This document shows, in pieces, positions 1 to 55,349 of a stretch of DNA of 55,349 nucleotides; positions within the stretch are counted from its first letter, which is position 1, and each line of letters begins with the position of its first letter. The DNA lies in the IMG/VR virus record IMGVR_UViG_2124908035_000001, positions 1-55,349 of that record. One strand, written 5' to 3'. A model generated the notes under the pieces. It did no database searches. It was not told the origin of the DNA and was given only the letters and a program-made list of their open reading frames with translations. A program made the position numbers and the translations under genes. Origin of the DNA: a virus.

Positions 1-23
1 AAAAGAAACCGTAGGTTTCGTTT
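1..23 (+). repeat. Dispersed hairpin repeat, copy 1 (left end)
   Basis: The core GAAACC-GTA-GGTTTC (5-19) forms a short hairpin flanked by A and T runs. The same 23 bases end the window (55327-55349). The serine recombinase gene starts 21 bases further on. Further copies lie near 882, 17894, 18245, 23929, 53752 and 55331. The identity of the two ends suggests circularity or assembly arrest at the repeat. Confidence 0.85.
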
Positions 24-43
24 GCCGCAGGTTCCCGGCCTCT

Positions 44-637
44 ATGACGTGTGCTTTGTACGCCCGTGTTTCGACTCGAAACCTCGGTCAAGACCCCGAG
101 AACCAACTCCTTCAACTCCGCGACTTCGCCAAGTTGAAAGGATGGAAGATTGTTCGAGTCTATGAGGACCGCGAGTCAGCCGGCGGAAAACCCCGAGAGC
201 AATTCCAGAAGCTCTTTGAAGACGTCACGAAACCAAAGCGCCCTTTCGACGTTCTGCTGTTCTGGAGTCTCGACCGATTCAGCCGCGAAGGCGTGTACGA
301 AACCCTGCACCGATTGAAGGAGCTCGACCGTGCCGGCGTGCAGTTCCTCAGCCTGCAAGAGCAGTACCTTGACACGCTGGGCCCCTTCCGGGAAGCTGTA
401 CTCGGGATTCTGGCGGCCGTCGCCAAGCTTGAGCGAAACCGGCTGAGTGAACGTGTGAAGGCAGGAGTTTCGAGGGTCCGAATCGGCGGGAAGCACTGGG
501 GAAGGAAGCCGGTCGAGATCAACCAGGCGCGGCTTCAGAAGATGAAGAAGAAGGGCTTGAGCCTCTCGGAGATGGCAGGTGTTCTGAAGTGCAGCCGAAC
601 GACGATTTTCAAGCGATTGAAACAGATGGTGAAATGA
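44..637 (+). CDS. Small serine recombinase (resolvase/invertase)
   Basis: A 197-aa site-specific recombinase that cuts and rejoins DNA through a serine-DNA link. The N-terminus ALYARVST carries the nucleophile Ser10 beside Arg8, and the catalytic core LLFWSLDRFSREG follows near residue 70. The family's long E helix (LERNRLSERVKAG) is near 130. A C-terminal helix-turn-helix (LSLSEMAGVLKCSRTTIFKRL) binds the site. Length fits small resolvases. It sits just inside a hairpin repeat copy and overlaps the next gene by 4 bases. It could resolve multimers, invert segments or move cassettes; the site is not known. Confidence 0.95.
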   Translation: MTCALYARVSTRNLGQDPENQLLQLRDFAKLKGWKIVRVYEDRESAGGKPREQFQKLFEDVTKPKRPFDVLLFWSLDRFSREGVYETLHRLKELDRAGVQFLSLQEQYLDTLGPFREAVLGILAAVAKLERNRLSERVKAGVSRVRIGGKHWGRKPVEINQARLQKMKKKGLSLSEMAGVLKCSRTTIFKRLKQMVK

Positions 638-891
638 TGCCGAGACGACCTAATCCAAGCCTTTTAGAAGGTCTGTTTCGAGCTTTTGTGGAAATGGTCA
701 ATTCACTCCCAAAGGTCTGCCAGTGCGGAAATAAGTGCCAGTGCCACAACGGCGGCCACATCGTGAGATGCCCACCTGAATGCGGAAACCCCCTGCAGCA
801 CTTCGGCTGTCACTGCCTCTGTCCTTCGGAGCGGTGCGATTGCGGACGTGATCTTAAAGGGAAGCAAGGGGCGAGGGGAAAGAAACCGTAG
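634..891 (+). CDS. Cysteine-rich small protein
   Basis: An 85-aa protein of unknown function whose ATG overlaps the recombinase stop (ATGATG). Residues from about 30 contain many Cys and His (VCQCGNKCQCHNGGH, CPPECG, CHCLCPSERCDCG), suggesting several bound metal ions. Its last residues (ARGKKP) and stop codon are encoded by hairpin repeat copy 2, as in the gene ending at 18254. The gene appears to have captured, or been captured with, the repeat. Confidence 0.75.
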   Translation: MMPRRPNPSLLEGLFRAFVEMVNSLPKVCQCGNKCQCHNGGHIVRCPPECGNPLQHFGCHCLCPSERCDCGRDLKGKQGARGKKP

Positions 892-909
892 GTTTCGTTC
901 CACTCAGGT
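857..909 (+). repeat. Dispersed hairpin repeat, copy 2
   Basis: A 53-bp unit matching 18220-18272 at 51 of 53 positions. It holds a GGGAAG-rich left part, the core hairpin (882-896) and TTCCACTCAGGT. It covers the 3' end of the Cys-rich gene. Copies 1 and 2 are direct repeats flanking the recombinase and Cys-rich genes. Confidence 0.85.
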
Positions 910-916
910 TCGGCGC

Positions 917-1177
917 CTACGCGGCTACGGAGCCTCGAACCTTAGACTTCGGCTTGAGTTTGGGCCAGGGCCGCTTCTCAGGTTTGGGGAGCTTCTGCAG
1001 GTACGAATCGAGATCGTCTAACCCTACTGCCAGTGCCCCCGCAATCTTCCGCAGTGTGCCGATGGACCCGCGCCGTTTCCCGTGAAAGATCAACCACACT
1101 CCAGCCAGGCTGACACCCGAACGGGTAGCGATGTTGGTCCAGCTGAGATTCTTCAAAGCCTGCTCGACTACGTTCAT
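917..1177 (-). CDS. Xre/Cro-type helix-turn-helix repressor
   Basis: An 86-aa DNA-binding protein. The helix-turn-helix lies at about 14-36 (WTNIATRSGVSLAGVWLIF), followed by IGTLRKIAGALAVGLDDL, the usual closing helices of the Xre fold. The basic tail is KPEKRPWPKLKPKSKVR. It is the only minus-strand gene in the left region and is divergent from the early operon. That is the normal place for a regulator of the operon and of itself. Its promoter leaves only 7 bases between the -10 box and ATG, so the mRNA is probably leaderless. Confidence 0.85.
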   Translation of the reverse strand: MNVVEQALKNLSWTNIATRSGVSLAGVWLIFHGKRRGSIGTLRKIAGALAVGLDDLDSYLQKLPKPEKRPWPKLKPKSKVRGSVAA

Positions 1178-1184
1178 AAACTGA

Positions 1185-1213
1185 AGCGTACCAGAATTTT
1201 ATCCGATAGTCAA
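1185..1213 (-). promoter_or_regulatory. Promoter of the Xre repressor (leaderless)
   Basis: On the minus strand, TTGACT (1213-1208) and TACGCT (1190-1185) are separated by 17 bases. The start codon at 1177 lies 7 bases beyond the -10 box, so transcription should begin at or next to the ATG. Confidence 0.6.
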
Positions 1214-1221
1214 GAATTCCG

Positions 1222-1250
1222 TTGACAAAGACCCGAATATCGGCTTATAT
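1222..1250 (+). promoter_or_regulatory. Early-operon promoter
   Basis: TTGACA (1222-1227), 17 bases, TTATAT (1245-1250). It diverges from the repressor promoter with 8 bases between the two -35 boxes, so one repressor could control both. The likely target is the coupled gene series starting at 1312. Confidence 0.7.
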
Positions 1251-1311
1251 TGGAAATGCCATCGCGTCTAAGAAACGCGGGCCGGATCGAACCGGCCAGA
1301 AGAGAGAACCC

Positions 1312-1530
1312 ATGGAAGAACCCGAAGAGTCACAGACTCCCTACGTCGAAATTCCCTTACGGCGATTCCGCGTCCGCTCCGATATAACCGTCGAGGCAAA
1401 GTCCCCGGAAGATGCCCGCAGCCTTGGAACTTTTCTCGCTCAACATTGGAGCGACGAAACCGGCTACCAGCACATCAGCGGATTCGGAGACCTGAGAGGA
1501 TCGGTCACAGTTGAGGAGGTGACGACGTGA
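1312..1530 (+). CDS. Hypothetical small protein, first gene of early operon
   Basis: A 72-aa protein of unknown function starting MEEPEESQ. An upstream TTG at 1222 would place the start inside the -35 box, so ATG 1312 with AGAGAG in front is chosen. A compact alpha/beta domain is plausible (RFRVRSDITVEAKSPEDARSL). The stop overlaps the next GTG. Confidence 0.65.
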   Translation: MEEPEESQTPYVEIPLRRFRVRSDITVEAKSPEDARSLGTFLAQHWSDETGYQHISGFGDLRGSVTVEEVTT

Positions 1531-2072
1531 GCGCATCCCTGGAAGAGGATCTGAAGTTGAACCGGGACGCCTGTCGGGAGATCCTGCACCAATACGCTCC
1601 GCACCAGACCATCGAATTTGAACGGTTGTGCCGGGGTAAGCTGTTCGCCACCCCGTACCCGGTGATTGCCGCTCTCATGTGGGCCTACGGACACATTCTC
1701 GCTCAAGACGAAGCGATCCGCTTGTCTATTGACCTGAGCAAGCGAGCATCAGCCGACAATGTAGCATTGGACCGAGACCTGTCCAGGCTCCGAATCGCTA
1801 TAGCCTCAATTCACAAGATGCTGGACGCGGCCCTCCCCGCCCCAACCCCCAAGACCCCGCCTGTAGGATTCCCGACGACAAACGGCCCGGCGCTGGATGA
1901 TCTGATGGAAGCCGCGGCCCCGATTGTAAAGGCTTGCCGGTGTGCTTATACGGACGCATGGCGCTGTGCAGTTGACCAGAGGCTTGCTGGCCAGATCGCA
2001 TGTTACTGCCCTTGCCACATACCACCATGGAGGCGTGAGCACCAAGAGCCACCGGAGAGCCCTAATGTCTGA
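1527..2072 (+). CDS. Hypothetical protein with C-terminal Cys/His cluster
   Basis: A 181-aa protein of unknown function. GTG 1527 is preceded by GAGGAGG and overlaps the previous stop (GTGA). The N-terminal 90 residues look helical, followed by a Pro-rich linker (PAPTPKTPPVGFP) and a C-terminal cluster CRCAYTDAWRC...CYCPCH that may bind zinc. Confidence 0.7.
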   Translation: MSASLEEDLKLNRDACREILHQYAPHQTIEFERLCRGKLFATPYPVIAALMWAYGHILAQDEAIRLSIDLSKRASADNVALDRDLSRLRIAIASIHKMLDAALPAPTPKTPPVGFPTTNGPALDDLMEAAAPIVKACRCAYTDAWRCAVDQRLAGQIACYCPCHIPPWRREHQEPPESPNV

Positions 2073-2457
2073 CCTCGCGGCCGGCCCCTGCTCCGACGTT
2101 TGCGTGCTCAATCGGAACGACGACAATGAAGCCGAGTTCTACGACGTCACGACTCCGAAGGCCCGCAAGACCCACCAGTGTACAGAATGCGGAAACGCCA
2201 TCCAACCCGGCGATAACTACGAGCGCACATCGGCTAAGTGGTACGGAGAATTGAGCACGTTCAAGACCTGCCTGCTGTGCGTTGAAATCCGAAACAAGTT
2301 CGCATGTGGCAGAGGTTGGAGCTTCGGATGCGTGTGGGACGATTTACATGAATACCTGTTTGACCGTCTCACGTTCGGCTGCCTGGAAGGCTTGTCCCCG
2401 GCCGCCCGCGAGAAGGTCTTGGACGCATGGCGAAAATGGAAGGGACTCGCCGCATGA
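2065..2457 (+). CDS. Zinc-ribbon protein
   Basis: A 130-aa protein with a probable Cys4 metal site, HQCTECGNAIQPGD and CLLC, around residues 35-75. It is predicted soluble and resembles small zinc-ribbon proteins of phage early regions, by motif only. ATG 2065 starts 8 bases before the previous stop, and the gene ends in an ATGA overlap with the next. Confidence 0.75.
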   Translation: MSDLAAGPCSDVCVLNRNDDNEAEFYDVTTPKARKTHQCTECGNAIQPGDNYERTSAKWYGELSTFKTCLLCVEIRNKFACGRGWSFGCVWDDLHEYLFDRLTFGCLEGLSPAAREKVLDAWRKWKGLAA

Positions 2458-2639
2458 AAGATTGTCTGATTATCATAGCTGCTGGAATCGGCTTTTGCTT
2501 GTTCGCCTACTCCGGTGCATTCTTCGGCGCTATCGGTTGGCACGCCGGCCGGGTATGCGCAGCTCGAAAGTACGGGCCGATCCGCACTGCGAGTGAAAAC
2601 ACCTACACGGTCATCAACAAGACCGGAAAGCCACTATGA
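2454..2639 (+). CDS. Small membrane protein
   Basis: A 61-aa protein with one N-terminal membrane helix (CLIIIAAGIGFCLFAYSGAF) and a polar C-terminus. It is coupled at both ends by 4-base overlaps. Function unknown. Confidence 0.7.
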   Translation: MKDCLIIIAAGIGFCLFAYSGAFFGAIGWHAGRVCAARKYGPIRTASENTYTVINKTGKPL

Positions 2640-3637
2640 CCCGAACCTCTATCGAATGGGTCCGAAACCAGGACGGTACCCAAGGATTCACCGTGAATCC
2701 GATCCGGTTCCGCAACAAGAAAACCGGGAAGGTGGGCCACTACTGCGAGAAGTTAAGCCCCGGATGCAAACACTGCTACGCCTCCAGGATGCAGACCGGC
2801 CCGTACCTCTCAGGCTTGGAATTCACAGCCGAAAACAAGGACCGCGGAGAACTGTTCTTCGAAGATGAGGTGATTCAACAAGTCCTCTGGCGCCGGAAGC
2901 CTGCGACCTTCTTTTGGTGCGACTGTACCGATTTATTCGGCCCGTGGGTCAAAGACTCTTGGATTGATCGTATCGTCGGGTGTTGTGCCCTGACGCCTCA
3001 GCATCGGCACTTGTGGCTCACGAAGCGGGCAGACCGAATGCGCGAATACTGCCACACGAGCAAGCAAATCAAATACGGCAAGTACCTCGACATCGGCACG
3101 TGCAAAGCGTACGACTGGCCCCTTCCTAACCTCGGTCTAGGAGTCTCCGCAGAGGACCAAGAGCGGGCCAATAAGCGGATAGAGAATCTACGGCAGACGC
3201 CAGCCGCGATGCGGTTCCTAAGCGCAGAGCCGTTGCTTTCGGCACTGGATGTATCGCCGTGGCTCACGCGATGGACAGGCCAAGGCTCCGGTTTGCCAAA
3301 GCCCCTCTCAACTGCGCTTGCAACCCTACCCGACATTCACGGGCTCGACTGGGTTATCACCGGCGGCGAGACCGGCCCAGGCGCAAGCCCGATGCCCCCG
3401 GAGTGGCCCCGAGCGATCCGCGACCAGTGCCAGGCTGCCGGAGTCCCCTACTTCCACAAGCACAACGGGGAATGGTCCGTGAGCAACAACGGCCGTGACC
3501 TGTTCAAGGTTGGACAATGCGACGACGTTCCAATCGGAGACGGTCTACATCACCGGATGTTTCGTGTCGGGAAGAAAGCCGCCGGCAGACTGCTCGACGG
3601 TCGCACGTGGGATGAGTTGCCGGAGATGCTTCGATGA
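2636..3637 (+). CDS. Phage Gp37/Gp68-like protein (DUF5131 family)
   Basis: A 333-aa protein recognised from the family signatures TSIEWVRNQDG near the start and SPGCKHCYASRM near residue 42, a Cys cluster at the position used by radical-SAM-like enzymes. FLSAEPLL and WVITGGETGPGASP further on are also typical. The family is common in phages and some genomes, and its reaction is not established. It commonly occurs near ASCH-like genes, as here. Confidence 0.85.
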   Translation: MTRTSIEWVRNQDGTQGFTVNPIRFRNKKTGKVGHYCEKLSPGCKHCYASRMQTGPYLSGLEFTAENKDRGELFFEDEVIQQVLWRRKPATFFWCDCTDLFGPWVKDSWIDRIVGCCALTPQHRHLWLTKRADRMREYCHTSKQIKYGKYLDIGTCKAYDWPLPNLGLGVSAEDQERANKRIENLRQTPAAMRFLSAEPLLSALDVSPWLTRWTGQGSGLPKPLSTALATLPDIHGLDWVITGGETGPGASPMPPEWPRAIRDQCQAAGVPYFHKHNGEWSVSNNGRDLFKVGQCDDVPIGDGLHHRMFRVGKKAAGRLLDGRTWDELPEMLR

Positions 3638-3960
3638 GCAAACCCATGACGCCATCGATATCCTCAACAGACGCCGACAAGACTGCTCGCATGATGGTCA
3701 ACTGGCGCAATGAGTTGCTTTTGAAAATGGGCGAAGCTGAATACCGACCAATGATCGCCGGCTTTATATTGGAACTCCAGGCAGTAGCTCGCTCGAAAAA
3801 CATCTCTATTCTTAAGGCTTTTGAGGCACTGTGTACTAAACCACTTGCCGATGGGGAAATGCTCCTCGTAGGAATTTTCAGTGCGGCCGTTGTTGAAGTG
3901 TACGAACTTGAATGGTGCCAGAGAGGGACGCGGAACAAGCTGCCGAAGGTGCCCGCATGA
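3634..3960 (+). CDS. Hypothetical helical protein
   Basis: A 108-aa, probably all-helical soluble protein of unknown function with no recognisable motif. It starts in an ATGA overlap with the Gp37-like gene and ends in one with the next gene. Confidence 0.65.
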   Translation: MSKPMTPSISSTDADKTARMMVNWRNELLLKMGEAEYRPMIAGFILELQAVARSKNISILKAFEALCTKPLADGEMLLVGIFSAAVVEVYELEWCQRGTRNKLPKVPA

Positions 3961-4454
3961 AAGCCCCCTGGGTAGTCGCCGCCGGCAAGGTTGGCGAGAC
4001 AGCGCACTGCACCCGATGCGGCGAAGGGCTCACCATCAACATGCCCCAACGGATCGAGGTCGCACTCGCTGCGATGCGAGCTTTCGGGAAGTGTCATGCG
4101 AAGTGCAAACCGGGAGACTATCAGGAACCAGAGATTACCGCCTTGAACTGGCCCCAGTCCCGAGACACCGGGGTAAGCTCCGCAACCATCTGGCAAGCCT
4201 TCACGGGCCAGGCGCTCTATGAGCACAACGACGTGCCGCAAGACCCTGACGACTTCGGACGCTGCTACCGGCTTCTGAAGCTCCGCCCTGAATGGGAAGC
4301 CGAACTATCGGATGTGGCCGACGTGTTCCCGGCGTGGAAGCCCTACGTCATCAAGTGGCCGAAGCTCAAAGAACTGTACGAAGAGGCGCTTAGAACTGGA
4401 GACGGGGAACCCATGTACGAGTTCATGCAGAAGATGAGGGAGAGCCGTGATTGA
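3957..4454 (+). CDS. Hypothetical protein with N-terminal zinc site
   Basis: A 165-aa protein. CTRCGEGL near residue 19 and CHAKC near 46 suggest a Cys-based zinc site; the rest is mostly helical and charged. ATG 3957 overlaps the previous stop. Function unknown. Confidence 0.7.
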   Translation: MKAPWVVAAGKVGETAHCTRCGEGLTINMPQRIEVALAAMRAFGKCHAKCKPGDYQEPEITALNWPQSRDTGVSSATIWQAFTGQALYEHNDVPQDPDDFGRCYRLLKLRPEWEAELSDVADVFPAWKPYVIKWPKLKELYEEALRTGDGEPMYEFMQKMRESRD

Positions 4455-4986
4455 AGCCCGCGAACGTCCGATTATCTTCAGTGGACCGTCTGTGATTGCA
4501 ATTCAGCAGGACCGCAAGACGCAGACGCGGCGGGTTATTCGCAAGCCGGAGACGTACACCAAGATCCGTGATTGTGCCTACTGCTGCACCTGCGGAGATC
4601 CAGGAGACCGACTCTGGGTGAGGGAGACGTGGGATTTTGGACTATACGGAGATGTCTCGAAAGGTCCGTTCGTGGTGTACAGAGCGGACGAAGAAATGTG
4701 CGGTACGTCGTGGCGATCTTCGATGTTTATGCCCCGAAAGTACTCGCGCCTTCTCTTGGAGATCGCAGACGTTCGCGTGCAGCGGGTACAGGAGATCGAC
4801 GAAGCCGACGCCCAACGCGCTGGTGTGCCAATGGCCGCTGGTTCATCAAGCCACGACGCGGATCAAGACATGGTGCTACGTAGGGACGGCAAGCGCTGGT
4901 TCCTTTGCGACGCTTATAAACTGCGCCGCGCCTACCCTGAAGCCTTTGCGGCCCCGGCGGTGGAGCGGAAGGAGGACGGGGGATGA
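4447..4986 (+). CDS. ASCH-like domain protein
   Basis: A 179-aa protein. IIFSGPSVIAIQQDRKTQTRR at the N-terminus, GDRLWVRETW in the middle and RLLLEIADVRVQRVQEI are hallmarks of phage ASCH-related proteins, which have a PUA-like RNA/nucleotide-binding fold. CAYCCTCGDPGD is an inserted Cys cluster. The start is GTG 4447, overlapping the preceding gene by 8 bases. A role in RNA binding or modified-nucleotide handling is inference from the fold. Confidence 0.8.
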   Translation: MIEARERPIIFSGPSVIAIQQDRKTQTRRVIRKPETYTKIRDCAYCCTCGDPGDRLWVRETWDFGLYGDVSKGPFVVYRADEEMCGTSWRSSMFMPRKYSRLLLEIADVRVQRVQEIDEADAQRAGVPMAAGSSSHDADQDMVLRRDGKRWFLCDAYKLRRAYPEAFAAPAVERKEDGG

Positions 4987-5117
4987 GATACGCATACACC
5001 GTACTTGCAACATTGCACAGTTTGGCGCTTCCGTTTGTACGCTCTGAGTGGAGGATACCTATAGTATTACTTGGTGTAATGTTTGCCATCCTCGCGGTGG
5101 CGTGGAGGAAGGGATGA
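4983..5117 (+). CDS. Micro membrane protein
   Basis: A 44-aa protein with one hydrophobic helix (IPIVLLGVMFAILAVAW) and the C-terminus LAVAWRKG. ATG 4983 overlaps the previous stop. Its last 27 bases are repeated exactly at the end of the next gene. Confidence 0.6.
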   Translation: MRYAYTVLATLHSLALPFVRSEWRIPIVLLGVMFAILAVAWRKG

Positions 5118-5191
5118 TAGCACAACTTGGATTTCTTATACTTGGGCTGATACAAGGGTTTTTACTCGCGGTGGCGTGGAGGAAGGGATGA
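5091..5191 (+). repeat. 27-bp direct repeat pair
   Basis: 5091-5117 and 5165-5191 are identical (CTCGCGGTGG...AAGGGATGA). Each copy contains the end of a micro-gene, a GGAGG ribosome site and the start of the following gene. The duplicated unit therefore carries a complete coupling junction. Confidence 0.85.
5114..5191 (+). CDS. Micro membrane protein
   Basis: A 25-aa peptide that is almost one hydrophobic helix (MIAQLGFLILGLIQGFLLAV) and ends AWRKG. It is linked by ATGA overlaps on both sides. A 27-bp duplication (5091-5117 and 5165-5191) gives it the same tail as its neighbour. Confidence 0.55.
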   Translation: MIAQLGFLILGLIQGFLLAVAWRKG

Positions 5192-5304
5192 AACCACAGG
5201 GTCCAGGTTGGCAAAAAGAAAACTATCCTTGTCCGTCTTGTGGTTCGGGGGAGTATTGCTGGCGGCTGAAAGAAGACGACGAAGGCCACGAGAACGAGGT
5301 ATAG
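5188..5304 (+). CDS. Small zinc-binding-like protein
   Basis: A 38-aa protein with CPSCGSGEYC, a possible zinc knuckle, and an acidic tail. ATG 5188 is preceded by GGAGG from the 27-bp repeat. Function unknown. Confidence 0.55.
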   Translation: MKPQGPGWQKENYPCPSCGSGEYCWRLKEDDEGHENEV

Positions 5305-5309
5305 GACTG

Positions 5310-5648
5310 ATGCTGAAGCTCGTTCTAGCCTGCCACAAACACCCCGGCTACCACCCATCGAAGGGTCCAAACGCGATCAAAGGCGGCTGCGAGTTCTGCC
5401 AACGACTGCTTGAGATCGGCCGGGAAGTGGCGGCCCTGAAACGGAACGGATCGAATGGAACCTGGAAGGCGTCCGGTCAAGAGTTGCACATTCCGCTCGT
5501 GCTCACCTACCGATCCAAGACCCCAAAGAGCATATCCGGGAAGTACGAGAACGAAGCCCAACCGATGCTGTTTCCAATCGAGACACCTCCAGTTGCACGA
5601 GAGATTTTAGACCCGAAACGCCAGAGACGCAAAGCCGCCAAGGTATGA
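5310..5648 (+). CDS. Small phage-type protein with Cys/His motif
   Basis: A 112-aa protein. CHKHPGYHPSKGP and CEFCQRLLEI near the N-terminus resemble small conserved phage proteins with a metal site. The C-terminus is basic (PKRQRRKAAKV). Function unknown. Confidence 0.65.
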   Translation: MLKLVLACHKHPGYHPSKGPNAIKGGCEFCQRLLEIGREVAALKRNGSNGTWKASGQELHIPLVLTYRSKTPKSISGKYENEAQPMLFPIETPPVAREILDPKRQRRKAAKV

Positions 5649-5651
5649 GAG

Positions 5652-5921
5652 ATGCCAGAGACACCCGAGAATGGAAACCCAGAGTCAGAGCCACGCGCCA
5701 GCACTTCCAGAATCTACCTTTCCCCTACCCATAGAATTCGGGTGTGGATCAATTCCGATGGCACTGTAGGCCATTCCGCGAAGGTCAAAGAGGAACCCTT
5801 GAGCCACATCGGAGCGGGGCAGGCAATGGTCGCATACGCCGAGAAGCTCCACAAACGTCTTTCGACCGCTCAACTGTGGCTTGCAACCGCAAGGGCCGGT
5901 AACTGGGAGACTCCCCAATAA
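5652..5921 (+). CDS. Hypothetical protein
   Basis: An 89-aa soluble protein of unknown function. The middle looks beta-rich (IYLSPTHRIRVWINSDGTVGH) and the C-terminus helical. It starts 3 bases after the previous stop. Confidence 0.6.
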   Translation: MPETPENGNPESEPRASTSRIYLSPTHRIRVWINSDGTVGHSAKVKEEPLSHIGAGQAMVAYAEKLHKRLSTAQLWLATARAGNWETPQ

Positions 5922-5924
5922 TCC

Positions 5925-6545
5925 ATGCGGCAAGAGCTGCCATCGATAACCGAAGTGTGGAGACGACTCAGAGGACAAGACCCGGTTAGGAAACGTGTCC
6001 CCGCGCTCTGGCGAGAAACCAAAGATCGCAACGTGAGTTTGGACGACTCGAAAGGCTGCTACTTCGACTTCGTTTCAGGGACCGGCGGAGGAATTCTGGA
6101 CCTGGTGATGTTGGCCCGTGGATCAAGCCGTAGCGAAGCGTTCAAATGGCTTGCCCTTGAATTCAACCTTGAGTCGAAAGATTTGACCCCAGTAGAGCGC
6201 AAAGAGAATGCGGAAGCCCGGCAGATCGGAAAGATTCTGGCACGAGACGCCCTCTGGTGGTGGATGGCGCGATGCTCCGAGTTGGAAGACCAGAAGCGTG
6301 AGATCATTCAAGCCGGCGCGAACCCGTTCGACCTCGCACCCGTCGCCCGCGAATTATACCGAATACAGGCACTCGAAGCAGTTGGGATCGTATCCGAATT
6401 CGCCAGACACGAAGCCTCGGACCCTGAAGCCTGCGAGGAGTTGGTTCATGCCGGCCGCACGTGGGCGAACCTCTGCAAATGGGCCGTGAAGCGAATCATC
6501 CGCAAGATCCGCAACCAACAACTGAAAGCGGACCATGCAGCCTGA
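5925..6545 (+). CDS. Primase-like CHC2-fold protein
   Basis: A 206-aa protein. Residues 25-75 (LWRETKDRNVSLDD, CYFDFVSGTGGGILDLVMLA, AFKWLALEF) follow the pattern of the CHC2 domain that reads template DNA in DnaG-type primases, but without a full zinc-ligand set. A helical region follows. It directly precedes the VirE/VapE ATPase, overlapping by 11 bases, so the two probably form the primase-helicase of the element. Confidence 0.75.
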   Translation: MRQELPSITEVWRRLRGQDPVRKRVPALWRETKDRNVSLDDSKGCYFDFVSGTGGGILDLVMLARGSSRSEAFKWLALEFNLESKDLTPVERKENAEARQIGKILARDALWWWMARCSELEDQKREIIQAGANPFDLAPVARELYRIQALEAVGIVSEFARHEASDPEACEELVHAGRTWANLCKWAVKRIIRKIRNQQLKADHAA

Positions 6546-7851
6546 CCCCGCCAAGATGGAGGCCGCCGCAACTGCGTATGCTTCAGCGGAACCTATCTCG
6601 ATCGGATGGAAACGCAGACTCATTACGAGCGAAAGTGGCGCCCCAAAACCCATCCTCGCAAATGCGATCATCGCCTTGACCCAGGCTCCCGAGTGGACCA
6701 GAGTACTGGCCTACAGCGAATTCTCGATGGCGACGATAGCGCGTCAGGCTCCCCCGTGGCCAGGTGCAATTGCGGGAATCGAATGGAGCGATCACGAAGA
6801 CCGGCGAGCCACCGAATGGCTCCAGCATCACGGGATCTACGTCGGAGTCGAGATCGCGGCCCAGGCGGTTCAAGTAGCGGCCAAAGCCCACACATTTCAT
6901 GCAGTCCGAGAATACCTCGACAGCCTCACCTGGGACGGAACCGAAAGGATCGGCTCGTGGTTGAACTTGTATCTGGGAGCGGAACCCTCCGACTACACCA
7001 GCGCAGTCGGAAGCCGATGGCTCATCCAGGCGGTAGCCAGGATCTACCGGCCCGGCGTGAAGGCGGATACGTGCCTGATTTTAGAAGGTGAGCAAGGAAC
7101 CCTCAAAAGCACGGCCCTGAAAACCATGGGAGTCCACTGGTTCACGGATGAGATCGCAGAACTAGGGACAAAGGACGCGAGCCTTCAGACCTTGGGAGTC
7201 TGGATCATCGAATTGTCGGAACTGGACAGCATGAGCCGCGGCGAGGTCTCCCGGATCAAGAGTTTCATGACCCGAGCGACCGACAGGTTCCGCCCCCCCT
7301 ACGGAAGGCGGATCATCACCAGTCCCCGGCAGTGCGTCTTCGCAGGGAGCGTGAACCACAACACCTACCTGCGAGACGACACCGGAGGGCGCAGGTTCTG
7401 GCCGGTCGAGTGCGGAGTTATCGACATCAAAAGCCTGATTCGGGACCGGGATCAACTATGGGCCGAGGCCGCGGTTCAGTACAAGATCGGGGCGGTATGG
7501 TGGCTTGATTCAAAACTACTGAATCAGGCGGCAGAGGAGCAGCAAGCCGAGCGCCTGGAAGGCGACCCTTGGCAATCGGAAATTGCAGAGTGGTGCGAAA
7601 GGCAATGGGTCAACGGCGAAACCAGCGTGAGTATTGCGGACGCCCTGCGGCTTTGCATCCAGAAACCGAAGGAGCGCTGGATACAGGGAGATTTGAACCG
7701 GATATCGAGATGCTTCCGGGTTTTGAACCTCCGCCGCGGCCGGATAGGTGGCAGGGGAAACCGGGAGTGGCGATATTCGCCAGTTCCAGGGGAAAGAGAA
7801 AATATAATACAAGCCAGACTTATTATAGAGGAGTCAGAAAGTGAATTATAA
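6535..7851 (+). CDS. VirE/VapE-family replication ATPase (primase-helicase type)
   Basis: A 438-aa protein with a P-loop at residues 185-193 (GEQGTLKST). The family signatures HAVREYLDSLTWDGTERI precede it. Downstream, LGVWIIELSELDSMSR (Walker B region), AGSVNHNTYLRDDTGGRRFWPV and a C-terminal winged-helix-like part follow. VirE/VapE proteins are ATPases of phage and plasmid primase-helicases that unwind origin DNA. The iteron array starts 26 bases after the stop. It may be the main replication protein, since no DNA polymerase is encoded. Confidence 0.9.
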   Translation: MQPDPAKMEAAATAYASAEPISIGWKRRLITSESGAPKPILANAIIALTQAPEWTRVLAYSEFSMATIARQAPPWPGAIAGIEWSDHEDRRATEWLQHHGIYVGVEIAAQAVQVAAKAHTFHAVREYLDSLTWDGTERIGSWLNLYLGAEPSDYTSAVGSRWLIQAVARIYRPGVKADTCLILEGEQGTLKSTALKTMGVHWFTDEIAELGTKDASLQTLGVWIIELSELDSMSRGEVSRIKSFMTRATDRFRPPYGRRIITSPRQCVFAGSVNHNTYLRDDTGGRRFWPVECGVIDIKSLIRDRDQLWAEAAVQYKIGAVWWLDSKLLNQAAEEQQAERLEGDPWQSEIAEWCERQWVNGETSVSIADALRLCIQKPKERWIQGDLNRISRCFRVLNLRRGRIGGRGNREWRYSPVPGERENIIQARLIIEESESEL

Positions 7852-8230
7852 GACAATCTTATTAGCCCGTTTTCATACTGGGACACCGGAACTCCTTTCT
7901 TTTCATGGCCGTGTCCCAGTACAAAACGGTGTCCCAGTATACTGGGACACACTTAACTCCTTTCGTTTCATGCGCGTGTCCCAGTGTCCCAGTAAAATAC
8001 GTGTTCGCGCATGTATACGCGAGGAAATCCCCCCAAATGCGGGGGGGGTCTTCCAGACGGTACAGGGCTTTTTTCAAGAAAAGACTGGGACACTGGGACA
8101 CGGACATGAAAACAAAGGGCTTCCGGTGTCCCAGTATGCAAAAAGACTGGGACACCGACTGGGACACGGGCTAAAAGACTGGGACACGGACCTAGTTTGT
8201 CGCAAATTTAAGCAAATTCGATGAAGAAAC
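7797..8230. other. Candidate replication origin with iterons
   Basis: No convincing gene lies between 7852 and 8220. Twelve exact ACTGGGACAC sites lie in both orientations: plus at 7877, 7941, 8084, 8092, 8146, 8158, 8178; minus at 7911, 7929, 7976, 7984, 8126 (left ends). Two form a perfect 22-bp palindrome (7929-7950), and two pairs overlap by 2 bases. Three sites belong to a longer 31-bp unit. AT-rich DNA borders the array at 7797-7875 and 8188-8230. Placement beside the replication ATPase supports an iteron origin; dense operator sites are the alternative. Confidence 0.75.
7890..8122. repeat. 31-bp compound iterons (three copies)
   Basis: 7890-7920 and 7955-7985 (plus) match at 28 of 31 positions; 8092-8122 is an inverted copy matching the first at 27 of 31. 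The conserved layout is a pyrimidine-rich CTCCTTT part, TTTCATG and then GTGTCCCAGT. Two protein contacts per unit are likely. Confidence 0.75.
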
Positions 8231-8451
8231 ATTCAGAAGACGAGTATAATCTCGGAAACCGGCTGGCTTCCAGGATCATCCTGGAGAATCCAACCCGATA
8301 CGGCGCCGGAATGGTCCGATGGGCCGAACTTTGGCAGGCGCAGAACGGAACCCAGGCGGAAGGAAACAGCGCAGCGGCGCCCAAACCCGACAAAGGCCAA
8401 CTGCCCCTGTTTAGAAATCAAAGTTTCGATTCGAAAGGAAGTTCAATATGA
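8221..8451 (+). CDS. Small phage-type hypothetical protein
   Basis: A 76-aa protein (NLGNRLASRIILENPTRYGAG, WAELWQAQN), first gene after the origin. No clear ribosome site precedes ATG 8221. It is coupled by ATGA to the next gene. Function unknown. Confidence 0.6.
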   Translation: MKKHSEDEYNLGNRLASRIILENPTRYGAGMVRWAELWQAQNGTQAEGNSAAAPKPDKGQLPLFRNQSFDSKGSSI

Positions 8452-8801
8452 ACCACCCTCCCAGAATGCCCTCAGCAGTAGAGGACGACCGCGGCCCCAT
8501 GCTCCGATACAAGGCCCTCGTGGAGATGGCCGAAAACGGACCTACCACCCTGGACCTCGACCGGCACAGGTACAAAGCTACAGCCAAAGGAATCTGCATC
8601 GGCTACTTCAGTTCGCTCCGCTTGGCGATGAACGAGGTAGACGCGATAACCCCGATTCGGCGGAATACCCTATGGGAGGTTCCCGAGATCGTGCCCGACT
8701 GCAATAGTTACGTGGTCGATGTGGTCAAGAGCATAGTATACGTTCGCATGGCCCAGGAAGTGAGGCAGGTAGTCGAGGAAGAATTCGAGGCGGCCGGATG
8801 A
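8448..8801 (+). CDS. Hypothetical protein preceding helicase-methylase
   Basis: A 117-aa protein with 4-base overlaps at both ends. The stretch LDLDRHRYKATAKGICIGYF suggests a small beta domain and the C-terminus is helical (VRQVVEEEFEAAG). It probably acts with the helicase-methyltransferase it is coupled to; the role is unknown. Confidence 0.65.
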   Translation: MNHPPRMPSAVEDDRGPMLRYKALVEMAENGPTTLDLDRHRYKATAKGICIGYFSSLRLAMNEVDAITPIRRNTLWEVPEIVPDCNSYVVDVVKSIVYVRMAQEVRQVVEEEFEAAG

Positions 8802-11800
8802 CTCCGCAACTTCGAGTGGACGACCGGCCCGACCTTATCAGGACGGATGGAACACGAACCGATGAGTGGTGCAGGTTATTGGGAGAGTACGACCAGATCG
8901 GCGAAGAGGCGGCAGTGTGGGCGACCACAAGGAAAGTTCAGATGAGCACAGGATACCAGGACTTTTTGAAGAGCAAGGCGGTAGTGGCCATCGACCGGGG
9001 CTACTCTGGACCTTTGAAGTTCACAGCCGACCTGAAACCGCACGCCGCGGATATCGCCCGCTGGATGATTCAAGGCGGGAACCGGGCTTGCTTCGCATCG
9101 TTCGGGCTCCACAAGACGAGCATTCAACTTCAGGTGTGCGAATCACTGCTCGACTCCGGCTGCAAGTCGGGACTCATCACCTGTCCGCTGGGAGTCCGAC
9201 GCGAGTTCATCAAAGAGAGCACCGCCCGGGGCTTCAAACGTATGCCGGTCTACGTCAGGACGAACGACGAGTACGACGAGTTGCGAGCCGAAGGGCACGA
9301 ACTGTTTTTGACAAACTACGAGCGCATCCGCGACGGCGACCTTGACCCCAACCGCTTCGACATCTGCTCGCTTGACGAGGCGGCGTGCTTCGCCGCCGGG
9401 ACTCTAATTGACACCCCAAGCGGCCCCGTTCCGATTGAGCGGCTTCAAATCGGAGATAGGATCTACAACGCCGCTGGTATTGACAAAATTAGCAAAAAAC
9501 ACGTGACGGCGGTAAACTTTGCCGTTAGAATAGAGGTAGATGGAAGACGCATCCTCAACAGCCCCGACCATCGGTATTTCACAAAGCGCGGCTGGATACG
9601 TGCCGCCGAACTACAACCCGGCGATTCCCTTGTACAAGCAACCTCGGCCATGCGACTGGTGCGGGTCGGAAATCATTCCCAGGACGCCACAGGAAGGCAG
9701 GAAGCATTTCTGCAACACATCCTGCTCAGCGAAATGGCGAACGTCGCTACCCGCGTTCAAGATAAACCCGAACGCGAAATGGCGACAGCCGCGCCAATGC
9801 GAACGGTGTGGAAAGACCTACTTTCTGCATTACGATTCAGAACTGAAGCGTCGGTATTGCAGCCGCCGATGCTCAGGAATAGCGCAAATGGAAGTGCCGG
9901 AGCGCAGGGCCACGACGGCGATTGTCTGTCATACGCCGGCAGTTCGGAAACTTGCAGGGCAGCGAATAGCAGCATGGTGGGCAGCGGGGAGCGAAAAAGC
10001 GCAGTTGAACAAAAAGCGTTTAGCGGACATGGGCAGGAATGCGACCAAGGAGACACACGACAAAGTTTCGGCAACTCTCAGACGGATTGGCCACCGGCCG
10101 AAGTGGATTGGCGGGAAGGGCCGCGGTATGACCGTTCCGCAGAGGCTTTTGCTGGAGTCCCTGGAGCCAGGTTGGGTACCGGAGCATCCTGTCCCAGTGA
10201 ACCCGCGCCGGCCCGATCTTCCAACCTGCCTGTATTTGGACCTCGCTATTCCGATTTACAAAATTGCAATCGAAGTGGACGGCGGGACGCACCGGATGAC
10301 AATCTGGAAACAGAGAGACGCGAAGAAAGAAGCCTACCTCTGTTCTCTCGGGTGGACAGTGTTGAGATTTTGGAACGAGGACATCCTGAGTTGGAAAGCC
10401 TCCGGGATGCCAACGGGAAGCTCTATTTCCACGACCTTACAGCAACACGGCATCCGTCATACTCAGTGAATTCGATACTCGTTCACAACTGCCTCCGCTC
10501 TTTCGGATCGAAAACCTATCAGACGTTTCTGCCGCTCTTCAACCAGGTGCCCTACAAGTTCGTAGCGACCGCGACCCCGAGCCCGAATCGGTTCAAGGAG
10601 CTGATCCACTACGCCGGGTTCCTCGGAATCATGGACACCGGCCAAGCCCTCACGAGGTTTTTCAAACGGGACAGCAGCAAGGCCGGCAACCTCCAGATCC
10701 ACCCGCACAAGTTGAAGGAGTTCCAACTGTGGCTCTCGACATGGGCCGTTTTCGTTCAGACCCCGAGCGATCTTGGATATTCCGATGAGGGATACGTTCT
10801 ACCGCCGCTTGAGATTCACCGGCATCGTTTGCCGGTCGATCACGCCTCAGCGGGGTATGACTCATGGGGGCAAGGAAAACTTTTGCGGAATGCCGCAACC
10901 AGTCTTAGCGACGCGGCGAAAGAAAAGCGGGACAGCTTGGGAATACGGACGTTCAGACTCAAGGAGATCATCAATGGCATTAGACAAAGCGGCATATCAG
11001 AAACAGTATCGGGAAAAGAACAAGGTCATCCTAACGGCAAAGAAGAAAATAAGGGGCCGGGCGGATTATCTGGCGAACCGCGAGAAATACAAAGCCAAAA
11101 ACAAAAAATGGAGAGAGGAAAATCCGGAACGGTACAAGGCTCTGACGAAGCGGTACCAGTTGGCCAATCGAGAGAAGGTAATGGCGGCAAGCAAGAGATG
11201 GTATGCGGAACACAGGGACCGAGCCAGGCTCTCAAACCGAGTGAGGAAGTTGAGGGATTACGGTCTCACTCAAGAGACCTTTCAGGAACGTCTGGAGAAG
11301 CAAAATGGAATCTGCCCGATCTGCCTCGGAATTATGCGGACTCCGGCAGTGGACCACAATCACCAAACCGGAGCAGTGCGGGGGCTTCTGTGCCAACAGT
11401 GCAATGCGGCAATCGGGCTATTCAAGGACAACCCGGAAATGCTTCAGCGGGCGATTCGCTACCTCAATTCATCGTGTGGTGCGAACTCAACGATGAACAG
11501 CGAGCCGTAGAAAAGTTGCTTGATGGGATGGGAGTTTCGTACACCTCCCTTGACGGTTCGATGTCGATTGAAAGCCGCGAGGAGCAGTTGGAGCACTGGT
11601 TGAACCGAGACACCGTCGCTCTGGTCACCAAACCTGTGATGTACGGATACGGGGCCAACCTGCAGCAGTGTCACATTTCGATTTTCTTCGGGATCGGCTA
11701 CAAGTTCAGCGATTTGGTACAGGCAATTGCGCGTACGCAGAGGTTTGGACAAGAGCACACGGTAGACGTTCACCTGATCTACACCGAATCGGAAGATCCG

Positions 11801-13180
11801 ATTTACGATGCTCTGATGGTGAAATGGAAACAGCATGAGGAGTTGCAAGGTTCTATGTCGAAAATCATCCGAGAGTGCGGACTGAATCAGATCAAGGCCG
11901 GCGCCGAAATGCAACGGAGTATCGGCGTGCCGCGGCAGGAAGTCAAAGGCTCACTCTTCACGGCGGTCTGCAATGACAACGTGATGGAGTTGCAGGGTCT
12001 TGAATGTGTGGACCCGGAGAGCACCCGACGAGTGCAGCACCTGATAACCGTTGCCGGCCAGAACGGGGATAAGTTGAAGGTGTCCCCCTCCGACTTGGGG
12101 ATTCGCACCGGAGCACACCGATTCGCAGACAACTCGGTAGACCTGATCGTGACCTCTGTCCCTTTCAGCGACGCATACGAATACACGGAGACCTACAACG
12201 ACTTCGGCCATAACGACGGGGACAAAGGATTCTTCGAGCAGATGGACTTCTTGACGCCAGAACTTATCCGCGCCCTGCGGCCCGGACGGCTCTACTGCGT
12301 CCACGCGAAAGACCGGATTGTGTACGGCTCCGTCTCAGGCGACGGCATGTACACGGTCAATCCGTTTTCAGACAAATGTGTAGCTCACCTGATTCGACAT
12401 GGTTTGAGGTATTGCGGCCGGATCACAGTGGTAACGGACGTGGTTCGGGAGAACAATCAAACCTACCGCCTCGGTTGGACCGAGAACTCGAAAGACGGGA
12501 CCAAGATGGGAGTGGGGAGCCCGGAGTACATTTTGCTTTTCAGGAAGCTGCCGACCGACACGACACGAGCCTATGCCGACGTGCCAGTTGTGAAATCTAA
12601 AACCGATTACACCAGGGCGAGATGGCAGTTCGATGCACACTCCATGTGGAGATCGAACGGCAACCGCTTCCTCCGGCCCGAAGACCTCGGTTCAATCCCC
12701 ATGGACAAGTTGCGGAAGCTCTGGCACCAGTACAGTGCCTCGCACGTGTACGACTACCAAGAGCACGTCTCATTGGCCGAGGAGATGGAGGCCCGCGGGA
12801 TACTGCCGAGCACGTTCATGGCGCTCGACCCGCCGAATCCAAATTCACCTTGGGTGTGGGACGACGTGGCCAGGATGCGGACTCTAAATTCAGAGCAGGT
12901 AAGGAAAAATCTGACGATGCACATTTGCCCGCTTCAGCTCGACATCTGCGAGCGGCTGATAGAGCGGTACTCGAATCCGGGAGATCTGGTCCTTGATCCA
13001 TTTGGCGGCGTTGGTTCGGTTGCATATTGCGCCGTATCGATGGGCCGAAAGGCATTCACGATTGAGCTAAACGAGCAGTATCACCGGGATGCGGTTGGAT
13101 ATTGCCGAGCCGCCGAAATGAAAGCCTCCATGCCCACATTGTTTGATCTTGAACCGATACAGCCAGAGATCGAGACGTAG
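8798..13180 (+). CDS. Helicase-DNA methyltransferase fusion with intein and second insertion
   Basis: A 1460-codon open frame. Residues 60-196 are the first half of an SNF2-like helicase domain (FASFGLHKTSIQL as motif I, DEAA as motif II). Residues 197-564 are an intein. From 565 the helicase resumes (CLRSFGSKTYQTF; ATATPSPN). It is interrupted again at about 725-889 by sequence encoding an endonuclease in another frame, then continues with FIVWCELNDEQ and QAIARTQRFGQ (motif VI). Residues from about 1094 form a beta-class DNA methyltransferase: TSVPFSDAYEY in place of the usual SPPY motif, then DPFGGVG near 1400. Related fusions occur in phages. Whether one continuous polypeptide is made is doubtful because of the second insertion. 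Confidence 0.85.
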   Translation: MTPQLRVDDRPDLIRTDGTRTDEWCRLLGEYDQIGEEAAVWATTRKVQMSTGYQDFLKSKAVVAIDRGYSGPLKFTADLKPHAADIARWMIQGGNRACFASFGLHKTSIQLQVCESLLDSGCKSGLITCPLGVRREFIKESTARGFKRMPVYVRTNDEYDELRAEGHELFLTNYERIRDGDLDPNRFDICSLDEAACFAAGTLIDTPSGPVPIERLQIGDRIYNAAGIDKISKKHVTAVNFAVRIEVDGRRILNSPDHRYFTKRGWIRAAELQPGDSLVQATSAMRLVRVGNHSQDATGRQEAFLQHILLSEMANVATRVQDKPEREMATAAPMRTVWKDLLSALRFRTEASVLQPPMLRNSANGSAGAQGHDGDCLSYAGSSETCRAANSSMVGSGERKSAVEQKAFSGHGQECDQGDTRQSFGNSQTDWPPAEVDWREGPRYDRSAEAFAGVPGARLGTGASCPSEPAPARSSNLPVFGPRYSDLQNCNRSGRRDAPDDNLETERREERSLPLFSRVDSVEILERGHPELESLRDANGKLYFHDLTATRHPSYSVNSILVHNCLRSFGSKTYQTFLPLFNQVPYKFVATATPSPNRFKELIHYAGFLGIMDTGQALTRFFKRDSSKAGNLQIHPHKLKEFQLWLSTWAVFVQTPSDLGYSDEGYVLPPLEIHRHRLPVDHASAGYDSWGQGKLLRNAATSLSDAAKEKRDSLGIRTFRLKEIINGIRQSGISETVSGKEQGHPNGKEENKGPGGLSGEPREIQSQKQKMERGKSGTVQGSDEAVPVGQSREGNGGKQEMVCGTQGPSQALKPSEEVEGLRSHSRDLSGTSGEAKWNLPDLPRNYADSGSGPQSPNRSSAGASVPTVQCGNRAIQGQPGNASAGDSLPQFIVWCELNDEQRAVEKLLDGMGVSYTSLDGSMSIESREEQLEHWLNRDTVALVTKPVMYGYGANLQQCHISIFFGIGYKFSDLVQAIARTQRFGQEHTVDVHLIYTESEDPIYDALMVKWKQHEELQGSMSKIIRECGLNQIKAGAEMQRSIGVPRQEVKGSLFTAVCNDNVMELQGLECVDPESTRRVQHLITVAGQNGDKLKVSPSDLGIRTGAHRFADNSVDLIVTSVPFSDAYEYTETYNDFGHNDGDKGFFEQMDFLTPELIRALRPGRLYCVHAKDRIVYGSVSGDGMYTVNPFSDKCVAHLIRHGLRYCGRITVVTDVVRENNQTYRLGWTENSKDGTKMGVGSPEYILLFRKLPTDTTRAYADVPVVKSKTDYTRARWQFDAHSMWRSNGNRFLRPEDLGSIPMDKLRKLWHQYSASHVYDYQEHVSLAEEMEARGILPSTFMALDPPNPNSPWVWDDVARMRTLNSEQVRKNLTMHICPLQLDICERLIERYSNPGDLVLDPFGGVGSVAYCAVSMGRKAFTIELNEQYHRDAVGYCRAAEMKASMPTLFDLEPIQPEIET
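9386..10489 (+). other. Intein inserted at helicase motif II
   Basis: The splice points are clear: N-extein DEAA, then Cys1 (codon 9386) of CFAAGTLIDTPSGPVPIERL (block A). Block B is LNSPDHRYFTKRGWIRAAEL. Block F/G is LYFHDLTATRHPSYS then SILVHN, with penultimate His and terminal Asn at 10489, and C-extein Cys (codon 10490). It sits in the ATPase active site, a common intein position. The middle (about 9650-10337) has no endonuclease in this frame. It is the shadow of an endonuclease gene in the +1 frame but remains free of stop codons. Confidence 0.9.
9540..10469 (+). CDS. Vsr/EDxHD-like homing endonuclease nested out of frame in the intein
   Basis: Up to 309 aa, read +1 relative to the helicase. 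The first 25 residues overlap intein block B, so the true start may be later. Two Cys4 zinc motifs follow (CDWC...CNTSC; CERC...CSRRC), and the nuclease-like core is IAIEVDGGTHRM and GWTVLRFWNEDIL, as in Vsr-related homing nucleases. It ends 20 bases before the intein ends. It presumably cuts intein-less helicase genes. It could be translated from its own start (AGAGG precedes ATG 9540) or reached by frameshifting. Confidence 0.8.
   Translation: MEDASSTAPTIGISQSAAGYVPPNYNPAIPLYKQPRPCDWCGSEIIPRTPQEGRKHFCNTSCSAKWRTSLPAFKINPNAKWRQPRQCERCGKTYFLHYDSELKRRYCSRRCSGIAQMEVPERRATTAIVCHTPAVRKLAGQRIAAWWAAGSEKAQLNKKRLADMGRNATKETHDKVSATLRRIGHRPKWIGGKGRGMTVPQRLLLESLEPGWVPEHPVPVNPRRPDLPTCLYLDLAIPIYKIAIEVDGGTHRMTIWKQRDAKKEAYLCSLGWTVLRFWNEDILSWKASGMPTGSSISTTLQQHGIRHTQ
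10974..11510 (+). CDS. Endonuclease VII-like HNH nuclease nested out of frame in the helicase
   Basis: A 178-aa protein read +1 relative to the helicase. AAGGAG (10961-10966) stands 7 bases before ATG 10974, so it has its own ribosome site. The N-terminal half is basic with repeated NREKYKAKNKKW-like helices. The C-terminal half carries CPICLG, the catalytic DHNHQTGAVRGLLC and CQQCNAAIG, as in recombination endonuclease VII-type homing nucleases. No intein blocks surround it, and its 3' end overlaps resumed helicase codons (from about 11466). Confidence 0.85.
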   Translation: MALDKAAYQKQYREKNKVILTAKKKIRGRADYLANREKYKAKNKKWREENPERYKALTKRYQLANREKVMAASKRWYAEHRDRARLSNRVRKLRDYGLTQETFQERLEKQNGICPICLGIMRTPAVDHNHQTGAVRGLLCQQCNAAIGLFKDNPEMLQRAIRYLNSSCGANSTMNSEP

Positions 13181-13234
13181 GAATTCTCGCTGCAAGTCCT
13201 GGTACCAGTTTGAGAATAAAACCCGCCTGATCTA

Positions 13235-13263
13235 TTGACACTCTGCAAAGATGTTTCCATACT
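13235..13263 (+). promoter_or_regulatory. Promoter of HNH gene (leaderless)
   Basis: TTGACA (13235-13240), 17 bases, CATACT (13258-13263). The GTG start at 13272 follows after 8 bases, so little or no leader is expected. Confidence 0.75.
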
Positions 13264-13271
13264 GAAATTAC

Positions 13272-13943
13272 GTGACGAACAATCCAACCAGACGCCCCAG
13301 AATCAGGCCATCGGCAGAATGGTTGCGAGACCAGTACGAGACGCAAGGTCGGGACTGTGTTCAAATCGCCAAGGATCTTGAAATCGACCCCAAGACGGCG
13401 TGGGAATGGGTCAGAGCAGTTGGGATCGCAACACGAAAGCGCGGCTTCGGCCATCCACAAAACTACTTTGTAAAAGGGCAACGTAGCGGGTTCGCCGGCC
13501 ATCGGCACTCAGCCGAAACGCGAGAGTTGGTTGGTATCGCATCCCGCGCCAGAAATGCCGTCCCTTATCTGAAGAATGGTGTTCATTGGCTGAAAGGGAC
13601 AGCCGGAGCCGTCAATCCACATTGGCGCGGCGGAATCACTCCGGAACGGCAGACGTTCTATCGAAGCCCCGAATGGAAAGCGTGCGTCAAGGCCGTATGG
13701 AAACGGGATAACGGTATCTGTCGGCGTTGTGAATTGGACTTTCGCACAGTCGAACGACAAACGCAAGACTTCGCCCTTCATCACGTCGATTCATTCTCGA
13801 TTGTAGAACGCCGCGCCGACCCCGATAACGTGGTTCTGTTGTGTGCGACGTGCCACTACTGGACTCACAGCAGGCAGAACACCGAGCGGCTGTTTTTGGG
13901 AAAAGGCCACGAAAGCCGCCGCTGGGCCGAGATCGAGTCCTAG
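13272..13943 (+). CDS. HNH homing-type endonuclease with N-terminal HTH
   Basis: A 223-aa protein. Residues 15-50 form a helix-turn-helix (CVQIAKDLEIDPKTAWEWVRA). NUMOD-like residues follow (KGQRSGFAGHRHSAETRE). The HNH core is CRRCELDF, LHHVDSFSIVE, then NVVLLCATCHYW. It starts at GTG 13272 under its own promoter. Free-standing HNH genes like this commonly sit beside the gene they target, here the methyltransferase-helicase. Confidence 0.85.
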   Translation: MTNNPTRRPRIRPSAEWLRDQYETQGRDCVQIAKDLEIDPKTAWEWVRAVGIATRKRGFGHPQNYFVKGQRSGFAGHRHSAETRELVGIASRARNAVPYLKNGVHWLKGTAGAVNPHWRGGITPERQTFYRSPEWKACVKAVWKRDNGICRRCELDFRTVERQTQDFALHHVDSFSIVERRADPDNVVLLCATCHYWTHSRQNTERLFLGKGHESRRWAEIES

Positions 13944-13976
13944 TACCCGATCCTCAAATAAAAGTACCGCCACCCA

Positions 13977-14005
13977 TTGACAGACGGTAAAGCATCCCGC
14001 ATACT
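13977..14005 (+). promoter_or_regulatory. Promoter of the 14-16.6 kb operon
   Basis: TTGACA (13977-13982), N17, CATACT (14000-14005). ATG 14014 is 8 bases downstream. The spacer starts GACGGTAAAG, nearly the same as the promoter at 16965, suggesting a shared operator. Confidence 0.75.
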
Positions 14006-14013
14006 GAAGGTGC

Positions 14014-14175
14014 ATGAAAAGCGCAGTCAGAGAAGCCGAAACCGAGACGGTCCAGGAAGCTCCGGCGTGCCTGAGTTGCGGATCGCCAAGGATGGATTGG
14101 ACCGAAGCCGGTTGGAAGTGCCAGGACTGCGGCGCCGTCGAACTGGTATCGGTCGAGCAGAGGAAGGTCGCCTGA
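14014..14175 (+). CDS. Zinc-ribbon small protein
   Basis: A 53-aa protein (MKSAVREAETETV...) with two CxxC pairs (CLSCGSPRMDW and CQDCGAVEL), a textbook zinc ribbon. It starts right after a CATACT promoter and its stop overlaps the next ATG. It may be a DNA- or RNA-binding adaptor. Confidence 0.75.
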   Translation: MKSAVREAETETVQEAPACLSCGSPRMDWTEAGWKCQDCGAVELVSVEQRKVA

Positions 14176-14522
14176 TGCTCCGCCGCTATTCCAGGCTGCG
14201 AACCTACGCCCGGCTGAAGCCGTACCGCCTGAAGCCCAGGCGCGGGAAGATCGAGGACCCGGCCTATCTGCGGTTCATCCGGCGACAACCGTGCATGATC
14301 GAGAACCGGAAGTGCCGGGGACAGATCGACCCTCACCACGTCGGACATTACGGGCAGGCCCGAGCGAACGATTACAACGCCGTGCCCTTGTGCCGGGTTC
14401 ACCACGACGAAGCGACGTTGATTCACAATGGACCGTTCGAGGACCGCTACGGGGTATCGTTCTCTGCCGCGATTGAGGGGTTGAACGAGGAGTACCGGAG
14501 CACGAGAGGCAATATCAAATGA
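14175..14522 (+). CDS. HNH nuclease of phage Ref/DUF968-like type
   Basis: A 115-aa basic protein. CMIENRKCRGQIDPHHVG, then NAVPLCRVHHDEATLIH, form the HNH-like centre seen in phage recombination-associated nucleases. ATG 14175 overlaps the preceding stop; earlier in-frame codons overlap the zinc-ribbon gene and are rejected. A role in recombination or DNA processing is inferred from the family. Confidence 0.75.
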   Translation: MLRRYSRLRTYARLKPYRLKPRRGKIEDPAYLRFIRRQPCMIENRKCRGQIDPHHVGHYGQARANDYNAVPLCRVHHDEATLIHNGPFEDRYGVSFSAAIEGLNEEYRSTRGNIK

Positions 14523-15142
14523 GCACCAAAATAATGAGCGCCGAGCAGTTTCTGATAGACGTTTCCAAACACGAGATGAAGGTTCACCTAAAGGACGGTC
14601 TGTATCGACATCTCATTTACCGCAACCCGCAAACCGGGAATATGTGGTTCGAGATCGTCACATGGCCCGGTAGTTTGGCGATCCACGGAGACATGGGAAC
14701 GTGGACGTTTTCCAGAGTCGATGATATGTTCACATTCTTCCGCTCAAAAGAACTGAAGATCAACGCTTCGTACTGGCATGAGAAGATCCAGAGCGAAAGC
14801 CGCTTCGGTGGCCCGGCTGAGAGATTCAACGCCGACACGTTCAAGGCAAATGTGCTGGACAGCCTTGACGGCTACGAATTAGAAGACCCCCGAAAGGCCG
14901 AAGTGATTGCGGCACTAGAGGAGGAAGTGTTCGGAGACGAAGACGAATCGAACGCGCGAAGATGCCTTGCAAACTTCGAGCACGACGGCTTTTCGTTCTC
15001 GGACTCCTGGGAGATCGACGGAAATGGATACACGTACCACTTCCTGTGGTGCCTACACGCGATAGTCTGGGCGATCCAACGGTACGATGCCGCCCTCACA
15101 AAGCCGCAAGCAGCCGAAGGAGAAACCCGTGAGCAAACCTAG
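14519..15142 (+). CDS. Conserved phage hypothetical protein
   Basis: A 207-aa soluble protein whose N-terminal half (SAEQFLIDVSKHEM, DGLYRHLIYRNP, ITWPG-like VTWPGSLAIHGDMG) resembles a widespread phage protein of unknown role. SWEIDGNGYTYHFLWCLHAI near the end is also typical. Coupled by ATGA to the HNH gene. Confidence 0.75.
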   Translation: MSTKIMSAEQFLIDVSKHEMKVHLKDGLYRHLIYRNPQTGNMWFEIVTWPGSLAIHGDMGTWTFSRVDDMFTFFRSKELKINASYWHEKIQSESRFGGPAERFNADTFKANVLDSLDGYELEDPRKAEVIAALEEEVFGDEDESNARRCLANFEHDGFSFSDSWEIDGNGYTYHFLWCLHAIVWAIQRYDAALTKPQAAEGETREQT

Positions 15143-15398
15143 CGCCGAGACCATCCAGACGTTGAAGGACATCCAAACCGAGATCGGAGCCGGGATGGTG
15201 CTTATTCCGAGATCGGAAGCCGATCACGCGCACAACAACGCCTGCAACCGAGCCAACCAGATCATTCGCTGCTATGCCGAAGGCCAGGGGCTTTTTCAAA
15301 TGACGCGCCAGATGGAAGGCCGGTCCGTCCGCGCCCCCAAGAGAGTTTCAAAACCGAAAAAGGAGAGAACCGATGAAGAGCGAAGTACTGGAGTTTAA
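15129..15398 (+). CDS. Hypothetical basic protein
   Basis: An 89-aa protein starting at GTG 15129 with GAAGGAG in front, overlapping the previous gene by 14 bases. The C-terminus is basic (RVSKPKKERTDEE). Function unknown. Confidence 0.6.
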   Translation: MSKPSAETIQTLKDIQTEIGAGMVLIPRSEADHAHNNACNRANQIIRCYAEGQGLFQMTRQMEGRSVRAPKRVSKPKKERTDEERSTGV

Positions 15399-15909
15399 GC
15401 CAGGAGTGCCCGAGCAGGTTGCGCTAAAGTTCCCAACGGGCAAGGAAATCAAGACGGCCCGCGGCATGAGATATCTGTTCAGCCTCACGGACGGCCGTGT
15501 CATGTTCACCGGAGCCCCGGTAGCCGGCCAGGTCCAGGCCCTCGGTCTGAAGATTGGGGAGCCGTTCCGAATTGGCTATCGAGAGATCGAAGTTGACGGC
15601 CGCAAGGTCTACGAATGGAGAGTCGGAAGAATCGAAGCCACGACGCCGAGCCCAGCGCGTAAAGAAGCTGCAACGAAGCCGAATCAGCCAGGCCATGCGA
15701 CCCATCACGGGATACCGTACCGAGACCTTAAGTCCGAATGGCTCAAGTGTGCCGATGAAGCCGTGCAAGTTCTCGTGACGGTTCGGGAACATGCAACCGC
15801 GGCAGGCTTGCCGGTCCAGTTCTCAGGGGAGGACGTGCGGCAGGTTGCGGCGACCTTGTACATTCAGAGAAGCCAGGAGCGGCGGTATGCGCCGTCGAGC
15901 TACCGATGA
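15373..15909 (+). CDS. Hypothetical protein, possible OB-like N-terminus
   Basis: A 178-aa protein. Residues 15-85 look like a small beta barrel (MRYLFSLTDGRVMFTG, FRIGYREIEVDGRKVYEWRVG), followed by a linker and a helical C-terminus. ATG 15373 has AAAGGAG in front and overlaps the preceding gene by 26 bases. Single-stranded DNA binding is possible but unproven. Confidence 0.65.
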   Translation: MKSEVLEFKPGVPEQVALKFPTGKEIKTARGMRYLFSLTDGRVMFTGAPVAGQVQALGLKIGEPFRIGYREIEVDGRKVYEWRVGRIEATTPSPARKEAATKPNQPGHATHHGIPYRDLKSEWLKCADEAVQVLVTVREHATAAGLPVQFSGEDVRQVAATLYIQRSQERRYAPSSYR

Positions 15910-16196
15910 CCGACCGACAACGCGAACTGGCCCGACACGCCCTCGGGTTGCCCAACAAGAAGAACACGTCATACCGGAATCACTTCTGCATCGGAAAGGG
16001 CGGCGATAGCTACGAAGAATGGGAAGACCTCGTAGCGAAGGGACTCGCCATCAAGTGCGCCGGTGCCCATTGCAATAGACCGTGGGGCGAAAACGATATG
16101 TTCTACCTGACGCTGAAAGGCGCACTGATGGTCCGAGAGCCCAAAGAGCACATCAGCCGGGAAGACGCCGAGGACATGCGGAGGCGCGAGGCATGA
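15906..16196 (+). CDS. Small phage-type protein
   Basis: A 96-aa protein (RQRELARHALGLPNKKNTSYRN, then YEEWEDLVAKGLAIK) resembling small conserved phage proteins of unknown role. CAGAHC may bind a metal. Coupled by overlaps to both neighbours. Confidence 0.7.
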   Translation: MTDRQRELARHALGLPNKKNTSYRNHFCIGKGGDSYEEWEDLVAKGLAIKCAGAHCNRPWGENDMFYLTLKGALMVREPKEHISREDAEDMRRREA

Positions 16197-16387
16197 AGAT
16201 TCTAGACCGTCAGCGAGCCGGCCGCCAGTTCCGAGCCTCCGGGTTCGACTACGATCCGGCCTATGAGGCGATGCTGGCCGAGGACCGGGAAATAGCACGA
16301 GACCTGGAACGCGGCCCCGATGGAAGACCCGGTACGCCGTGGCAGTTCAAAGTCCAGAGCATCCAGAGGGAGGCCGAGCGCCGATGA
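16193..16387 (+). CDS. Hypothetical protein
   Basis: A 64-aa charged soluble protein (DPAYEAMLAEDREIARDLERG) of unknown function, ATGA-coupled at both ends. Confidence 0.55.
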   Translation: MKILDRQRAGRQFRASGFDYDPAYEAMLAEDREIARDLERGPDGRPGTPWQFKVQSIQREAERR

Positions 16388-16608
16388 GATTCATTCTGAA
16401 TCTGATGGACTACCTGTTTGATCGCTTCCAGTGGTACCGCCGGCTGGTCGGTGGCCACTGGGAGCTTTGGTGGGTTGACGTGGTCCACGCGGCCATCTGG
16501 CATCAGGTCGGGGAATGCTCACTCAAGACCAAGATCCGGCCCCATCCGCTCTGCCGTGGGACACCCCTCTGTGAGCAGCACACTGAGCGAATGATAGTGG
16601 ACTGGTAG
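16384..16608 (+). CDS. Hypothetical protein
   Basis: A 74-aa Trp-rich protein (HWELWWVDVVHAAIWH) with CRGTPLCEQH at the end. Last gene of the 14-16.6 kb operon. Function unknown. Confidence 0.55.
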   Translation: MRFILNLMDYLFDRFQWYRRLVGGHWELWWVDVVHAAIWHQVGECSLKTKIRPHPLCRGTPLCEQHTERMIVDW

Positions 16609-16662
16609 CGAGGCCAAGGAGGCCGATAGGGTGCCGGTGCGCCCCCTTACCTATGGAATGCG

Positions 16663-16691
16663 TTGTACATGCGTTCACCCGCATTTATGCT
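16663..16691 (+). promoter_or_regulatory. Promoter
   Basis: TTGTAC (16663-16668), N17, TATGCT (16686-16691), upstream of the zinc-finger gene at 16717. Confidence 0.6.
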
Positions 16692-16716
16692 ATGCTGTCG
16701 ATGAGGCTACAGCACT

Positions 16717-16938
16717 ATGCCGGATGCAATCTGCCGATTTGAGCCATGCGGTAAGACTTTTGCGAAGAAGAGGCCGTGGCAAGACTTTTGCAACCCTCTC
16801 TGTCGGACCCGATATTGGAATCTGAAAAATCCACGGATAAACTCGCTTTTGAAAGTTCTCAACGATCCAGAGAAAGCGCAGTTTCGGCAACGGATCGAAG
16901 AGCAGCGGAAGAAGGAGCGCCCGGCCCCGAAGGTTTAG
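16717..16938 (+). CDS. Zinc-finger small protein
   Basis: A 73-aa protein with CRFEPCGKTFAKKRPWQDFC then CNPLC at the N-terminus, like a treble-clef or FLZ-type finger, and a basic helical tail. Single gene on its own promoter. Probably binds nucleic acid. Confidence 0.7.
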   Translation: MPDAICRFEPCGKTFAKKRPWQDFCNPLCRTRYWNLKNPRINSLLKVLNDPEKAQFRQRIEEQRKKERPAPKV

Positions 16939-16964
16939 ACTCGAAAATAAAGTCTCCAAACCTA

Positions 16965-16994
16965 TTGACAGCCGGTAAAGTATTGCCGCATACT
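16965..16994 (+). promoter_or_regulatory. Promoter
   Basis: TTGACA (16965-16970), 18 bases, CATACT (16989-16994). The spacer begins GCCGGTAAAG, almost identical to the promoter at 13977. Confidence 0.7.
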
Positions 16995-17015
16995 TGAGCA
17001 GTGGAGAGAGCCAAG

Positions 17016-17324
17016 ATGGAAAACGCCATTACGAAAGCGGCTGGAGGCTACATCTACCTCGCAGCAGTCGGTTGCCGAACCTTCAAGATCCCGGTTGAAT
17101 CGGCTGACATGGCAGCGGCTATGCTGTGCCGGTACCGGGATTCAAACGGACTGGGATCGAGCCAGTTCAAGGCGCGGTGTGGAAACGTCTACACCGATAG
17201 CGGCGTGCTCGTGGCAAAGGTAAGCTACAACGGTCGCGTGTGGAGTTCCAAGGGAGAATTACTGCAAGACAACGGATGCGGGTTGCCGGTTCCAGAAGGC
17301 TACCGCTCAGCGGAGATCCGATGA
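17016..17324 (+). CDS. Hypothetical protein
   Basis: A 102-aa protein from ATG 17016 (GGAGAG precedes). GTG 17001, only 6 bases after the -10 box, is the leaderless alternative (107 aa). It has a small alpha/beta fold with a KFKARCGNVY-like region. Function unknown. ATGA overlap with the next gene. Confidence 0.65.
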   Translation: MENAITKAAGGYIYLAAVGCRTFKIPVESADMAAAMLCRYRDSNGLGSSQFKARCGNVYTDSGVLVAKVSYNGRVWSSKGELLQDNGCGLPVPEGYRSAEIR

Positions 17325-17665
17325 AGAACCCCGAATCTCCAGAATGGCGCACCGTGGCCCGGATTGCCGGAAACCTGATGGCCAGCGGCAACTTCAAGAC
17401 ACCTGAGATCGCCGTGAAGGCGGCGCGGGAGATTGTCGAAGAGGCCCGCAAGCCTGAAGAGTCAGGGACCGACCTCCCCCTTAAATTCCGAATCTTTACA
17501 CTCAACGGGCACACTTGCCGAACCTCGGAAATGTTTGCAAGCCACGCAACGAAAGACCGGGAGATTATCGCCTCGCTCACGGTTGGGCAGGAGTTTCACG
17601 TCACAAGCAAGGAATTTCAGGAACGCTCCGGAACGTCCCATTGTACTATCAGGAGAATCCAATGA
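17321..17665 (+). CDS. Hypothetical protein
   Basis: A 114-aa soluble protein of unknown function, helical first half (PEIAVKAAREIVEEARK), then a short beta part and HCTIRRIQ at the end. Overlaps both neighbours by 4 bases. Confidence 0.6.
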   Translation: MKNPESPEWRTVARIAGNLMASGNFKTPEIAVKAAREIVEEARKPEESGTDLPLKFRIFTLNGHTCRTSEMFASHATKDREIIASLTVGQEFHVTSKEFQERSGTSHCTIRRIQ

Positions 17666-17856
17666 ACGACTTTTTCAACCAGTTGCAAAATCTTGACCAG
17701 GAGCAGGCTATCGTGGCCGTGTTTGCCGGCGTCCTGATCTTCTCGGTGGTCTTACTTGGAGCCGTGGCCGCGGTACGCTCGCTTGGGAAGTGGGGCACGG
17801 TTGCGGTAGCTCTCGGGAGTGCGGCGGTCTTGATTGCCTACCGGGTGAATGGCTGA
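17662..17856 (+). CDS. Small two-helix membrane protein
   Basis: A 64-aa protein with two hydrophobic helices (AVFAGVLIFSVVLLGAVAAV and GTVAVALGSAAVLIAYRV). Function unknown; a holin-like role cannot be excluded. Hairpin repeat copy 3 begins at its stop. Confidence 0.6.
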   Translation: MNDFFNQLQNLDQEQAIVAVFAGVLIFSVVLLGAVAAVRSLGKWGTVAVALGSAAVLIAYRVNG

Positions 17857-17933
17857 ATGAGCCGGATGCTCAGGGATCGAAGCTCAACGAAACGAAACCT
17901 GCGGTTTCTTTTCTTTGGATCTTTTCTTCCCTT
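17856..17933 (-). repeat. Dispersed hairpin repeat, copy 3
   Basis: A 78-bp unit matching 53714-53791 at 71 of 78 positions. The hairpin core is 17894-17908, followed by a T-rich run (TTTCTTTTCTTTGGATCTTT), so in the plus direction it resembles a terminator. It is inverted relative to copy 4, which lies beyond the next gene. Confidence 0.85.
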
Positions 17934-17963
17934 GAGGCGACCACCCATAAGGGGAGAGCAATT

Positions 17964-18254
17964 ATGAAATCCAAAATACGAACATCGCATCTCGCGCCGT
18001 TACGCCTGCTGCCATGTGCCGCTGACAAATGCCAGGAGTGCGCCGTAAAGCATGACGTTTCAGATCCGCACAATCAGCAGAGTTTGCACTATCAATACCA
18101 TTTTTACGCCGAACATGGGCGATGGCCGACTTGGCACGACGCCATGGCCCACTGCACTGAAAAAATAAAGCAATACTGGCTGGAAGAGCTTGCGCGGATG
18201 GGCGCGTTACCAGCATCCGAAGGGAAGAAAGAGGCGAGGGGAAAGAAACCGTAG
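17964..18254 (+). CDS. Cys/His protein between inverted hairpin repeats
   Basis: A 96-aa protein with CAADKCQECAVKHD and a His/Trp-rich middle (HYQYHFYAEHGRWPTWHDA). It ends EARGKKP inside repeat copy 4, like the gene ending at 891. The gene is bracketed by copies 3 and 4, suggesting a mobile cassette. Function unknown. Confidence 0.65.
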   Translation: MKSKIRTSHLAPLRLLPCAADKCQECAVKHDVSDPHNQQSLHYQYHFYAEHGRWPTWHDAMAHCTEKIKQYWLEELARMGALPASEGKKEARGKKP

Positions 18255-18272
18255 GTTTCGTTCCACTCAGGT
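18220..18272 (+). repeat. Dispersed hairpin repeat, copy 4
   Basis: A 53-bp unit with 51 of 53 matches to 857-909; hairpin core 18245-18259. Confidence 0.85.
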
Positions 18273-18299
18273 GCGATCAATGAAACTAGGCGTCAGGCT

Positions 18300-18500
18300 G
18301 TGAACCCGCTTTGCCAACAAGTCCAGGTAGCCGCCATAGTGTGTCTTGCCGGGGCCTACGTCTCATGGTTTCCGTTTGCGATCCGGCAACGTCACATGCC
18401 CAAAATCTTGAAGTGGTCCGCTATCGCCCTGGTGACGGTTGCAATCCTTCTGACAGCCTTCGGGATGCCCTGGTACTGCCAAGCGTGCAAGATTCGATAA
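18300..18500 (+). CDS. Small two-helix membrane protein
   Basis: A 66-aa protein starting at GTG 18300, with two hydrophobic helices (VQVAAIVCLAGAYVSWFPF and WSAIALVTVAILLTAFGM) and the tail CQACKIR. Function unknown. Confidence 0.55.
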   Translation: MNPLCQQVQVAAIVCLAGAYVSWFPFAIRQRHMPKILKWSAIALVTVAILLTAFGMPWYCQACKIR

Positions 18501-18503
18501 AGT

Positions 18504-18680
18504 ATGAAATACCTGATCGGAGCAGCCGGGGCTGTCGTAGTTTACCTGATATTCTGTTTTGTGAGAGCGTTACGGATGTTGTGGCTCCAAGAGGACGAGA
18601 TGGAGCGGAGATATTTCAAGAGGACTTATGGAAGAAACGAAGAATCCGAAGCAGGACGCACCGATTCAAGTCACCGTTGA
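18504..18680 (+). CDS. Small membrane protein
   Basis: A 58-aa protein with an N-terminal helix (LIGAAGAVVVYLIFCFV) and a charged cytoplasmic-type tail. It overlaps the next gene by 53 bases in another frame, so one of the two starts may be wrong. Confidence 0.45.
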   Translation: MKYLIGAAGAVVVYLIFCFVRALRMLWLQEDEMERRYFKRTYGRNEESEAGRTDSSHR

Positions 18681-18930
18681 GCAGTTGAAAACAGCGGTCG
18701 AAGCCTTTGACCTGCTGATGCCGTCCGAGATCGAGGCGGCGTATCAAACCATGCTCCAGGTACCGGAGTTGGGAGTACGGATCGCCCAAGCTCTGCAAGG
18801 CGCGATAGTTGCAGCAAGGAAGGCCGGGAAGCCCCAAGGAGCCGTACTCGACGCGGCCATTCTGCCGGCGTTCCTCGTGGGACTCCTGGCGGGAATCTCC
18901 CAGTCTCAGAAATCCGTGATTATCGCTTGA
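18628..18930 (+). CDS. Hypothetical helical protein
   Basis: A 100-aa protein, probably helical (VTVEQLKTAVEAFDLL; QALQGAIVAARKAGK), with a hydrophobic stretch AILPAFLVGLLAGIS near the end. Function unknown. Confidence 0.6.
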   Translation: MEETKNPKQDAPIQVTVEQLKTAVEAFDLLMPSEIEAAYQTMLQVPELGVRIAQALQGAIVAARKAGKPQGAVLDAAILPAFLVGLLAGISQSQKSVIIA

Positions 18931-18955
18931 CAGCCAGAAACACCAAACGCATACT
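18927..18955 (+). promoter_or_regulatory. Promoter
   Basis: TTGACA (18927-18932), N17, CATACT (18950-18955), followed by GAGGAGG and ATG 18976. Confidence 0.75.
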
Positions 18956-18975
18956 CATTGAGGAGGACCGCAGAA

Positions 18976-19245
18976 ATGTTCAAGATCGAAGTTGCCGATG
19001 AGGGCTACCAGCTTACGGGGCCAAACGGCGAAGAATCGGGAGTCACCGAATACGGCGAAACGGCCGAGATCGAAGTAGACGGCAAGACGTATGAAGTCTG
19101 CGTCGAGGACAAAGAATCGGCCATGACCGAAGAGACGACGATCTATCTGGTTATGGACGAAGCTCCGAGTGTCGAGACAGTCGAGTTCGACCTGGACGAA
19201 GAGGAAGACGAAGAAGACGACGAGGACGAAGAAGTCCCGGCGTAA
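18976..19245 (+). CDS. Acidic protein
   Basis: An 89-aa protein from ATG 18976. The body looks like a small beta domain (MFKIEVADEGYQLTGPNGEE; AEIEVDGKTYEVCVED). The tail is almost all Asp/Glu (from DLDEEEDEEDD). Such tails can mimic DNA or bind basic proteins; here that is only a suggestion. Confidence 0.7.
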   Translation: MFKIEVADEGYQLTGPNGEESGVTEYGETAEIEVDGKTYEVCVEDKESAMTEETTIYLVMDEAPSVETVEFDLDEEEDEEDDEDEEVPA

Positions 19246-19407
19246 CGGTTCACGGCCCCAAGTGCTGACGCGATTACGCACCTCGCATGGGGATTCAGTC
19301 CATACTCTCAGGTTCATTACCGAGAGGGGACCTAACCCAGAGATCCCGCACCGCCAGGGTAAGGCGGGTGAGGGGCCAATAAATTTGAAAGAAAGAGGCA
19401 ACCTGCA
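19246..19407 (+). promoter_or_regulatory. Leader of the ParB-like gene
   Basis: No gene in these 162 bases. A stem-loop CCGCC-AGGGTAA-GGCGG and a distant GGCCCC/GGGGCC pair could form RNA structure, and AAAGAGG stands before ATG 19408. No clear promoter seen. Confidence 0.3.
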
Positions 19408-20385
19408 ATGCCACAAATTCTAGACGTGAAAGGCGCGGCCCGCGCCAATTCCTACATGCTCCCGGTTGAAGCCTTGAACGCCGGCGAGAACTCGCGCAAG
19501 ATCCCCGACACCGACGTAGCGGACATGGTTCAAGACATCTTGGTCCGCGGTCAACTTCAACCCATCCTGGTCCAGTGGAACACCGATAGCCAACTGGAGA
19601 TCGTAGACGGGCACCGGCGTGTACTGGCAATCACCAAGATCAACGCCGATCTGAACCTCAACGCCGGAGTTACGCTCAAGGTCGAATGCAAACGGTTCTC
19701 AGGCAAGCCCGAGGACAGCTTCGCGGCATCAGTTGCGGCCAATCTCAAGCGCAAAGACCTGAGTCCCATCGACCGGGCCTACGACATCCTCATGCTTGAG
19801 AAACAGGGCAAGACCCGTCAGGAGATTGCCAAACTCATGGGAATCTCCGAGCCGCTCATCAGCCGGAGCTTGAAACTTCCGAAGTTGCCGGCCGCCATCC
19901 AACGGAAGGTCCATACAGGGGAGATCGCCGCCGAGACGGCCTACGAACTGGCCGACATGAAACCGGAGGATCGGGCCAAAGCGATGGAGCCGACGCCGGC
20001 CGAGACAAATACCGCCGCTCCTGAAACGCATTTTGAGGCTCCTGAAGCGCATTTCGAGACGCCCGGTACGCCTATCGGGGCACCTGAAACGCATATTCCG
20101 ACAGCGGAACCGCATCAAAAGCCAACCAAACCGGCGAAAGTGACCCGTGAGCGAATCCGTCAAGTGAAACGCGACAAAGCAGAACGCGGCGAAGAGACCC
20201 AAGGTCCGACAGGGCGCAGCCGCAAGGAAATCCGCACCCAGTTCGAAGACTGGGCCAAGCGCGACGACCAGACCATCGAAGAGTCTATCCAGAAGCTCTG
20301 TGCAGCCATCGTAAAGTTTATCGACGGCGATATCGGAGAGCGGGCGATTCTCACCAGAATGCGGGAGTTGAAAGAGGGGGAGTAG
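19408..20385 (+). CDS. ParB-like protein
   Basis: A 325-aa protein. Residues 20-110 form a ParB/Srx-type domain (GENSRKI, GQLQPILV, IVDGHRRVLAI), followed by SPIDRAYDILMLEKQGKTRQ and a helix-turn-helix (EIAKLMGISEPLISRSL). Residues about 200-235 hold near-repeats of an APETHF-like heptad, then a basic C-terminal region. It may act in partition or gene control. No ParA is encoded and no parS was recognised, so a regulatory role is equally possible. Confidence 0.85.
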   Translation: MPQILDVKGAARANSYMLPVEALNAGENSRKIPDTDVADMVQDILVRGQLQPILVQWNTDSQLEIVDGHRRVLAITKINADLNLNAGVTLKVECKRFSGKPEDSFAASVAANLKRKDLSPIDRAYDILMLEKQGKTRQEIAKLMGISEPLISRSLKLPKLPAAIQRKVHTGEIAAETAYELADMKPEDRAKAMEPTPAETNTAAPETHFEAPEAHFETPGTPIGAPETHIPTAEPHQKPTKPAKVTRERIRQVKRDKAERGEETQGPTGRSRKEIRTQFEDWAKRDDQTIEESIQKLCAAIVKFIDGDIGERAILTRMRELKEGE

Positions 20386-20390
20386 CCGCC

Positions 20391-20660
20391 GTGGAAGCAA
20401 ACGAAACGACAATCCGCTGTAGAGTCTGCGGCTCGGCACTTGGCACTTGCCCGAGGCAGGATGTTGAAAGAGCCATCGGAGCGGCAGGTTGGATACGAAC
20501 TCCAATGATAACCGTGTGCGCCGCTTGTTCCGTGTGGTTACGAGCCGCACTCGGAATTGTTCAAACACGCTACGAACGCATCGGGATGGAGGCATTGAAG
20601 CAGGCGGCCCAGACTCAGGCGGCCTTGAATAAGCTTCTCACAGACGCGTGGCCAATATGA
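20391..20660 (+). CDS. Zinc-binding-like small protein
   Basis: An 89-aa protein starting at GTG 20391 with GGGGAG in front. CRVCGSALGTC and CAAC suggest a metal site. The C-terminal half is helical. It ends the rightward early genes, just before a terminator. Confidence 0.6.
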   Translation: MEANETTIRCRVCGSALGTCPRQDVERAIGAAGWIRTPMITVCAACSVWLRAALGIVQTRYERIGMEALKQAAQTQAALNKLLTDAWPI

Positions 20661-20721
20661 TAGCGTTTCGATTCTAAAAGCTCGCCCCTCTCCGTAAACT
20701 TCATCGGCCGGAGGGGAGCAG

Positions 20722-20765
20722 GGGGCCGGTCGGTTCTCTCCAAAGTACCGCAGACCGGCCCCTTT
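20722..20765. terminator. Bidirectional terminator between convergent genes
   Basis: GGGGCCGGTC (20722-20731) pairs perfectly with GACCGGCCCC (20753-20762), followed by TTT. It lies between the plus gene ending at 20660 and the minus gene ending at 20778. Confidence 0.75.
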
Positions 20766-20777
20766 ACCTCACAACTT

Positions 20778-22622
20778 CTACGCCGGAGTGCCCTTCCCTT
20801 TTCCCTTCGCTTTCTCCTGAGCCGCGACTATTGGAGGCAGAGCCGGTTCCTCCGCTTGCACGAAGGCCGCGCCCTCTTCCGAATCCTCTTCCGCGAGAAT
20901 TGCATCGGCGTTCAGGAAGTCATCGACAAATTGCGAAGCTCGCTCGGGAATCTGCGAGATCACCTGTCCGATGGGAGGATATGCTAGGAGCCATCCCATG
21001 ATCGTATCTTTGCCCCGCTCCCGGATCACGTCGTATCCGGTTCGGCCGTGCAACGCCATCAGAGCTTCGGCGAAGTCCGCGCCAGACTTTTCGGGATCGT
21101 TCAGAAACGTCAGAAATGGTCTCTCGATCTGCCGGAGCATACCGAGGATGATCGGGTTCATGGGCTCTCCTTGAGGCTGCGGTTGCGGATTCGGGGCCGG
21201 CATACCTTCCATTCCAGCAGGAGCGGCTTCTACTATGGGCATAGCTCCAGGCCCCAAGGGTATACCCTGCCCGGTTCGAGCTACCGCCAGATTATGAGTC
21301 ATGGCGACGGCCTGCATTCCGATAGACGGAAGCACCTTGAATGCCTCTCCGGCCAGTTGCATCCAGACTGGGATTTTCTCTTCGCGCTCCGGTTCATCGG
21401 AATCGGAACCGCCCGAGACTCCCAGGAATCTTTGCAACTTCTCCTTCATGCCGATCATCTTTTCAAGACTGGCCATGAAGTCGTCGGGCTTCGCTCCGCC
21501 CGCTGTTTCCGTTGCTGGAGCCGCCCGACTGACAGAGAGCGCCTTGATCTGTTCCATGAGCATGTTCATCATGGTCGATTGCAAGGCATCTCCACGGGCC
21601 ATGAGCGAAGTGACGAGCGCGGTCAGGTCTTGAGCCGGAGCCATGTGAGCAACCTCTGTCGGCTTCGGCGTAATCTTCTGAACCAGGTCGATGAGCTGCG
21701 TCAGCATCCCGAGACTTTGGGCCGGGTTCTGCGCCTCCGTGGCGGCCGTTGCTCTGGCAGCGATTCCATCGGCTTCGGCTTTCGCCTTGGCAACGATAGC
21801 ATCAGCCTGCGCCGTGACGGTTTCTTTCCCCAGGTCCATGCCCTGTTTGAAAACGTCACGCGCCATATCCATGGCCGCCTTGGCGGTATCCGCCGCACCC
21901 GGTTGTGGTTGAGCCTGTACGGGCTCCGGTTTCCGCTCAATGAGCTTCGTTGTCAATCTGTCGATCGTGCCCGTCAGGGCTTCTGTCGCTTCTGCTTGTG
22001 CCAATGCATTCTCCCCAGGCATGAGGCCCTTTTGTCTGAGACTTTCAATGAAGGATTGGTTGGTAGGATCGTCCATCACCAACTCGTCCATGTTTTCTAT
22101 CACAGGCGGATAATCGGCGTCCCGAAGATCCGCAATCATGGTCTGTCCGACGCTTTTGCTCGATCCCGCCGAATCGTTCAGGATGAGCTTGTAATTCCCA
22201 GAGCCGTAGCGGTGCAGCATCTCTTGACGCCACAGAGCCGCGTCTGGAAACGCCTTGTCCATCTTGTCGCTGTACTTGTAGGCTTCGGGGTCGATCTTCT
22301 GACGGTCGATCCGGGGCCAGGTCCGATAGACGTAGACCGTCCCACGATTCGGAAACTGCGAATCGACCTCCGCCCAGTATTTGAAAAACGAGTTTGGGTC
22401 CATCGAAAACTTCGGAGGACTCGGAAGGGGGGTATATCCTGGTTTTTGGGCCAGAGGAATGCGCCTACCTTGCACCAACATCGAGTTTGTATCGTCCAGC
22501 GGTGTTTCAGCACGCGAAGGCGGCGGATCGGATCGTTTCAACTTCTTCCGAGCGCTTCTGACAACGGCCGCCGGCGGTTTCGCGCCTAGTTCGGACGCAT
22601 CTTTCACTTCAATTTCAGTCAA
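20778..22622 (-). CDS. Large hypothetical protein, possible virion or scaffold protein
   Basis: A 614-aa protein with no recognised family. The N-terminus is basic with Pro-rich patches. Residues 60-200 look globular (WAEVDSQFPNRGTVYVYRTW). About 230-330 is Ala/Lys/Glu-rich and probably coiled coil (AQADAIVAKAKAEADGIAA). A helical region and acidic, Pro/Lys C-terminus (EKAKGKGKGTPA) follow. No Walker A motif. It is the only large leftward gene and has its own promoter next to the virion module. A structural, scaffold or packaging-adaptor role is a guess. Confidence 0.7.
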   Translation of the reverse strand: MTEIEVKDASELGAKPPAAVVRSARKKLKRSDPPPSRAETPLDDTNSMLVQGRRIPLAQKPGYTPLPSPPKFSMDPNSFFKYWAEVDSQFPNRGTVYVYRTWPRIDRQKIDPEAYKYSDKMDKAFPDAALWRQEMLHRYGSGNYKLILNDSAGSSKSVGQTMIADLRDADYPPVIENMDELVMDDPTNQSFIESLRQKGLMPGENALAQAEATEALTGTIDRLTTKLIERKPEPVQAQPQPGAADTAKAAMDMARDVFKQGMDLGKETVTAQADAIVAKAKAEADGIAARATAATEAQNPAQSLGMLTQLIDLVQKITPKPTEVAHMAPAQDLTALVTSLMARGDALQSTMMNMLMEQIKALSVSRAAPATETAGGAKPDDFMASLEKMIGMKEKLQRFLGVSGGSDSDEPEREEKIPVWMQLAGEAFKVLPSIGMQAVAMTHNLAVARTGQGIPLGPGAMPIVEAAPAGMEGMPAPNPQPQPQGEPMNPIILGMLRQIERPFLTFLNDPEKSGADFAEALMALHGRTGYDVIRERGKDTIMGWLLAYPPIGQVISQIPERASQFVDDFLNADAILAEEDSEEGAAFVQAEEPALPPIVAAQEKAKGKGKGTPA

Positions 22623-22710
22623 TCGAGACCTCCTGATGTTGAATTTTCGCTACAGTTGGCAACCATGCGGGCTCTTGTGGTGGGCAAAGCATCGAACTGA
22701 TAATTAGTAA

Positions 22711-22739
22711 TTAGTAGTCCATTTGACGGCCCGTGTCAA
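22711..22739 (-). promoter_or_regulatory. Leftward promoter of the 614-aa gene
   Basis: On the minus strand TTGACA (22739-22734), N17, TACTAA (22716-22711). Its -35 box is one arm of a palindrome shared with the rightward promoter. Confidence 0.55.
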
Positions 22740-22751
22740 GTGTGGCACAAT
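22723..22751 (+). promoter_or_regulatory. Rightward promoter of the virion module
   Basis: TTGACG (22723-22728), N17, CACAAT (22746-22751). The two -35 boxes form TTGAC-GGCCCGT-GTCAA (22723-22739), so polymerase or one repressor could choose between directions. Confidence 0.6.
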
Positions 22752-22808
22752 TCAGGCTCCGATGCACCCGTAAACGAAGAGCACCCCCATGAGCGACTGA
22801 AACGGCCC

Positions 22809-23477
22809 ATGCTGCCAGCAAACCTCAACTGGGAGGCCCAGCTAACCGGGGACGATCCCGACGAGCAGGTCGAAGCCACTATCGAGATGATGGCGCGGTA
22901 CGTCCGTGAGGACGCATCCTCTATAGAGGTACAGCAGGCGGCCCGCGAAGCATCCCAATCGGAAGCCGATCCCATCGAAGGCGTCTTCCAATACGTCAAG
23001 CGCCTGATCCGCTTCCAGTCCGACGAGCACACCGCCCAGCCTCTTGAGAGCCATCTCGTCAAGATTGGGCTTGGAGACTATCCCGTCATCGAAGTGCTGA
23101 TTCGGCCCCGCGACATGCTCAGTTGGCAAAAGGATACCGGCACACGGCAAGTGGGCGACTGCGACGACTTCGCCATGTTGACGGCCGCGCTTCTGATCGC
23201 ATTGGGAATTGACGCGAGCTTCGTCACCGTGGCAGCCGATCCCCGCCAACCAAACGCGGACTCCCACGTCTATGTTGCAGCCTACCAGCAAGGAAACCGC
23301 ATCCCGCTCGACACCTCGCATGGGGAATATCCCGGTTGGGAAGTCCAGTATGTGACCAGGCGCAGAGAGTGGCCGATCAAGACCGGGTACCGCGGGCTCA
23401 TCATTGCAGGCTTGGTGATCTGGGCGCTCCTCTCGAATTGGTCGAAGTTCAAAACCTGGAAATGGAGAACGTCATGA
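22809..23477 (+). CDS. Transglutaminase-like cysteine enzyme with membrane anchor
   Basis: A 222-aa protein. The transglutaminase-like triad is visible: Cys118 in VGDCDDFAML, His153 in ADSHVYV, Asp168 in PLDTSHG. A C-terminal membrane helix (LIIAGLVIWALLSNW, about 197-211) anchors it. The start must lie downstream of the -10 box (22746-22751); ATG 22809 is chosen. The family includes cysteine proteases and crosslinking enzymes. As first gene of the virion module it is a candidate for maturation or crosslinking of virion proteins (inference). Confidence 0.8.
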   Translation: MLPANLNWEAQLTGDDPDEQVEATIEMMARYVREDASSIEVQQAAREASQSEADPIEGVFQYVKRLIRFQSDEHTAQPLESHLVKIGLGDYPVIEVLIRPRDMLSWQKDTGTRQVGDCDDFAMLTAALLIALGIDASFVTVAADPRQPNADSHVYVAAYQQGNRIPLDTSHGEYPGWEVQYVTRRREWPIKTGYRGLIIAGLVIWALLSNWSKFKTWKWRTS

Positions 23478-23884
23478 TAAACTGTCGGCCGCCATGTAGG
23501 AGCTTGGGATTGGGAAACTTGGGTGTTTGTTTGCAGTATGACGAATCCGGCAACTGCACGATATCCGAGATGGATACCCCGGCGACACCAACTCCGGCGG
23601 CGTCCACCGGGTTCAACTGGGACTCCTGGGTAGCCAGCCTGATTGGAGGCGCCGCCAAGACCACCGAGGGAATTCTCACGGCCCAGAACCAAACCAAGGG
23701 AGTCTACACCCAGACCGGGCCCAACGGAACCATCACGTATGTGCAACCGAGCGGGAACGCGGCCAATATCTTTGGAGCCAGTTCGACGGGGATTACGGGA
23801 TCGGCTACCGGGAGTTCTAGCATGGGGCTCATTCTGGTTGGCGGAGCGGCGCTGCTCCTGGTCTTCTTGGTGGCACGCAAGTAA
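23474..23884 (+). CDS. Tail-anchored membrane protein
   Basis: A 136-aa protein. The N-terminus LGNLGVCLQYDESGNC resembles the protein at 28135 (LGGCTEYDANSVC). A Thr/Ser/Gly-rich middle leads to one C-terminal membrane helix (MGLILVGGAALLLVFLV) and ARK. ATG 23474 has GGAG in front and an ATGA overlap. Probably a virion membrane protein. Confidence 0.7.
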   Translation: MINCRPPCRSLGLGNLGVCLQYDESGNCTISEMDTPATPTPAASTGFNWDSWVASLIGGAAKTTEGILTAQNQTKGVYTQTGPNGTITYVQPSGNAANIFGASSTGITGSATGSSSMGLILVGGAALLLVFLVARK

Positions 23885-23919
23885 TTCCAATGCGCACGCA
23901 TCCCAATACGCCGCAACCT

Positions 23920-23970
23920 GAAGGGAACGAAACCCGGCGGTTTCTTTCCCTTCCAACCCTTTCTTCCCCG
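23920..23970 (-). repeat. Dispersed hairpin repeat, copy 5 (divergent)
   Basis: Core GAAACC-CGGC-GGTTTC (23929-23944) with a 4-base loop, followed by a T/C-rich run ending TTTCTTCCCC. It follows the stop at 23884, precedes a zinc-ribbon gene, and is more divergent than the other copies. Confidence 0.65.
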
Positions 23971-23984
23971 ACTGGAGGCCGCTG

Positions 23985-24173
23985 ATGCTTGCCGGAATAG
24001 CGCAGCATCTTTCAAGGCTCTGTGATGCTCTCTATGCGTGCGCGTACTGTGGTTCAACAATCTTCGGGAAAGACCTGCACGTAGCGGCATACGAGGCTGA
24101 CAATATTACCGGGTTGGTGAAGTTCGATTGCCGCTGCGGTGGTGTGCTTGAGCCAATCGAGGTAGAACGATGA
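23985..24173 (+). CDS. Zinc-ribbon small protein
   Basis: A 62-aa protein with CAYCGSTIFG and CRCGG, a probable zinc ribbon. GGAGG precedes ATG 23985. It follows hairpin repeat copy 5 as the gene at 53807 follows copy 6. Function unknown. Confidence 0.65.
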   Translation: MLAGIAQHLSRLCDALYACAYCGSTIFGKDLHVAAYEADNITGLVKFDCRCGGVLEPIEVER

Positions 24174-24664
24174 CACTTGGAACCAGAGTCTCCAAGTTGG
24201 GGTATTCACTGCGAACAAAGATGGTGGACCACTTGGGGCGCAAGCGGAAATACAGAACGTCGCCAGCGCAAGGCAGCGGCCCAGTCAACTACTTCGATTC
24301 AGCAAACTCCCTGAGAAACTGGGTTTCAAGAGTTGAGAGAGATCGTGTGTCGTTTGCGGCGAACCCCACCGGCGTCCGCTCCCAAGGCCGTGTAGCCAAA
24401 TACTTCGTGTTCAAACAAGGATCTTCCACGGCTCTAGGTGGATGGAGCACCAGGGAGCAGGCAGAGAAGACAGCGCGAATTTACGCCACCGGGAGCGGTA
24501 GCACCTTTGTAGTAAGAGCCGGCGGTAGTGGGAAGTCAAAGTTGCTGTTCACGGCCAGACCGGCACATGCGAACCCCGGCCCCTCCGCCATCCCCGCCAG
24601 GTGGACGCCGGCCACGGTCTCACGCAAAGGCGGGCAGATTCAGATTCGGATGGGAGGACGGTAG
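24170..24664 (+). CDS. NP-punctuated modular protein
   Basis: A 164-aa protein with NP motifs at residues 65-66 (SFAANPTG) and 135-136 (AHANPGP), 70 residues apart. The middle module has the strand-helix-strand pattern seen in the 30559 protein (KYFVFKQGS...GWSTREQAEKTARIYATG...FVVRAGG). The end GGQIQIRMGG resembles SGQIQLKIP in the next protein. Function unknown. NP sites may be processing points or flexible joints. Confidence 0.7.
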   Translation: MTLGTRVSKLGYSLRTKMVDHLGRKRKYRTSPAQGSGPVNYFDSANSLRNWVSRVERDRVSFAANPTGVRSQGRVAKYFVFKQGSSTALGGWSTREQAEKTARIYATGSGSTFVVRAGGSGKSKLLFTARPAHANPGPSAIPARWTPATVSRKGGQIQIRMGGR

Positions 24665-24666
24665 TC

Positions 24667-25050
24667 ATGGCGACAAAGGGAAATTGGAAGGTGTACATAT
24701 ACGGTGTGCCGATGCGCTTGAATGATCCGCTCGTGCGCCGGTATACGCGTCTAAGTGCCGCCCGTGCTGCCGTCAAGCGGTTTGTGGCCCAAGGGAAAAG
24801 GGCGGAGGTGGCGAACGATCCTATTGAAGAACGGTCGGCGTCGGAAAACCCCGCCGGCATCCGCGCCCAGGTCCGACGCCTGCCCTCCGGCCAGATCCAA
24901 CTGAAGATCCCCATCGGGAAGTCCGAGAACCCGCACTCCGTCATCGAGCAGTTGAAGCGCGTGTTCGGGAAGCGGGTCAAGGCGGTAGAGATGGTCCACG
25001 GAACGAAAGCGCGAAGAACAAGGAAACCCGCATCGAAGCGCAAACAGTAA
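24667..25050 (+). CDS. NP-punctuated modular protein
   Basis: A 127-aa basic protein: an N-terminal module (WKVYIYGVPM...YTRLSAARAAVKRFVAQG), an NP site at 61-62 (SASENPAG), a short segment with SGQIQLKIP, a second NP at 88-89 (KSENPHS), then a helix and a basic tail (RRTRKPASKRKQ). Its modules resemble those of the neighbouring NP proteins. Confidence 0.7.
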   Translation: MATKGNWKVYIYGVPMRLNDPLVRRYTRLSAARAAVKRFVAQGKRAEVANDPIEERSASENPAGIRAQVRRLPSGQIQLKIPIGKSENPHSVIEQLKRVFGKRVKAVEMVHGTKARRTRKPASKRKQ

Positions 25051-25775
25051 TGGCCTCCTACTCTATATCGCCGGTCTCAACTCCATGGGGCAATGGGGGC
25101 GTTACGCCCGGCATGGGTAGGCTCGGAGCCGACGCCGCTTCGATTGTCCAAAGCGCTGGGAGCATCGCCAGTGCGGCAATCCCTGCAACTGTTGCGATTA
25201 GCCACTTGACCGTGTTTGGATTAACAGCCGCTATGACGGTACCCGTTATTGGTGCCATCGTCGCGGGCATCACTCTGGCCCTGGTGGCCATCTTCAGCCG
25301 CAAGGGTCCAAAGCAGAAGGTCGCTACCACCGAGATCGTTAACAAGATCGAACCGCTCCTGCAGCAGAATCTCTCGGGCTACATGGCCGGTCCTCACACC
25401 GTATCCTCGCGGGCTCAGGCCCTAGCCAACTTCGATGCTGGTTGGGCTTACGTCAACCAGTATTGTGACATCCCGGAAATGGGGAACCCAGGACAAGCCT
25501 GCGTGAGCGATCGGCAAGCAGGATCCTGCGTGTGGAAGGACTCCACGTCTCAATGTTGGAACTGGTTTGTCGGCTACCGCGACCCAATTGCTAACGACCC
25601 CAATGTCGTACCCGATCCAACGATGGTGGACACGGCCGGAAACCTCATCGACTCCATCACGGGTGGATTGTTCACCGACCCGAGCGCGGGAGGCACAAGC
25701 AGCGGGATGGGATGGTTGCTGTTGGCCGGCGGGGTTTTGATTCTGGCATTCTCTTTTGGGGGTGGCAAGAAATGA
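25050..25775 (+). CDS. Multi-helix membrane protein
   Basis: A 241-aa protein with internal hydrophobic helices near residues 45-90 (AAIPATVAISHLTVFGLTAA; VPVIGAIVAGITLALVAIF). A Cys-containing soluble domain (CVSDRQAGSCVWKDSTSQCW) and a C-terminal anchor (GWLLLAGGVLILAFSF, GGGKK) follow. It starts in TAATG with the previous gene. Probable virion or infection membrane protein. Confidence 0.7.
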   Translation: MASYSISPVSTPWGNGGVTPGMGRLGADAASIVQSAGSIASAAIPATVAISHLTVFGLTAAMTVPVIGAIVAGITLALVAIFSRKGPKQKVATTEIVNKIEPLLQQNLSGYMAGPHTVSSRAQALANFDAGWAYVNQYCDIPEMGNPGQACVSDRQAGSCVWKDSTSQCWNWFVGYRDPIANDPNVVPDPTMVDTAGNLIDSITGGLFTDPSAGGTSSGMGWLLLAGGVLILAFSFGGGKK

Positions 25776-26431
25776 TGCTGACGATACACCCTGGTCTTGC
25801 CAACCTCGGCGCGGAACCGTCGCCCTGGATCAATCAGGCGAATTCGGCCGATTACGCCGCAATGGATGCCTACGTTGCCGCGATTGTGGACTCCTTGCAC
25901 GCAAAGGGATACCCTTCCGCCACGGCAACAAAAGAAGTTGATAGCGGTGGTAGCGTCACCCAGTCTGGCTACAACACGTCTCCCAACATCAGCTTTGACC
26001 CCTACTACTGGGATATCCAAATCCCAAACGGCGGGGCGATGGTGACAGTAGCAAGATGGAAGGATTATACCGGCGGAGACCCCGTAGCGGCGGCCGACGC
26101 GATGATTAGCACCGCTGTCTCGAATGCGTCGATACCGTCCACCGCCCCAGAGCCCGAGATAGTGCTGGACGCCTCCAACTCCTACATCTGGCCGGATGGT
26201 GCATGGCGACTGAAGAAGTACGGTGTGCCCCCGTCAACCGGAACTGCGCTCATTCAAGGGGGACCAGTTGGCTCTGGGACCAACCCAACCGGAGCCGGTA
26301 CAGTGGCAGATTCCATTGTGAACCAAGTCTCCTCCGTCGTCTCCGCAGCCGGGCTGTCCTCCATCCCCACATGGGCTTGGCTTGCCGGCGGCGCCGCAGC
26401 CCTGTACTTCTTCATGGGGAGGGGCAAGTGA
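25772..26431 (+). CDS. Tail-anchored protein with domain shared with 46573
   Basis: A 219-aa protein. Residues 20-115 (ADYAAMDAYVAAIVDSLHAKG, SGYNTSPNISFDPYYW, KDYTGGDP) are clearly related to residues 10-95 of the protein at 46573. A Thr/Gly/Ser region and a C-terminal helix (WAWLAGGAAALYFFMGRGK) follow. A virion membrane protein whose soluble domain is reused elsewhere. Confidence 0.7.
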   Translation: MMLTIHPGLANLGAEPSPWINQANSADYAAMDAYVAAIVDSLHAKGYPSATATKEVDSGGSVTQSGYNTSPNISFDPYYWDIQIPNGGAMVTVARWKDYTGGDPVAAADAMISTAVSNASIPSTAPEPEIVLDASNSYIWPDGAWRLKKYGVPPSTGTALIQGGPVGSGTNPTGAGTVADSIVNQVSSVVSAAGLSSIPTWAWLAGGAAALYFFMGRGK

Positions 26432-26670
26432 ACGGCATCGGAATCCTCGATACCGACCTTTGCATGTGGGCCGCCACGGCTACTCCGCAGATGGTGGAGG
26501 ATGCCCCGTACATCTTGGGCCACCCGGTTGTGAAGGCCAAGCCTAACTCGATTCTGACTCCTCCCGCAGACGCCGGCATTCTCGCCCGTGTCAATTGCTG
26601 GGTGGATGATAACCCGATTCTGGCTGGCATCCTGATTGCCGCTGGCTACCTAACGTTGAGGAAAAAGTAA
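26428..26670 (+). CDS. Tail-anchored small protein
   Basis: An 80-aa protein from GTG 26428 (GTGA overlap), ending in a short membrane helix (ILAGILIAAGYLTLRKK). Function unknown; part of the membrane-protein array. Confidence 0.65.
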   Translation: MNGIGILDTDLCMWAATATPQMVEDAPYILGHPVVKAKPNSILTPPADAGILARVNCWVDDNPILAGILIAAGYLTLRKK

Positions 26671-27161
26671 TGGACAAGAACACTCTCATCAAGTGGGCTC
26701 TGATCGCCGGCGCGGCATATCTGGTCTACCGCTACGCCGTGGCCCAAGGATGGATTGGTGGCACCGCCGCCATTGTTGCCCCGAGCGGTGGAGGAGTTCA
26801 ACCCGATACGGGAGCGGCCCCAGTAGTCGTGTCTCCGCCCACCACAGTCACGGCCGCACAGATTGCAGCGTCCCTACAAGCCATCCCTGGTTTCATGTAC
26901 TGGGGACCGGATCCCAATTCCGTTACGCCCGGCGCTAATACTCAGGACGGCTACCACTGGAACTTCTTTTGGAAACTTGCCAGTCTGTACAACGGCCGAG
27001 ACGCCGGGCCCGCGGAAGTGGCTGCGAGCGATAACGAGCAGATGACCTTGGCCGACTATAGCCAGCGGGTGTACAACCTGTTCTTCGCCCCTACGGGAGT
27101 TTCCGGTTTGAGCCTGATGCGTCTGCCTTCGCCGGCTTTCGCTTCGGCCTGGAAGATGTGA
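26670..27161 (+). CDS. Membrane-anchored protein
   Basis: A 163-aa protein with an N-terminal membrane helix (LIKWALIAGAAYLVYRYAV) and a soluble domain containing PGFMYWGPDPNS, WNFFWKLASLYNG and YSQRVYNLFFAPTG. Starts in TAATG after the previous gene. Function unknown. Confidence 0.65.
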   Translation: MDKNTLIKWALIAGAAYLVYRYAVAQGWIGGTAAIVAPSGGGVQPDTGAAPVVVSPPTTVTAAQIAASLQAIPGFMYWGPDPNSVTPGANTQDGYHWNFFWKLASLYNGRDAGPAEVAASDNEQMTLADYSQRVYNLFFAPTGVSGLSLMRLPSPAFASAWKM

Positions 27162-27168
27162 GGGCACC

Positions 27169-27348
27169 ATGAACTGCTACGCCTGGAACATCCCGGAAGG
27201 CTGTTACGCCAGCGCCCTTGACGCCGGGTCCGGATGCCCGTCTCCTACGTGGTTCTGGATTGCGCTTGCGGTGGCCAGCGGGCTTCTGATTCTGGGGAGC
27301 GGGACGAAACGGAAAGCCAAGAGGACGGTTCGAGCGAAACGAAAGTAG
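27169..27348 (+). CDS. Small membrane protein with basic tail
   Basis: A 59-aa protein: Cys-containing N-terminus (CYAWNIPEGCYA), one membrane helix (TWFWIALAVASGLLILGSG) and a strongly basic tail (KRKAKRTVRAKRK). A basic tail after the helix could contact DNA beneath a membrane. Confidence 0.65.
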   Translation: MNCYAWNIPEGCYASALDAGSGCPSPTWFWIALAVASGLLILGSGTKRKAKRTVRAKRK

Positions 27349-27666
27349 ATGGCGACCAGATCCCAACACGCGATGAAGCGCCGCTCAGATCCAGTGGGCA
27401 GACTCGACATCTGCGCCATCCGGCTTCTAGAGGTTGCGGTCGAAACCTATGGTGACCTCCCAATCCGCGGGCTCTATGGGACCTTCAAGCCGGAGATAGA
27501 TCGGTCCATTAAGCGGACCTTGGGACATGTGCGGATCTACGTACCACAGGCTCAGATACAGGCATCCGTACCCGTCGCGAAGCCAAAGACGAGCCCCGTC
27601 TCAAGCGATGCAATCACATTAAGACCAGGCCCAGACGGAGTGTACGAGGTGAACGATGCACAGTAA
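27349..27666 (+). CDS. Hypothetical protein
   Basis: A 105-aa basic soluble protein (RLDICAIRLLEVAVETYGDL, then RTLGHVRIYVPQAQIQ) within the membrane-protein array. It starts directly after the previous stop. Function unknown. Confidence 0.6.
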   Translation: MATRSQHAMKRRSDPVGRLDICAIRLLEVAVETYGDLPIRGLYGTFKPEIDRSIKRTLGHVRIYVPQAQIQASVPVAKPKTSPVSSDAITLRPGPDGVYEVNDAQ

Positions 27667-28138
27667 CCCCCGTTTGGTTGGTGGTCTCGGGCTCTACCCC
27701 ACCGATAAGTGCTACGACACCAACCGTCCTAGCTGGTTGCCTTATTGGCTCTCAAGCTACACCGAGGAAGATTGCGTTATCAACGGCTGGTTTGGCCCGC
27801 TCGCTCCGTACCCAGGGGTGGACTACACAGCAACCCCGGCGCTGCCCGCTCCACCTACAGTGGGTGTTCCAGCTATCGGAACAAACCCATCGGCCACGGG
27901 TGGATCGAATGTCACACCAGAACAAGCCCAGGCCATTCAAGACAAATTGATTGCGGACGAATCGGATTCATGGAAGGCCCAAGCTCAAAAGTTCTTTACG
28001 GACTTGGCCGCCAAGACCGATGGGTGTTCCTGGTACCAGACCAAAGGAGCAGATGGCGCATGTACGACGGGTAGCACCCTGTTGTGGGTTGCAGTCATTG
28101 GAGGAGCAGCCGCGGCGCTGTTCTACATGAAGAAATGA
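27656..28138 (+). CDS. Tail-anchored protein
   Basis: A 160-aa protein beginning MHSNPRLVGGLGLYP (an early NP motif), with a Pro/Thr linker, a helical segment with Cys (TDGCSWYQTKGADGACT) and a C-terminal helix (LLWVAVIGGAAAALFYMKK). Coupled by overlaps at both ends. Confidence 0.7.
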   Translation: MHSNPRLVGGLGLYPTDKCYDTNRPSWLPYWLSSYTEEDCVINGWFGPLAPYPGVDYTATPALPAPPTVGVPAIGTNPSATGGSNVTPEQAQAIQDKLIADESDSWKAQAQKFFTDLAAKTDGCSWYQTKGADGACTTGSTLLWVAVIGGAAAALFYMKK

Positions 28139-28413
28139 TGCTGCAAAATCTCATGGGACTTGGCGGATGCACCGAGTACGATGCCAACAGCGTCTGCGTG
28201 GCGTTCGACCCGACGACGCCCGGAGACAACTTAACGCCGACTCCTAAGCCCCCCGTGTCCGGTACTCCAGTTGTGCCACTGACCATCTGCCCTTGGTACA
28301 CCACGCCAGGGTTCAGTGCGACCAATCTGACATGCGATTTTCCGTCAACCAGCGTTCTGGTACTGGGAGGCGCGGCGATTCTCGGCTTGGTGTTCTTTTC
28401 GATGAGGGACTGA
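28135..28413 (+). CDS. Tail-anchored small protein
   Basis: A 92-aa protein. LGGCTEYDANSVC near the N-terminus matches the motif of the protein at 23474. A Pro/Thr linker, CPWYTTPGFSATNLTC and a C-terminal helix (VLVLGGAAILGLVFFSMRD) follow. A likely paralogue of 23474. Confidence 0.65.
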   Translation: MMLQNLMGLGGCTEYDANSVCVAFDPTTPGDNLTPTPKPPVSGTPVVPLTICPWYTTPGFSATNLTCDFPSTSVLVLGGAAILGLVFFSMRD

Positions 28414-28415
28414 TT

Positions 28416-29006
28416 ATGATGCTCGGAAGATTACTACCGGCCCATTGGACTATCCCGGAGAATCCGCTAGCGCCCCGCTCGATCCTGCAAGCACAAGGAA
28501 TCGGCGCCATCGTGGACGGCATCTATTATGCTCCCGACAACGGCGTGGTAGCTGAGATTCTAGCCAAGCGAAAGGCCGCCGAGTACCTGACCACAAATCC
28601 CAACGGACCGGTTGGTCTCTCCTGTGGCCCGTCGTCGCCTATTTCCCAGTGCCCATGTCACGTTGGCCTATGTGGCGGCGTCGGAATCCTCGACTGCGGG
28701 GCTACCAACCTGCCGTGCCCGTGCGAAGGCGGCGGGGGTTCCTGTGGTGGCAGCACTGTTACCGGGCTACATGGTCTTGGCGATCTCAATGGGACCTTGG
28801 ACGACATCCTAGGCTCCGTCACCAGTTCGATGGGAGATTGGAAGACGTGGGCCATAGTCGCGGCGGGAGTGGGCGCGCTTGTGCTGTTCACGGGAGGTGG
28901 AGGTTCACAGCGCAAAGCCGAACTGGCCGCAGCTCGCGCCCAGTACAAATCGAAGGTGGCCACCATTCGCGCTTCCCGGCCCCGGAGGTATCAGAAATAT
29001 GTTTGA
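28416..29006 (+). CDS. Membrane protein with Cys-rich domain
   Basis: A 196-aa protein. HWTIPENPLAP at the N-terminus recurs as NWSIPENPLRA in the protein at 33563. NP also at about residue 60. A Cys/Gly-rich part (CPCHVGLCGGVGILDCG, CPCEGGGGSC) leads to a membrane helix (TWAIVAAGVGALVLFTGGG) and a basic tail with KAELAAARAQYKSK. Probable virion membrane protein. Confidence 0.7.
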   Translation: MMLGRLLPAHWTIPENPLAPRSILQAQGIGAIVDGIYYAPDNGVVAEILAKRKAAEYLTTNPNGPVGLSCGPSSPISQCPCHVGLCGGVGILDCGATNLPCPCEGGGGSCGGSTVTGLHGLGDLNGTLDDILGSVTSSMGDWKTWAIVAAGVGALVLFTGGGGSQRKAELAAARAQYKSKVATIRASRPRRYQKYV

Positions 29007-29205
29007 CTTCTCCCCAGAAGAGGGCGTCCGTCAGCCGCTTGCAATCCCCATCCCGTTTTTACGGGGAACCGTTGGTTCGGGTGATTTAGTCAAGCACCTG
29101 ACGGATGCCCTCCACATCCCGCAATGCGGAGGATGCAAGGAAAGGCAAGACGCGATGAACGGAGCGGTTGAGTTCCGGCCATTGAGATCGCTATGGGAGG
29201 ACTGA
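28999..29205 (+). CDS. Small protein with CxxC motif
   Basis: A 68-aa protein (PFLRGTVGSGDLVKHLTDAL, CGGCKERQDAMN). The CGGCKxRQ pattern is frequent in small phage proteins, role unknown. Overlaps the previous gene by 8 bases. Confidence 0.6.
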   Translation: MFDFSPEEGVRQPLAIPIPFLRGTVGSGDLVKHLTDALHIPQCGGCKERQDAMNGAVEFRPLRSLWED

Positions 29206-29209
29206 TTTT

Positions 29210-29476
29210 ATGGTGATAGACCCCCGAGATTTCAGTATCGGACCTTGGTTGGAAATGCCACCCCCGGGCACCGATACAGTAAGGGACACGTCCGTAGCTG
29301 CCAACATAGCCACTGAAGCGGGTACCAGTATAGCAACTGGCACAGTTACCAGTGCGGCGACTGGTTCTCCTCTTGCAAGCGCGTCCGTAGAGCCCACGGT
29401 AGCGGTGTCCACCAACTGGATTTTGATTGCTGCTGTTGCGGCCGCCGCCTATTTTCTATTTAAGGGCGGGAAATGA
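29210..29476 (+). CDS. Tail-anchored protein
   Basis: An 88-aa protein with a Thr/Ala/Ser-rich body and a C-terminal helix (WILIAAVAAAAYFLFKGGK). Last of the compact array of tail-anchored proteins. Confidence 0.65.
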   Translation: MVIDPRDFSIGPWLEMPPPGTDTVRDTSVAANIATEAGTSIATGTVTSAATGSPLASASVEPTVAVSTNWILIAAVAAAAYFLFKGGK

Positions 29477-29494
29477 TAGTGGGAGGATTGACCG

Positions 29495-29698
29495 ATGACG
29501 GTAGACGCAGTATGGGACAGATACGGTCGAGACGGTTGGAAATACCGCATCCCCGGTGTACAAGGATTTCTCACTCCCATGAGAAAGTCCACGAGCATTG
29601 TGAGTTCCGACGCAGCGTTGGTTCGAGAAGCGCAGACGGTCGCATTCGCCGCGGGAGTGAAACTCCCCCAGAACTGGAACTTGACGATTAGACGGTAG
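29495..29698 (+). CDS. Hypothetical small protein
   Basis: A 67-aa protein (YGRDGWKYRIPGVQGFLTPM; VREAQTVAFAAGVKLP). GGAGG stands before ATG 29495; the alternative frame starting at 29473 lacks such support. Function unknown. Confidence 0.6.
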   Translation: MTVDAVWDRYGRDGWKYRIPGVQGFLTPMRKSTSIVSSDAALVREAQTVAFAAGVKLPQNWNLTIRR

Positions 29699-29710
29699 TT
29701 TCGATTCGAA

Positions 29711-30562
29711 ATGGCAAAGCGTATCACAATACGACAGTCGGCGAACCGAAAGCGGAAGAACGCCCAAGGTCCGACCTACGCTCAGGCCATGAGCCAGGCC
29801 CGAGCCGCCGGCGCGCGCATCGGGGACACGTCAGGATTCGAGCCATGGTTGGTCCGAGCCAAACTCAGCACCCGTGGTCCGCTTGTGCGTTCGAAGCTCA
29901 AGCAAGCCTTCTGGACCGGAGTAGAAACCGGCGAGGCACCCGAAGAGAAGGCGAGCTCTGGAAAGACCCTCACCTTCCACGGCATCAAGGTTTGGAAAGA
30001 CGCGCAAGGTTGGCGATCCAGTTCTGATCCCGACAGCGTATTCGACAGTCTGCCAGACGCGAAGCGGTTTGTCGAAGCGCAGGCGAAGAATCCCAACGTC
30101 ACCGACCGCGCCCTCCGGTACCGTGCGAATTCTCCCGACCGCCGGCCGGAAGGCCCGAGAATCTGCACCTTCTGCAACTCGAAAGAGAACGTCGAAGTCG
30201 GACACCTGGACGGTCACGAAGAGAACGACAACCCGCAGAACCTCGTATGGAATTGCCGGTCCTGTAATACCCGGCTAGGCCACATCTTCAAAGCGCTTGG
30301 GATCGGGAGACGGACACGGCAGTACAACCCGGAAACCCAAGGCGCTCAGAGTTATGAGCAGTGGGCTACGGCGCTCGACGCGCTCAAGGGCGGAAACCTG
30401 TTCATGTCGGTAGCCGCCGCAGTGGACATTATTCATGCGACCTCTCCCGAGGACCGGAGCTACTACCAGCGGCAAATCTGGCGCATCCGCAAACAGAAAT
30501 ACGGAGAAGGCGGAACGTACAAGTCGATGCACCGCAACCCGAACGGAGGACAGGCCGCATGA
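29711..30562 (+). CDS. NP-modular protein with HNH-like domain
   Basis: A 283-aa protein. A basic N-terminal region is followed by a strand-helix module (GIKVWKDAQGWRSS...SLPDAKRFVEAQAK), NP at 127-128, a Cys4 HNH-like domain (CTFCNSKENVEVGHLDG, CRSCNTRLGHIF), NP at 206-207, a helical segment and NP at 276-277 next to the C-terminus. NP spacing is 79 and 70 residues. It may be a nuclease embedded in the modular family. ATGA overlap with the next gene. Confidence 0.7.
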   Translation: MAKRITIRQSANRKRKNAQGPTYAQAMSQARAAGARIGDTSGFEPWLVRAKLSTRGPLVRSKLKQAFWTGVETGEAPEEKASSGKTLTFHGIKVWKDAQGWRSSSDPDSVFDSLPDAKRFVEAQAKNPNVTDRALRYRANSPDRRPEGPRICTFCNSKENVEVGHLDGHEENDNPQNLVWNCRSCNTRLGHIFKALGIGRRTRQYNPETQGAQSYEQWATALDALKGGNLFMSVAAAVDIIHATSPEDRSYYQRQIWRIRKQKYGEGGTYKSMHRNPNGGQAA

Positions 30563-32565
30563 AGAAACGAGCCACGACAAGGAAAAGCGAATCCCTTACC
30601 AAGATGGGGTCGCCGATGGCCCGTGTTGCCTATGTCGCCTCTCCGTTGGGCCAGGTCGAAAGCCTGATCGGAGCGATGGCCAATCCCGAATCGGGAATCA
30701 AGTTTGTACTGGGGATTGCCAAGCGAGCCGGACAGAAAGTCTCCGAGGTTCAGTCGGTCCTGTTCGACCGGATGAAGTGGACAGTGGATGGCGCTAAGGA
30801 TTGGCTCCACGAGCACGGCTTCACGAGCAGCGGAAAAGACGAAGGCGCGACCTTCTGGAGGTTCCGGCAGAGCAGTCCAGGAAAGTACAAGGAGTTCCGC
30901 ACGGTGGTACCGGGGACGCGAAATCCGCGCTATGAGCACCCGGCCCCCAAGCGCGATTGGAAGTCCGAAGTCTTGGAATGGAAGATTGGCCCCTACAGCG
31001 ACTTTGACTCTGCCTATCCGAGAGCCGAGAAGTTCAAGCGTGAAGGCCATCGTATCCGCCACATTGAACCCGAATATGGCGCCCACACCGGCAATGAGCG
31101 GCAGTGGTGGATTCGGGGCACCAGTCAGGGAGAGATACCCGAGGGCGCTATTCCCGTGCGGCCCGGATTTGAAAATCCCGACTACGCCGGCCAGTGGACC
31201 AACCACGAAGATGCCAAGCCGCCCTTCTACGTCCAGGTCAAGGACAAGGGCCGTTGGTGCCCGATGTACGGCGGAGAAGGCATCTACGCCGATGCAAGGG
31301 AAGCCAGCCGGGCCATGGTCAACCACGCCAACGAGTACAGCGGCAAGTTCGCATGGCGGGCGCTGGACGGGGACGGCAGAGTGTTTGACGAGTTAAGGGC
31401 GAGAGCAGAACGAGAAGCCAATTCTGAGAACCCCGCACTTCAACAGGTCCAGGGACGAGATTGGATTCAGGAAACCTATGAGTCTGCTTCCACCGAAGCC
31501 CGCGGCCGCGGGTCACAGTTGCGGAAGTTGGGGTACCGGGTGAACGTGTCCAGTATGGGAATGCAAGTTACCCCGCTTGGATTATTGAAGCTGACGATGG
31601 TTGACGTTCGGCCAGGCGAAAGCGGAGACGTTTACCTTGAGCGCGTTCCACCTCCTACAGGCGGCATCGTTCGCATGAACCCGGACATCACGCATCATCC
31701 GCCATCGAATCACACGGCCGTCTACTTCGAAGGGAAACATTGGGGAGATGTGTCCGACAGAGAATGGCCCGAAGTGAAGAAGGCCCTCGTGCGGCAAGGC
31801 TGGAAGCAGAACGGTTTCAAGATCCACGCCGGCGGAATGGGGATGAGCGTTAACTACGTCCCGAAGCGCGGGAAGCACCCGGCCGTACCAAATCCCCGCC
31901 CAATCGTCGTGGTTCACATCGGTACCGGCGTAAAAGTTGGAGACTTCGACACCAGAGAAGAAGCCCAACGATGGATTGATAATCTCGGAGTCACCCCATC
32001 CTACAAGGAGCAGTCATACCGCATCAAGACCGCTCAGGAGTGGTGGGCTAGTCACCCTTCAAACCGTGGCCTTTGCAATCCCGAATCTGCCGCCGCAGAC
32101 TTGTACGAAGAGTTCCACGGCCAGGCCCCAGGTGAAACGCTTGCAATCGTGACTGAGCGGAAAGAGCACGAATGGCTCACCCAACTCGGAACGCTTGTCG
32201 AACTGAAGGTCGAAACTCTGACCAAGCTCGACGCCATGCTCAGGTTCAGTAAGGAAGCCCCGGAGCTTTGCTCATCGGAAGACGGCCGGCAACTCTACAT
32301 CGAAGGTGGAGACCAGGCGCTCGACTTGAAGGCCCTGAAGATGGACAGCGACAAGTGGGTGAAAGACTCCATGACAATTGGAGTCTTGGTTGAATTAACT
32401 TATCGGACAAAGAAAGGCTTTCACCGATTTAAGACTACAGACTATTTTCATAAACTCGGAGAGGAGAGCGGCATTCAACCGTATCTGCTCTACGATTCCA
32501 GGAACAAACTCCTGAGCATTTCAGGAGGAGCATACCGTGTCGAAGAACCAGGGATCATTGACTAA
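30559..32565 (+). CDS. NP-punctuated polyprotein-like protein
   Basis: A 668-aa protein from ATG 30559. NP dipeptides fall at residues 42, 122, 206, 291, 374, 445 and 507, spaced 80, 84, 85, 83, 71 and 62, each between small predicted modules. Module 2 (KWTVDGAKDWLHEHGF...WRFRQSSPGK) resembles a short domain found in phage proteins. Others share a strand-helix pattern (FDSAYPRAEKF; ADAREASRAMV; TREEAQRWIDNLG). The C-terminal part starts ESAAADLYEEFHGQAPGE. No catalytic motif seen. A processed polyprotein or a beads-on-a-string structural protein is inferred. The 3' end overlaps a convergent HNH gene by 11 bases. Confidence 0.75.
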   Translation: MKKRATTRKSESLTKMGSPMARVAYVASPLGQVESLIGAMANPESGIKFVLGIAKRAGQKVSEVQSVLFDRMKWTVDGAKDWLHEHGFTSSGKDEGATFWRFRQSSPGKYKEFRTVVPGTRNPRYEHPAPKRDWKSEVLEWKIGPYSDFDSAYPRAEKFKREGHRIRHIEPEYGAHTGNERQWWIRGTSQGEIPEGAIPVRPGFENPDYAGQWTNHEDAKPPFYVQVKDKGRWCPMYGGEGIYADAREASRAMVNHANEYSGKFAWRALDGDGRVFDELRARAEREANSENPALQQVQGRDWIQETYESASTEARGRGSQLRKLGYRVNVSSMGMQVTPLGLLKLTMVDVRPGESGDVYLERVPPPTGGIVRMNPDITHHPPSNHTAVYFEGKHWGDVSDREWPEVKKALVRQGWKQNGFKIHAGGMGMSVNYVPKRGKHPAVPNPRPIVVVHIGTGVKVGDFDTREEAQRWIDNLGVTPSYKEQSYRIKTAQEWWASHPSNRGLCNPESAAADLYEEFHGQAPGETLAIVTERKEHEWLTQLGTLVELKVETLTKLDAMLRFSKEAPELCSSEDGRQLYIEGGDQALDLKALKMDSDKWVKDSMTIGVLVELTYRTKKGFHRFKTTDYFHKLGEESGIQPYLLYDSRNKLLSISGGAYRVEEPGIID

Positions 32566-33235
32566 TATCATGATAATGACGCTTCGCTGCTTCCCGATAC
32601 TTCTCCGGGTTGCTCCAGTACTTTCGCCTCGCGTAGCTTCGAAGGCATGTTCGGCATTGTTCTGTGCCCTTCTTTCTTCGTACTGTGTTCTCTTCAGTTC
32701 TTTCGTGGCCGCAACCCCAATGGGTTTCTGTAGTTCCATGAGCATACTGCACGTTCCGCCGGTGAGTGACAGCTTCAAGATGCTCCGGGTTAACACAGGC
32801 CCTGTTTTTACACAGATGGTTGATTTCCAGATCCGGATGAATAGGCCCATGGTGAATTTCGTAGGAGACGCAATGGGCAGGTCTACACTTGTCGCCAAAC
32901 ATGATTCGGCCATATCCGCCATGATCTCTGTACCCGGTGAACAGCCAACAGCCTTGATCAGTTTTTTCAATCCTTGTGTAAAGCCGTGTGCTCGCAGGCA
33001 AGCGTTGCCGAGAGGCTTGAAAAAACTTAGCACAACTTCGGCAGCAGAAGGTTCTATTAAGGCAGCGCTGGACTTCGAAAGGTTGCTTGCAATGTGGGCA
33101 GGTTTTTGTAACGTAGACTCGCTCTCTAGGTTTCATGTTGCGATACAAGAGAGAGCATCTTTTCGAACAGTAGATCCTGTGTTTACGATTTGTGGTAAAC
33201 GAAATCGAGCACCGAAGGCAGGTCTTGTCGTACAT
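32555..33235 (-). CDS. HNH homing endonuclease (HNH_3-like)
   Basis: A 226-aa protein on the minus strand. Two N-terminal zinc fingers (CLRCSISFTTNRKHRIYC; CPHCKQPFEV...CCRSC) precede an HNH core (GRIMFGDKCRPAHCVSYEIH, INHLCKNRACVNPEHLEAVT). ATG 33235 has GGAGGTGA in front; longer forms lack this. It is inserted against the direction of the virion genes, as an intergenic homing endonuclease would be. Confidence 0.85.
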   Translation of the reverse strand: MYDKTCLRCSISFTTNRKHRIYCSKRCSLLYRNMKPRERVYVTKTCPHCKQPFEVQRCLNRTFCCRSCAKFFQASRQRLPASTRLYTRIEKTDQGCWLFTGYRDHGGYGRIMFGDKCRPAHCVSYEIHHGPIHPDLEINHLCKNRACVNPEHLEAVTHRRNVQYAHGTTETHWGCGHERTEENTVRRKKGTEQCRTCLRSYARRKYWSNPEKYREAAKRHYHDISQ

Positions 33236-33391
33236 GGTCACCTCCGTGTGACGCCCGAGTTTTCTAAGGGGGAAGCCGGCCTCGGAGTAGCCGGGGTTCG
33301 GGCGGGTCATGACTCCCGTGGCCTATCCCCAATTGCAGTATACGCCTTTTCCAGTTGAAAGGCACGATCTTTGCAGTGAAGTCCTGATAAG

Positions 33392-33503
33392 CCTCCGGTC
33401 TAGCTAACCGGAGGTTGGAAGCCGAAAGCACCTTTCGAAAGGGGGTCGCTGGGGCGGAGTCACATCCGTCTCGGTGGCCCCCTTTTGCTTTCGGTTCGAA
33501 AGG
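33392..33503 (+). promoter_or_regulatory. Structured leader upstream of the capsid-region genes
   Basis: 33236-33562 holds no gene. CCTCCGGT (33392-33399) pairs with ACCGGAGG (33407-33414). CCGAAAGCA (33422-33430) pairs with TGCTTTCGG (33486-33494), enclosing AAAGGGGG (33438-33445) with CCCCCTTT (33478-33485). CCTTTCGAA (33431-33439) can alternatively pair with TTCGAAAGG (33495-33503). Mutually exclusive pairings suggest an attenuator or a protected mRNA 5' end. Confidence 0.5.
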
Positions 33504-33562
33504 TTTCCCCCGGACCATCCGGGTGAATGACACCCCTGGAAGCAGGGGGAAGGAGAGTACGA

Positions 33563-34402
33563 ATGGCAGTCGTCACGAAAGTAAAAAGGCTGGTGGCCAA
33601 TCCGCACCGGAGCCGTAAGAGGAAGAAGTCGAATCCCTCGGGCCACCGGCGCCGGATGACCGCCAAGCAAATCAAGTTCTTCGGCACGTCCCGACAAAGA
33701 GCAGCCTTGAAGCGGAAACGCCAACTGGCCGCCCCCGTCCCGCGCCGCAAGGTCCGCGCCAGCCGCCGGAAAGCTCCGAAACGGCAAACGCGGCGTATCA
33801 ACCCGGCCATCTTAGTCACGCTAGGGGCCGTCAATCCAGGAGGAAAAGTGGCAACAAAAAGACGCAAGAAGGCCCATCGGGCCTCGAATCCTCGCCGGCG
33901 GCGTCGCAACACGACTCGTGTCGTGGTATCGGCTCCTCGGCGTCGGAATGTTTCCCATCGCAGACGCAGGGCCCATAACCCTCGTCGGCACAGCAACCCG
34001 GCTTTCGGTCTCCGCGGCGCGGGGATGGCCAAGGCGGTTGTCGGCGGTCTCGCCGGCATGGCGGCAGCGAAGTTCCTGCCGACCCTGGTTCCGGCCGGCC
34101 TCATCACGGGCAACCTGATGCGGACGGTCGCTACCGCCGCTTCGGCATTCGCCGCTCAGATGGTGGCGAAGGCTGTCGTCAAGGACCAGTCGATCAGCGA
34201 TGCGGTTCTGTTCGGCGGCTTGATGCAGACCGGCTCGGTGGCGCTCAACGCCTTCTTGCCGAGCATCGCTTCGTCGCTCGGCCTCTCGGGCATCATGGAT
34301 GCCAATTGGAGCATCCCCGAGAACCCACTGCGGGCCATGCCGGCCCCCATGCCCACGGCCAAGCTGGGTGGACTCAGCACGGCCTACGGTCCCGCCTACT
34401 AA
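33563..34402 (+). CDS. Basic NP-rich protein with hydrophobic C-terminal half
   Basis: A 279-aa protein. The first 150 residues are extremely Arg/Lys-rich and punctuated by NP: VANPHRS, KSNPSGH, RINPAIL, AVNPGGK, ASNPRRR, AHNPRRH and HSNPAFG. The second half is hydrophobic and Ala/Gly-rich (AVVGGLAGMAAAKFLPTLVP; MRTVATAASAFAAQMVA) and ends with NWSIPENPLRA. A DNA-condensing virion protein anchored in a membrane is a reasonable inference. GGAGAG precedes ATG 33563. Confidence 0.75.
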   Translation: MAVVTKVKRLVANPHRSRKRKKSNPSGHRRRMTAKQIKFFGTSRQRAALKRKRQLAAPVPRRKVRASRRKAPKRQTRRINPAILVTLGAVNPGGKVATKRRKKAHRASNPRRRRRNTTRVVVSAPRRRNVSHRRRRAHNPRRHSNPAFGLRGAGMAKAVVGGLAGMAAAKFLPTLVPAGLITGNLMRTVATAASAFAAQMVAKAVVKDQSISDAVLFGGLMQTGSVALNAFLPSIASSLGLSGIMDANWSIPENPLRAMPAPMPTAKLGGLSTAYGPAY

Positions 34403-34543
34403 GCGGGATATAAGGATTGGGGCCGATCTGACCTGGGTGTCCAGGCTCCAGACGGCCCCCACTGAAACGGATCGAACGGGAGAGGTCGTAACAGATGGTT
34501 GATACGAGAGCCTATGCGGCCCCTTCCAATAAGGAAATGTGAC

Positions 34544-35194
34544 ATGCCGAAACTCGACTGGAGACAGCGGAGAAGTCTCGCCGCCATCCTTCCGCCCCAG
34601 GACCAGATGATTCTGGAGGCTTTCCAATCCGACGTGTACGTGCAGGGCAAAGTGGACGTTCAGAACGAACCCCTGTACGACACATTCAATCTGGCCATCG
34701 CCCAAGTCCCAACCGAAAACAACACGGCGCTGTTCACGGCCGTTGGACCGGCTTCGGGCAAGACCCTGGGTTCTACCAATCTGACCCAACCCCGCCGGCT
34801 CCCGGCGCCCGAGGCATTCTCGGTTTTGGGTATCCGGCTGTACTGGAATGAGGACATCCTCATTGCGGACCTGTTGCAGATTGTGGGCAACGCCGTCACG
34901 ACGCCCTACGCGTTCCAATTCTTCCTCGGCCAGAAGTGCTACAACCGTGGCCCGATCTGGTACTACGCGGCCGGCGGCGGGTTCTACAACACCAACGCCA
35001 ACGCGGCGGCTCTGGGGTTGTTTACCAACGGCATCCCGGACCGCAATTCGATGCACAAACTGGCCATCCCGTTGGTCATCGAAAACCAGGGCGAGTTCTA
35101 TGCCAATCTGACCGGCGGCCCCGCTGCCGCTCTGACCGGCACGTTCTCGCTGATGTGCCTTTTGGACGGCTTGCACGCCCGCGGCGTCCAGTAG
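34544..35194 (+). CDS. Candidate major capsid or structural protein
   Basis: A 216-aa soluble protein rich in Asn, Ala, Gly and predicted beta strands (NEPLYDTFNLAIAQVP, FSVLGIRLYWNEDIL, FQFFLGQKCYNRGPIWYYA, LAIPLVIENQGEFYANL). It resembles phage structural proteins in composition but no family is recognised. AAGGA precedes ATG 34544. First of the paralogous beta-rich series; it follows the basic NP protein. Confidence 0.65.
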   Translation: MPKLDWRQRRSLAAILPPQDQMILEAFQSDVYVQGKVDVQNEPLYDTFNLAIAQVPTENNTALFTAVGPASGKTLGSTNLTQPRRLPAPEAFSVLGIRLYWNEDILIADLLQIVGNAVTTPYAFQFFLGQKCYNRGPIWYYAAGGGFYNTNANAAALGLFTNGIPDRNSMHKLAIPLVIENQGEFYANLTGGPAAALTGTFSLMCLLDGLHARGVQ

Positions 35195-35382
35195 TCTCTC
35201 GGTTGCGCCCGTTCTCTAACCGGATAGCGGGCGCGGCCTTCCGATCACCCCGGCGGGTGGCAGGACCCGCCGGGTGTGGGGCCGGTTGAGAGATCGGGAA
35301 CTTTCTCCACTGGTTTCTCCCGGCCCCTGTTTTTAACAGAAAAGCCGCTTGCATGACCGGAGCGGTGAGAAAAGAGAGTGAT

Positions 35383-35823
35383 ATGAGCCTCAACCCATTT
35401 GCTACGCCAGTTCAGAACGGACTGACGCCGGAATTCCCGCTGGGCTACATCGATGTGGCGTTCGATTACGTCTACGATGTGAGCTTGACAGCGCTTCAGC
35501 AGCTCCGCGACCAGACGGTCCCGATCCACACCGACAGCGACTTTGTATTTCGCGCCATCGTCCTCAGCCAGGCCACGGGAGCTTTCTCGATTCGCTTCAA
35601 CGATTCGCAAGGCTACTACCTTTCGAGCGGCTTCCTGATGAGCGCCAATTTCCTGTCGGGCACCGTGCCGTTTCCGTTTCCGGTGTTCCCCGAACTGCTC
35701 TTCCCGGCCGGCGCCAGGATCGGCATCGAGATCAACGACCTTGCCAACGGGCAAGGAAACAATGTGATTCAGCTTCTCCTCCGAGGAGCCAAGCGGTATC
35801 GGTTGCCGGCGGCCAAGCGTTAG
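35383..35823 (+). CDS. Beta-rich structural protein, single domain
   Basis: A 146-aa protein (DSDFVFRAIVLSQATGAFSI, PELLFPAGARIGIEINDL) ending IQLLLRGAKRYRLP. The PAGxxxxxE/DLxN element and the GxxRY end recur in the two domains of the next protein and, in part, at 36716. Probably one jelly-roll-like domain (fold inferred, not seen). Confidence 0.65.
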   Translation: MSLNPFATPVQNGLTPEFPLGYIDVAFDYVYDVSLTALQQLRDQTVPIHTDSDFVFRAIVLSQATGAFSIRFNDSQGYYLSSGFLMSANFLSGTVPFPFPVFPELLFPAGARIGIEINDLANGQGNNVIQLLLRGAKRYRLPAAKR

Positions 35824-35849
35824 TAGGCTGACAGAGAAAGGACGCTGCC

Positions 35850-36719
35850 ATGCCCATACAGGAAGCCGAATACCAAACGCCCAAGGGCTATTACGACCTG
35901 CCCTATATCCACGTCTACGACGGGGACGCACTGACCGATGGAGTGAGCTATTCCAGCATCAACGTCGGGATCGCCGACGACTTCGCTGGATTCGTCCTAC
36001 GCCAGATCATGGGAGCGGACAAGATCGCGGCGCGCGTGCAGTTCCGGGATTCTTTCGCGCCTCTGACCGGAGCTTCAAACGGCTTCGTCATGCCGCTGAC
36101 TTACCCGATCGCTCCCGAGCGGTACATCTTGCCGGCGGGTATGCTCAGTATGGATCTGTTCAACGTCCTGCGAGCGAATCGCGCCGCTGGGCAGGTCATC
36201 ATCTACTTCGCGCAAATCGCGTTTCAGGGTGTTCGACGCTACCAAGGTTCAGCCGAATATCCAGGCCCGAGCGAGTACAAGTACGTCGAACGGCCGTTCA
36301 CATACATTCAGCCGGTCCCAGTGACCTGGACCGGAGTGGACACCCAACCCCGGAAGTTCTCAATTCAGATCAGCGAAGGCTGCGACTTCGAATTGCAGAA
36401 AATCACGATTGTACGAACCCTGCAAGGAAACGGGCAAGGGGCTGGAGTGCCAACCAACGCAGTTCCAAATTGCGAGATCAAGCTCCAATTGTTCGAGCAG
36501 TTCGGAAAGCAGCTCTCGAACGCTCCAGTTTTGGACGTGTATCTGAACGACGCGGCAGACGGCACAGTCCACCTTTACAACCCGGTGTTTCCAGTTCCGG
36601 CCGTGCTCTACAAGCGGCAGAGCTACCTCCGGTTCGAGGTGACGAGCTTGCTCACTGCGGCGATGCTCCCATCCGCCTACGATATCTGCTTCCACGGCAT
36701 AAGGAGGTTCGAAGTATGA
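35850..36719 (+). CDS. Duplicated-domain structural protein (double jelly-roll candidate)
   Basis: A 289-aa protein built of two related halves. Half 1 (about 1-132) ends ERYILPAGMLSMDLFNV...FQGVRRYQ. Half 2 (about 145-289) ends YLRFEVTSL...CFHGIRRFEV. The duplicated beta-rich layout is what a double jelly-roll protein would show, though the family is not recognised and the protein is short for one. AAAGGA precedes ATG 35850; ATGA coupled to the next gene. Confidence 0.65.
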   Translation: MPIQEAEYQTPKGYYDLPYIHVYDGDALTDGVSYSSINVGIADDFAGFVLRQIMGADKIAARVQFRDSFAPLTGASNGFVMPLTYPIAPERYILPAGMLSMDLFNVLRANRAAGQVIIYFAQIAFQGVRRYQGSAEYPGPSEYKYVERPFTYIQPVPVTWTGVDTQPRKFSIQISEGCDFELQKITIVRTLQGNGQGAGVPTNAVPNCEIKLQLFEQFGKQLSNAPVLDVYLNDAADGTVHLYNPVFPVPAVLYKRQSYLRFEVTSLLTAAMLPSAYDICFHGIRRFEV

Positions 36720-37255
36720 ACCCGCTACCTTCGATCATCGACGTTTTCACGTTGAACCCGGCGCTTCGTCCACGGCCCGGCTACTACATGACCTCCGCCG
36801 TGGCCAGCATGGACGTTCTGAGGCGCGCGAACACCTACCGCCCAAAGTGGTACATCGTGCCCGACGACGAGCATTCGACCATTCCGGCATACCAGACCCT
36901 GGAATATCAGTTGCGCGTGACTCCTCGGTCCTACGTCTGGGCCCTGATTCTAAATCAGTTCGCCCTGGCGGCGCCGTTCGCCCAAATGGCCGCCGACGAC
37001 GTATGGGTCCAAATCACCGACACCTGCAACGGTATCCCGTTCTTCTCGGACTTCGTCAGAGGGCGAGGCTTCCAGACGCTTCAGAATAACGCAACCGACC
37101 AGCGCAATCAGATGTATCCGCACCTGTTCACTCAGCCGAGGCTCATCCTCGAGCCGGGACTTCTCGCGGTCGAACTGGCGAACACGGCGGCCGTGGCGAT
37201 CCGCCCGCAGCTCATCATCTTCACGGCGGAACCTTGCGAGGTGTACAAACAATGA
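36716..37255 (+). CDS. Beta-rich structural protein
   Basis: A 179-aa protein. QPRLILEPGLLAVELANTAA matches the PAG element of the neighbouring proteins, and DDEHSTIPAYQTLEYQLRVT looks like a beta sheet. Probably another member of the capsid or vertex series. Overlaps both neighbours by 4 bases. Confidence 0.65.
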   Translation: MNPLPSIIDVFTLNPALRPRPGYYMTSAVASMDVLRRANTYRPKWYIVPDDEHSTIPAYQTLEYQLRVTPRSYVWALILNQFALAAPFAQMAADDVWVQITDTCNGIPFFSDFVRGRGFQTLQNNATDQRNQMYPHLFTQPRLILEPGLLAVELANTAAVAIRPQLIIFTAEPCEVYKQ

Positions 37256-37869
37256 GACGCCTTGCCCTACATCGTCCACCTGCGAGTGTTCCACCTGGCC
37301 ACGGATTCCCGATGTGCCACTGCAAGGAGCTCGCCCCCAACCACTTCGATGCCTGTCTTGAACAGGACACCGCGATCTGGTACACCATCGCGTGTCTGGG
37401 AGGCATCACCGGACTTTGCAAGAGTCCGAGCGCTCCCAAGTATCCCGATGAAGATCAGCCTTGGCTCACCATGCCGGCGCAAGGCAAGCGCTTCCAGGAG
37501 ATTGCAACCGTTCCCGTAGGCGCCTTCGTTCTCAACACCGACCTGGCTGTTGTCACGTTCCAAGTGCCGATCGGCTATGACGGCGTCATTAACGCCAACA
37601 CCAACCACTTTATAGGAAACGGTTTCGCGGAAGGAAGCGGCGACATCGAATGGAGGATTCAGCTTTCCAGGCGCTACGCTCCCGACTACGGGAACATTCT
37701 GACCAGCCTCGGAGACTTGGCCTCTCCCACAGGATTCTCTGGCGGAGGAATCCGGATCTACAGCCATCAGACCATCCGGTATTTGGCCAGGATCACAAAC
37801 TTTGCAACGCTTGACCCGAACGGTCGGGTACTCTGCGCTCTTACAGGCTGGTTTTATCCAAGGCCCTGA
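37252..37869 (+). CDS. Structural protein sharing a domain with the spike C-terminus
   Basis: A 205-aa protein. Residues 80-205 (TFQVPIGYDGVINANTN, GNGFAEGSGDIEWRIQLSRR, LGDLA...SGGGIRIYSHQTIRY, VLCALTGWFYPR) align with the last 150 residues of the 911-aa protein. A virion-attachment or vertex domain is inferred. ATGA overlap at the start. Confidence 0.7.
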   Translation: MRRLALHRPPASVPPGHGFPMCHCKELAPNHFDACLEQDTAIWYTIACLGGITGLCKSPSAPKYPDEDQPWLTMPAQGKRFQEIATVPVGAFVLNTDLAVVTFQVPIGYDGVINANTNHFIGNGFAEGSGDIEWRIQLSRRYAPDYGNILTSLGDLASPTGFSGGGIRIYSHQTIRYLARITNFATLDPNGRVLCALTGWFYPRP

Positions 37870-37875
37870 GAAACG

Positions 37876-40611
37876 ATGCCCTACGTACCACAAGGACCGT
37901 TCCAGATTCAAAGCCCCACCGGAGCATGGATGCACCTTATGGGGGCGTCCTGCAATTATCCCGGTCCTCACCAGAGGGGCACGGATCGTTATGCCGCCTG
38001 GTCCGATGCAGACAGCGAAGCTACGGGTAGAATGCACGTGTGGCGCAGTGCGGATGCTGGGGTAACTTGGGCTGGGCAGGATGTGGCAGCGATGCCACAA
38101 ACAGGGAATCCCTCCGGCGAGGGAGGGGCTGTCTGCACTGAGCGCCTGAACGCGGACACCATCCGTATTGCCTACACCGCAGCCGCAACAGGTGCTCCCG
38201 CCGTGCGGGACTTTGATATGGCGTCCAACGCACTTGGACCGATTCTCTACAGCGGGATCGCAGGTACCAGAGTGCAGGGCTACCATCGCAGCACCGTAGC
38301 CGCCGAAGATAGACTGTTTGTGGACACGCCAGCCGGTTTCGGGCTGGGCAGCGGCATCTCACTGTACCGCCATGACGGATCTGGCTTCTTGCCGGAAATT
38401 GTTATATCGGACAATGTTTCTCCGCTGAACACCTTCGGCATGGTAGAAGCGCTCTTCATGGACCCGGCGGGTACAAGCCACGTTTTCTACAGCGTATTGC
38501 CACGGCTGACCCCCTTTACGCCAAGAACCGTTTACTATCGACAGGTGGGCGCTTTAGGTGCGATGACCGCTCCGGTGGTGGTCTACACCTACAATGTGAG
38601 CATCACGGTATCCAAACCCACGTTTGGGTTCCCCGCCCTGCTCGGGACCATGCTTGTAGTTCCGTTCCCGAAAGAAAACGGTGGCGACTACACCGGCTCC
38701 ATGCTGGTGCTAGACCCGTACACTTCACCGGCTCCAATTATCAGCCAGGTTGACCTGCCAACACAGTATTTGGGCCAATTCGGGACAATTCAAGCTTCGC
38801 CTCTCGGTTCTCAGATGTACCTCTGGTGGCTGGAAAACCTGGACCTGGACGGAGTGACCCCGCTCTCCCGGATCATGTACACGACGTACAACGGCGGCGC
38901 GATCCCGGCCCCTACGATCTTTCACGATGAACTGGCAAACCCATCCTTCACCCCCATAATGGTCCCGGACACCAGTTTGGACGGGGCTTACAGTGTTGCC
39001 GTCTCTGGGAACCTCGCCTACGTGGCGGCCTACGACGGGAACGCCCTCACAATAGTCGATGTGACGAACCCAGCCGTCCCGATAATCGTGGGGACGGTCA
39101 CAGATGTGGCCTTGACTGGAGCTACCGGAGTCGCCGTGGTGGGGAACTTCGCCTACGTGACGGCCGGAGGGTCGAATGCCCTCACTGTGGTAGACGTGAC
39201 CAACCCGGCGGCTCCCGTGGTAGTTGGGACAGTCACGGATGCAAGTTTAGCGGGGCCTAACGGAGTCGCCGTATCGGGGAACTTAGCCTACGTGGCGGCG
39301 GGCGGAGCAAATGCCCTCACCGTAGTTGACGTGACAAACCCAGCCGCCCCGGTGGTAGCTGGAACGGTCACGGATGCGAGTTTGAATGGTGCTCAAAATG
39401 TCGCCGTCTTTGGGACTTTTGCTTATGTGACAGCAGCTACCGCCAACGCCCTCACAGTGGTTGACGTGACAAACCCGGCCGCCCCAGTGGTCGCGGGGAC
39501 AGTCACCGATGCCTCTTTGACATGGTCCATTGGAGTCGCCGTCGCGGGGAGCTTCGTCTATGTGGCATCTTACGGAGCCAACGCCCTGACCGTAGTCGAT
39601 GTGACTAATCCAGCCGCTCCGGTGGTTACAGGATCGGTCGCAGACGGGAACTTGGATGGCGCTAGCAGCGTTGCTCTTGCGGGGAACTTAGCCTACGTCG
39701 CGGCCCAAAATGTAGGGTACTTGGCCGTGGTCGATGTGACCAACCCGGCAGCTCCGGTGGTACTAGGAACGGTTCCATGCGACTCTGCCGGTGTCGCCGT
39801 TCTGGGCAATCATGCCTATGTGGCTACGGGAGTGAATCTCGCCGTGGTCGATGTGACCAACCCGGCAGTTCCGCTGGTGGTTGGCGCAGTCGTTATTGCA
39901 ACCCATCCGGTAGCCGTTCCAGGCGCGGCGATGAGCTACCTGTCCCCGCCGTTCATGGACGTTGTCGATCCGATGCTCTTGGTCAGTATGCTTGGAGGAA
40001 CAGGCTCCTATTACTGGTTTTCCATTGCAGGCCCGCCACCTCCGCCAGGAACACCCTTCCAGCCGCTCACGCAAGGTTCGAGGCGGATGCACGTCCTGGT
40101 ACCGAACCGCTTTGATGGGTGTCTCGCGGCGGATGTTCTCAAACAGCAGAATGCGAAACCGCTCATCGGATGTTGCCGGCCGGAAATTGTCCAGAACATC
40201 GGATGGGTGAAAGCCTCTGGAAACTCCGTACCCTTCCGTAAGGTGGCGGCGATCCCGACTCCCTTAGCAGCCTCGGGAGATGTGCAAGTACTGGAGTTCC
40301 AGGTTCCCACGGGCTACGACGGCCTGATCTCAGGGCTCTTCCACCTCTACACCGGCCCGGGGTTCATGACAGGCTCCGGGGACATCGAATGGCGGATAAA
40401 GGTCAACAAGACCTACGCGGTCCACCTCGGTCAAATTCTGGTAACGCTTGGAAGTCAGCGCGGGGCCTATTCAATCGATGGAGGCATCCCGGTTCAAAGT
40501 GGGCAACGAATTCAGTACATTGTGAACGCACCGAATCTGAGCGGCGGTCTCCTGCCCCTAAACTCTCAGATTGTGTGCGGATTGGAGGGACTCTTCTATG
40601 CGCGTCAATAA
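37876..40611 (+). CDS. Large propeller spike protein (Asp-box, LVIVD repeats, virion domain)
   Basis: A 911-aa protein. The N-terminal 350 residues include an Asp-box (RSADAGVTW), as in sialidase-like propellers. About residues 370-680 hold seven 43-residue LVIVD-type repeats (NALTVVDVTNPAAPVV...NLAYVAAGG), a second propeller. The last 160 residues duplicate the 37252 protein's domain (VPTGYDGLISGLF, GSGDIEWRIKVNK). This is the layout of a receptor-binding or surface spike carried on a conserved virion module. No signal peptide. Confidence 0.75.
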   Translation: MPYVPQGPFQIQSPTGAWMHLMGASCNYPGPHQRGTDRYAAWSDADSEATGRMHVWRSADAGVTWAGQDVAAMPQTGNPSGEGGAVCTERLNADTIRIAYTAAATGAPAVRDFDMASNALGPILYSGIAGTRVQGYHRSTVAAEDRLFVDTPAGFGLGSGISLYRHDGSGFLPEIVISDNVSPLNTFGMVEALFMDPAGTSHVFYSVLPRLTPFTPRTVYYRQVGALGAMTAPVVVYTYNVSITVSKPTFGFPALLGTMLVVPFPKENGGDYTGSMLVLDPYTSPAPIISQVDLPTQYLGQFGTIQASPLGSQMYLWWLENLDLDGVTPLSRIMYTTYNGGAIPAPTIFHDELANPSFTPIMVPDTSLDGAYSVAVSGNLAYVAAYDGNALTIVDVTNPAVPIIVGTVTDVALTGATGVAVVGNFAYVTAGGSNALTVVDVTNPAAPVVVGTVTDASLAGPNGVAVSGNLAYVAAGGANALTVVDVTNPAAPVVAGTVTDASLNGAQNVAVFGTFAYVTAATANALTVVDVTNPAAPVVAGTVTDASLTWSIGVAVAGSFVYVASYGANALTVVDVTNPAAPVVTGSVADGNLDGASSVALAGNLAYVAAQNVGYLAVVDVTNPAAPVVLGTVPCDSAGVAVLGNHAYVATGVNLAVVDVTNPAVPLVVGAVVIATHPVAVPGAAMSYLSPPFMDVVDPMLLVSMLGGTGSYYWFSIAGPPPPPGTPFQPLTQGSRRMHVLVPNRFDGCLAADVLKQQNAKPLIGCCRPEIVQNIGWVKASGNSVPFRKVAAIPTPLAASGDVQVLEFQVPTGYDGLISGLFHLYTGPGFMTGSGDIEWRIKVNKTYAVHLGQILVTLGSQRGAYSIDGGIPVQSGQRIQYIVNAPNLSGGLLPLNSQIVCGLEGLFYARQ
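39044..39890 (+). repeat. LVIVD repeat array in coding DNA
   Basis: Seven imperfect units of about 129 bases in frame, each encoding a V-D-V-T-N-P core. Divergence between units is mostly silent or conservative. They are coding repeats, not CRISPR. Confidence 0.8.
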
Positions 40612-41518
40612 CTTGAGCTTCGTTTTGGGCATCCTGTTGCTCTTCGGGTTTTTCGGCTCGAAACTTCAGGGCCAGCCCCTAACCACTGCGGTTCAGGTCA
40701 CCCCGGACTGCCTGCTGTACTTCGACTTCACCGACAACGGAAGTTCGCCGGCCTTCGACAACCGCTTCATCGGCTGCAAGACCTGGTACGTGGCGTACAC
40801 AAACACCGGGTTTCCTGCCCTGACATTAACATTTGAAGACGCCCCCGACAATGGCGGCGTAGCAGGGGCCTGGGTGGCCTTCGCCGGGACTGTGGTGGAG
40901 GGGGTCAATCCCAACGTGGCTCTCACCCAGGGGTCCACCATCATGTACGGTTACTACCCGTGGCAGAGGATCACCTTGACGGGGGCGGTGGCGGGCGCAG
41001 GGAGGAGGATAAGGGGGACCCTCTACGGGTACCGCCAGACACCTGTGGCGACGTTGATTGTGGGGCCGGCGGCCACGGTCACGGCTAACCAGGGCACCCC
41101 AGCCGTGCAGGCCAATAGGTGGCCGGTGCAACTAAGTGACGGGGTCAACCCGCAAGGGACCTTTACCAACCCCCTCTACACGACCCCCTCAACGGCCTGT
41201 ACCTTGTCGGCGGCCATTGAGCTGGCGCCGGCGGCGGTGGGGAGCAATCAGATTGTGGCCCTTACGGCCCTGAAGTCCATTCGGGTGTGCAGCATCAGTT
41301 TTGCCAACTCCGCGGCAGCGGATATTAAGCTGGTACAGGGGACTGGAGCCAACTGTGTGACTGGGCCAGCCAACATGACCGGGACCTACAGGAATGTGCT
41401 GTCGGCGGCCATAGGGACGCAACTAGACCCGTTGACTACGGGGGTGGCCCAGGCGCTGTGTCTGAATAGTTCGGCCGGGGTGAACATTGGGGGAGTTGTA
41501 CTCTATGAAAAATACTAA
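40598..41518 (+). CDS. Secreted beta-rich protein
   Basis: A 306-aa protein from ATG 40598 (GGAGGG in front). Signal peptide VNNLSFVLGILLLFGFFGS, cleavage near LQG-QP. The rest is Thr/Val/Gly-rich with possible beta repeats. It overlaps the spike gene by 14 bases. Possible fibre or surface protein; family not recognised. Confidence 0.65.
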   Translation: MRVNNLSFVLGILLLFGFFGSKLQGQPLTTAVQVTPDCLLYFDFTDNGSSPAFDNRFIGCKTWYVAYTNTGFPALTLTFEDAPDNGGVAGAWVAFAGTVVEGVNPNVALTQGSTIMYGYYPWQRITLTGAVAGAGRRIRGTLYGYRQTPVATLIVGPAATVTANQGTPAVQANRWPVQLSDGVNPQGTFTNPLYTTPSTACTLSAAIELAPAAVGSNQIVALTALKSIRVCSISFANSAAADIKLVQGTGANCVTGPANMTGTYRNVLSAAIGTQLDPLTTGVAQALCLNSSAGVNIGGVVLYEKY

Positions 41519-42812
41519 CCGATTTTTCCATCTAGCGTCCTTGTATCTGGCGTTGGTGGCCGTCTGCTTTGGGCAGGGGTTCATCCAGACCCCTCCGCCA
41601 TACTGGTACGTGGTTGCACCGCCTGGCGCCCTGGCGACCAGACCCCTCACCTGTACCGCCAACTTTCACGCCTTCGTTTGCAACGGGGCCGGATGCGGGA
41701 CGAACGGGGAGTACCACTACTGCACAGCCACAGACACCTGGACCGTCGGCGCATCAGGCGCGGCGGCCGGCTGGACCTACAACAGCGGCACCAACACGAT
41801 TACGGCGGTTGCGGGGGCCACGGTAAAGATCGGGACTACGGTATTTGGGACTGCGGGCGCAGCAAGCCCCATAGTGGGGATCGGCACAAGCCGTTTCATC
41901 CACAATTACGCCGACCCGACTGCCACTGGGGACAATACGTTTCTCGGAGTGAGCGCCGGAAATTTCACAATGAGTCCAGCGGGAGGCGCGGCGGGGCTGG
42001 CGTCTTTTAATACAGGGATCGGGGCTAACGCGCTTATCGCAAACACGACCGGCGCTGGACACACTGCGGTCGGGCACAACGCTCTCCGGTCAAATACGAT
42101 TGGGCAGGCTAACACCGGACTGGGGCAGCAAGTGCTTTACTCCAACACCATCGGGTCGAATAATACCGGAGTTGGGCTTGAGGCTTTGTACTCAAACGTG
42201 GATGGAGTCGGGAATGCAGCATTTGGCGAATCAGCGATGTATGCCAACTTGTCTGGCAGTTCCAACACGGCAGTTGGAATGTTTGCTGGGCACACCGAAA
42301 CTCCGGCAAACGCAAACACTACCGGAAGCAACAACACATGGGTTGGGAGCGAGTCGGGGCCAGGAGCCGTAACGCAATTCAACAACACCATCGGTATCGG
42401 GTATAGAAGCCACCCCACAGCCAGCAACCAAGCCGTATTTGGCAACTCCAGCATCACCAGTACCGTGCTCTACGGTAGCGCCGATCTGTATGGCACCGGA
42501 CCGATGTACGTTACCCACCCCGCCGCCGACACTGGCCAACTCAACGGCTATAAAATGACAGATGCTCTAGCTAATGAGGTTGCCCAGGTCACGACCAATA
42601 GCAACACGGGAGAAGTCAAGATCGGCGGCGTCAATGCTTCCTACTTCGTGAACATTTACAGCGGCAATGCCCTCGCTATAGGTATAACTACGGCTGGGGT
42701 AGTCAGTATCAGGCTGGGAGGGTCATCCAACACGGTCATGTGCTGGAAGGCGGATGGCATCACCCCCGGCTATGCCACGGTCGCAGAGATCACATCGGGG
42801 ACGTGTCACTGA
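41505..42812 (+). CDS. Secreted fibre-like protein with YadA-head-type repeats
   Basis: A 435-aa protein with a signal peptide (FFHLASLYLALVAVCFGQG). Residues about 150-310 repeat the pattern NTGxGxxALxxNTxGxxNT (NALIANTTGAGHTAVG, VLYSNTIGSNNTGVG), as in trimeric YadA-like head repeats that form beta rolls. Such proteins bind surfaces. An exported spike or adhesin. Confidence 0.7.
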   Translation: MKNTNRFFHLASLYLALVAVCFGQGFIQTPPPYWYVVAPPGALATRPLTCTANFHAFVCNGAGCGTNGEYHYCTATDTWTVGASGAAAGWTYNSGTNTITAVAGATVKIGTTVFGTAGAASPIVGIGTSRFIHNYADPTATGDNTFLGVSAGNFTMSPAGGAAGLASFNTGIGANALIANTTGAGHTAVGHNALRSNTIGQANTGLGQQVLYSNTIGSNNTGVGLEALYSNVDGVGNAAFGESAMYANLSGSSNTAVGMFAGHTETPANANTTGSNNTWVGSESGPGAVTQFNNTIGIGYRSHPTASNQAVFGNSSITSTVLYGSADLYGTGPMYVTHPAADTGQLNGYKMTDALANEVAQVTTNSNTGEVKIGGVNASYFVNIYSGNALAIGITTAGVVSIRLGGSSNTVMCWKADGITPGYATVAEITSGTCH

Positions 42813-42813
42813 C

Positions 42814-43089
42814 ATGCGAACCGCGCTTATCGTTCTCTTTTTGGCTCTGGCGGCAGGCGGGCAGGACAAGCCTGCCGGGCCGAAGATCACCTCCGAACTC
42901 CGGGAGGTCTACCAGCAGGCAAGGGCTGATCTTTCCGAGGCGCAACTGGCAGTAGTGCAGGCGCAGGCGCGGCTCAAGGCAGCGGTGGATGCGATGCAGG
43001 CGGTGTGCCCCTTGGCTCTCGACGCACAACAGCGGCCCGTGTGCGCGCCGCAAACGAAGGCCGAGGAACCGAAGCCGCAGGCACACTAA
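42814..43089 (+). CDS. Secreted coiled-coil protein
   Basis: A 91-aa protein with a signal peptide (ALIVLFLALAAGG) and a helix YQQARADLSEAQLAVVQAQA, then a Cys pair near the end. It resembles the protein at 44438. Function unknown. Confidence 0.6.
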   Translation: MRTALIVLFLALAAGGQDKPAGPKITSELREVYQQARADLSEAQLAVVQAQARLKAAVDAMQAVCPLALDAQQRPVCAPQTKAEEPKPQAH

Positions 43090-43153
43090 ATTTTGCAAAG
43101 TGTCCCTAAAAATGAAAGAGCGAATCCAACCCGAACCCGCCCTCAAGCGACCC

Positions 43154-44017
43154 TCAAACGAACGAGGGGCAGCAGCGGTGGTAGTCGGCTTTGATGTTCC
43201 GGCTGGACGGGTGCAGGTAGTAGTCCATCGTGGTCGAGATGAACGTATGGCCGAGAAGGGCTTGAATCGAGTAGATGTTCGCGCCGCGGTCCAGCATGGC
43301 CGTGGCGAGGCTGTGGCGGAACAGATGAGGCCAGATGCGTCCCTTGATGCCCGCCCGCGTGGCGGCCACCCGGAGGGTCTTCCGCACGTCCTGGGTTTGC
43401 ATCTGGTTGCCGTTGCGCCGCGTCACGAACAGGAAGTCATCCGACTGGCCCTTCCGCTCATGGAGGTAGTCCGTCAGAATTTCGATGCACTCGCCAGCCA
43501 GGGGCACGATGCGCCCGTGCTCACACTTGCCCTCCTGAATGGTCAGGTTGGCCTGGCCGAGCGCAACGTCACAGACCTTCAGATTGACGAACTCATTGTT
43601 ACGGATTCCAGTGTACGCGAACAGCATGAGCATGGCGCGCTCCCTCATGTCTCGCGCTCCGGCAATTATCAGGGCAATCTTGCCCTCGGAGAGGATCTTG
43701 ATTTCGGCGGAGATCGGCCGTCGTGGGCGCTGGAAGCGAATGGGCTTCCCCTGGAAGTCCATGAACTGCTCCATGCTTCGCAGGCAGTTCACGAGATGGG
43801 CGTAGGAGCATTTCTTTCGGCGCATGTCCGCGATGAAGCGGTCGGTTTCATCGGACGAGGGGTCCGCTCCGATCTGGGCAATCATCCGGCGGGTGTAGCC
43901 GAGTACAAGCTCGATGCTGCTGGCGGCCATGCCACGGCGGGCAAAGAGCCAATTTGCAAAGCGGTCAAGAAGTTCTTTGGTTTCGTCAGAAACTGGGGTA
44001 ATCTGAATGGTAGCCAT
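43154..44017 (-). CDS. Tyrosine recombinase (integrase)
   Basis: A 287-aa enzyme starting at ATG 44017 with GGAGG in front. The N-terminal core-binding domain (about 10-95) precedes the catalytic domain: Arg139 (TGIRNNEF), His231-x-x-Arg234 (HLFRHSLAT), His257 (LLGHTF) and probable Tyr266 (MDYYLH). XerC/D-like length. It may integrate the element or resolve dimers. The attachment site was not identified. Confidence 0.9.
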   Translation of the reverse strand: MATIQITPVSDETKELLDRFANWLFARRGMAASSIELVLGYTRRMIAQIGADPSSDETDRFIADMRRKKCSYAHLVNCLRSMEQFMDFQGKPIRFQRPRRPISAEIKILSEGKIALIIAGARDMRERAMLMLFAYTGIRNNEFVNLKVCDVALGQANLTIQEGKCEHGRIVPLAGECIEILTDYLHERKGQSDDFLFVTRRNGNQMQTQDVRKTLRVAATRAGIKGRIWPHLFRHSLATAMLDRGANIYSIQALLGHTFISTTMDYYLHPSSRNIKADYHRCCPSFV

Positions 44018-44162
44018 GCTTGCGCCCTCCACGGCGCGACTTGGTCAGGGCTGGGAGTGGCGCATCGAACGCCCTTCCAGCCTGTTTCTATTGTACCCCA
44101 AAAACCAGAATTCAGGTACTTATAAGATTGCTCAGCATGCCCGGAACAATGAAGAGAAAACA

Positions 44163-44441
44163 ATGAAGATCAACCTGGCAATCCTCGGAACGCTCCTCGC
44201 CATCGGCGGTCTCGTCTGGCAGGGATCGGCCAAGCTCACCAGGATGGAGTTGGCGCTCGAAGGTGTCCCGGATTTGAAAGCCCAGGTTCAAAAACTCCGT
44301 GAGACGGTGATTGTGCTCGTAGCCCACGACCGGGAGAGCACAATCGTACAACGGTCCCACGTGCAGAGTTGGTTGGACGAAACCGTTGCGGTGGACAAAA
44401 GCCGCCGCCTGAGTGGGATAGTTCTCACAGAGAAAAAATGA
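44163..44441 (+). CDS. Membrane-anchored coiled-coil protein
   Basis: A 92-aa protein with an N-terminal membrane helix (LAILGTLLAIGGLVWQ) and a coiled-coil-like segment (DLKAQVQKLRETVIVLV), similar in layout to phage spanin or lysis-accessory proteins. Coupled by ATGA to the next gene. Confidence 0.55.
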   Translation: MKINLAILGTLLAIGGLVWQGSAKLTRMELALEGVPDLKAQVQKLRETVIVLVAHDRESTIVQRSHVQSWLDETVAVDKSRRLSGIVLTEKK

Positions 44442-44836
44442 GCTACGATAGACCCATGCGAACACTTTACAAAGGTATCCTGCTGATCCTTCTGGGGTGT
44501 GCCTTGTTTGCCGCCGATCCGCCCGTGCCAACAAATCCGCCGCTTGTCAACACCACCGGCTTCTCGGCCCTGGTCTCTCGGGACAAGCTCCAAATACGGG
44601 ACATCCAGTTGGCTATAGCCCAGGCTCACATCACTCGGCTTCAGGCTGAGGCTCAGATAAAGTCTTTGGAATCCCAGTTGAATCAGACCATTGAAGACCT
44701 GAAGGTGCAGTACTCCTGCCAGACATGCACCCTGAACGCCGACTTTACGTGGACGAAGCCGGAGCCTCTCAAGGCCCCGGAGTCCGCAGCAGCACCCGCT
44801 CCCCAGAAGGACGGGCCAAATCCAACCAAGGAGTAG
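44438..44836 (+). CDS. Secreted coiled-coil protein
   Basis: A 132-aa protein with an N-terminal hydrophobic segment (GILLILLGCALFAADP; LLGC could be a lipobox), a helix (QLAIAQAHITRLQAEAQIKSLESQ) and a CQTC motif. Start at ATG 44438 or 44456. Function unknown, possibly cell-envelope acting. Confidence 0.6.
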   Translation: MSYDRPMRTLYKGILLILLGCALFAADPPVPTNPPLVNTTGFSALVSRDKLQIRDIQLAIAQAHITRLQAEAQIKSLESQLNQTIEDLKVQYSCQTCTLNADFTWTKPEPLKAPESAAAPAPQKDGPNPTKE

Positions 44837-44840
44837 CACC

Positions 44841-46130
44841 ATGAAACGAGCAGTCTCAATTGCAATCTTGTTGGCCCTTTTGACGGTCGTAGTGCCAGTG
44901 GCCGGATGGGGGCAACAGGTTCAAGCCAACCAGTACATCATCACAGCACCCCCGGTAAGCCCGCTTGCCGGCGTCTCAGGACGCGCAACCGGCACGCTCG
45001 GAGGCACTACCCTCTACTATTGGGTGGTTGCACGCTACCCGGCGGGAGTCTCCATTCAGACAGGACCGGCAGTGGTCAGGCAGACGCAAGGAATCGCCGG
45101 CTTGGGAGCAAATCCCGTCATTCTCAACTGGACGGCGGCCGCCGGCGCGACCGGCTACGACGTGATTCGGTTGACCACGGCCCAATGGCCGCCTACCAGT
45201 ACATGTGCCAATTGCGTGGTGAGCAGCAATCAGGCGGGCATCACGTTCACGGACAACACAGGAGCAAGCGTTGTCACCTGGCCCACGGCCGGAACGGTAT
45301 TCTCCAGCCCAGCCATTCTGCGGGCGGTCGTCAACAACCGGGATGACAACTACCCCTACATTATGTGGAACGGAGAGTACCACATCGTTCCAGTTCGCAG
45401 CACCAACGCCTACGCCTATTTGTACGGAATTGGCGGTCTAATGACCGGAGGCGCGGCCCAGAAGACCTACGCTTTGGGAATCACCGTAACCCGGCCCGAC
45501 ACAGCCATAGCGACGGGCGACTCGAACGATGCCCTCATCAAGGGGGCCTATTCCAACTACGCCAAAAACGACGCTAGCTTCATCATTCGCGGCATAAACA
45601 CGGTGGTGACAAACCGCTCCCCCGGCACGCTGGGGATGCTCGATAACCTCATCAGTGTTGCCAATCGATCCGGAGCCACCAGCCCCATTGTGAACGGCCT
45701 CACGGTGAACGCGGAGAATTACGGCGTGAACGCCACCCAGCACTCGGGTGTTGACGTTGGTTTGAAGAACGAAGCGGCCAAAGCCACTTTGGAGTTCGGA
45801 TACCGTGTCCGAAACCTGAACAATTCGATCGCCGGCCCGTCCGACGCCGCCTTCCTCGTGGGAGAACCTTCTCTCGCAAACACCGGCTGGAACTTCATCT
45901 TGGACGCCAACGGGGTTAAGAGTCCGACGCACGCCTTTGCCCGGCTCCAGAATGGCGCGGTGGTCTACTACGGAACCCAGGTCACTCGTGACACCGTGAG
46001 AAGCGAAGTGGGCACGGCCGGTACCATCGGATCGCTGTACTCATCCTCGGGCGGCAAGTTGTATCTGAAAGTGGCCAATGCCAACGGCACGACCGATTGG
46101 CAACTGGTCACGGCCACGGCGGCAGACTAG
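44841..46130 (+). CDS. Secreted fibre-like protein
   Basis: A 429-aa protein with a signal peptide (VSIAILLALLTVVVPVAGWG). An N-terminal Ig/fibronectin-like domain (YYWVVARYPAG, GATGYDVIRLT) is followed by a long Asn/Gly/Ala-rich beta region and a C-terminus (GKLYLKVANANGTTDWQLV) like the ends of phage fibre proteins. Confidence 0.65.
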   Translation: MKRAVSIAILLALLTVVVPVAGWGQQVQANQYIITAPPVSPLAGVSGRATGTLGGTTLYYWVVARYPAGVSIQTGPAVVRQTQGIAGLGANPVILNWTAAAGATGYDVIRLTTAQWPPTSTCANCVVSSNQAGITFTDNTGASVVTWPTAGTVFSSPAILRAVVNNRDDNYPYIMWNGEYHIVPVRSTNAYAYLYGIGGLMTGGAAQKTYALGITVTRPDTAIATGDSNDALIKGAYSNYAKNDASFIIRGINTVVTNRSPGTLGMLDNLISVANRSGATSPIVNGLTVNAENYGVNATQHSGVDVGLKNEAAKATLEFGYRVRNLNNSIAGPSDAAFLVGEPSLANTGWNFILDANGVKSPTHAFARLQNGAVVYYGTQVTRDTVRSEVGTAGTIGSLYSSSGGKLYLKVANANGTTDWQLVTATAAD

Positions 46131-46211
46131 CAGGCGGGGACAGTTCAGTTATTTGCTACGTCCGCTCCGAAACTGGAGACGGACGGACTCTTGAGCAAAA
46201 GGATATTGACT

Positions 46212-46553
46212 ATGACCATTGGGGAACTAATCTCCATCGCGTCTGTCGCTTTTGGGATTGGGAGTGGAGGAGTAGCCCTTTACATCCGATCCAAAATTTC
46301 CGAGACTATTATTTCAAGACTAAACGGGAGGTACGTGGGCAGCGGGATCTGCGCGGAGCGCCATCTAGCTTTGACGGCACAACTCTCCAGAATGGAACAC
46401 AGGTCGGACCAATTCACCAACGAAATGCGAAACAGTTTTAGCTCTCTACAAACCCGCCTGTTCGCTGCACAGGTAAACCGCGACGACATCGTGCGGGAGC
46501 AGATTGTGAGAGAGCACCGAGTAGAAGATCAATATGGAGAAAGATCCGGTTAG
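46212..46553 (+). CDS. Membrane-anchored helical protein (holin/spanin-like layout)
   Basis: A 113-aa protein from ATG 46212 (AAAGGA upstream). One helix (ISIASVAFGIGSGGVALYI) then charged helices (LTAQLSRMEHRSDQFTNE). The role is inferred from layout only. Confidence 0.55.
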   Translation: MTIGELISIASVAFGIGSGGVALYIRSKISETIISRLNGRYVGSGICAERHLALTAQLSRMEHRSDQFTNEMRNSFSSLQTRLFAAQVNRDDIVREQIVREHRVEDQYGERSG

Positions 46554-46572
46554 CAGATAAAGAAAGGAACCA

Positions 46573-47193
46573 ATGGAACCAGCACCAGCAATCAGTTTAG
46601 CCACCCCGGCAGACTATGTGGAGTTCGACGCCTACACGGCCGCTGTCGTGGCAGAGATCAAGGCGCAAGGCTTCGCGGCCCTTACGGCCAAAGAGAACTT
46701 GGGCGACAAGGTCACGGCATCTGGCTACGATACTTCGCCCGGGATTGCCTTCAACCCCTACGCCTGGTCGGTGAACATCCCGACGTTGAATGTGGGCGTG
46801 CAACTTTACGTCGACACCTACAAGGACTTCGCAGCTGGCGATCCGATACGCGAGGCCCAGCGGCGCATCGAATTGGCTGGCGGCGTACTAAAGCCGGTTG
46901 TGGCTCCCCCGACCCCGCCCGCTGCTTCGGACGCCTGGCGCAACCTGCCCATCGGAACCGCAGTCACAATCGATGGCGTGAACTATGTTATCGAAGACAT
47001 CGGCGGTTGCGGGCCTACGCCGTGCAGGCGGAAGTCTGCCCCTGTTGCGGACCCCTCCCCAGATACCCCGACTGTTGCAGGGGAGCGCGCCGCCAGCGTG
47101 AAGTACGCCACGGGTGTCCTCTTCATGGACGCCAACGAAGATGTCCAGGCATCCTGGAAGGCATATCTGGCGTGGCTGTCGAAGAGGCCCTAA
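46573..47193 (+). CDS. Soluble paralogue of the 25772 membrane protein
   Basis: A 206-aa protein. Residues 10-95 (PADYVEFDAYTAAVVAEIKA, SGYDTSPGIAFNPYAW, KDFAAGDP) match the 25772 protein closely. The C-terminal half differs and lacks the membrane helix. The shared domain is unnamed. AAAGGAA precedes ATG 46573. Confidence 0.7.
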   Translation: MEPAPAISLATPADYVEFDAYTAAVVAEIKAQGFAALTAKENLGDKVTASGYDTSPGIAFNPYAWSVNIPTLNVGVQLYVDTYKDFAAGDPIREAQRRIELAGGVLKPVVAPPTPPAASDAWRNLPIGTAVTIDGVNYVIEDIGGCGPTPCRRKSAPVADPSPDTPTVAGERAASVKYATGVLFMDANEDVQASWKAYLAWLSKRP

Positions 47194-47199
47194 CCCGCC

Positions 47200-47643
47200 A
47201 TGCGAAATACCACAACGATCACAGCGCCAGCGCTTCTCGTGTTGGCGCTCGTGTTGGGTGGCTGCATCAAGCCCGGCATAAGCACCCCAACGCCACCACA
47301 GATTCAAACGGCGAACACCAGCAACATGATTGCCCAATCCGTGAAAGCTTCGGCGGACCTGCTCATCTCCGCTCGAGAGAACGGAAAGCTATCGCAGGAG
47401 AGCTTCATGGCGGCCGACGCCGTTATCAGGGTCATGGTGGACACAGGCAAGAAGATCAATGCCGAACTTCGCTCCACGACAGATCCATGGACCGTGCAGA
47501 AAAGCAAGGTTCTGACAATCGTTGTCAGTTCGGGATTGCAAGCGGCGATCCTTAAACTTCTACCCGAACCGAAGGCCATCATGCAATTGACCATCGCCAT
47601 GTTCAACGAAATCTCTCTGGGTGTAGGAGGCCCAACTTTATGA
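47200..47643 (+). CDS. Lipoprotein
   Basis: A 147-aa protein with a clear lipobox (LALVLGGC, Cys about residue 22), so probably lipid-modified and membrane-attached. The rest is helical. Function unknown; it sits among lysis-type genes. Confidence 0.7.
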   Translation: MRNTTTITAPALLVLALVLGGCIKPGISTPTPPQIQTANTSNMIAQSVKASADLLISARENGKLSQESFMAADAVIRVMVDTGKKINAELRSTTDPWTVQKSKVLTIVVSSGLQAAILKLLPEPKAIMQLTIAMFNEISLGVGGPTL

Positions 47644-47861
47644 ACCCCTGGTTCGCAATCGCAGCAACAGCCATCCCGGAGGTACGGGCCATCGTCGTAG
47701 CGCTTTTGGCCTTTCGGAAGAAGTACCCCGACATCACCCCGGAGCAGATTCAAGCCGTGGTGATTGATATGACGTTGAACGCGGACGGCGCATACGACGC
47801 CGCTGTGTCGGCCCTCGACGCCTACGAAAAGGCGCATCCGCCGACAACGCCAACCCCGTGA
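47640..47861 (+). CDS. Small helical protein
   Basis: A 73-aa protein with an N-terminal hydrophobic helix (FAIAATAIPEVRAIVVALL) and an acidic helical body. 4-base overlaps at both ends. Confidence 0.6.
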   Translation: MNPWFAIAATAIPEVRAIVVALLAFRKKYPDITPEQIQAVVIDMTLNADGAYDAAVSALDAYEKAHPPTTPTP

Positions 47862-48049
47862 AGACCCCATACATTCCGGGGATTCTCTGCAAGATTCTGG
47901 GCCACGGATGGAGGGAGGCGAAGCCCTCCATCTGGGTCTTGAGAGGGCAGCGGTATCGCGTGTGCGACCGTTGCCGTGCGTGCCAGGTGTTCGATGCCGG
48001 AATAGCCGAGTGGCGGCCTAAGACTCCGGCGGATGAAGGGCCCAAATAG
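47858..48049 (+). CDS. Small Cys-motif protein
   Basis: A 63-aa protein from GTG 47858. CKILGHGW and CDRCRACQVF resemble small zinc-binding phage proteins. Function unknown. Confidence 0.6.
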   Translation: MKTPYIPGILCKILGHGWREAKPSIWVLRGQRYRVCDRCRACQVFDAGIAEWRPKTPADEGPK

Positions 48050-48057
48050 GTGAGCAC

Positions 48058-48390
48058 ATGATGAAGAGCGAAAACTGGATTATCGTAGAGTTTGCGGCGG
48101 CCCTGTTCATTCTCGGATTTGTGAGCTTCTTCAAGGTACCGGCCTACGAAAGAGGCGTCTGGTTTGTAGCTGGAGCCTTCTCTGTGGCCTTGACCGCGAT
48201 CATGAGCTACAAGTTCGGCAAGAACATGCCCCAGCAGAGCACGGACGCGAAGCCGGGGCAGACCTCACAGACTGAGAGCACAATCAAGACCACCCCTGAC
48301 CCGCCAGCGACGCCGGCAACCCCGGCCGCTCCCACAACTCCTACGCTCCCGGCTCCTACAACCCCGGCAGAGACGGCACTCCTCCACTAA
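48058..48390 (+). CDS. Holin-like two-helix membrane protein
   Basis: A 110-aa protein with two membrane helices (IIVEFAAALFILGFVSFF; VWFVAGAFSVALTAIMSY) and a long Pro/Thr tail. It lies just upstream of the peptidase gene, the usual place of a holin, but the family is not recognised. Confidence 0.6.
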   Translation: MMKSENWIIVEFAAALFILGFVSFFKVPAYERGVWFVAGAFSVALTAIMSYKFGKNMPQQSTDAKPGQTSQTESTIKTTPDPPATPATPAAPTTPTLPAPTTPAETALLH

Positions 48391-48401
48391 GGTAAACTGT
48401 T

Positions 48402-48932
48402 ATGAAGCTCTCGGACAATTTCGACTCGAACGAATTCCGATGCCCTTGCAAGGCGTGTACCGGGATCGAGTCGATTGTGGCGCCCGAACTGATTGAGAAC
48501 CTGGAGAAACTGAGAGCGCTCCTCAATGCCGACATCAAGCCAGGCGAAAAGGAACACGGGCTCACGGTCACAAGCGGATGTCGCTGTCCCGACCACAATA
48601 AGAAGGAAGGCGGCGCCACCAGCAGCCGCCACCTGTACGATCCGACCACGGGCAAGGCCGGCCAAGCCGCGGACATATTCTGTACCACGAGACCGACGCG
48701 GGAGGTTTACCAGGCCGCCCTCACCATCCCAGGGTTCAAAGGCATCGGTCTCGCTCCACCCCAGATGGCCATCCCGCCGGATCCGTCGACGCACAAGCCA
48801 GGCCGGCCGGCTCTTCCGGGTTACGTGCATGTGGATGTTCGCCCTGATCTGCTCCGGTCTCAATGGGGCTATGACGACTCAGGAGCCGTGGTGGCACTTG
48901 CAACCGTCCTGCCACGAGATTGGACCGTGTGA
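48402..48932 (+). CDS. M15-type peptidase (endolysin)
   Basis: A 176-aa enzyme of the peptidase M15 type: VTSGCRCPDHN, SRHLYDPTTGKAGQAADI (His and Asp zinc ligands) and GYVHVDVR (third ligand). CPCKAC near the N-terminus is an extra Cys cluster. Such enzymes cleave peptidoglycan crosslinks. No signal peptide, so release would need a holin or virion delivery. Confidence 0.85.
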   Translation: MKLSDNFDSNEFRCPCKACTGIESIVAPELIENLEKLRALLNADIKPGEKEHGLTVTSGCRCPDHNKKEGGATSSRHLYDPTTGKAGQAADIFCTTRPTREVYQAALTIPGFKGIGLAPPQMAIPPDPSTHKPGRPALPGYVHVDVRPDLLRSQWGYDDSGAVVALATVLPRDWTV

Positions 48933-48933
48933 A

Positions 48934-49428
48934 ATGGCAACCACCCTCGCAACCCTGATCGCGCGTATGGAAGGGTGGGGAATACCCAACGTCTGGGCCA
49001 CTCTCAATAACAACCCCGGAAACCTCCGCAACGTGGGGCAGACGGGGGCTGTAGGCACCAACGGGGGCTACGCGGTCTTCAGTTCGCCAGAGGCCGGCTG
49101 GACGGCCCTGGAGAAGCAGCTACAGTACAATGCCAACCGCGGAGACACAGTTCAAACCTTCATCACTTCGTATGCCCCCCCGAGCGAGAATGACACTGGG
49201 AACTACCTCAACTTCCTGACATCAGGACTCGGAGTGCCGGCTTCAACTCCGCTCTCTCAAGTCCTTGGAACCGATCAGGTGTCAGAGAGCGGCACCAGCG
49301 GAATCGTTCCGGCTCCGTCGAGTTACGACGTGGCATCCATGTTCCCGGATCTCTCCGGAGTTTCGATGTGGGTTTGGATTGCAGCCGCAGGAGGTATTGG
49401 GCTCCTCTTGTTCCTCAAAAGGGATTGA
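48934..49428 (+). CDS. Tail-anchored lytic-transglycosylase-like protein
   Basis: A 164-aa protein. ARMEGWGIPNVWATLNNNPG, then NLRNVGQTG and FSSPEAGWTALEKQL, resemble structural lysozyme-like domains of phages. One C-terminal membrane helix (WVWIAAAGGIGLLLFLKRD) makes it a membrane-bound wall enzyme, as membrane-containing phages use for entry. Start at ATG 48934; an earlier in-frame stretch overlaps the peptidase. Confidence 0.7.
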   Translation: MATTLATLIARMEGWGIPNVWATLNNNPGNLRNVGQTGAVGTNGGYAVFSSPEAGWTALEKQLQYNANRGDTVQTFITSYAPPSENDTGNYLNFLTSGLGVPASTPLSQVLGTDQVSESGTSGIVPAPSSYDVASMFPDLSGVSMWVWIAAAGGIGLLLFLKRD

Positions 49429-49453
49429 CACGGTTTCATCCATTTGATATTCT
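49425..49453 (+). promoter_or_regulatory. Promoter of the tRNA cluster
   Basis: TTGACA (49425-49430), N17, TATTCT (49448-49453), beginning at the stop of the preceding gene. A GGGGCGG/CCGCCCC hairpin lies in the 140-base leader. No gene seen before the tRNAs. Confidence 0.7.
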
Positions 49454-49592
49454 GAATCTGACCTAGATGGGCTTCCAGCTTGCTCGGTTCTCCGCGGGGC
49501 GGAAGGAAATGGCACCGGCCGCCCCAACAACATTATGCGCTTCCAAGCCGCTTTCGCCTCTCGTCACTGTCCCTCATCACGGTAGTTCTCAC

Positions 49593-49666
49593 GCATCGCA
49601 AGCCAATCGGTAAGGCGTAGGATTGCAACCCCTATGTGCGCGGTTCGACTCCGCGGCGATGCTCCA
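49593..49666 (+). tRNA. tRNA-Cys (GCA)
   Basis: Acceptor GCATCGC/GCGATGC, D stem GCC/GGC, anticodon loop TTGCAAC with anticodon GCA, T arm CGCGG-TTCGACT-CCGCG, discriminator T as expected for Cys, and encoded CCA. The last pair of the anticodon stem is A-C. Confidence 0.85.
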
Positions 49667-49667
49667 C

Positions 49668-49753
49668 GGAGGGCGCCGCTGAATGGTCGGCAATCCGGTC
49701 CGAACCCGGAGGTACGTGAAAGCGTAGGGGTTCGATTCCTCCGCCCTCCCCCA
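49668..49753 (+). tRNA. tRNA-Ser (CGA), unusual
   Basis: Acceptor GGAGGGC/GCCCTCC, anticodon stem TCCGG/CCGGA with loop TCCGAAC (anticodon CGA), long variable arm with stem TACG/CGTA as in tRNA-Ser, and T loop TTCGATT. Encoded CCA follows discriminator C. Oddities: C instead of T at position 33, a D arm that fits only with one base missing, and a non-G discriminator. It may have an altered function or be decaying. Confidence 0.65.
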
Positions 49754-49797
49754 ACTTTCCTCTTGAATCTGATCGCATGTGGTGGTACGCTGTCCTC

Positions 49798-49873
49798 AGC
49801 GGGGTAGAGCAATTGGCAGCTCGTTGCGCTCATAACGCAAAGGTTCTCGGTTCAAGTCCGAGCCCCGCCACCA
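49798..49873 (+). tRNA. tRNA-Met/Ile2 type (CAT)
   Basis: D arm GAGC/GCTC, anticodon arm TTGCG-CTCATAA-CGCAA (CAT), T arm CTCGG-TTCAAGT-CCGAG, encoded CCA. The first acceptor pair is A1-C72, a mismatch recalling initiator tRNAs, but the three G-C pairs of initiator anticodon stems are absent. Elongator Met or lysidine-modified Ile is possible. Confidence 0.85.
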
Positions 49874-49982
49874 AGATTATAGGAATACCCCACACAGACG
49901 GGATGGTAGCCAATTCCGTAAGACCCGCGTAGCAAAAACTCGCAGAGCGAGAAAGAGGGCAGGTAGCGGTGGGCCATCCAAG

Positions 49983-50035
49983 AAAGGGGCGGTTTGAGCC
50001 CAGATCGAACTGGGAACCGCCCCTTTTGATTTTTG
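49983..50035 (+). terminator. Strong terminator after the tRNA cluster
   Basis: AAAGGGGCGGTT (49983-49994) pairs perfectly with AACCGCCCCTTT (50015-50026), with an inner CCCAG/CTGGG stem and a TTTTGATTTTT tail. Confidence 0.85.
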
Positions 50036-50141
50036 CAGCAGACTGAGCAGAGCGGCCCGTGGAGGTACGCCGCTTGGGTCTGCACCGCCGGCGAGGCGAG
50101 GACCGCCAAACACCCCGCCCCGCCGGCACCTTCAAATCCTC

Positions 50142-50171
50142 TTGACACCCGCCAATCCCCCGCCTTATACT
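50142..50171 (+). promoter_or_regulatory. Promoter of a candidate small RNA
   Basis: TTGACA (50142-50147), 18 bases, TATACT (50166-50171), the best -10 box of the window. No start codon with a usable frame follows. Confidence 0.65.
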
Positions 50172-50177
50172 TGAGCC

Positions 50178-50268
50178 ATCGTAGTTGCAGCGTACTGTTC
50201 AGCGTCTCCGCGAAGCGGCCGGATGATCTCGGGGGAGGTGGCCGGCCGCTTCAAACCAGCCGTTTTTA
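50178..50268 (+). ncRNA. Candidate small non-coding RNA
   Basis: From the predicted start near 50178 the transcript would hold an unpaired region, then a perfect 11-bp stem GAAGCGGCCGG (50212-50222)/CCGGCCGCTTC (50242-50252) with a G-rich loop, and a T5 run at 50263-50267. About 90 nt, no coding capacity. The T run stands 10 bases after the stem, so termination there is not certain. Confidence 0.45.
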
Positions 50269-50416
50269 ATACCCCCTTCCAGAAGACCTCCGAATTCCCT
50301 TGCTTTCCGATCTTTTCCGGTAGTACAATAAACCTGTTCGCAAAGTGTTCCGAAAAGAGTAGTAAGAAAAACGTGGGCCGTTGTTTTCCAAAAGAGTAGT
50401 GGTGATGCTCCGTCAG

Positions 50417-51568
50417 CTAAAACAGACGGCTTCTGAGGCCATGCGGCATTACAGCACCAACATTACGGCCTCCAGGCTGCATCCCAGCCTGGCCACGGCT
50501 CAGAATTACCCGAGCCGCGGCGTGATCTCTATGCGTGGAGTACCCGCATCCGCAAATGTGTTTCCGTTGGCTGAGAGCCTTCTGCGCCACGGCCCCACAT
50601 TCCGGACACGTCTGCGATGTTCCACGCGCATCCACTTCGACCACCCGAACGCCCGCACTCTCAGCGTGGTGCTTCAGGATCGTCAGAAAGCTGGACCATC
50701 CAGCATCCGACACCGCACGAGCGAGCCGGCGGTTCCCAAGCATCCCTCGGATGTTCAGGCTTTCCACCGCGATCGCGCCATAGCGGCTCGTCAATCTATT
50801 CGCAATCTTATGGTGCTGGTCGCACCGGGTGTTCCGCACTTTGGCGTGAAGCCGTGCCACGACCTTGCGTTGCTTCCGCCGCGAGGCGGACCCTTTCTTC
50901 TTCCGACACAGCGAACGCTGCTCAATCCGGAGCTTGGGAAGAAGCGGCTTAAGGGGTTGGAGCGACGGTTCAGTGTAGCCATCGCTAGCCGTCAAAAACT
51001 TCTCAATTCCAAGGTCAATTCCAATAGCGGGCAAAACACTCTCCGCTATCGGCACGTCGAGAAGTTCACAACAGACAACCATATACCACTTTCCAGCTTC
51101 CCGTTTAATGGTGGTTGTCTTGGGTTGCCCTTCTATCGGCCGATGCAGGTTGATTCGCACCATCCCGACATGTTGGAGCCGGAGTTTGTTCCCGATGACA
51201 CGGGCACCATTTGTAATACTCGGATACGTGAAGCTGTTGAAATGGTCACGCCCTTTGAATCTCGGATAACCGGGAGATTCACCAGATTTCACGCGCCGGA
51301 AAAACGCGCAAAAAGACTTGTCGAGACGACGCATTGTGGTCTGGGCACTGGAGAAGTTCAACTTGGCAAACCAAGGGTTGACATACCGCTCAGTTTTGAA
51401 CCACGCAGACTGCTCCGTATAGCGGATGGACTTCTTGGCGGTTTCATAGGAAGTCTTCCGCTGCTCAAGGCAGACATTGTACAGTTGGCGATGCGTTTCC
51501 AGAGCGATTCCAAGTTCTCGCGTCTGATTGGCATTTGGTTCCAGCCGGTACTTGAACGCCTTGAACAT
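50417..51568 (-). CDS. tnpB: TnpB-type RNA-guided nuclease (IS200/IS605 family)
   Basis: A 383-aa protein. RuvC-type catalytic residues are all present: Asp185 (AIGIDLGIE), Glu269 (AVESLNIRG) and Asp348 (STHRDHAAA). A zinc site CPECG...CGCG lies at 321-341, and the N-terminal TnpB region begins MFKAFKYRLEPN. TnpB proteins are RNA-guided DNA nucleases whose guide RNA usually comes from the 3' end of the gene and beyond, here about 50280-50450. No TnpA is encoded. It shares a leaderless-type promoter with a tiny zinc-finger gene whose stop abuts the tnpB start. Confidence 0.9.
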   Translation of the reverse strand: MFKAFKYRLEPNANQTRELGIALETHRQLYNVCLEQRKTSYETAKKSIRYTEQSAWFKTERYVNPWFAKLNFSSAQTTMRRLDKSFCAFFRRVKSGESPGYPRFKGRDHFNSFTYPSITNGARVIGNKLRLQHVGMVRINLHRPIEGQPKTTTIKREAGKWYMVVCCELLDVPIAESVLPAIGIDLGIEKFLTASDGYTEPSLQPLKPLLPKLRIEQRSLCRKKKGSASRRKQRKVVARLHAKVRNTRCDQHHKIANRLTSRYGAIAVESLNIRGMLGNRRLARAVSDAGWSSFLTILKHHAESAGVRVVEVDARGTSQTCPECGAVAQKALSQRKHICGCGYSTHRDHAAARVILSRGQAGMQPGGRNVGAVMPHGLRSRLF

Positions 51569-51697
51569 TTATTTTACGGGGCGCTTTGGGCAGGTTGTGA
51601 CATGTGCTCGAAGTTTGCCAATCGAAAAAACTTGGCCGCACCAGCCACATGGCACGTTGATCGGTGGACGGCCACCCGGATGTTTGGGCTTCTGCAC
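51569..51697 (-). CDS. Small zinc-finger protein upstream of tnpB
   Basis: A 42-aa protein starting at GTG 51697 (MQKPKHPGGRPPINVPCGWC...) with a C2HC-type finger: CGWCGQVFSIGKLRAHVTTC. Its TAA stop directly abuts the tnpB ATG, so the two are co-translated. It could bind DNA or the guide-RNA region; unproven. Confidence 0.65.
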   Translation of the reverse strand: MQKPKHPGGRPPINVPCGWCGQVFSIGKLRAHVTTCPKRPVK

Positions 51698-51703
51698 GCT
51701 TTC

Positions 51704-51732
51704 AGTATGCGCCATAAACTAGTTCTTGTCAA
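51704..51732 (-). promoter_or_regulatory. Promoter of the zinc-finger-tnpB operon
   Basis: On the minus strand TTGACA (51732-51727), N17, CATACT (51709-51704), then GAAAGC and the GTG start, so leaderless. Same box and surroundings (GCATACTGAA) as the element's own promoters. Confidence 0.7.
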
Positions 51733-51740
51733 TATCTATT

Positions 51741-51959
51741 ATGGAAAAACATAGTCGCCCCGCTCCCAAACCCTCAGTGCTCTCCCGCGCCTTGCGCCAT
51801 GCCATAGCCCACTGTCGAACGATGTTCGAAGCGGAGATGCGCCTGCGGCCGGATGGAACCGACAATACTCCCATGGCTCAGGTGTGGAGGGAGCAGGCCC
51901 AACAGTACCGGGAGATCCTCGCCAAGATCGAACCGAAGCGGAAACCGAAAATCGGATAA
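51741..51959 (+). CDS. Hypothetical helical protein
   Basis: A 72-aa charged helical protein from ATG 51741 (SRALRHAIAHCRTMFEAEM; WREQAQQYREILAKIE). Divergent from the tnpB operon. Function unknown. Confidence 0.6.
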   Translation: MEKHSRPAPKPSVLSRALRHAIAHCRTMFEAEMRLRPDGTDNTPMAQVWREQAQQYREILAKIEPKRKPKIG

Positions 51960-51971
51960 CGGAGAATTGAC

Positions 51972-52307
51972 ATGAAACTTGCACTTCTGTTTCTTCTGGC
52001 GGCTGGCCTGATGTTCGGGCAGACCGCTCACAGCGTGACGTTGAATTGGACGGACACACTCAATCCGGCCGGCACAACCTACAACGTCTATCGGGCGGCA
52101 GGCCCATGCAGCGGCACCCCCACGTTCTCAAAGATCACGGCGACTCCCTTGACGGACAAGACTTACGTGGACACCGCCGTCCAACCTGGGCCCTACTGCT
52201 ACGTGGCGACGGCCATGTTCAACTCGGTGGAGTCTGCCTACAGCGACTCGGCGTTGGCTTCGGTCCCGACATTTGCCGTGAAGAGTCTCACGATCGTGGT
52301 GAAATGA
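51972..52307 (+). CDS. Secreted fibronectin-like protein
   Basis: A 111-aa protein with a signal peptide (LALLFLLAAGLMFGQ) and one fibronectin-III-like domain (VTLNWTDTLNPAGTTYNVYR, PYCYVATAMFNSVESAYS). Surface or virion decoration is possible. GGAG precedes ATG. Confidence 0.7.
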   Translation: MKLALLFLLAAGLMFGQTAHSVTLNWTDTLNPAGTTYNVYRAAGPCSGTPTFSKITATPLTDKTYVDTAVQPGPYCYVATAMFNSVESAYSDSALASVPTFAVKSLTIVVK

Positions 52308-52876
52308 CGAAACGGATTGTTCTCGCGTTGGTGCTCTCTGCCGGCGTCCTGTTGATCCCGGCAACACAGCAGACGATCGGCCCATGGGTAGGACTCCGAA
52401 TCCCGGTGTACGACAATCTGAAAAGGGGCCAGTCACAACCCTACTGGTTTTTCAAGATGGACCCCACCCAGTTCCAGTTGACACCGGACCCAGCCAGCAC
52501 CTCGGACGGAATCCTGAACATCAAATTGCCACCTCCGCCTCCGGTAGTTCCGACGCTGGAGATTGTTGCCATCCTGCCAAACGCCTATGTGGGCGTCATG
52601 TACTCCCAGTCTCTCGTCGCAGCCGGTGGGGCGCCGCCTTATATATGGAAGGTTGCAGAGGGCACCGTTCTGCCTCCGGGGTTCACTTTTACGTCGAGTG
52701 GGGTTTTGAGCGGAAAAGCTACCGCCCCTGGATCGTACCCCGTCACTGTCACCGTCACGGACGCCAATCAGGTTTCCAGGACCCTGACGTTCACCAGCGC
52801 CCCGGTCGATGTGGGCTTTGCTATATTCGCACCAGACAGCCACGGAACGTTTCAAGTGGCCACACAAGGCAAATAA
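52304..52876 (+). CDS. Secreted protein with Ig-like domain
   Basis: A 190-aa protein from ATG 52304 with a signal peptide (IVLALVLSAGVLLIPA). Residues about 85-170 form a putative Ig-like domain (NAYVGVMYSQSLVAAGGAPP, LPPGFTFTSSGVLSGKAT). A CACACAA/TTGTGTG inverted repeat follows the stop region (52861-52883). Confidence 0.7.
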   Translation: MTKRIVLALVLSAGVLLIPATQQTIGPWVGLRIPVYDNLKRGQSQPYWFFKMDPTQFQLTPDPASTSDGILNIKLPPPPPVVPTLEIVAILPNAYVGVMYSQSLVAAGGAPPYIWKVAEGTVLPPGFTFTSSGVLSGKATAPGSYPVTVTVTDANQVSRTLTFTSAPVDVGFAIFAPDSHGTFQVATQGK

Positions 52877-52963
52877 TTGTGTGAGAATTGGGGAGTTCCA
52901 GTGAGGTACCCCATGTTTTTTTCATGTTGTAAACATCGTTGGAGCAAGGAAAGGACTTTCGTA

Positions 52964-53251
52964 ATGAAGACACTTGCAGACCTGAAAGCCGATGTGGATT
53001 TGGCAAACACGGCCCTGGAGGAATTCAAGGCCGCTGTCGCAACATCCCTTACGGGAATTGCGGGGGACGTTCAAAACCTGGATGCTCAAATTGAAGCGCT
53101 CAAAGCGCAAATCACCGATCCAGTTGCCTTGGATGCTTTGGCGGTATCGCTGGCCAGCCTCAAGGACAATGTGGGCCAGTTGAGCACCATTCAGAATCAG
53201 GCGGCGGCCGTTGACGCCGAGACACCACCGACACCGGCGCCGGGGACATAA
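52964..53251 (+). CDS. Coiled-coil protein
   Basis: A 95-aa protein, almost entirely heptad-like helix (LADLKADVDLANTALEEFKA; VQNLDAQIEALKAQI), ending PTPAPGT. AAGGA precedes ATG 52964. Function unknown. Confidence 0.65.
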   Translation: MKTLADLKADVDLANTALEEFKAAVATSLTGIAGDVQNLDAQIEALKAQITDPVALDALAVSLASLKDNVGQLSTIQNQAAAVDAETPPTPAPGT

Positions 53252-53324
53252 CCGGGAAACGCAATATAGAGGAGCGGGGCTCATTGACGGCCCCGCTTCA
53301 ACTAAGTTCCAAATGGAGAACTCC

Positions 53325-53714
53325 ATGGACCCTACTCTAACGAAGTTCCCCGCCGGCGGCCCCGGCCTACTTGCCAAGGTGGGAACCTGCGTACGGACTC
53401 GCAAAGATGCTGAGAGCCTGCGTGACGAGATTCTCCGCGGAGGCTACGAGAAGGATGTCCTCCTGACCCTCTACCGGGCCGTGTTGGCTCTCCTGGGGGA
53501 TATGGCTGCCCTTACCTCCCTGCCCGAGCCACAGCACAGCGTTGCCCTGGCCGTCTATCGCAAGCTCAAGGCCCAGTATATCGGGGGGAGCGAGTGCCGC
53601 TGCCTCAGAACGGCTACCGGGGGGATTCTCAAGCCGATGACGACGTGCCCGGTACATGGCCAGACGCCAGGGGCACAGAAGGGGATGCGAAACCTGACGG
53701 GGTTGATCCGATAA
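53325..53714 (+). CDS. Hypothetical protein with Cys/His C-terminus
   Basis: A 129-aa helical protein from ATG 53325 (TGGAG in front; ATG 53313 is possible). CRCLRTATGGILKPMTTCPVH suggests a metal site. A GC-rich hairpin (AGCGGGGC/GCCCCGCT) lies upstream. Repeat copy 6 begins at its stop. Confidence 0.6.
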   Translation: MDPTLTKFPAGGPGLLAKVGTCVRTRKDAESLRDEILRGGYEKDVLLTLYRAVLALLGDMAALTSLPEPQHSVALAVYRKLKAQYIGGSECRCLRTATGGILKPMTTCPVHGQTPGAQKGMRNLTGLIR

Positions 53715-53791
53715 ATGAGCCGAATGTTCAGGGATCGAAGCTCAAAAGAACGAAACCTACGGTTTCTTTCCTTTGGATCTTTTCTTCCCTT
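53714..53791 (-). repeat. Dispersed hairpin repeat, copy 6
   Basis: A 78-bp unit with 71 of 78 matches to 17856-17933; hairpin core 53752-53766 followed by T-rich sequence. In both places it begins at the stop codon of the preceding gene. Confidence 0.85.
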
Positions 53792-53806
53792 CCAAGAGGA
53801 CACACG

Positions 53807-54220
53807 ATGATCGTAGAATGCGCAACCTGCTACATGGCTTTCGAGGATAAATATCGAAGTACGATTTGCCCACATGACACCTTCGCGGCAAACGACGGGA
53901 AGAACAACTTCGCCCACCATCCCGAAGCCTTCCTCCGCCTCGTGGACGACAATCCCGATCCGACCGGCGTGTTCTCAAAAACCGAGTACGACTTGGCGGC
54001 CGCCAGCGGAATGAACGCTCCGCCCGAATCCATGCCCTACCTGAGAATCGGTGAATGCCGCCAGAGCATCACCGCAATTGGGATCGTATGGCCGGTCCAG
54101 TTAGTGAAGGGCCACTGCGGGTGTGGCGAGGCTCTGATGTTCAAGGACGTTGCCTTTTTCCCCGACCGTGCCGACGCAGTAGACTTCATCAATTGGAAGA
54201 ACGAGGAGAAACCACTTTGA
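53807..54220 (+). CDS. Zinc-ribbon-like protein
   Basis: A 137-aa protein with CATCYMAFEDKYRSTICPHD at the N-terminus and HCGCGEAL further on. It follows repeat copy 6. Function unknown. Confidence 0.65.
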   Translation: MIVECATCYMAFEDKYRSTICPHDTFAANDGKNNFAHHPEAFLRLVDDNPDPTGVFSKTEYDLAAASGMNAPPESMPYLRIGECRQSITAIGIVWPVQLVKGHCGCGEALMFKDVAFFPDRADAVDFINWKNEEKPL

Positions 54221-54495
54221 GCCAACCAGCCTCATTCAACGAACCGCGGGACGGGGAGACGGTGCTCTGCTGCACGCACCCCACCCGCATACTCAAGACC
54301 TTCTACGTCGGGGACAAAAACGGATTGGGAATGTTCATCCGATCAAAGGCGGCCGGAGACTTCTGGATTCGCTGGATCGTCCTCTGCCGATGGTGTGACT
54401 GGTGGCGAAGGCTCAGAAGGAAAGAGCCGCTCGACGCAGCTACCTGCCGGTCCAAATGGATCGACGAAGAGCCAGAGGGGAAGTGGGTAACGTGA
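54217..54495 (+). CDS. Hypothetical protein, TTG start
   Basis: A 92-aa protein. TTG 54217 overlaps the previous stop (TTGA) and has GAGGAG in front, which decides the start. Trp/Cys-rich middle (WIRWIVLCRWCDWW). Function unknown. Confidence 0.6.
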   Translation: MSQPASFNEPRDGETVLCCTHPTRILKTFYVGDKNGLGMFIRSKAAGDFWIRWIVLCRWCDWWRRLRRKEPLDAATCRSKWIDEEPEGKWVT

Positions 54496-54584
54496 TGAGC
54501 GTGGCTCCCTGGTGGGTGTGGGCGGCCTTTGCCGTTCTCGTGTTGTACATCGTGTGGCCCGCATTCAAACGGAAGGGAGAATAG
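54495..54584 (+). CDS. Micro membrane protein
   Basis: A 29-aa peptide, MSVAPWWVWAAFAVLVLYIV then WPAFKRKGE: one membrane helix and a basic tail. Its ATG overlaps the previous stop. Confidence 0.5.
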   Translation: MSVAPWWVWAAFAVLVLYIVWPAFKRKGE

Positions 54585-54586
54585 AC

Positions 54587-54799
54587 ATGCCGCTGATAAC
54601 TAAGATCGTTAAGCCGGAGCGGTTCACCCCGGTAGAACTGGCGAACCTCATGCTCGAGAAGTTGGGGCGGGGAGGCGTCGAGGAGACAGAACGCCGGCGG
54701 TACATTGACGCCGCGGGTCTCGCACTGGCGGACTTTGTACGTCTGGGGATCCTTTCTTGCGAGAAGGACCCGAGACCTTGCGAACGGAAGAAAGGTTGA
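54587..54799 (+). CDS. Hypothetical small protein
   Basis: A 70-aa helical protein (TPVELANLMLEKLGRGGVEE). Starts 2 bases after the previous stop. Function unknown. Confidence 0.6.
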   Translation: MPLITKIVKPERFTPVELANLMLEKLGRGGVEETERRRYIDAAGLALADFVRLGILSCEKDPRPCERKKG

Positions 54800-54800
54800 C

Positions 54801-55307
54801 ATGAGAAAGGTAATCATCAGTCGGGGCAAGCCAACGCGAATCCGACACCGCATCAATCCAGATTGGGAGAAGCGCCGGGACGAACGCGACCAGCGGATTA
54901 TGGAGCGGGAAAAACACCGTGACGAGATGTTCGAGAAGTTGGTCACGGCTGCTACCGAAGTCATAGAGCAGATGAAGGCCGAGCAGGAGTTGAAGACGCA
55001 ATTGGAAAGCCTGCCGAATTACACCGCATACCGAGGACAGAACCTCAGCAAAGCGGCGCGAGACATCTTTGATCGGATAGGCTTCGGGTACATTCTGAGA
55101 ATTCGGCCCAAGGGGGAAGCGGTCCTTATTTACCCAAAATCCAGAATACCCCGGAAACCTCCCCTCCGTGCGGAGCTGAAAGCCTCCTATGAACTGATCG
55201 ACAGCGGTCTACTGAGGCACGTTGAAGTGGAGACCCGCAACTATTTGACCGGGCTCACAGAACTTGGGATCTACAGCAAGGGCAACTTCTACTGTTGCTT
55301 GCAGTGA
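54801..55307 (+). CDS. Hypothetical protein with coiled coil
   Basis: A 168-aa protein from ATG 54801. The first half is a charged coiled coil (WEKRRDERDQRIMEREKHRD) and the second a small alpha/beta domain (GFGYILRIRPKGEAVLIY). The last gene before the right-end repeat. Confidence 0.6.
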   Translation: MRKVIISRGKPTRIRHRINPDWEKRRDERDQRIMEREKHRDEMFEKLVTAATEVIEQMKAEQELKTQLESLPNYTAYRGQNLSKAARDIFDRIGFGYILRIRPKGEAVLIYPKSRIPRKPPLRAELKASYELIDSGLLRHVEVETRNYLTGLTELGIYSKGNFYCCLQ

Positions 55308-55349
55308 GGGAAGAAAAAGGAGCGGAAAAAGAAACCGTAGGTTTCGTTT
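55306..55349 (+). repeat. Dispersed hairpin repeat, copy 7 (right end)
   Basis: GGGAAGAAA-rich left part plus core hairpin 55331-55345. The last 23 bases equal the first 23 of the window. If joined, copies 1 and 7 become one repeat directly upstream of the serine recombinase. Confidence 0.85.

Follow-up and report, generated by a model that had tools for sequence, protein, structure and literature searches.

A helicase-methylase gene in the viral sequence analysed here (the window, 55,349 nucleotides, the IMG/VR record IMGVR_UViG_2124908035_000001 from position 1 to 55,349) very probably carries a mobile intein in which a separate gene, superimposed in the +1 frame on the non-essential middle, encodes the homing endonuclease. 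The host gene forms a single open frame of 1460 aa (ORF translation), in which the methylase part lies C-terminal to the SNF2-type helicase part, and it has two interruptions, the intein and a second out-of-frame nuclease. The features of the gene, the intein and the nested endonuclease are as follows.

8798-13180, + strand: host gene, a fusion of an SNF2-type helicase and an N4/N6 DNA methylase (phrog_16 / N6_N4_Mtase); uninterrupted relatives exist
9386-10489, + strand: intein of 368 codons (host codons 197-564), preceded by the N-extein ...LDEAA
9386-9651, + strand: N-terminal splicing (Hint) part with blocks A and B (CFAAGTLID..., SPDHRYFTKRGWIRAAELQPGDSLV), from a Hint_2 match (E 2e-8) and alignment
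9656-10339, + strand: host-frame passenger peptide between the splicing halves, stop-free and hydrophilic, with conservation no greater than the endonuclease imposes
10340-10489, + strand: C-terminal splicing part with blocks F and G (DSVEILERGH...YFHDLTATRHPSYSVNSILVHN), from the Intein_splicing alignment; left edge approximate
9630-10469, + strand: nested homing endonuclease ORF, +1 to the host, with stop TGA at 10467-10469 and candidate start TTG 9630, homologous to TTG 674 of the relative L291
9651-9725, + strand: first Cys4 motif of the endonuclease (CDWC...CNTSC), from ORF translation and alignment
9798-9872, + strand: second Cys4 motif (CERC...CSRRC), from ORF translation and alignment
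10239-10376, + strand: EDxHD/Vsr-fold catalytic core (D204, E215-x-D217-G-x-x-H221, D230, GW..LRFWN)

The splicing elements all lie in one frame with the host gene. The intein begins with Cys, ends in His-Asn and is followed by Cys as the +1 extein residue, the junctions (marked by slashes) reading LDEAA/CFAAGT...VNSILVHN/CLRSFG or, in a longer form, LDEAA/CFAAGTLIDTPSGP...SPDHRYFTKRGW...VNSILVHN/CLRSFG. The Pfam Hint_2 match in this frame is above the cut-off, and the Intein_splicing match (E 1e-5) is below it, with an alignment that reaches codon 564. An uninterrupted homologue that lacks exactly this insert is available in the nearest host-gene relative (L170; 79% identity over an extein-only query and 89-93% around the intein site), which reads LDEAA/ILRSFG at the corresponding position; this relative also has an in-frame stop in its helicase part, at about 5550-5560. 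Structure prediction of the host-frame intein from its single sequence (AF2) reached a pLDDT of only 37 and was uninformative. A search of 9300-11700 against Rfam returned no intron family, either at the gathering threshold or at E <= 1, and a reading as group I or II intron ORFs is rejected on that result.

The nested reading frame, which stops 20 nt upstream of the intein end, matches DUF559 (PF04480) in Pfam with an E of 6.5e-10 (profile hit, E 2.6e-11), and E215, D217, H221 and D230 are conserved in the endonuclease alignment. In an AF2 model built from 30 relatives the core has a pLDDT above 90, and Foldseek places this modelled core closest to the DUF559 structure 3hrl (probability 1.00) and to the catalytic domain of I-Bth0305I (3r3p; probability 0.99), with Vsr as a weaker structural match. 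I-Bth0305I, deposited as a mobile intron protein, shares the E, D, H, D pattern as well as the catalytic fold, whereas its sequence match to the window endonuclease is weak (E 0.6). By modelled fold and by residues, the nested nuclease is thus predicted to be an EDxHD-type homing endonuclease with a Vsr-like core. Given its amino acids and the host codon usage, the probability that the host frame would stay open across it is 0.00025 over 258 codons, and chance openness is excluded for the window. The initial annotation had placed the intein blocks and both splice junctions in the helicase frame, had found that frame stop-free through the endonuclease DNA and had read an endonuclease with two Cys4 motifs and a Vsr-like core in +1; the profile matches, the junctions, the 1460-aa open frame and the modelled fold bear out each of these readings.

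The same frame relation recurs well beyond the window. A tblastn search of phages with the window endonuclease matched 40 records, in which the matched genes are annotated as helicase, P-loop, coil-containing or hypothetical proteins. The +1 endonuclease is present in isolate phages of Vibrio (K391, 1.088.O, CP-T1 and 104E43.1), Corynebacterium (phi673) and Pseudomonas (MR14), and in all six the helicase CDS is a single ORF that includes a CF.AGT...HNC intein, inserted at motif II (DE^C). A search of viral contigs with the window endonuclease as a single protein gave no match; relatives were gathered by alignment-based scans of viral and bacterial contigs followed by frame analysis, which yielded 228 distinct endonucleases. 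As many as 173 of them are read +1 relative to a host frame that is open, and 171 of these have block G in that host frame. In six further family members (L043, L111, L306, L316, L337 and L357) the host frame is closed. The remaining 49 are distant stand-alone DUF559 genes; these chromosomal genes share the catalytic domain with the window endonuclease but stand alone, and their -1 frame is closed in 49 of 49. The set L117-L167 consists mostly of such stand-alone genes and serves as a negative control only. Block G was found in the endonuclease's own frame in none of the 228, so there is no in-frame relative among them. A second scan, anchored on the intein N-domain alone and blind to the endonuclease, recovered 80 inteins, comprising 76 of the overlapping type, four mini-inteins of 132-140 aa without endonuclease and none with an in-frame endonuclease. 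The arrangement occurs in well over 150 contigs, with labels that include Chloroflexi, Verrucomicrobia, Elusimicrobia, Riflebacteria, Planctomycetes, Myxococcales, Clostridia, Dependentiae, Acidobacteria and Bacteroides, among others. The overlapping layout of intein and endonuclease is the rule in a large and apparently unrecognised intein family found in phages and bacterial genomes.

The distribution of the intein is patchy. The closely related host gene of L170 has an empty site, while L291 carries the same intein at the same site even though its exteins are only 46% identical to those of the window; since the close relative is empty and the distant one occupied, this pattern would fit homing. 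Split and free-standing forms also occur. A contig of a Lacinutrix MAG (L111, 3211-5490) holds a fractured helicase gene with a split intein and the same EDxHD endonuclease: the Hint-N half stops at 3783, the endonuclease runs to 4444 and the Hint-C half is readable from ATG 4324. The halves of the intein thus lie on separate polypeptides in L111 alone, and in the window the host frame is open throughout. In three other relatives (L043, at 3995-6090, L337 and L357) the endonuclease is free-standing, directly upstream of an intein-less helicase gene, and L043 has its helicase frame broken precisely at DE^CHH, the would-be intein site. Because of these split and free-standing forms, the link between overlapping inteins and fractured genes is real, and one stop in the host frame together with a restart could convert the overlapping form into the split form.

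These forms bear on the proposal, made in the initial annotation, that the intein of the window is an intermediate linking fused and split arrangements, for which it had asked that in-frame, split and empty versions be sought. Split (L111) and empty (L170) versions were recovered, along with the free-standing forms, and the split side of the proposal stands; the fused side finds no support, as in-frame relatives number 0 of 228 and there is thus no evidence for a fused ancestor. The corresponding explanation takes the overlap for a passing stage on the way from a fused endonuclease to a split intein whose endonuclease is free. It is compatible with the main mechanism and draws on L111, where the same endonuclease accompanies a closed host frame and a Hint-C restart at ATG 4324. 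Nevertheless, this explanation is rather unlikely, as the overlapping state, with 173 distinct endonucleases, far outnumbers the others and the in-frame state was not found. The overlap is a standing, stable architecture of a large family and not a rare transitional state.

For an intein with an overlapping endonuclease gene, expression would proceed as follows. The ribosome would translate the whole helicase frame, including the stop-free passenger opposite the endonuclease, after which the two Hint halves would fold together and excise themselves to leave an intact helicase. The endonuclease would be made as a protein of its own, in most relatives by internal initiation inside the intein, as start codons and Shine-Dalgarno sites suggest. 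As the distribution suggests, it may then cleave, at motif II, helicase alleles that lack the intein, which would let intein and endonuclease be copied into them together. The overlap would persist because any stop in the host frame would disrupt the helicase, and homing would be lost with damage to the endonuclease frame.

Among the 83 divergent copies, 50 have a start codon ahead of the first Cys motif with a Shine-Dalgarno match of 4 or more bases, against 14% of internal start codons, a comparison that somewhat favours the start set since the best of several candidates was used. The Shine-Dalgarno sequence is often GAGGT, within the intein's own DEV codons. In the window, the candidates are TTG 9630, GTG 9600 and ATG 9540 with a poorly spaced GAGG; unlike the DEAD-helicase clades, the window and most of the SNF2-helicase clade (L291-L307) have no convincing ATG with Shine-Dalgarno before the endonuclease. 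Translation of the window endonuclease may thus involve non-AUG initiation or a frameshift. Programmed +1 ribosomal frameshifting after the N-terminal splicing half, giving a fusion of N-extein, Hint-N and endonuclease, would account for the lack of a good start codon in the SNF2-helicase clade and for an endonuclease frame that is open well into the Hint-N part. It is nonetheless an improbable explanation: the junctions in the clade of the window share no slippery motif, a fusion would not require the ATG and Shine-Dalgarno that many relatives have right before the first Cys motif, and the same endonuclease is also found free-standing.

Returning to the overlapping-gene reading, the two frames are under unlike selection. 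The host frame is open in 81 of the 83 divergent copies, against 0.5 expected under synonymous recoding with host codon usage and 0.1 with the endonuclease's own codon usage, and none of the 83 has an open third frame. Of endonuclease codons with a final T followed by AA, AG or GA, 970 are expected and 0 are seen, a deficit that restates the openness (such junctions create TAA, TAG or TGA in the host frame) and is not an independent test of it. Across 46 independent pairs, differences at endonuclease codon positions 1, 2 and 3 amount to 2744, 2349 and 4404, the third position being the first position of the host, and host-frame amino-acid identity is 0.302 against a null of 0.290 from the endonuclease alone. 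The window and L291, compared at the same site of the same host gene, are 49% identical in the endonuclease and 31% in the host frame, and the passenger peptide is hydrophilic (mean GRAVY -1.0). In view of the third-position excess and of a host identity near the null, selection acts on the protein of the endonuclease frame; the host-frame peptide is a passenger, for which mainly the absence of stops is maintained. That only the host frame is functional (for example, as an unknown intein domain) and the endonuclease frame a chance by-product is very improbable: the host identity lies very slightly above the null, but the endonuclease matches a curated family, is modelled with a confident fold, has invariant catalytic residues and shows the third-position substitution excess, and the whole segment is absent from the endonuclease-less mini-inteins. 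An assembly or sequencing frameshift, such as the indel near 9650 or 10340 named in the initial annotation as a possible refutation, or a decaying intein with an endonuclease newly out of frame, has a negligible probability even though the window is a single contig of a metagenomic virus, and is rejected for the family, because the same relation holds in Vibrio, Pseudomonas and Corynebacterium isolate phages, in 173 distinct endonucleases and across more than 150 contigs, with strong selection on both frames and no in-frame relatives.

The second interruption of the host gene lies outside the intein and was absent from the initial annotation; its features are given below.

10974-11510, + strand: out-of-frame nuclease ORF of the recombination endonuclease VII family (EndoVII), +1 to the host and outside the intein (Pfam E 5e-23)
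10961-10966, + strand: Shine-Dalgarno-like AAGGAG, 7 nt upstream of ATG 10974, formed by the host codons for KE and present in the uninterrupted L170
10976-11464, + strand: host-frame insert of about 163 codons due to the EndoVII ORF, in a linker of variable length among relatives

The host frame is open across this ORF as well (P 0.001), with no splicing blocks at its ends and no Rfam intron. An out-of-frame EndoVII ORF occupies the same site in two relatives (L185 and L205), and a third (L175) has an HNH-like ORF out of frame further upstream, each with an open host frame. A comparable system is the ShiLan domain (Arsenault, Gosselin and Gogarten, 2025; PMC11855218), in which an endonuclease ORF occupies another frame of a phage methylase or helicase-methylase gene (including the helicase-methylase Pacc40 gp60), the host frame is kept open and the distribution is homing-like. 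No intein or intron is reported for that system, its endonuclease is of the HNH type, and the insert is proposed to remain in the protein as a loop (PMC11855218). As an out-of-frame endonuclease in an open host frame without intein or intron, 10974-11510 is an additional member of these hidden endonucleases (PMC11855218). The nested ORF at 9630-10469 shares with ShiLan the out-of-frame endonuclease in a methylase or helicase-methylase gene, the open host frame and the homing-like distribution; it differs in that its insert is an intein and its endonuclease has the EDxHD fold, whereas ShiLan has no splicing element and an HNH endonuclease. Pacc40 is presumably the record EU816590. Since the overlapping gene sits in an intein, its passenger peptide should be spliced out.

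Apart from the helicase-methylase gene, the window contains clustered direct and inverted copies of ACTGGGACAC-like units at 7870-8191 (51-nt inverted arms at 90%); the cluster follows closely on the downstream side of a primase/helicase gene and is a possible replication origin or regulatory array. A tandem repeat at 39122-39626 (period 135 nt, 3.7 copies) lies within a 911-aa ORF (37876-40611). A gene for a ParB-like protein (phrog_1033) at 19408-20385 hints at a plasmid-like or partitioning phage.

Set against known mobile inteins, the arrangement is neither fused nor split. Fractured genes, reportedly an observation of Dassa et al. from 2009 (a paper cited in PMC12350094), are said to have an intein split into halves and, between them, a free EDxHD homing endonuclease. 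They share with the window a phage-type gene, an intein and an EDxHD/Vsr-like endonuclease as a separate reading frame; their intein is split, whereas that of the window is contiguous, with an open cis-splicing frame and the endonuclease overlapping in +1. In canonical bifunctional inteins of the PI-SceI type, blocks B and F flank the endonuclease, which is a domain in frame with the splicing part (PMC3943268). The window shares with these the Hint blocks A, B, F and G, insertion at a conserved motif and mobility by a homing endonuclease, but its endonuclease is a different protein from a different frame, as in all 173 open-framed relatives and with 0 of 228 in frame. A literature search found no account of an out-of-frame endonuclease inside an intein; its coverage is incomplete and earlier notice is possible. 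With that proviso, the new element is the overlapping, instead of fused or split, layout of a mobile intein and an EDxHD endonuclease.

Descriptions of intein homing endonucleases otherwise treat them either as in-frame domains or as free proteins that accompany split inteins. We give about even chances to the broader proposition that contiguous inteins with a +1 overlapping EDxHD gene constitute a third standing class of mobile inteins, widespread in phage helicases and a natural source of the fractured split-intein arrangement, for which a single host-frame stop and a restart would suffice. In this family, two genes share about 600-800 bases under unlike demands, one at the level of the protein and the other for the absence of stops only, a layout that explains how an endonuclease can ride an intein free of folding constraints from it. 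The family gives a concrete short route to split inteins and supplies many new inteins whose long middle segment is replaceable. Furthermore, gene callers hide such nucleases within “helicase” annotations, as in Vibrio phage CP-T1 and Corynebacterium phage phi673.
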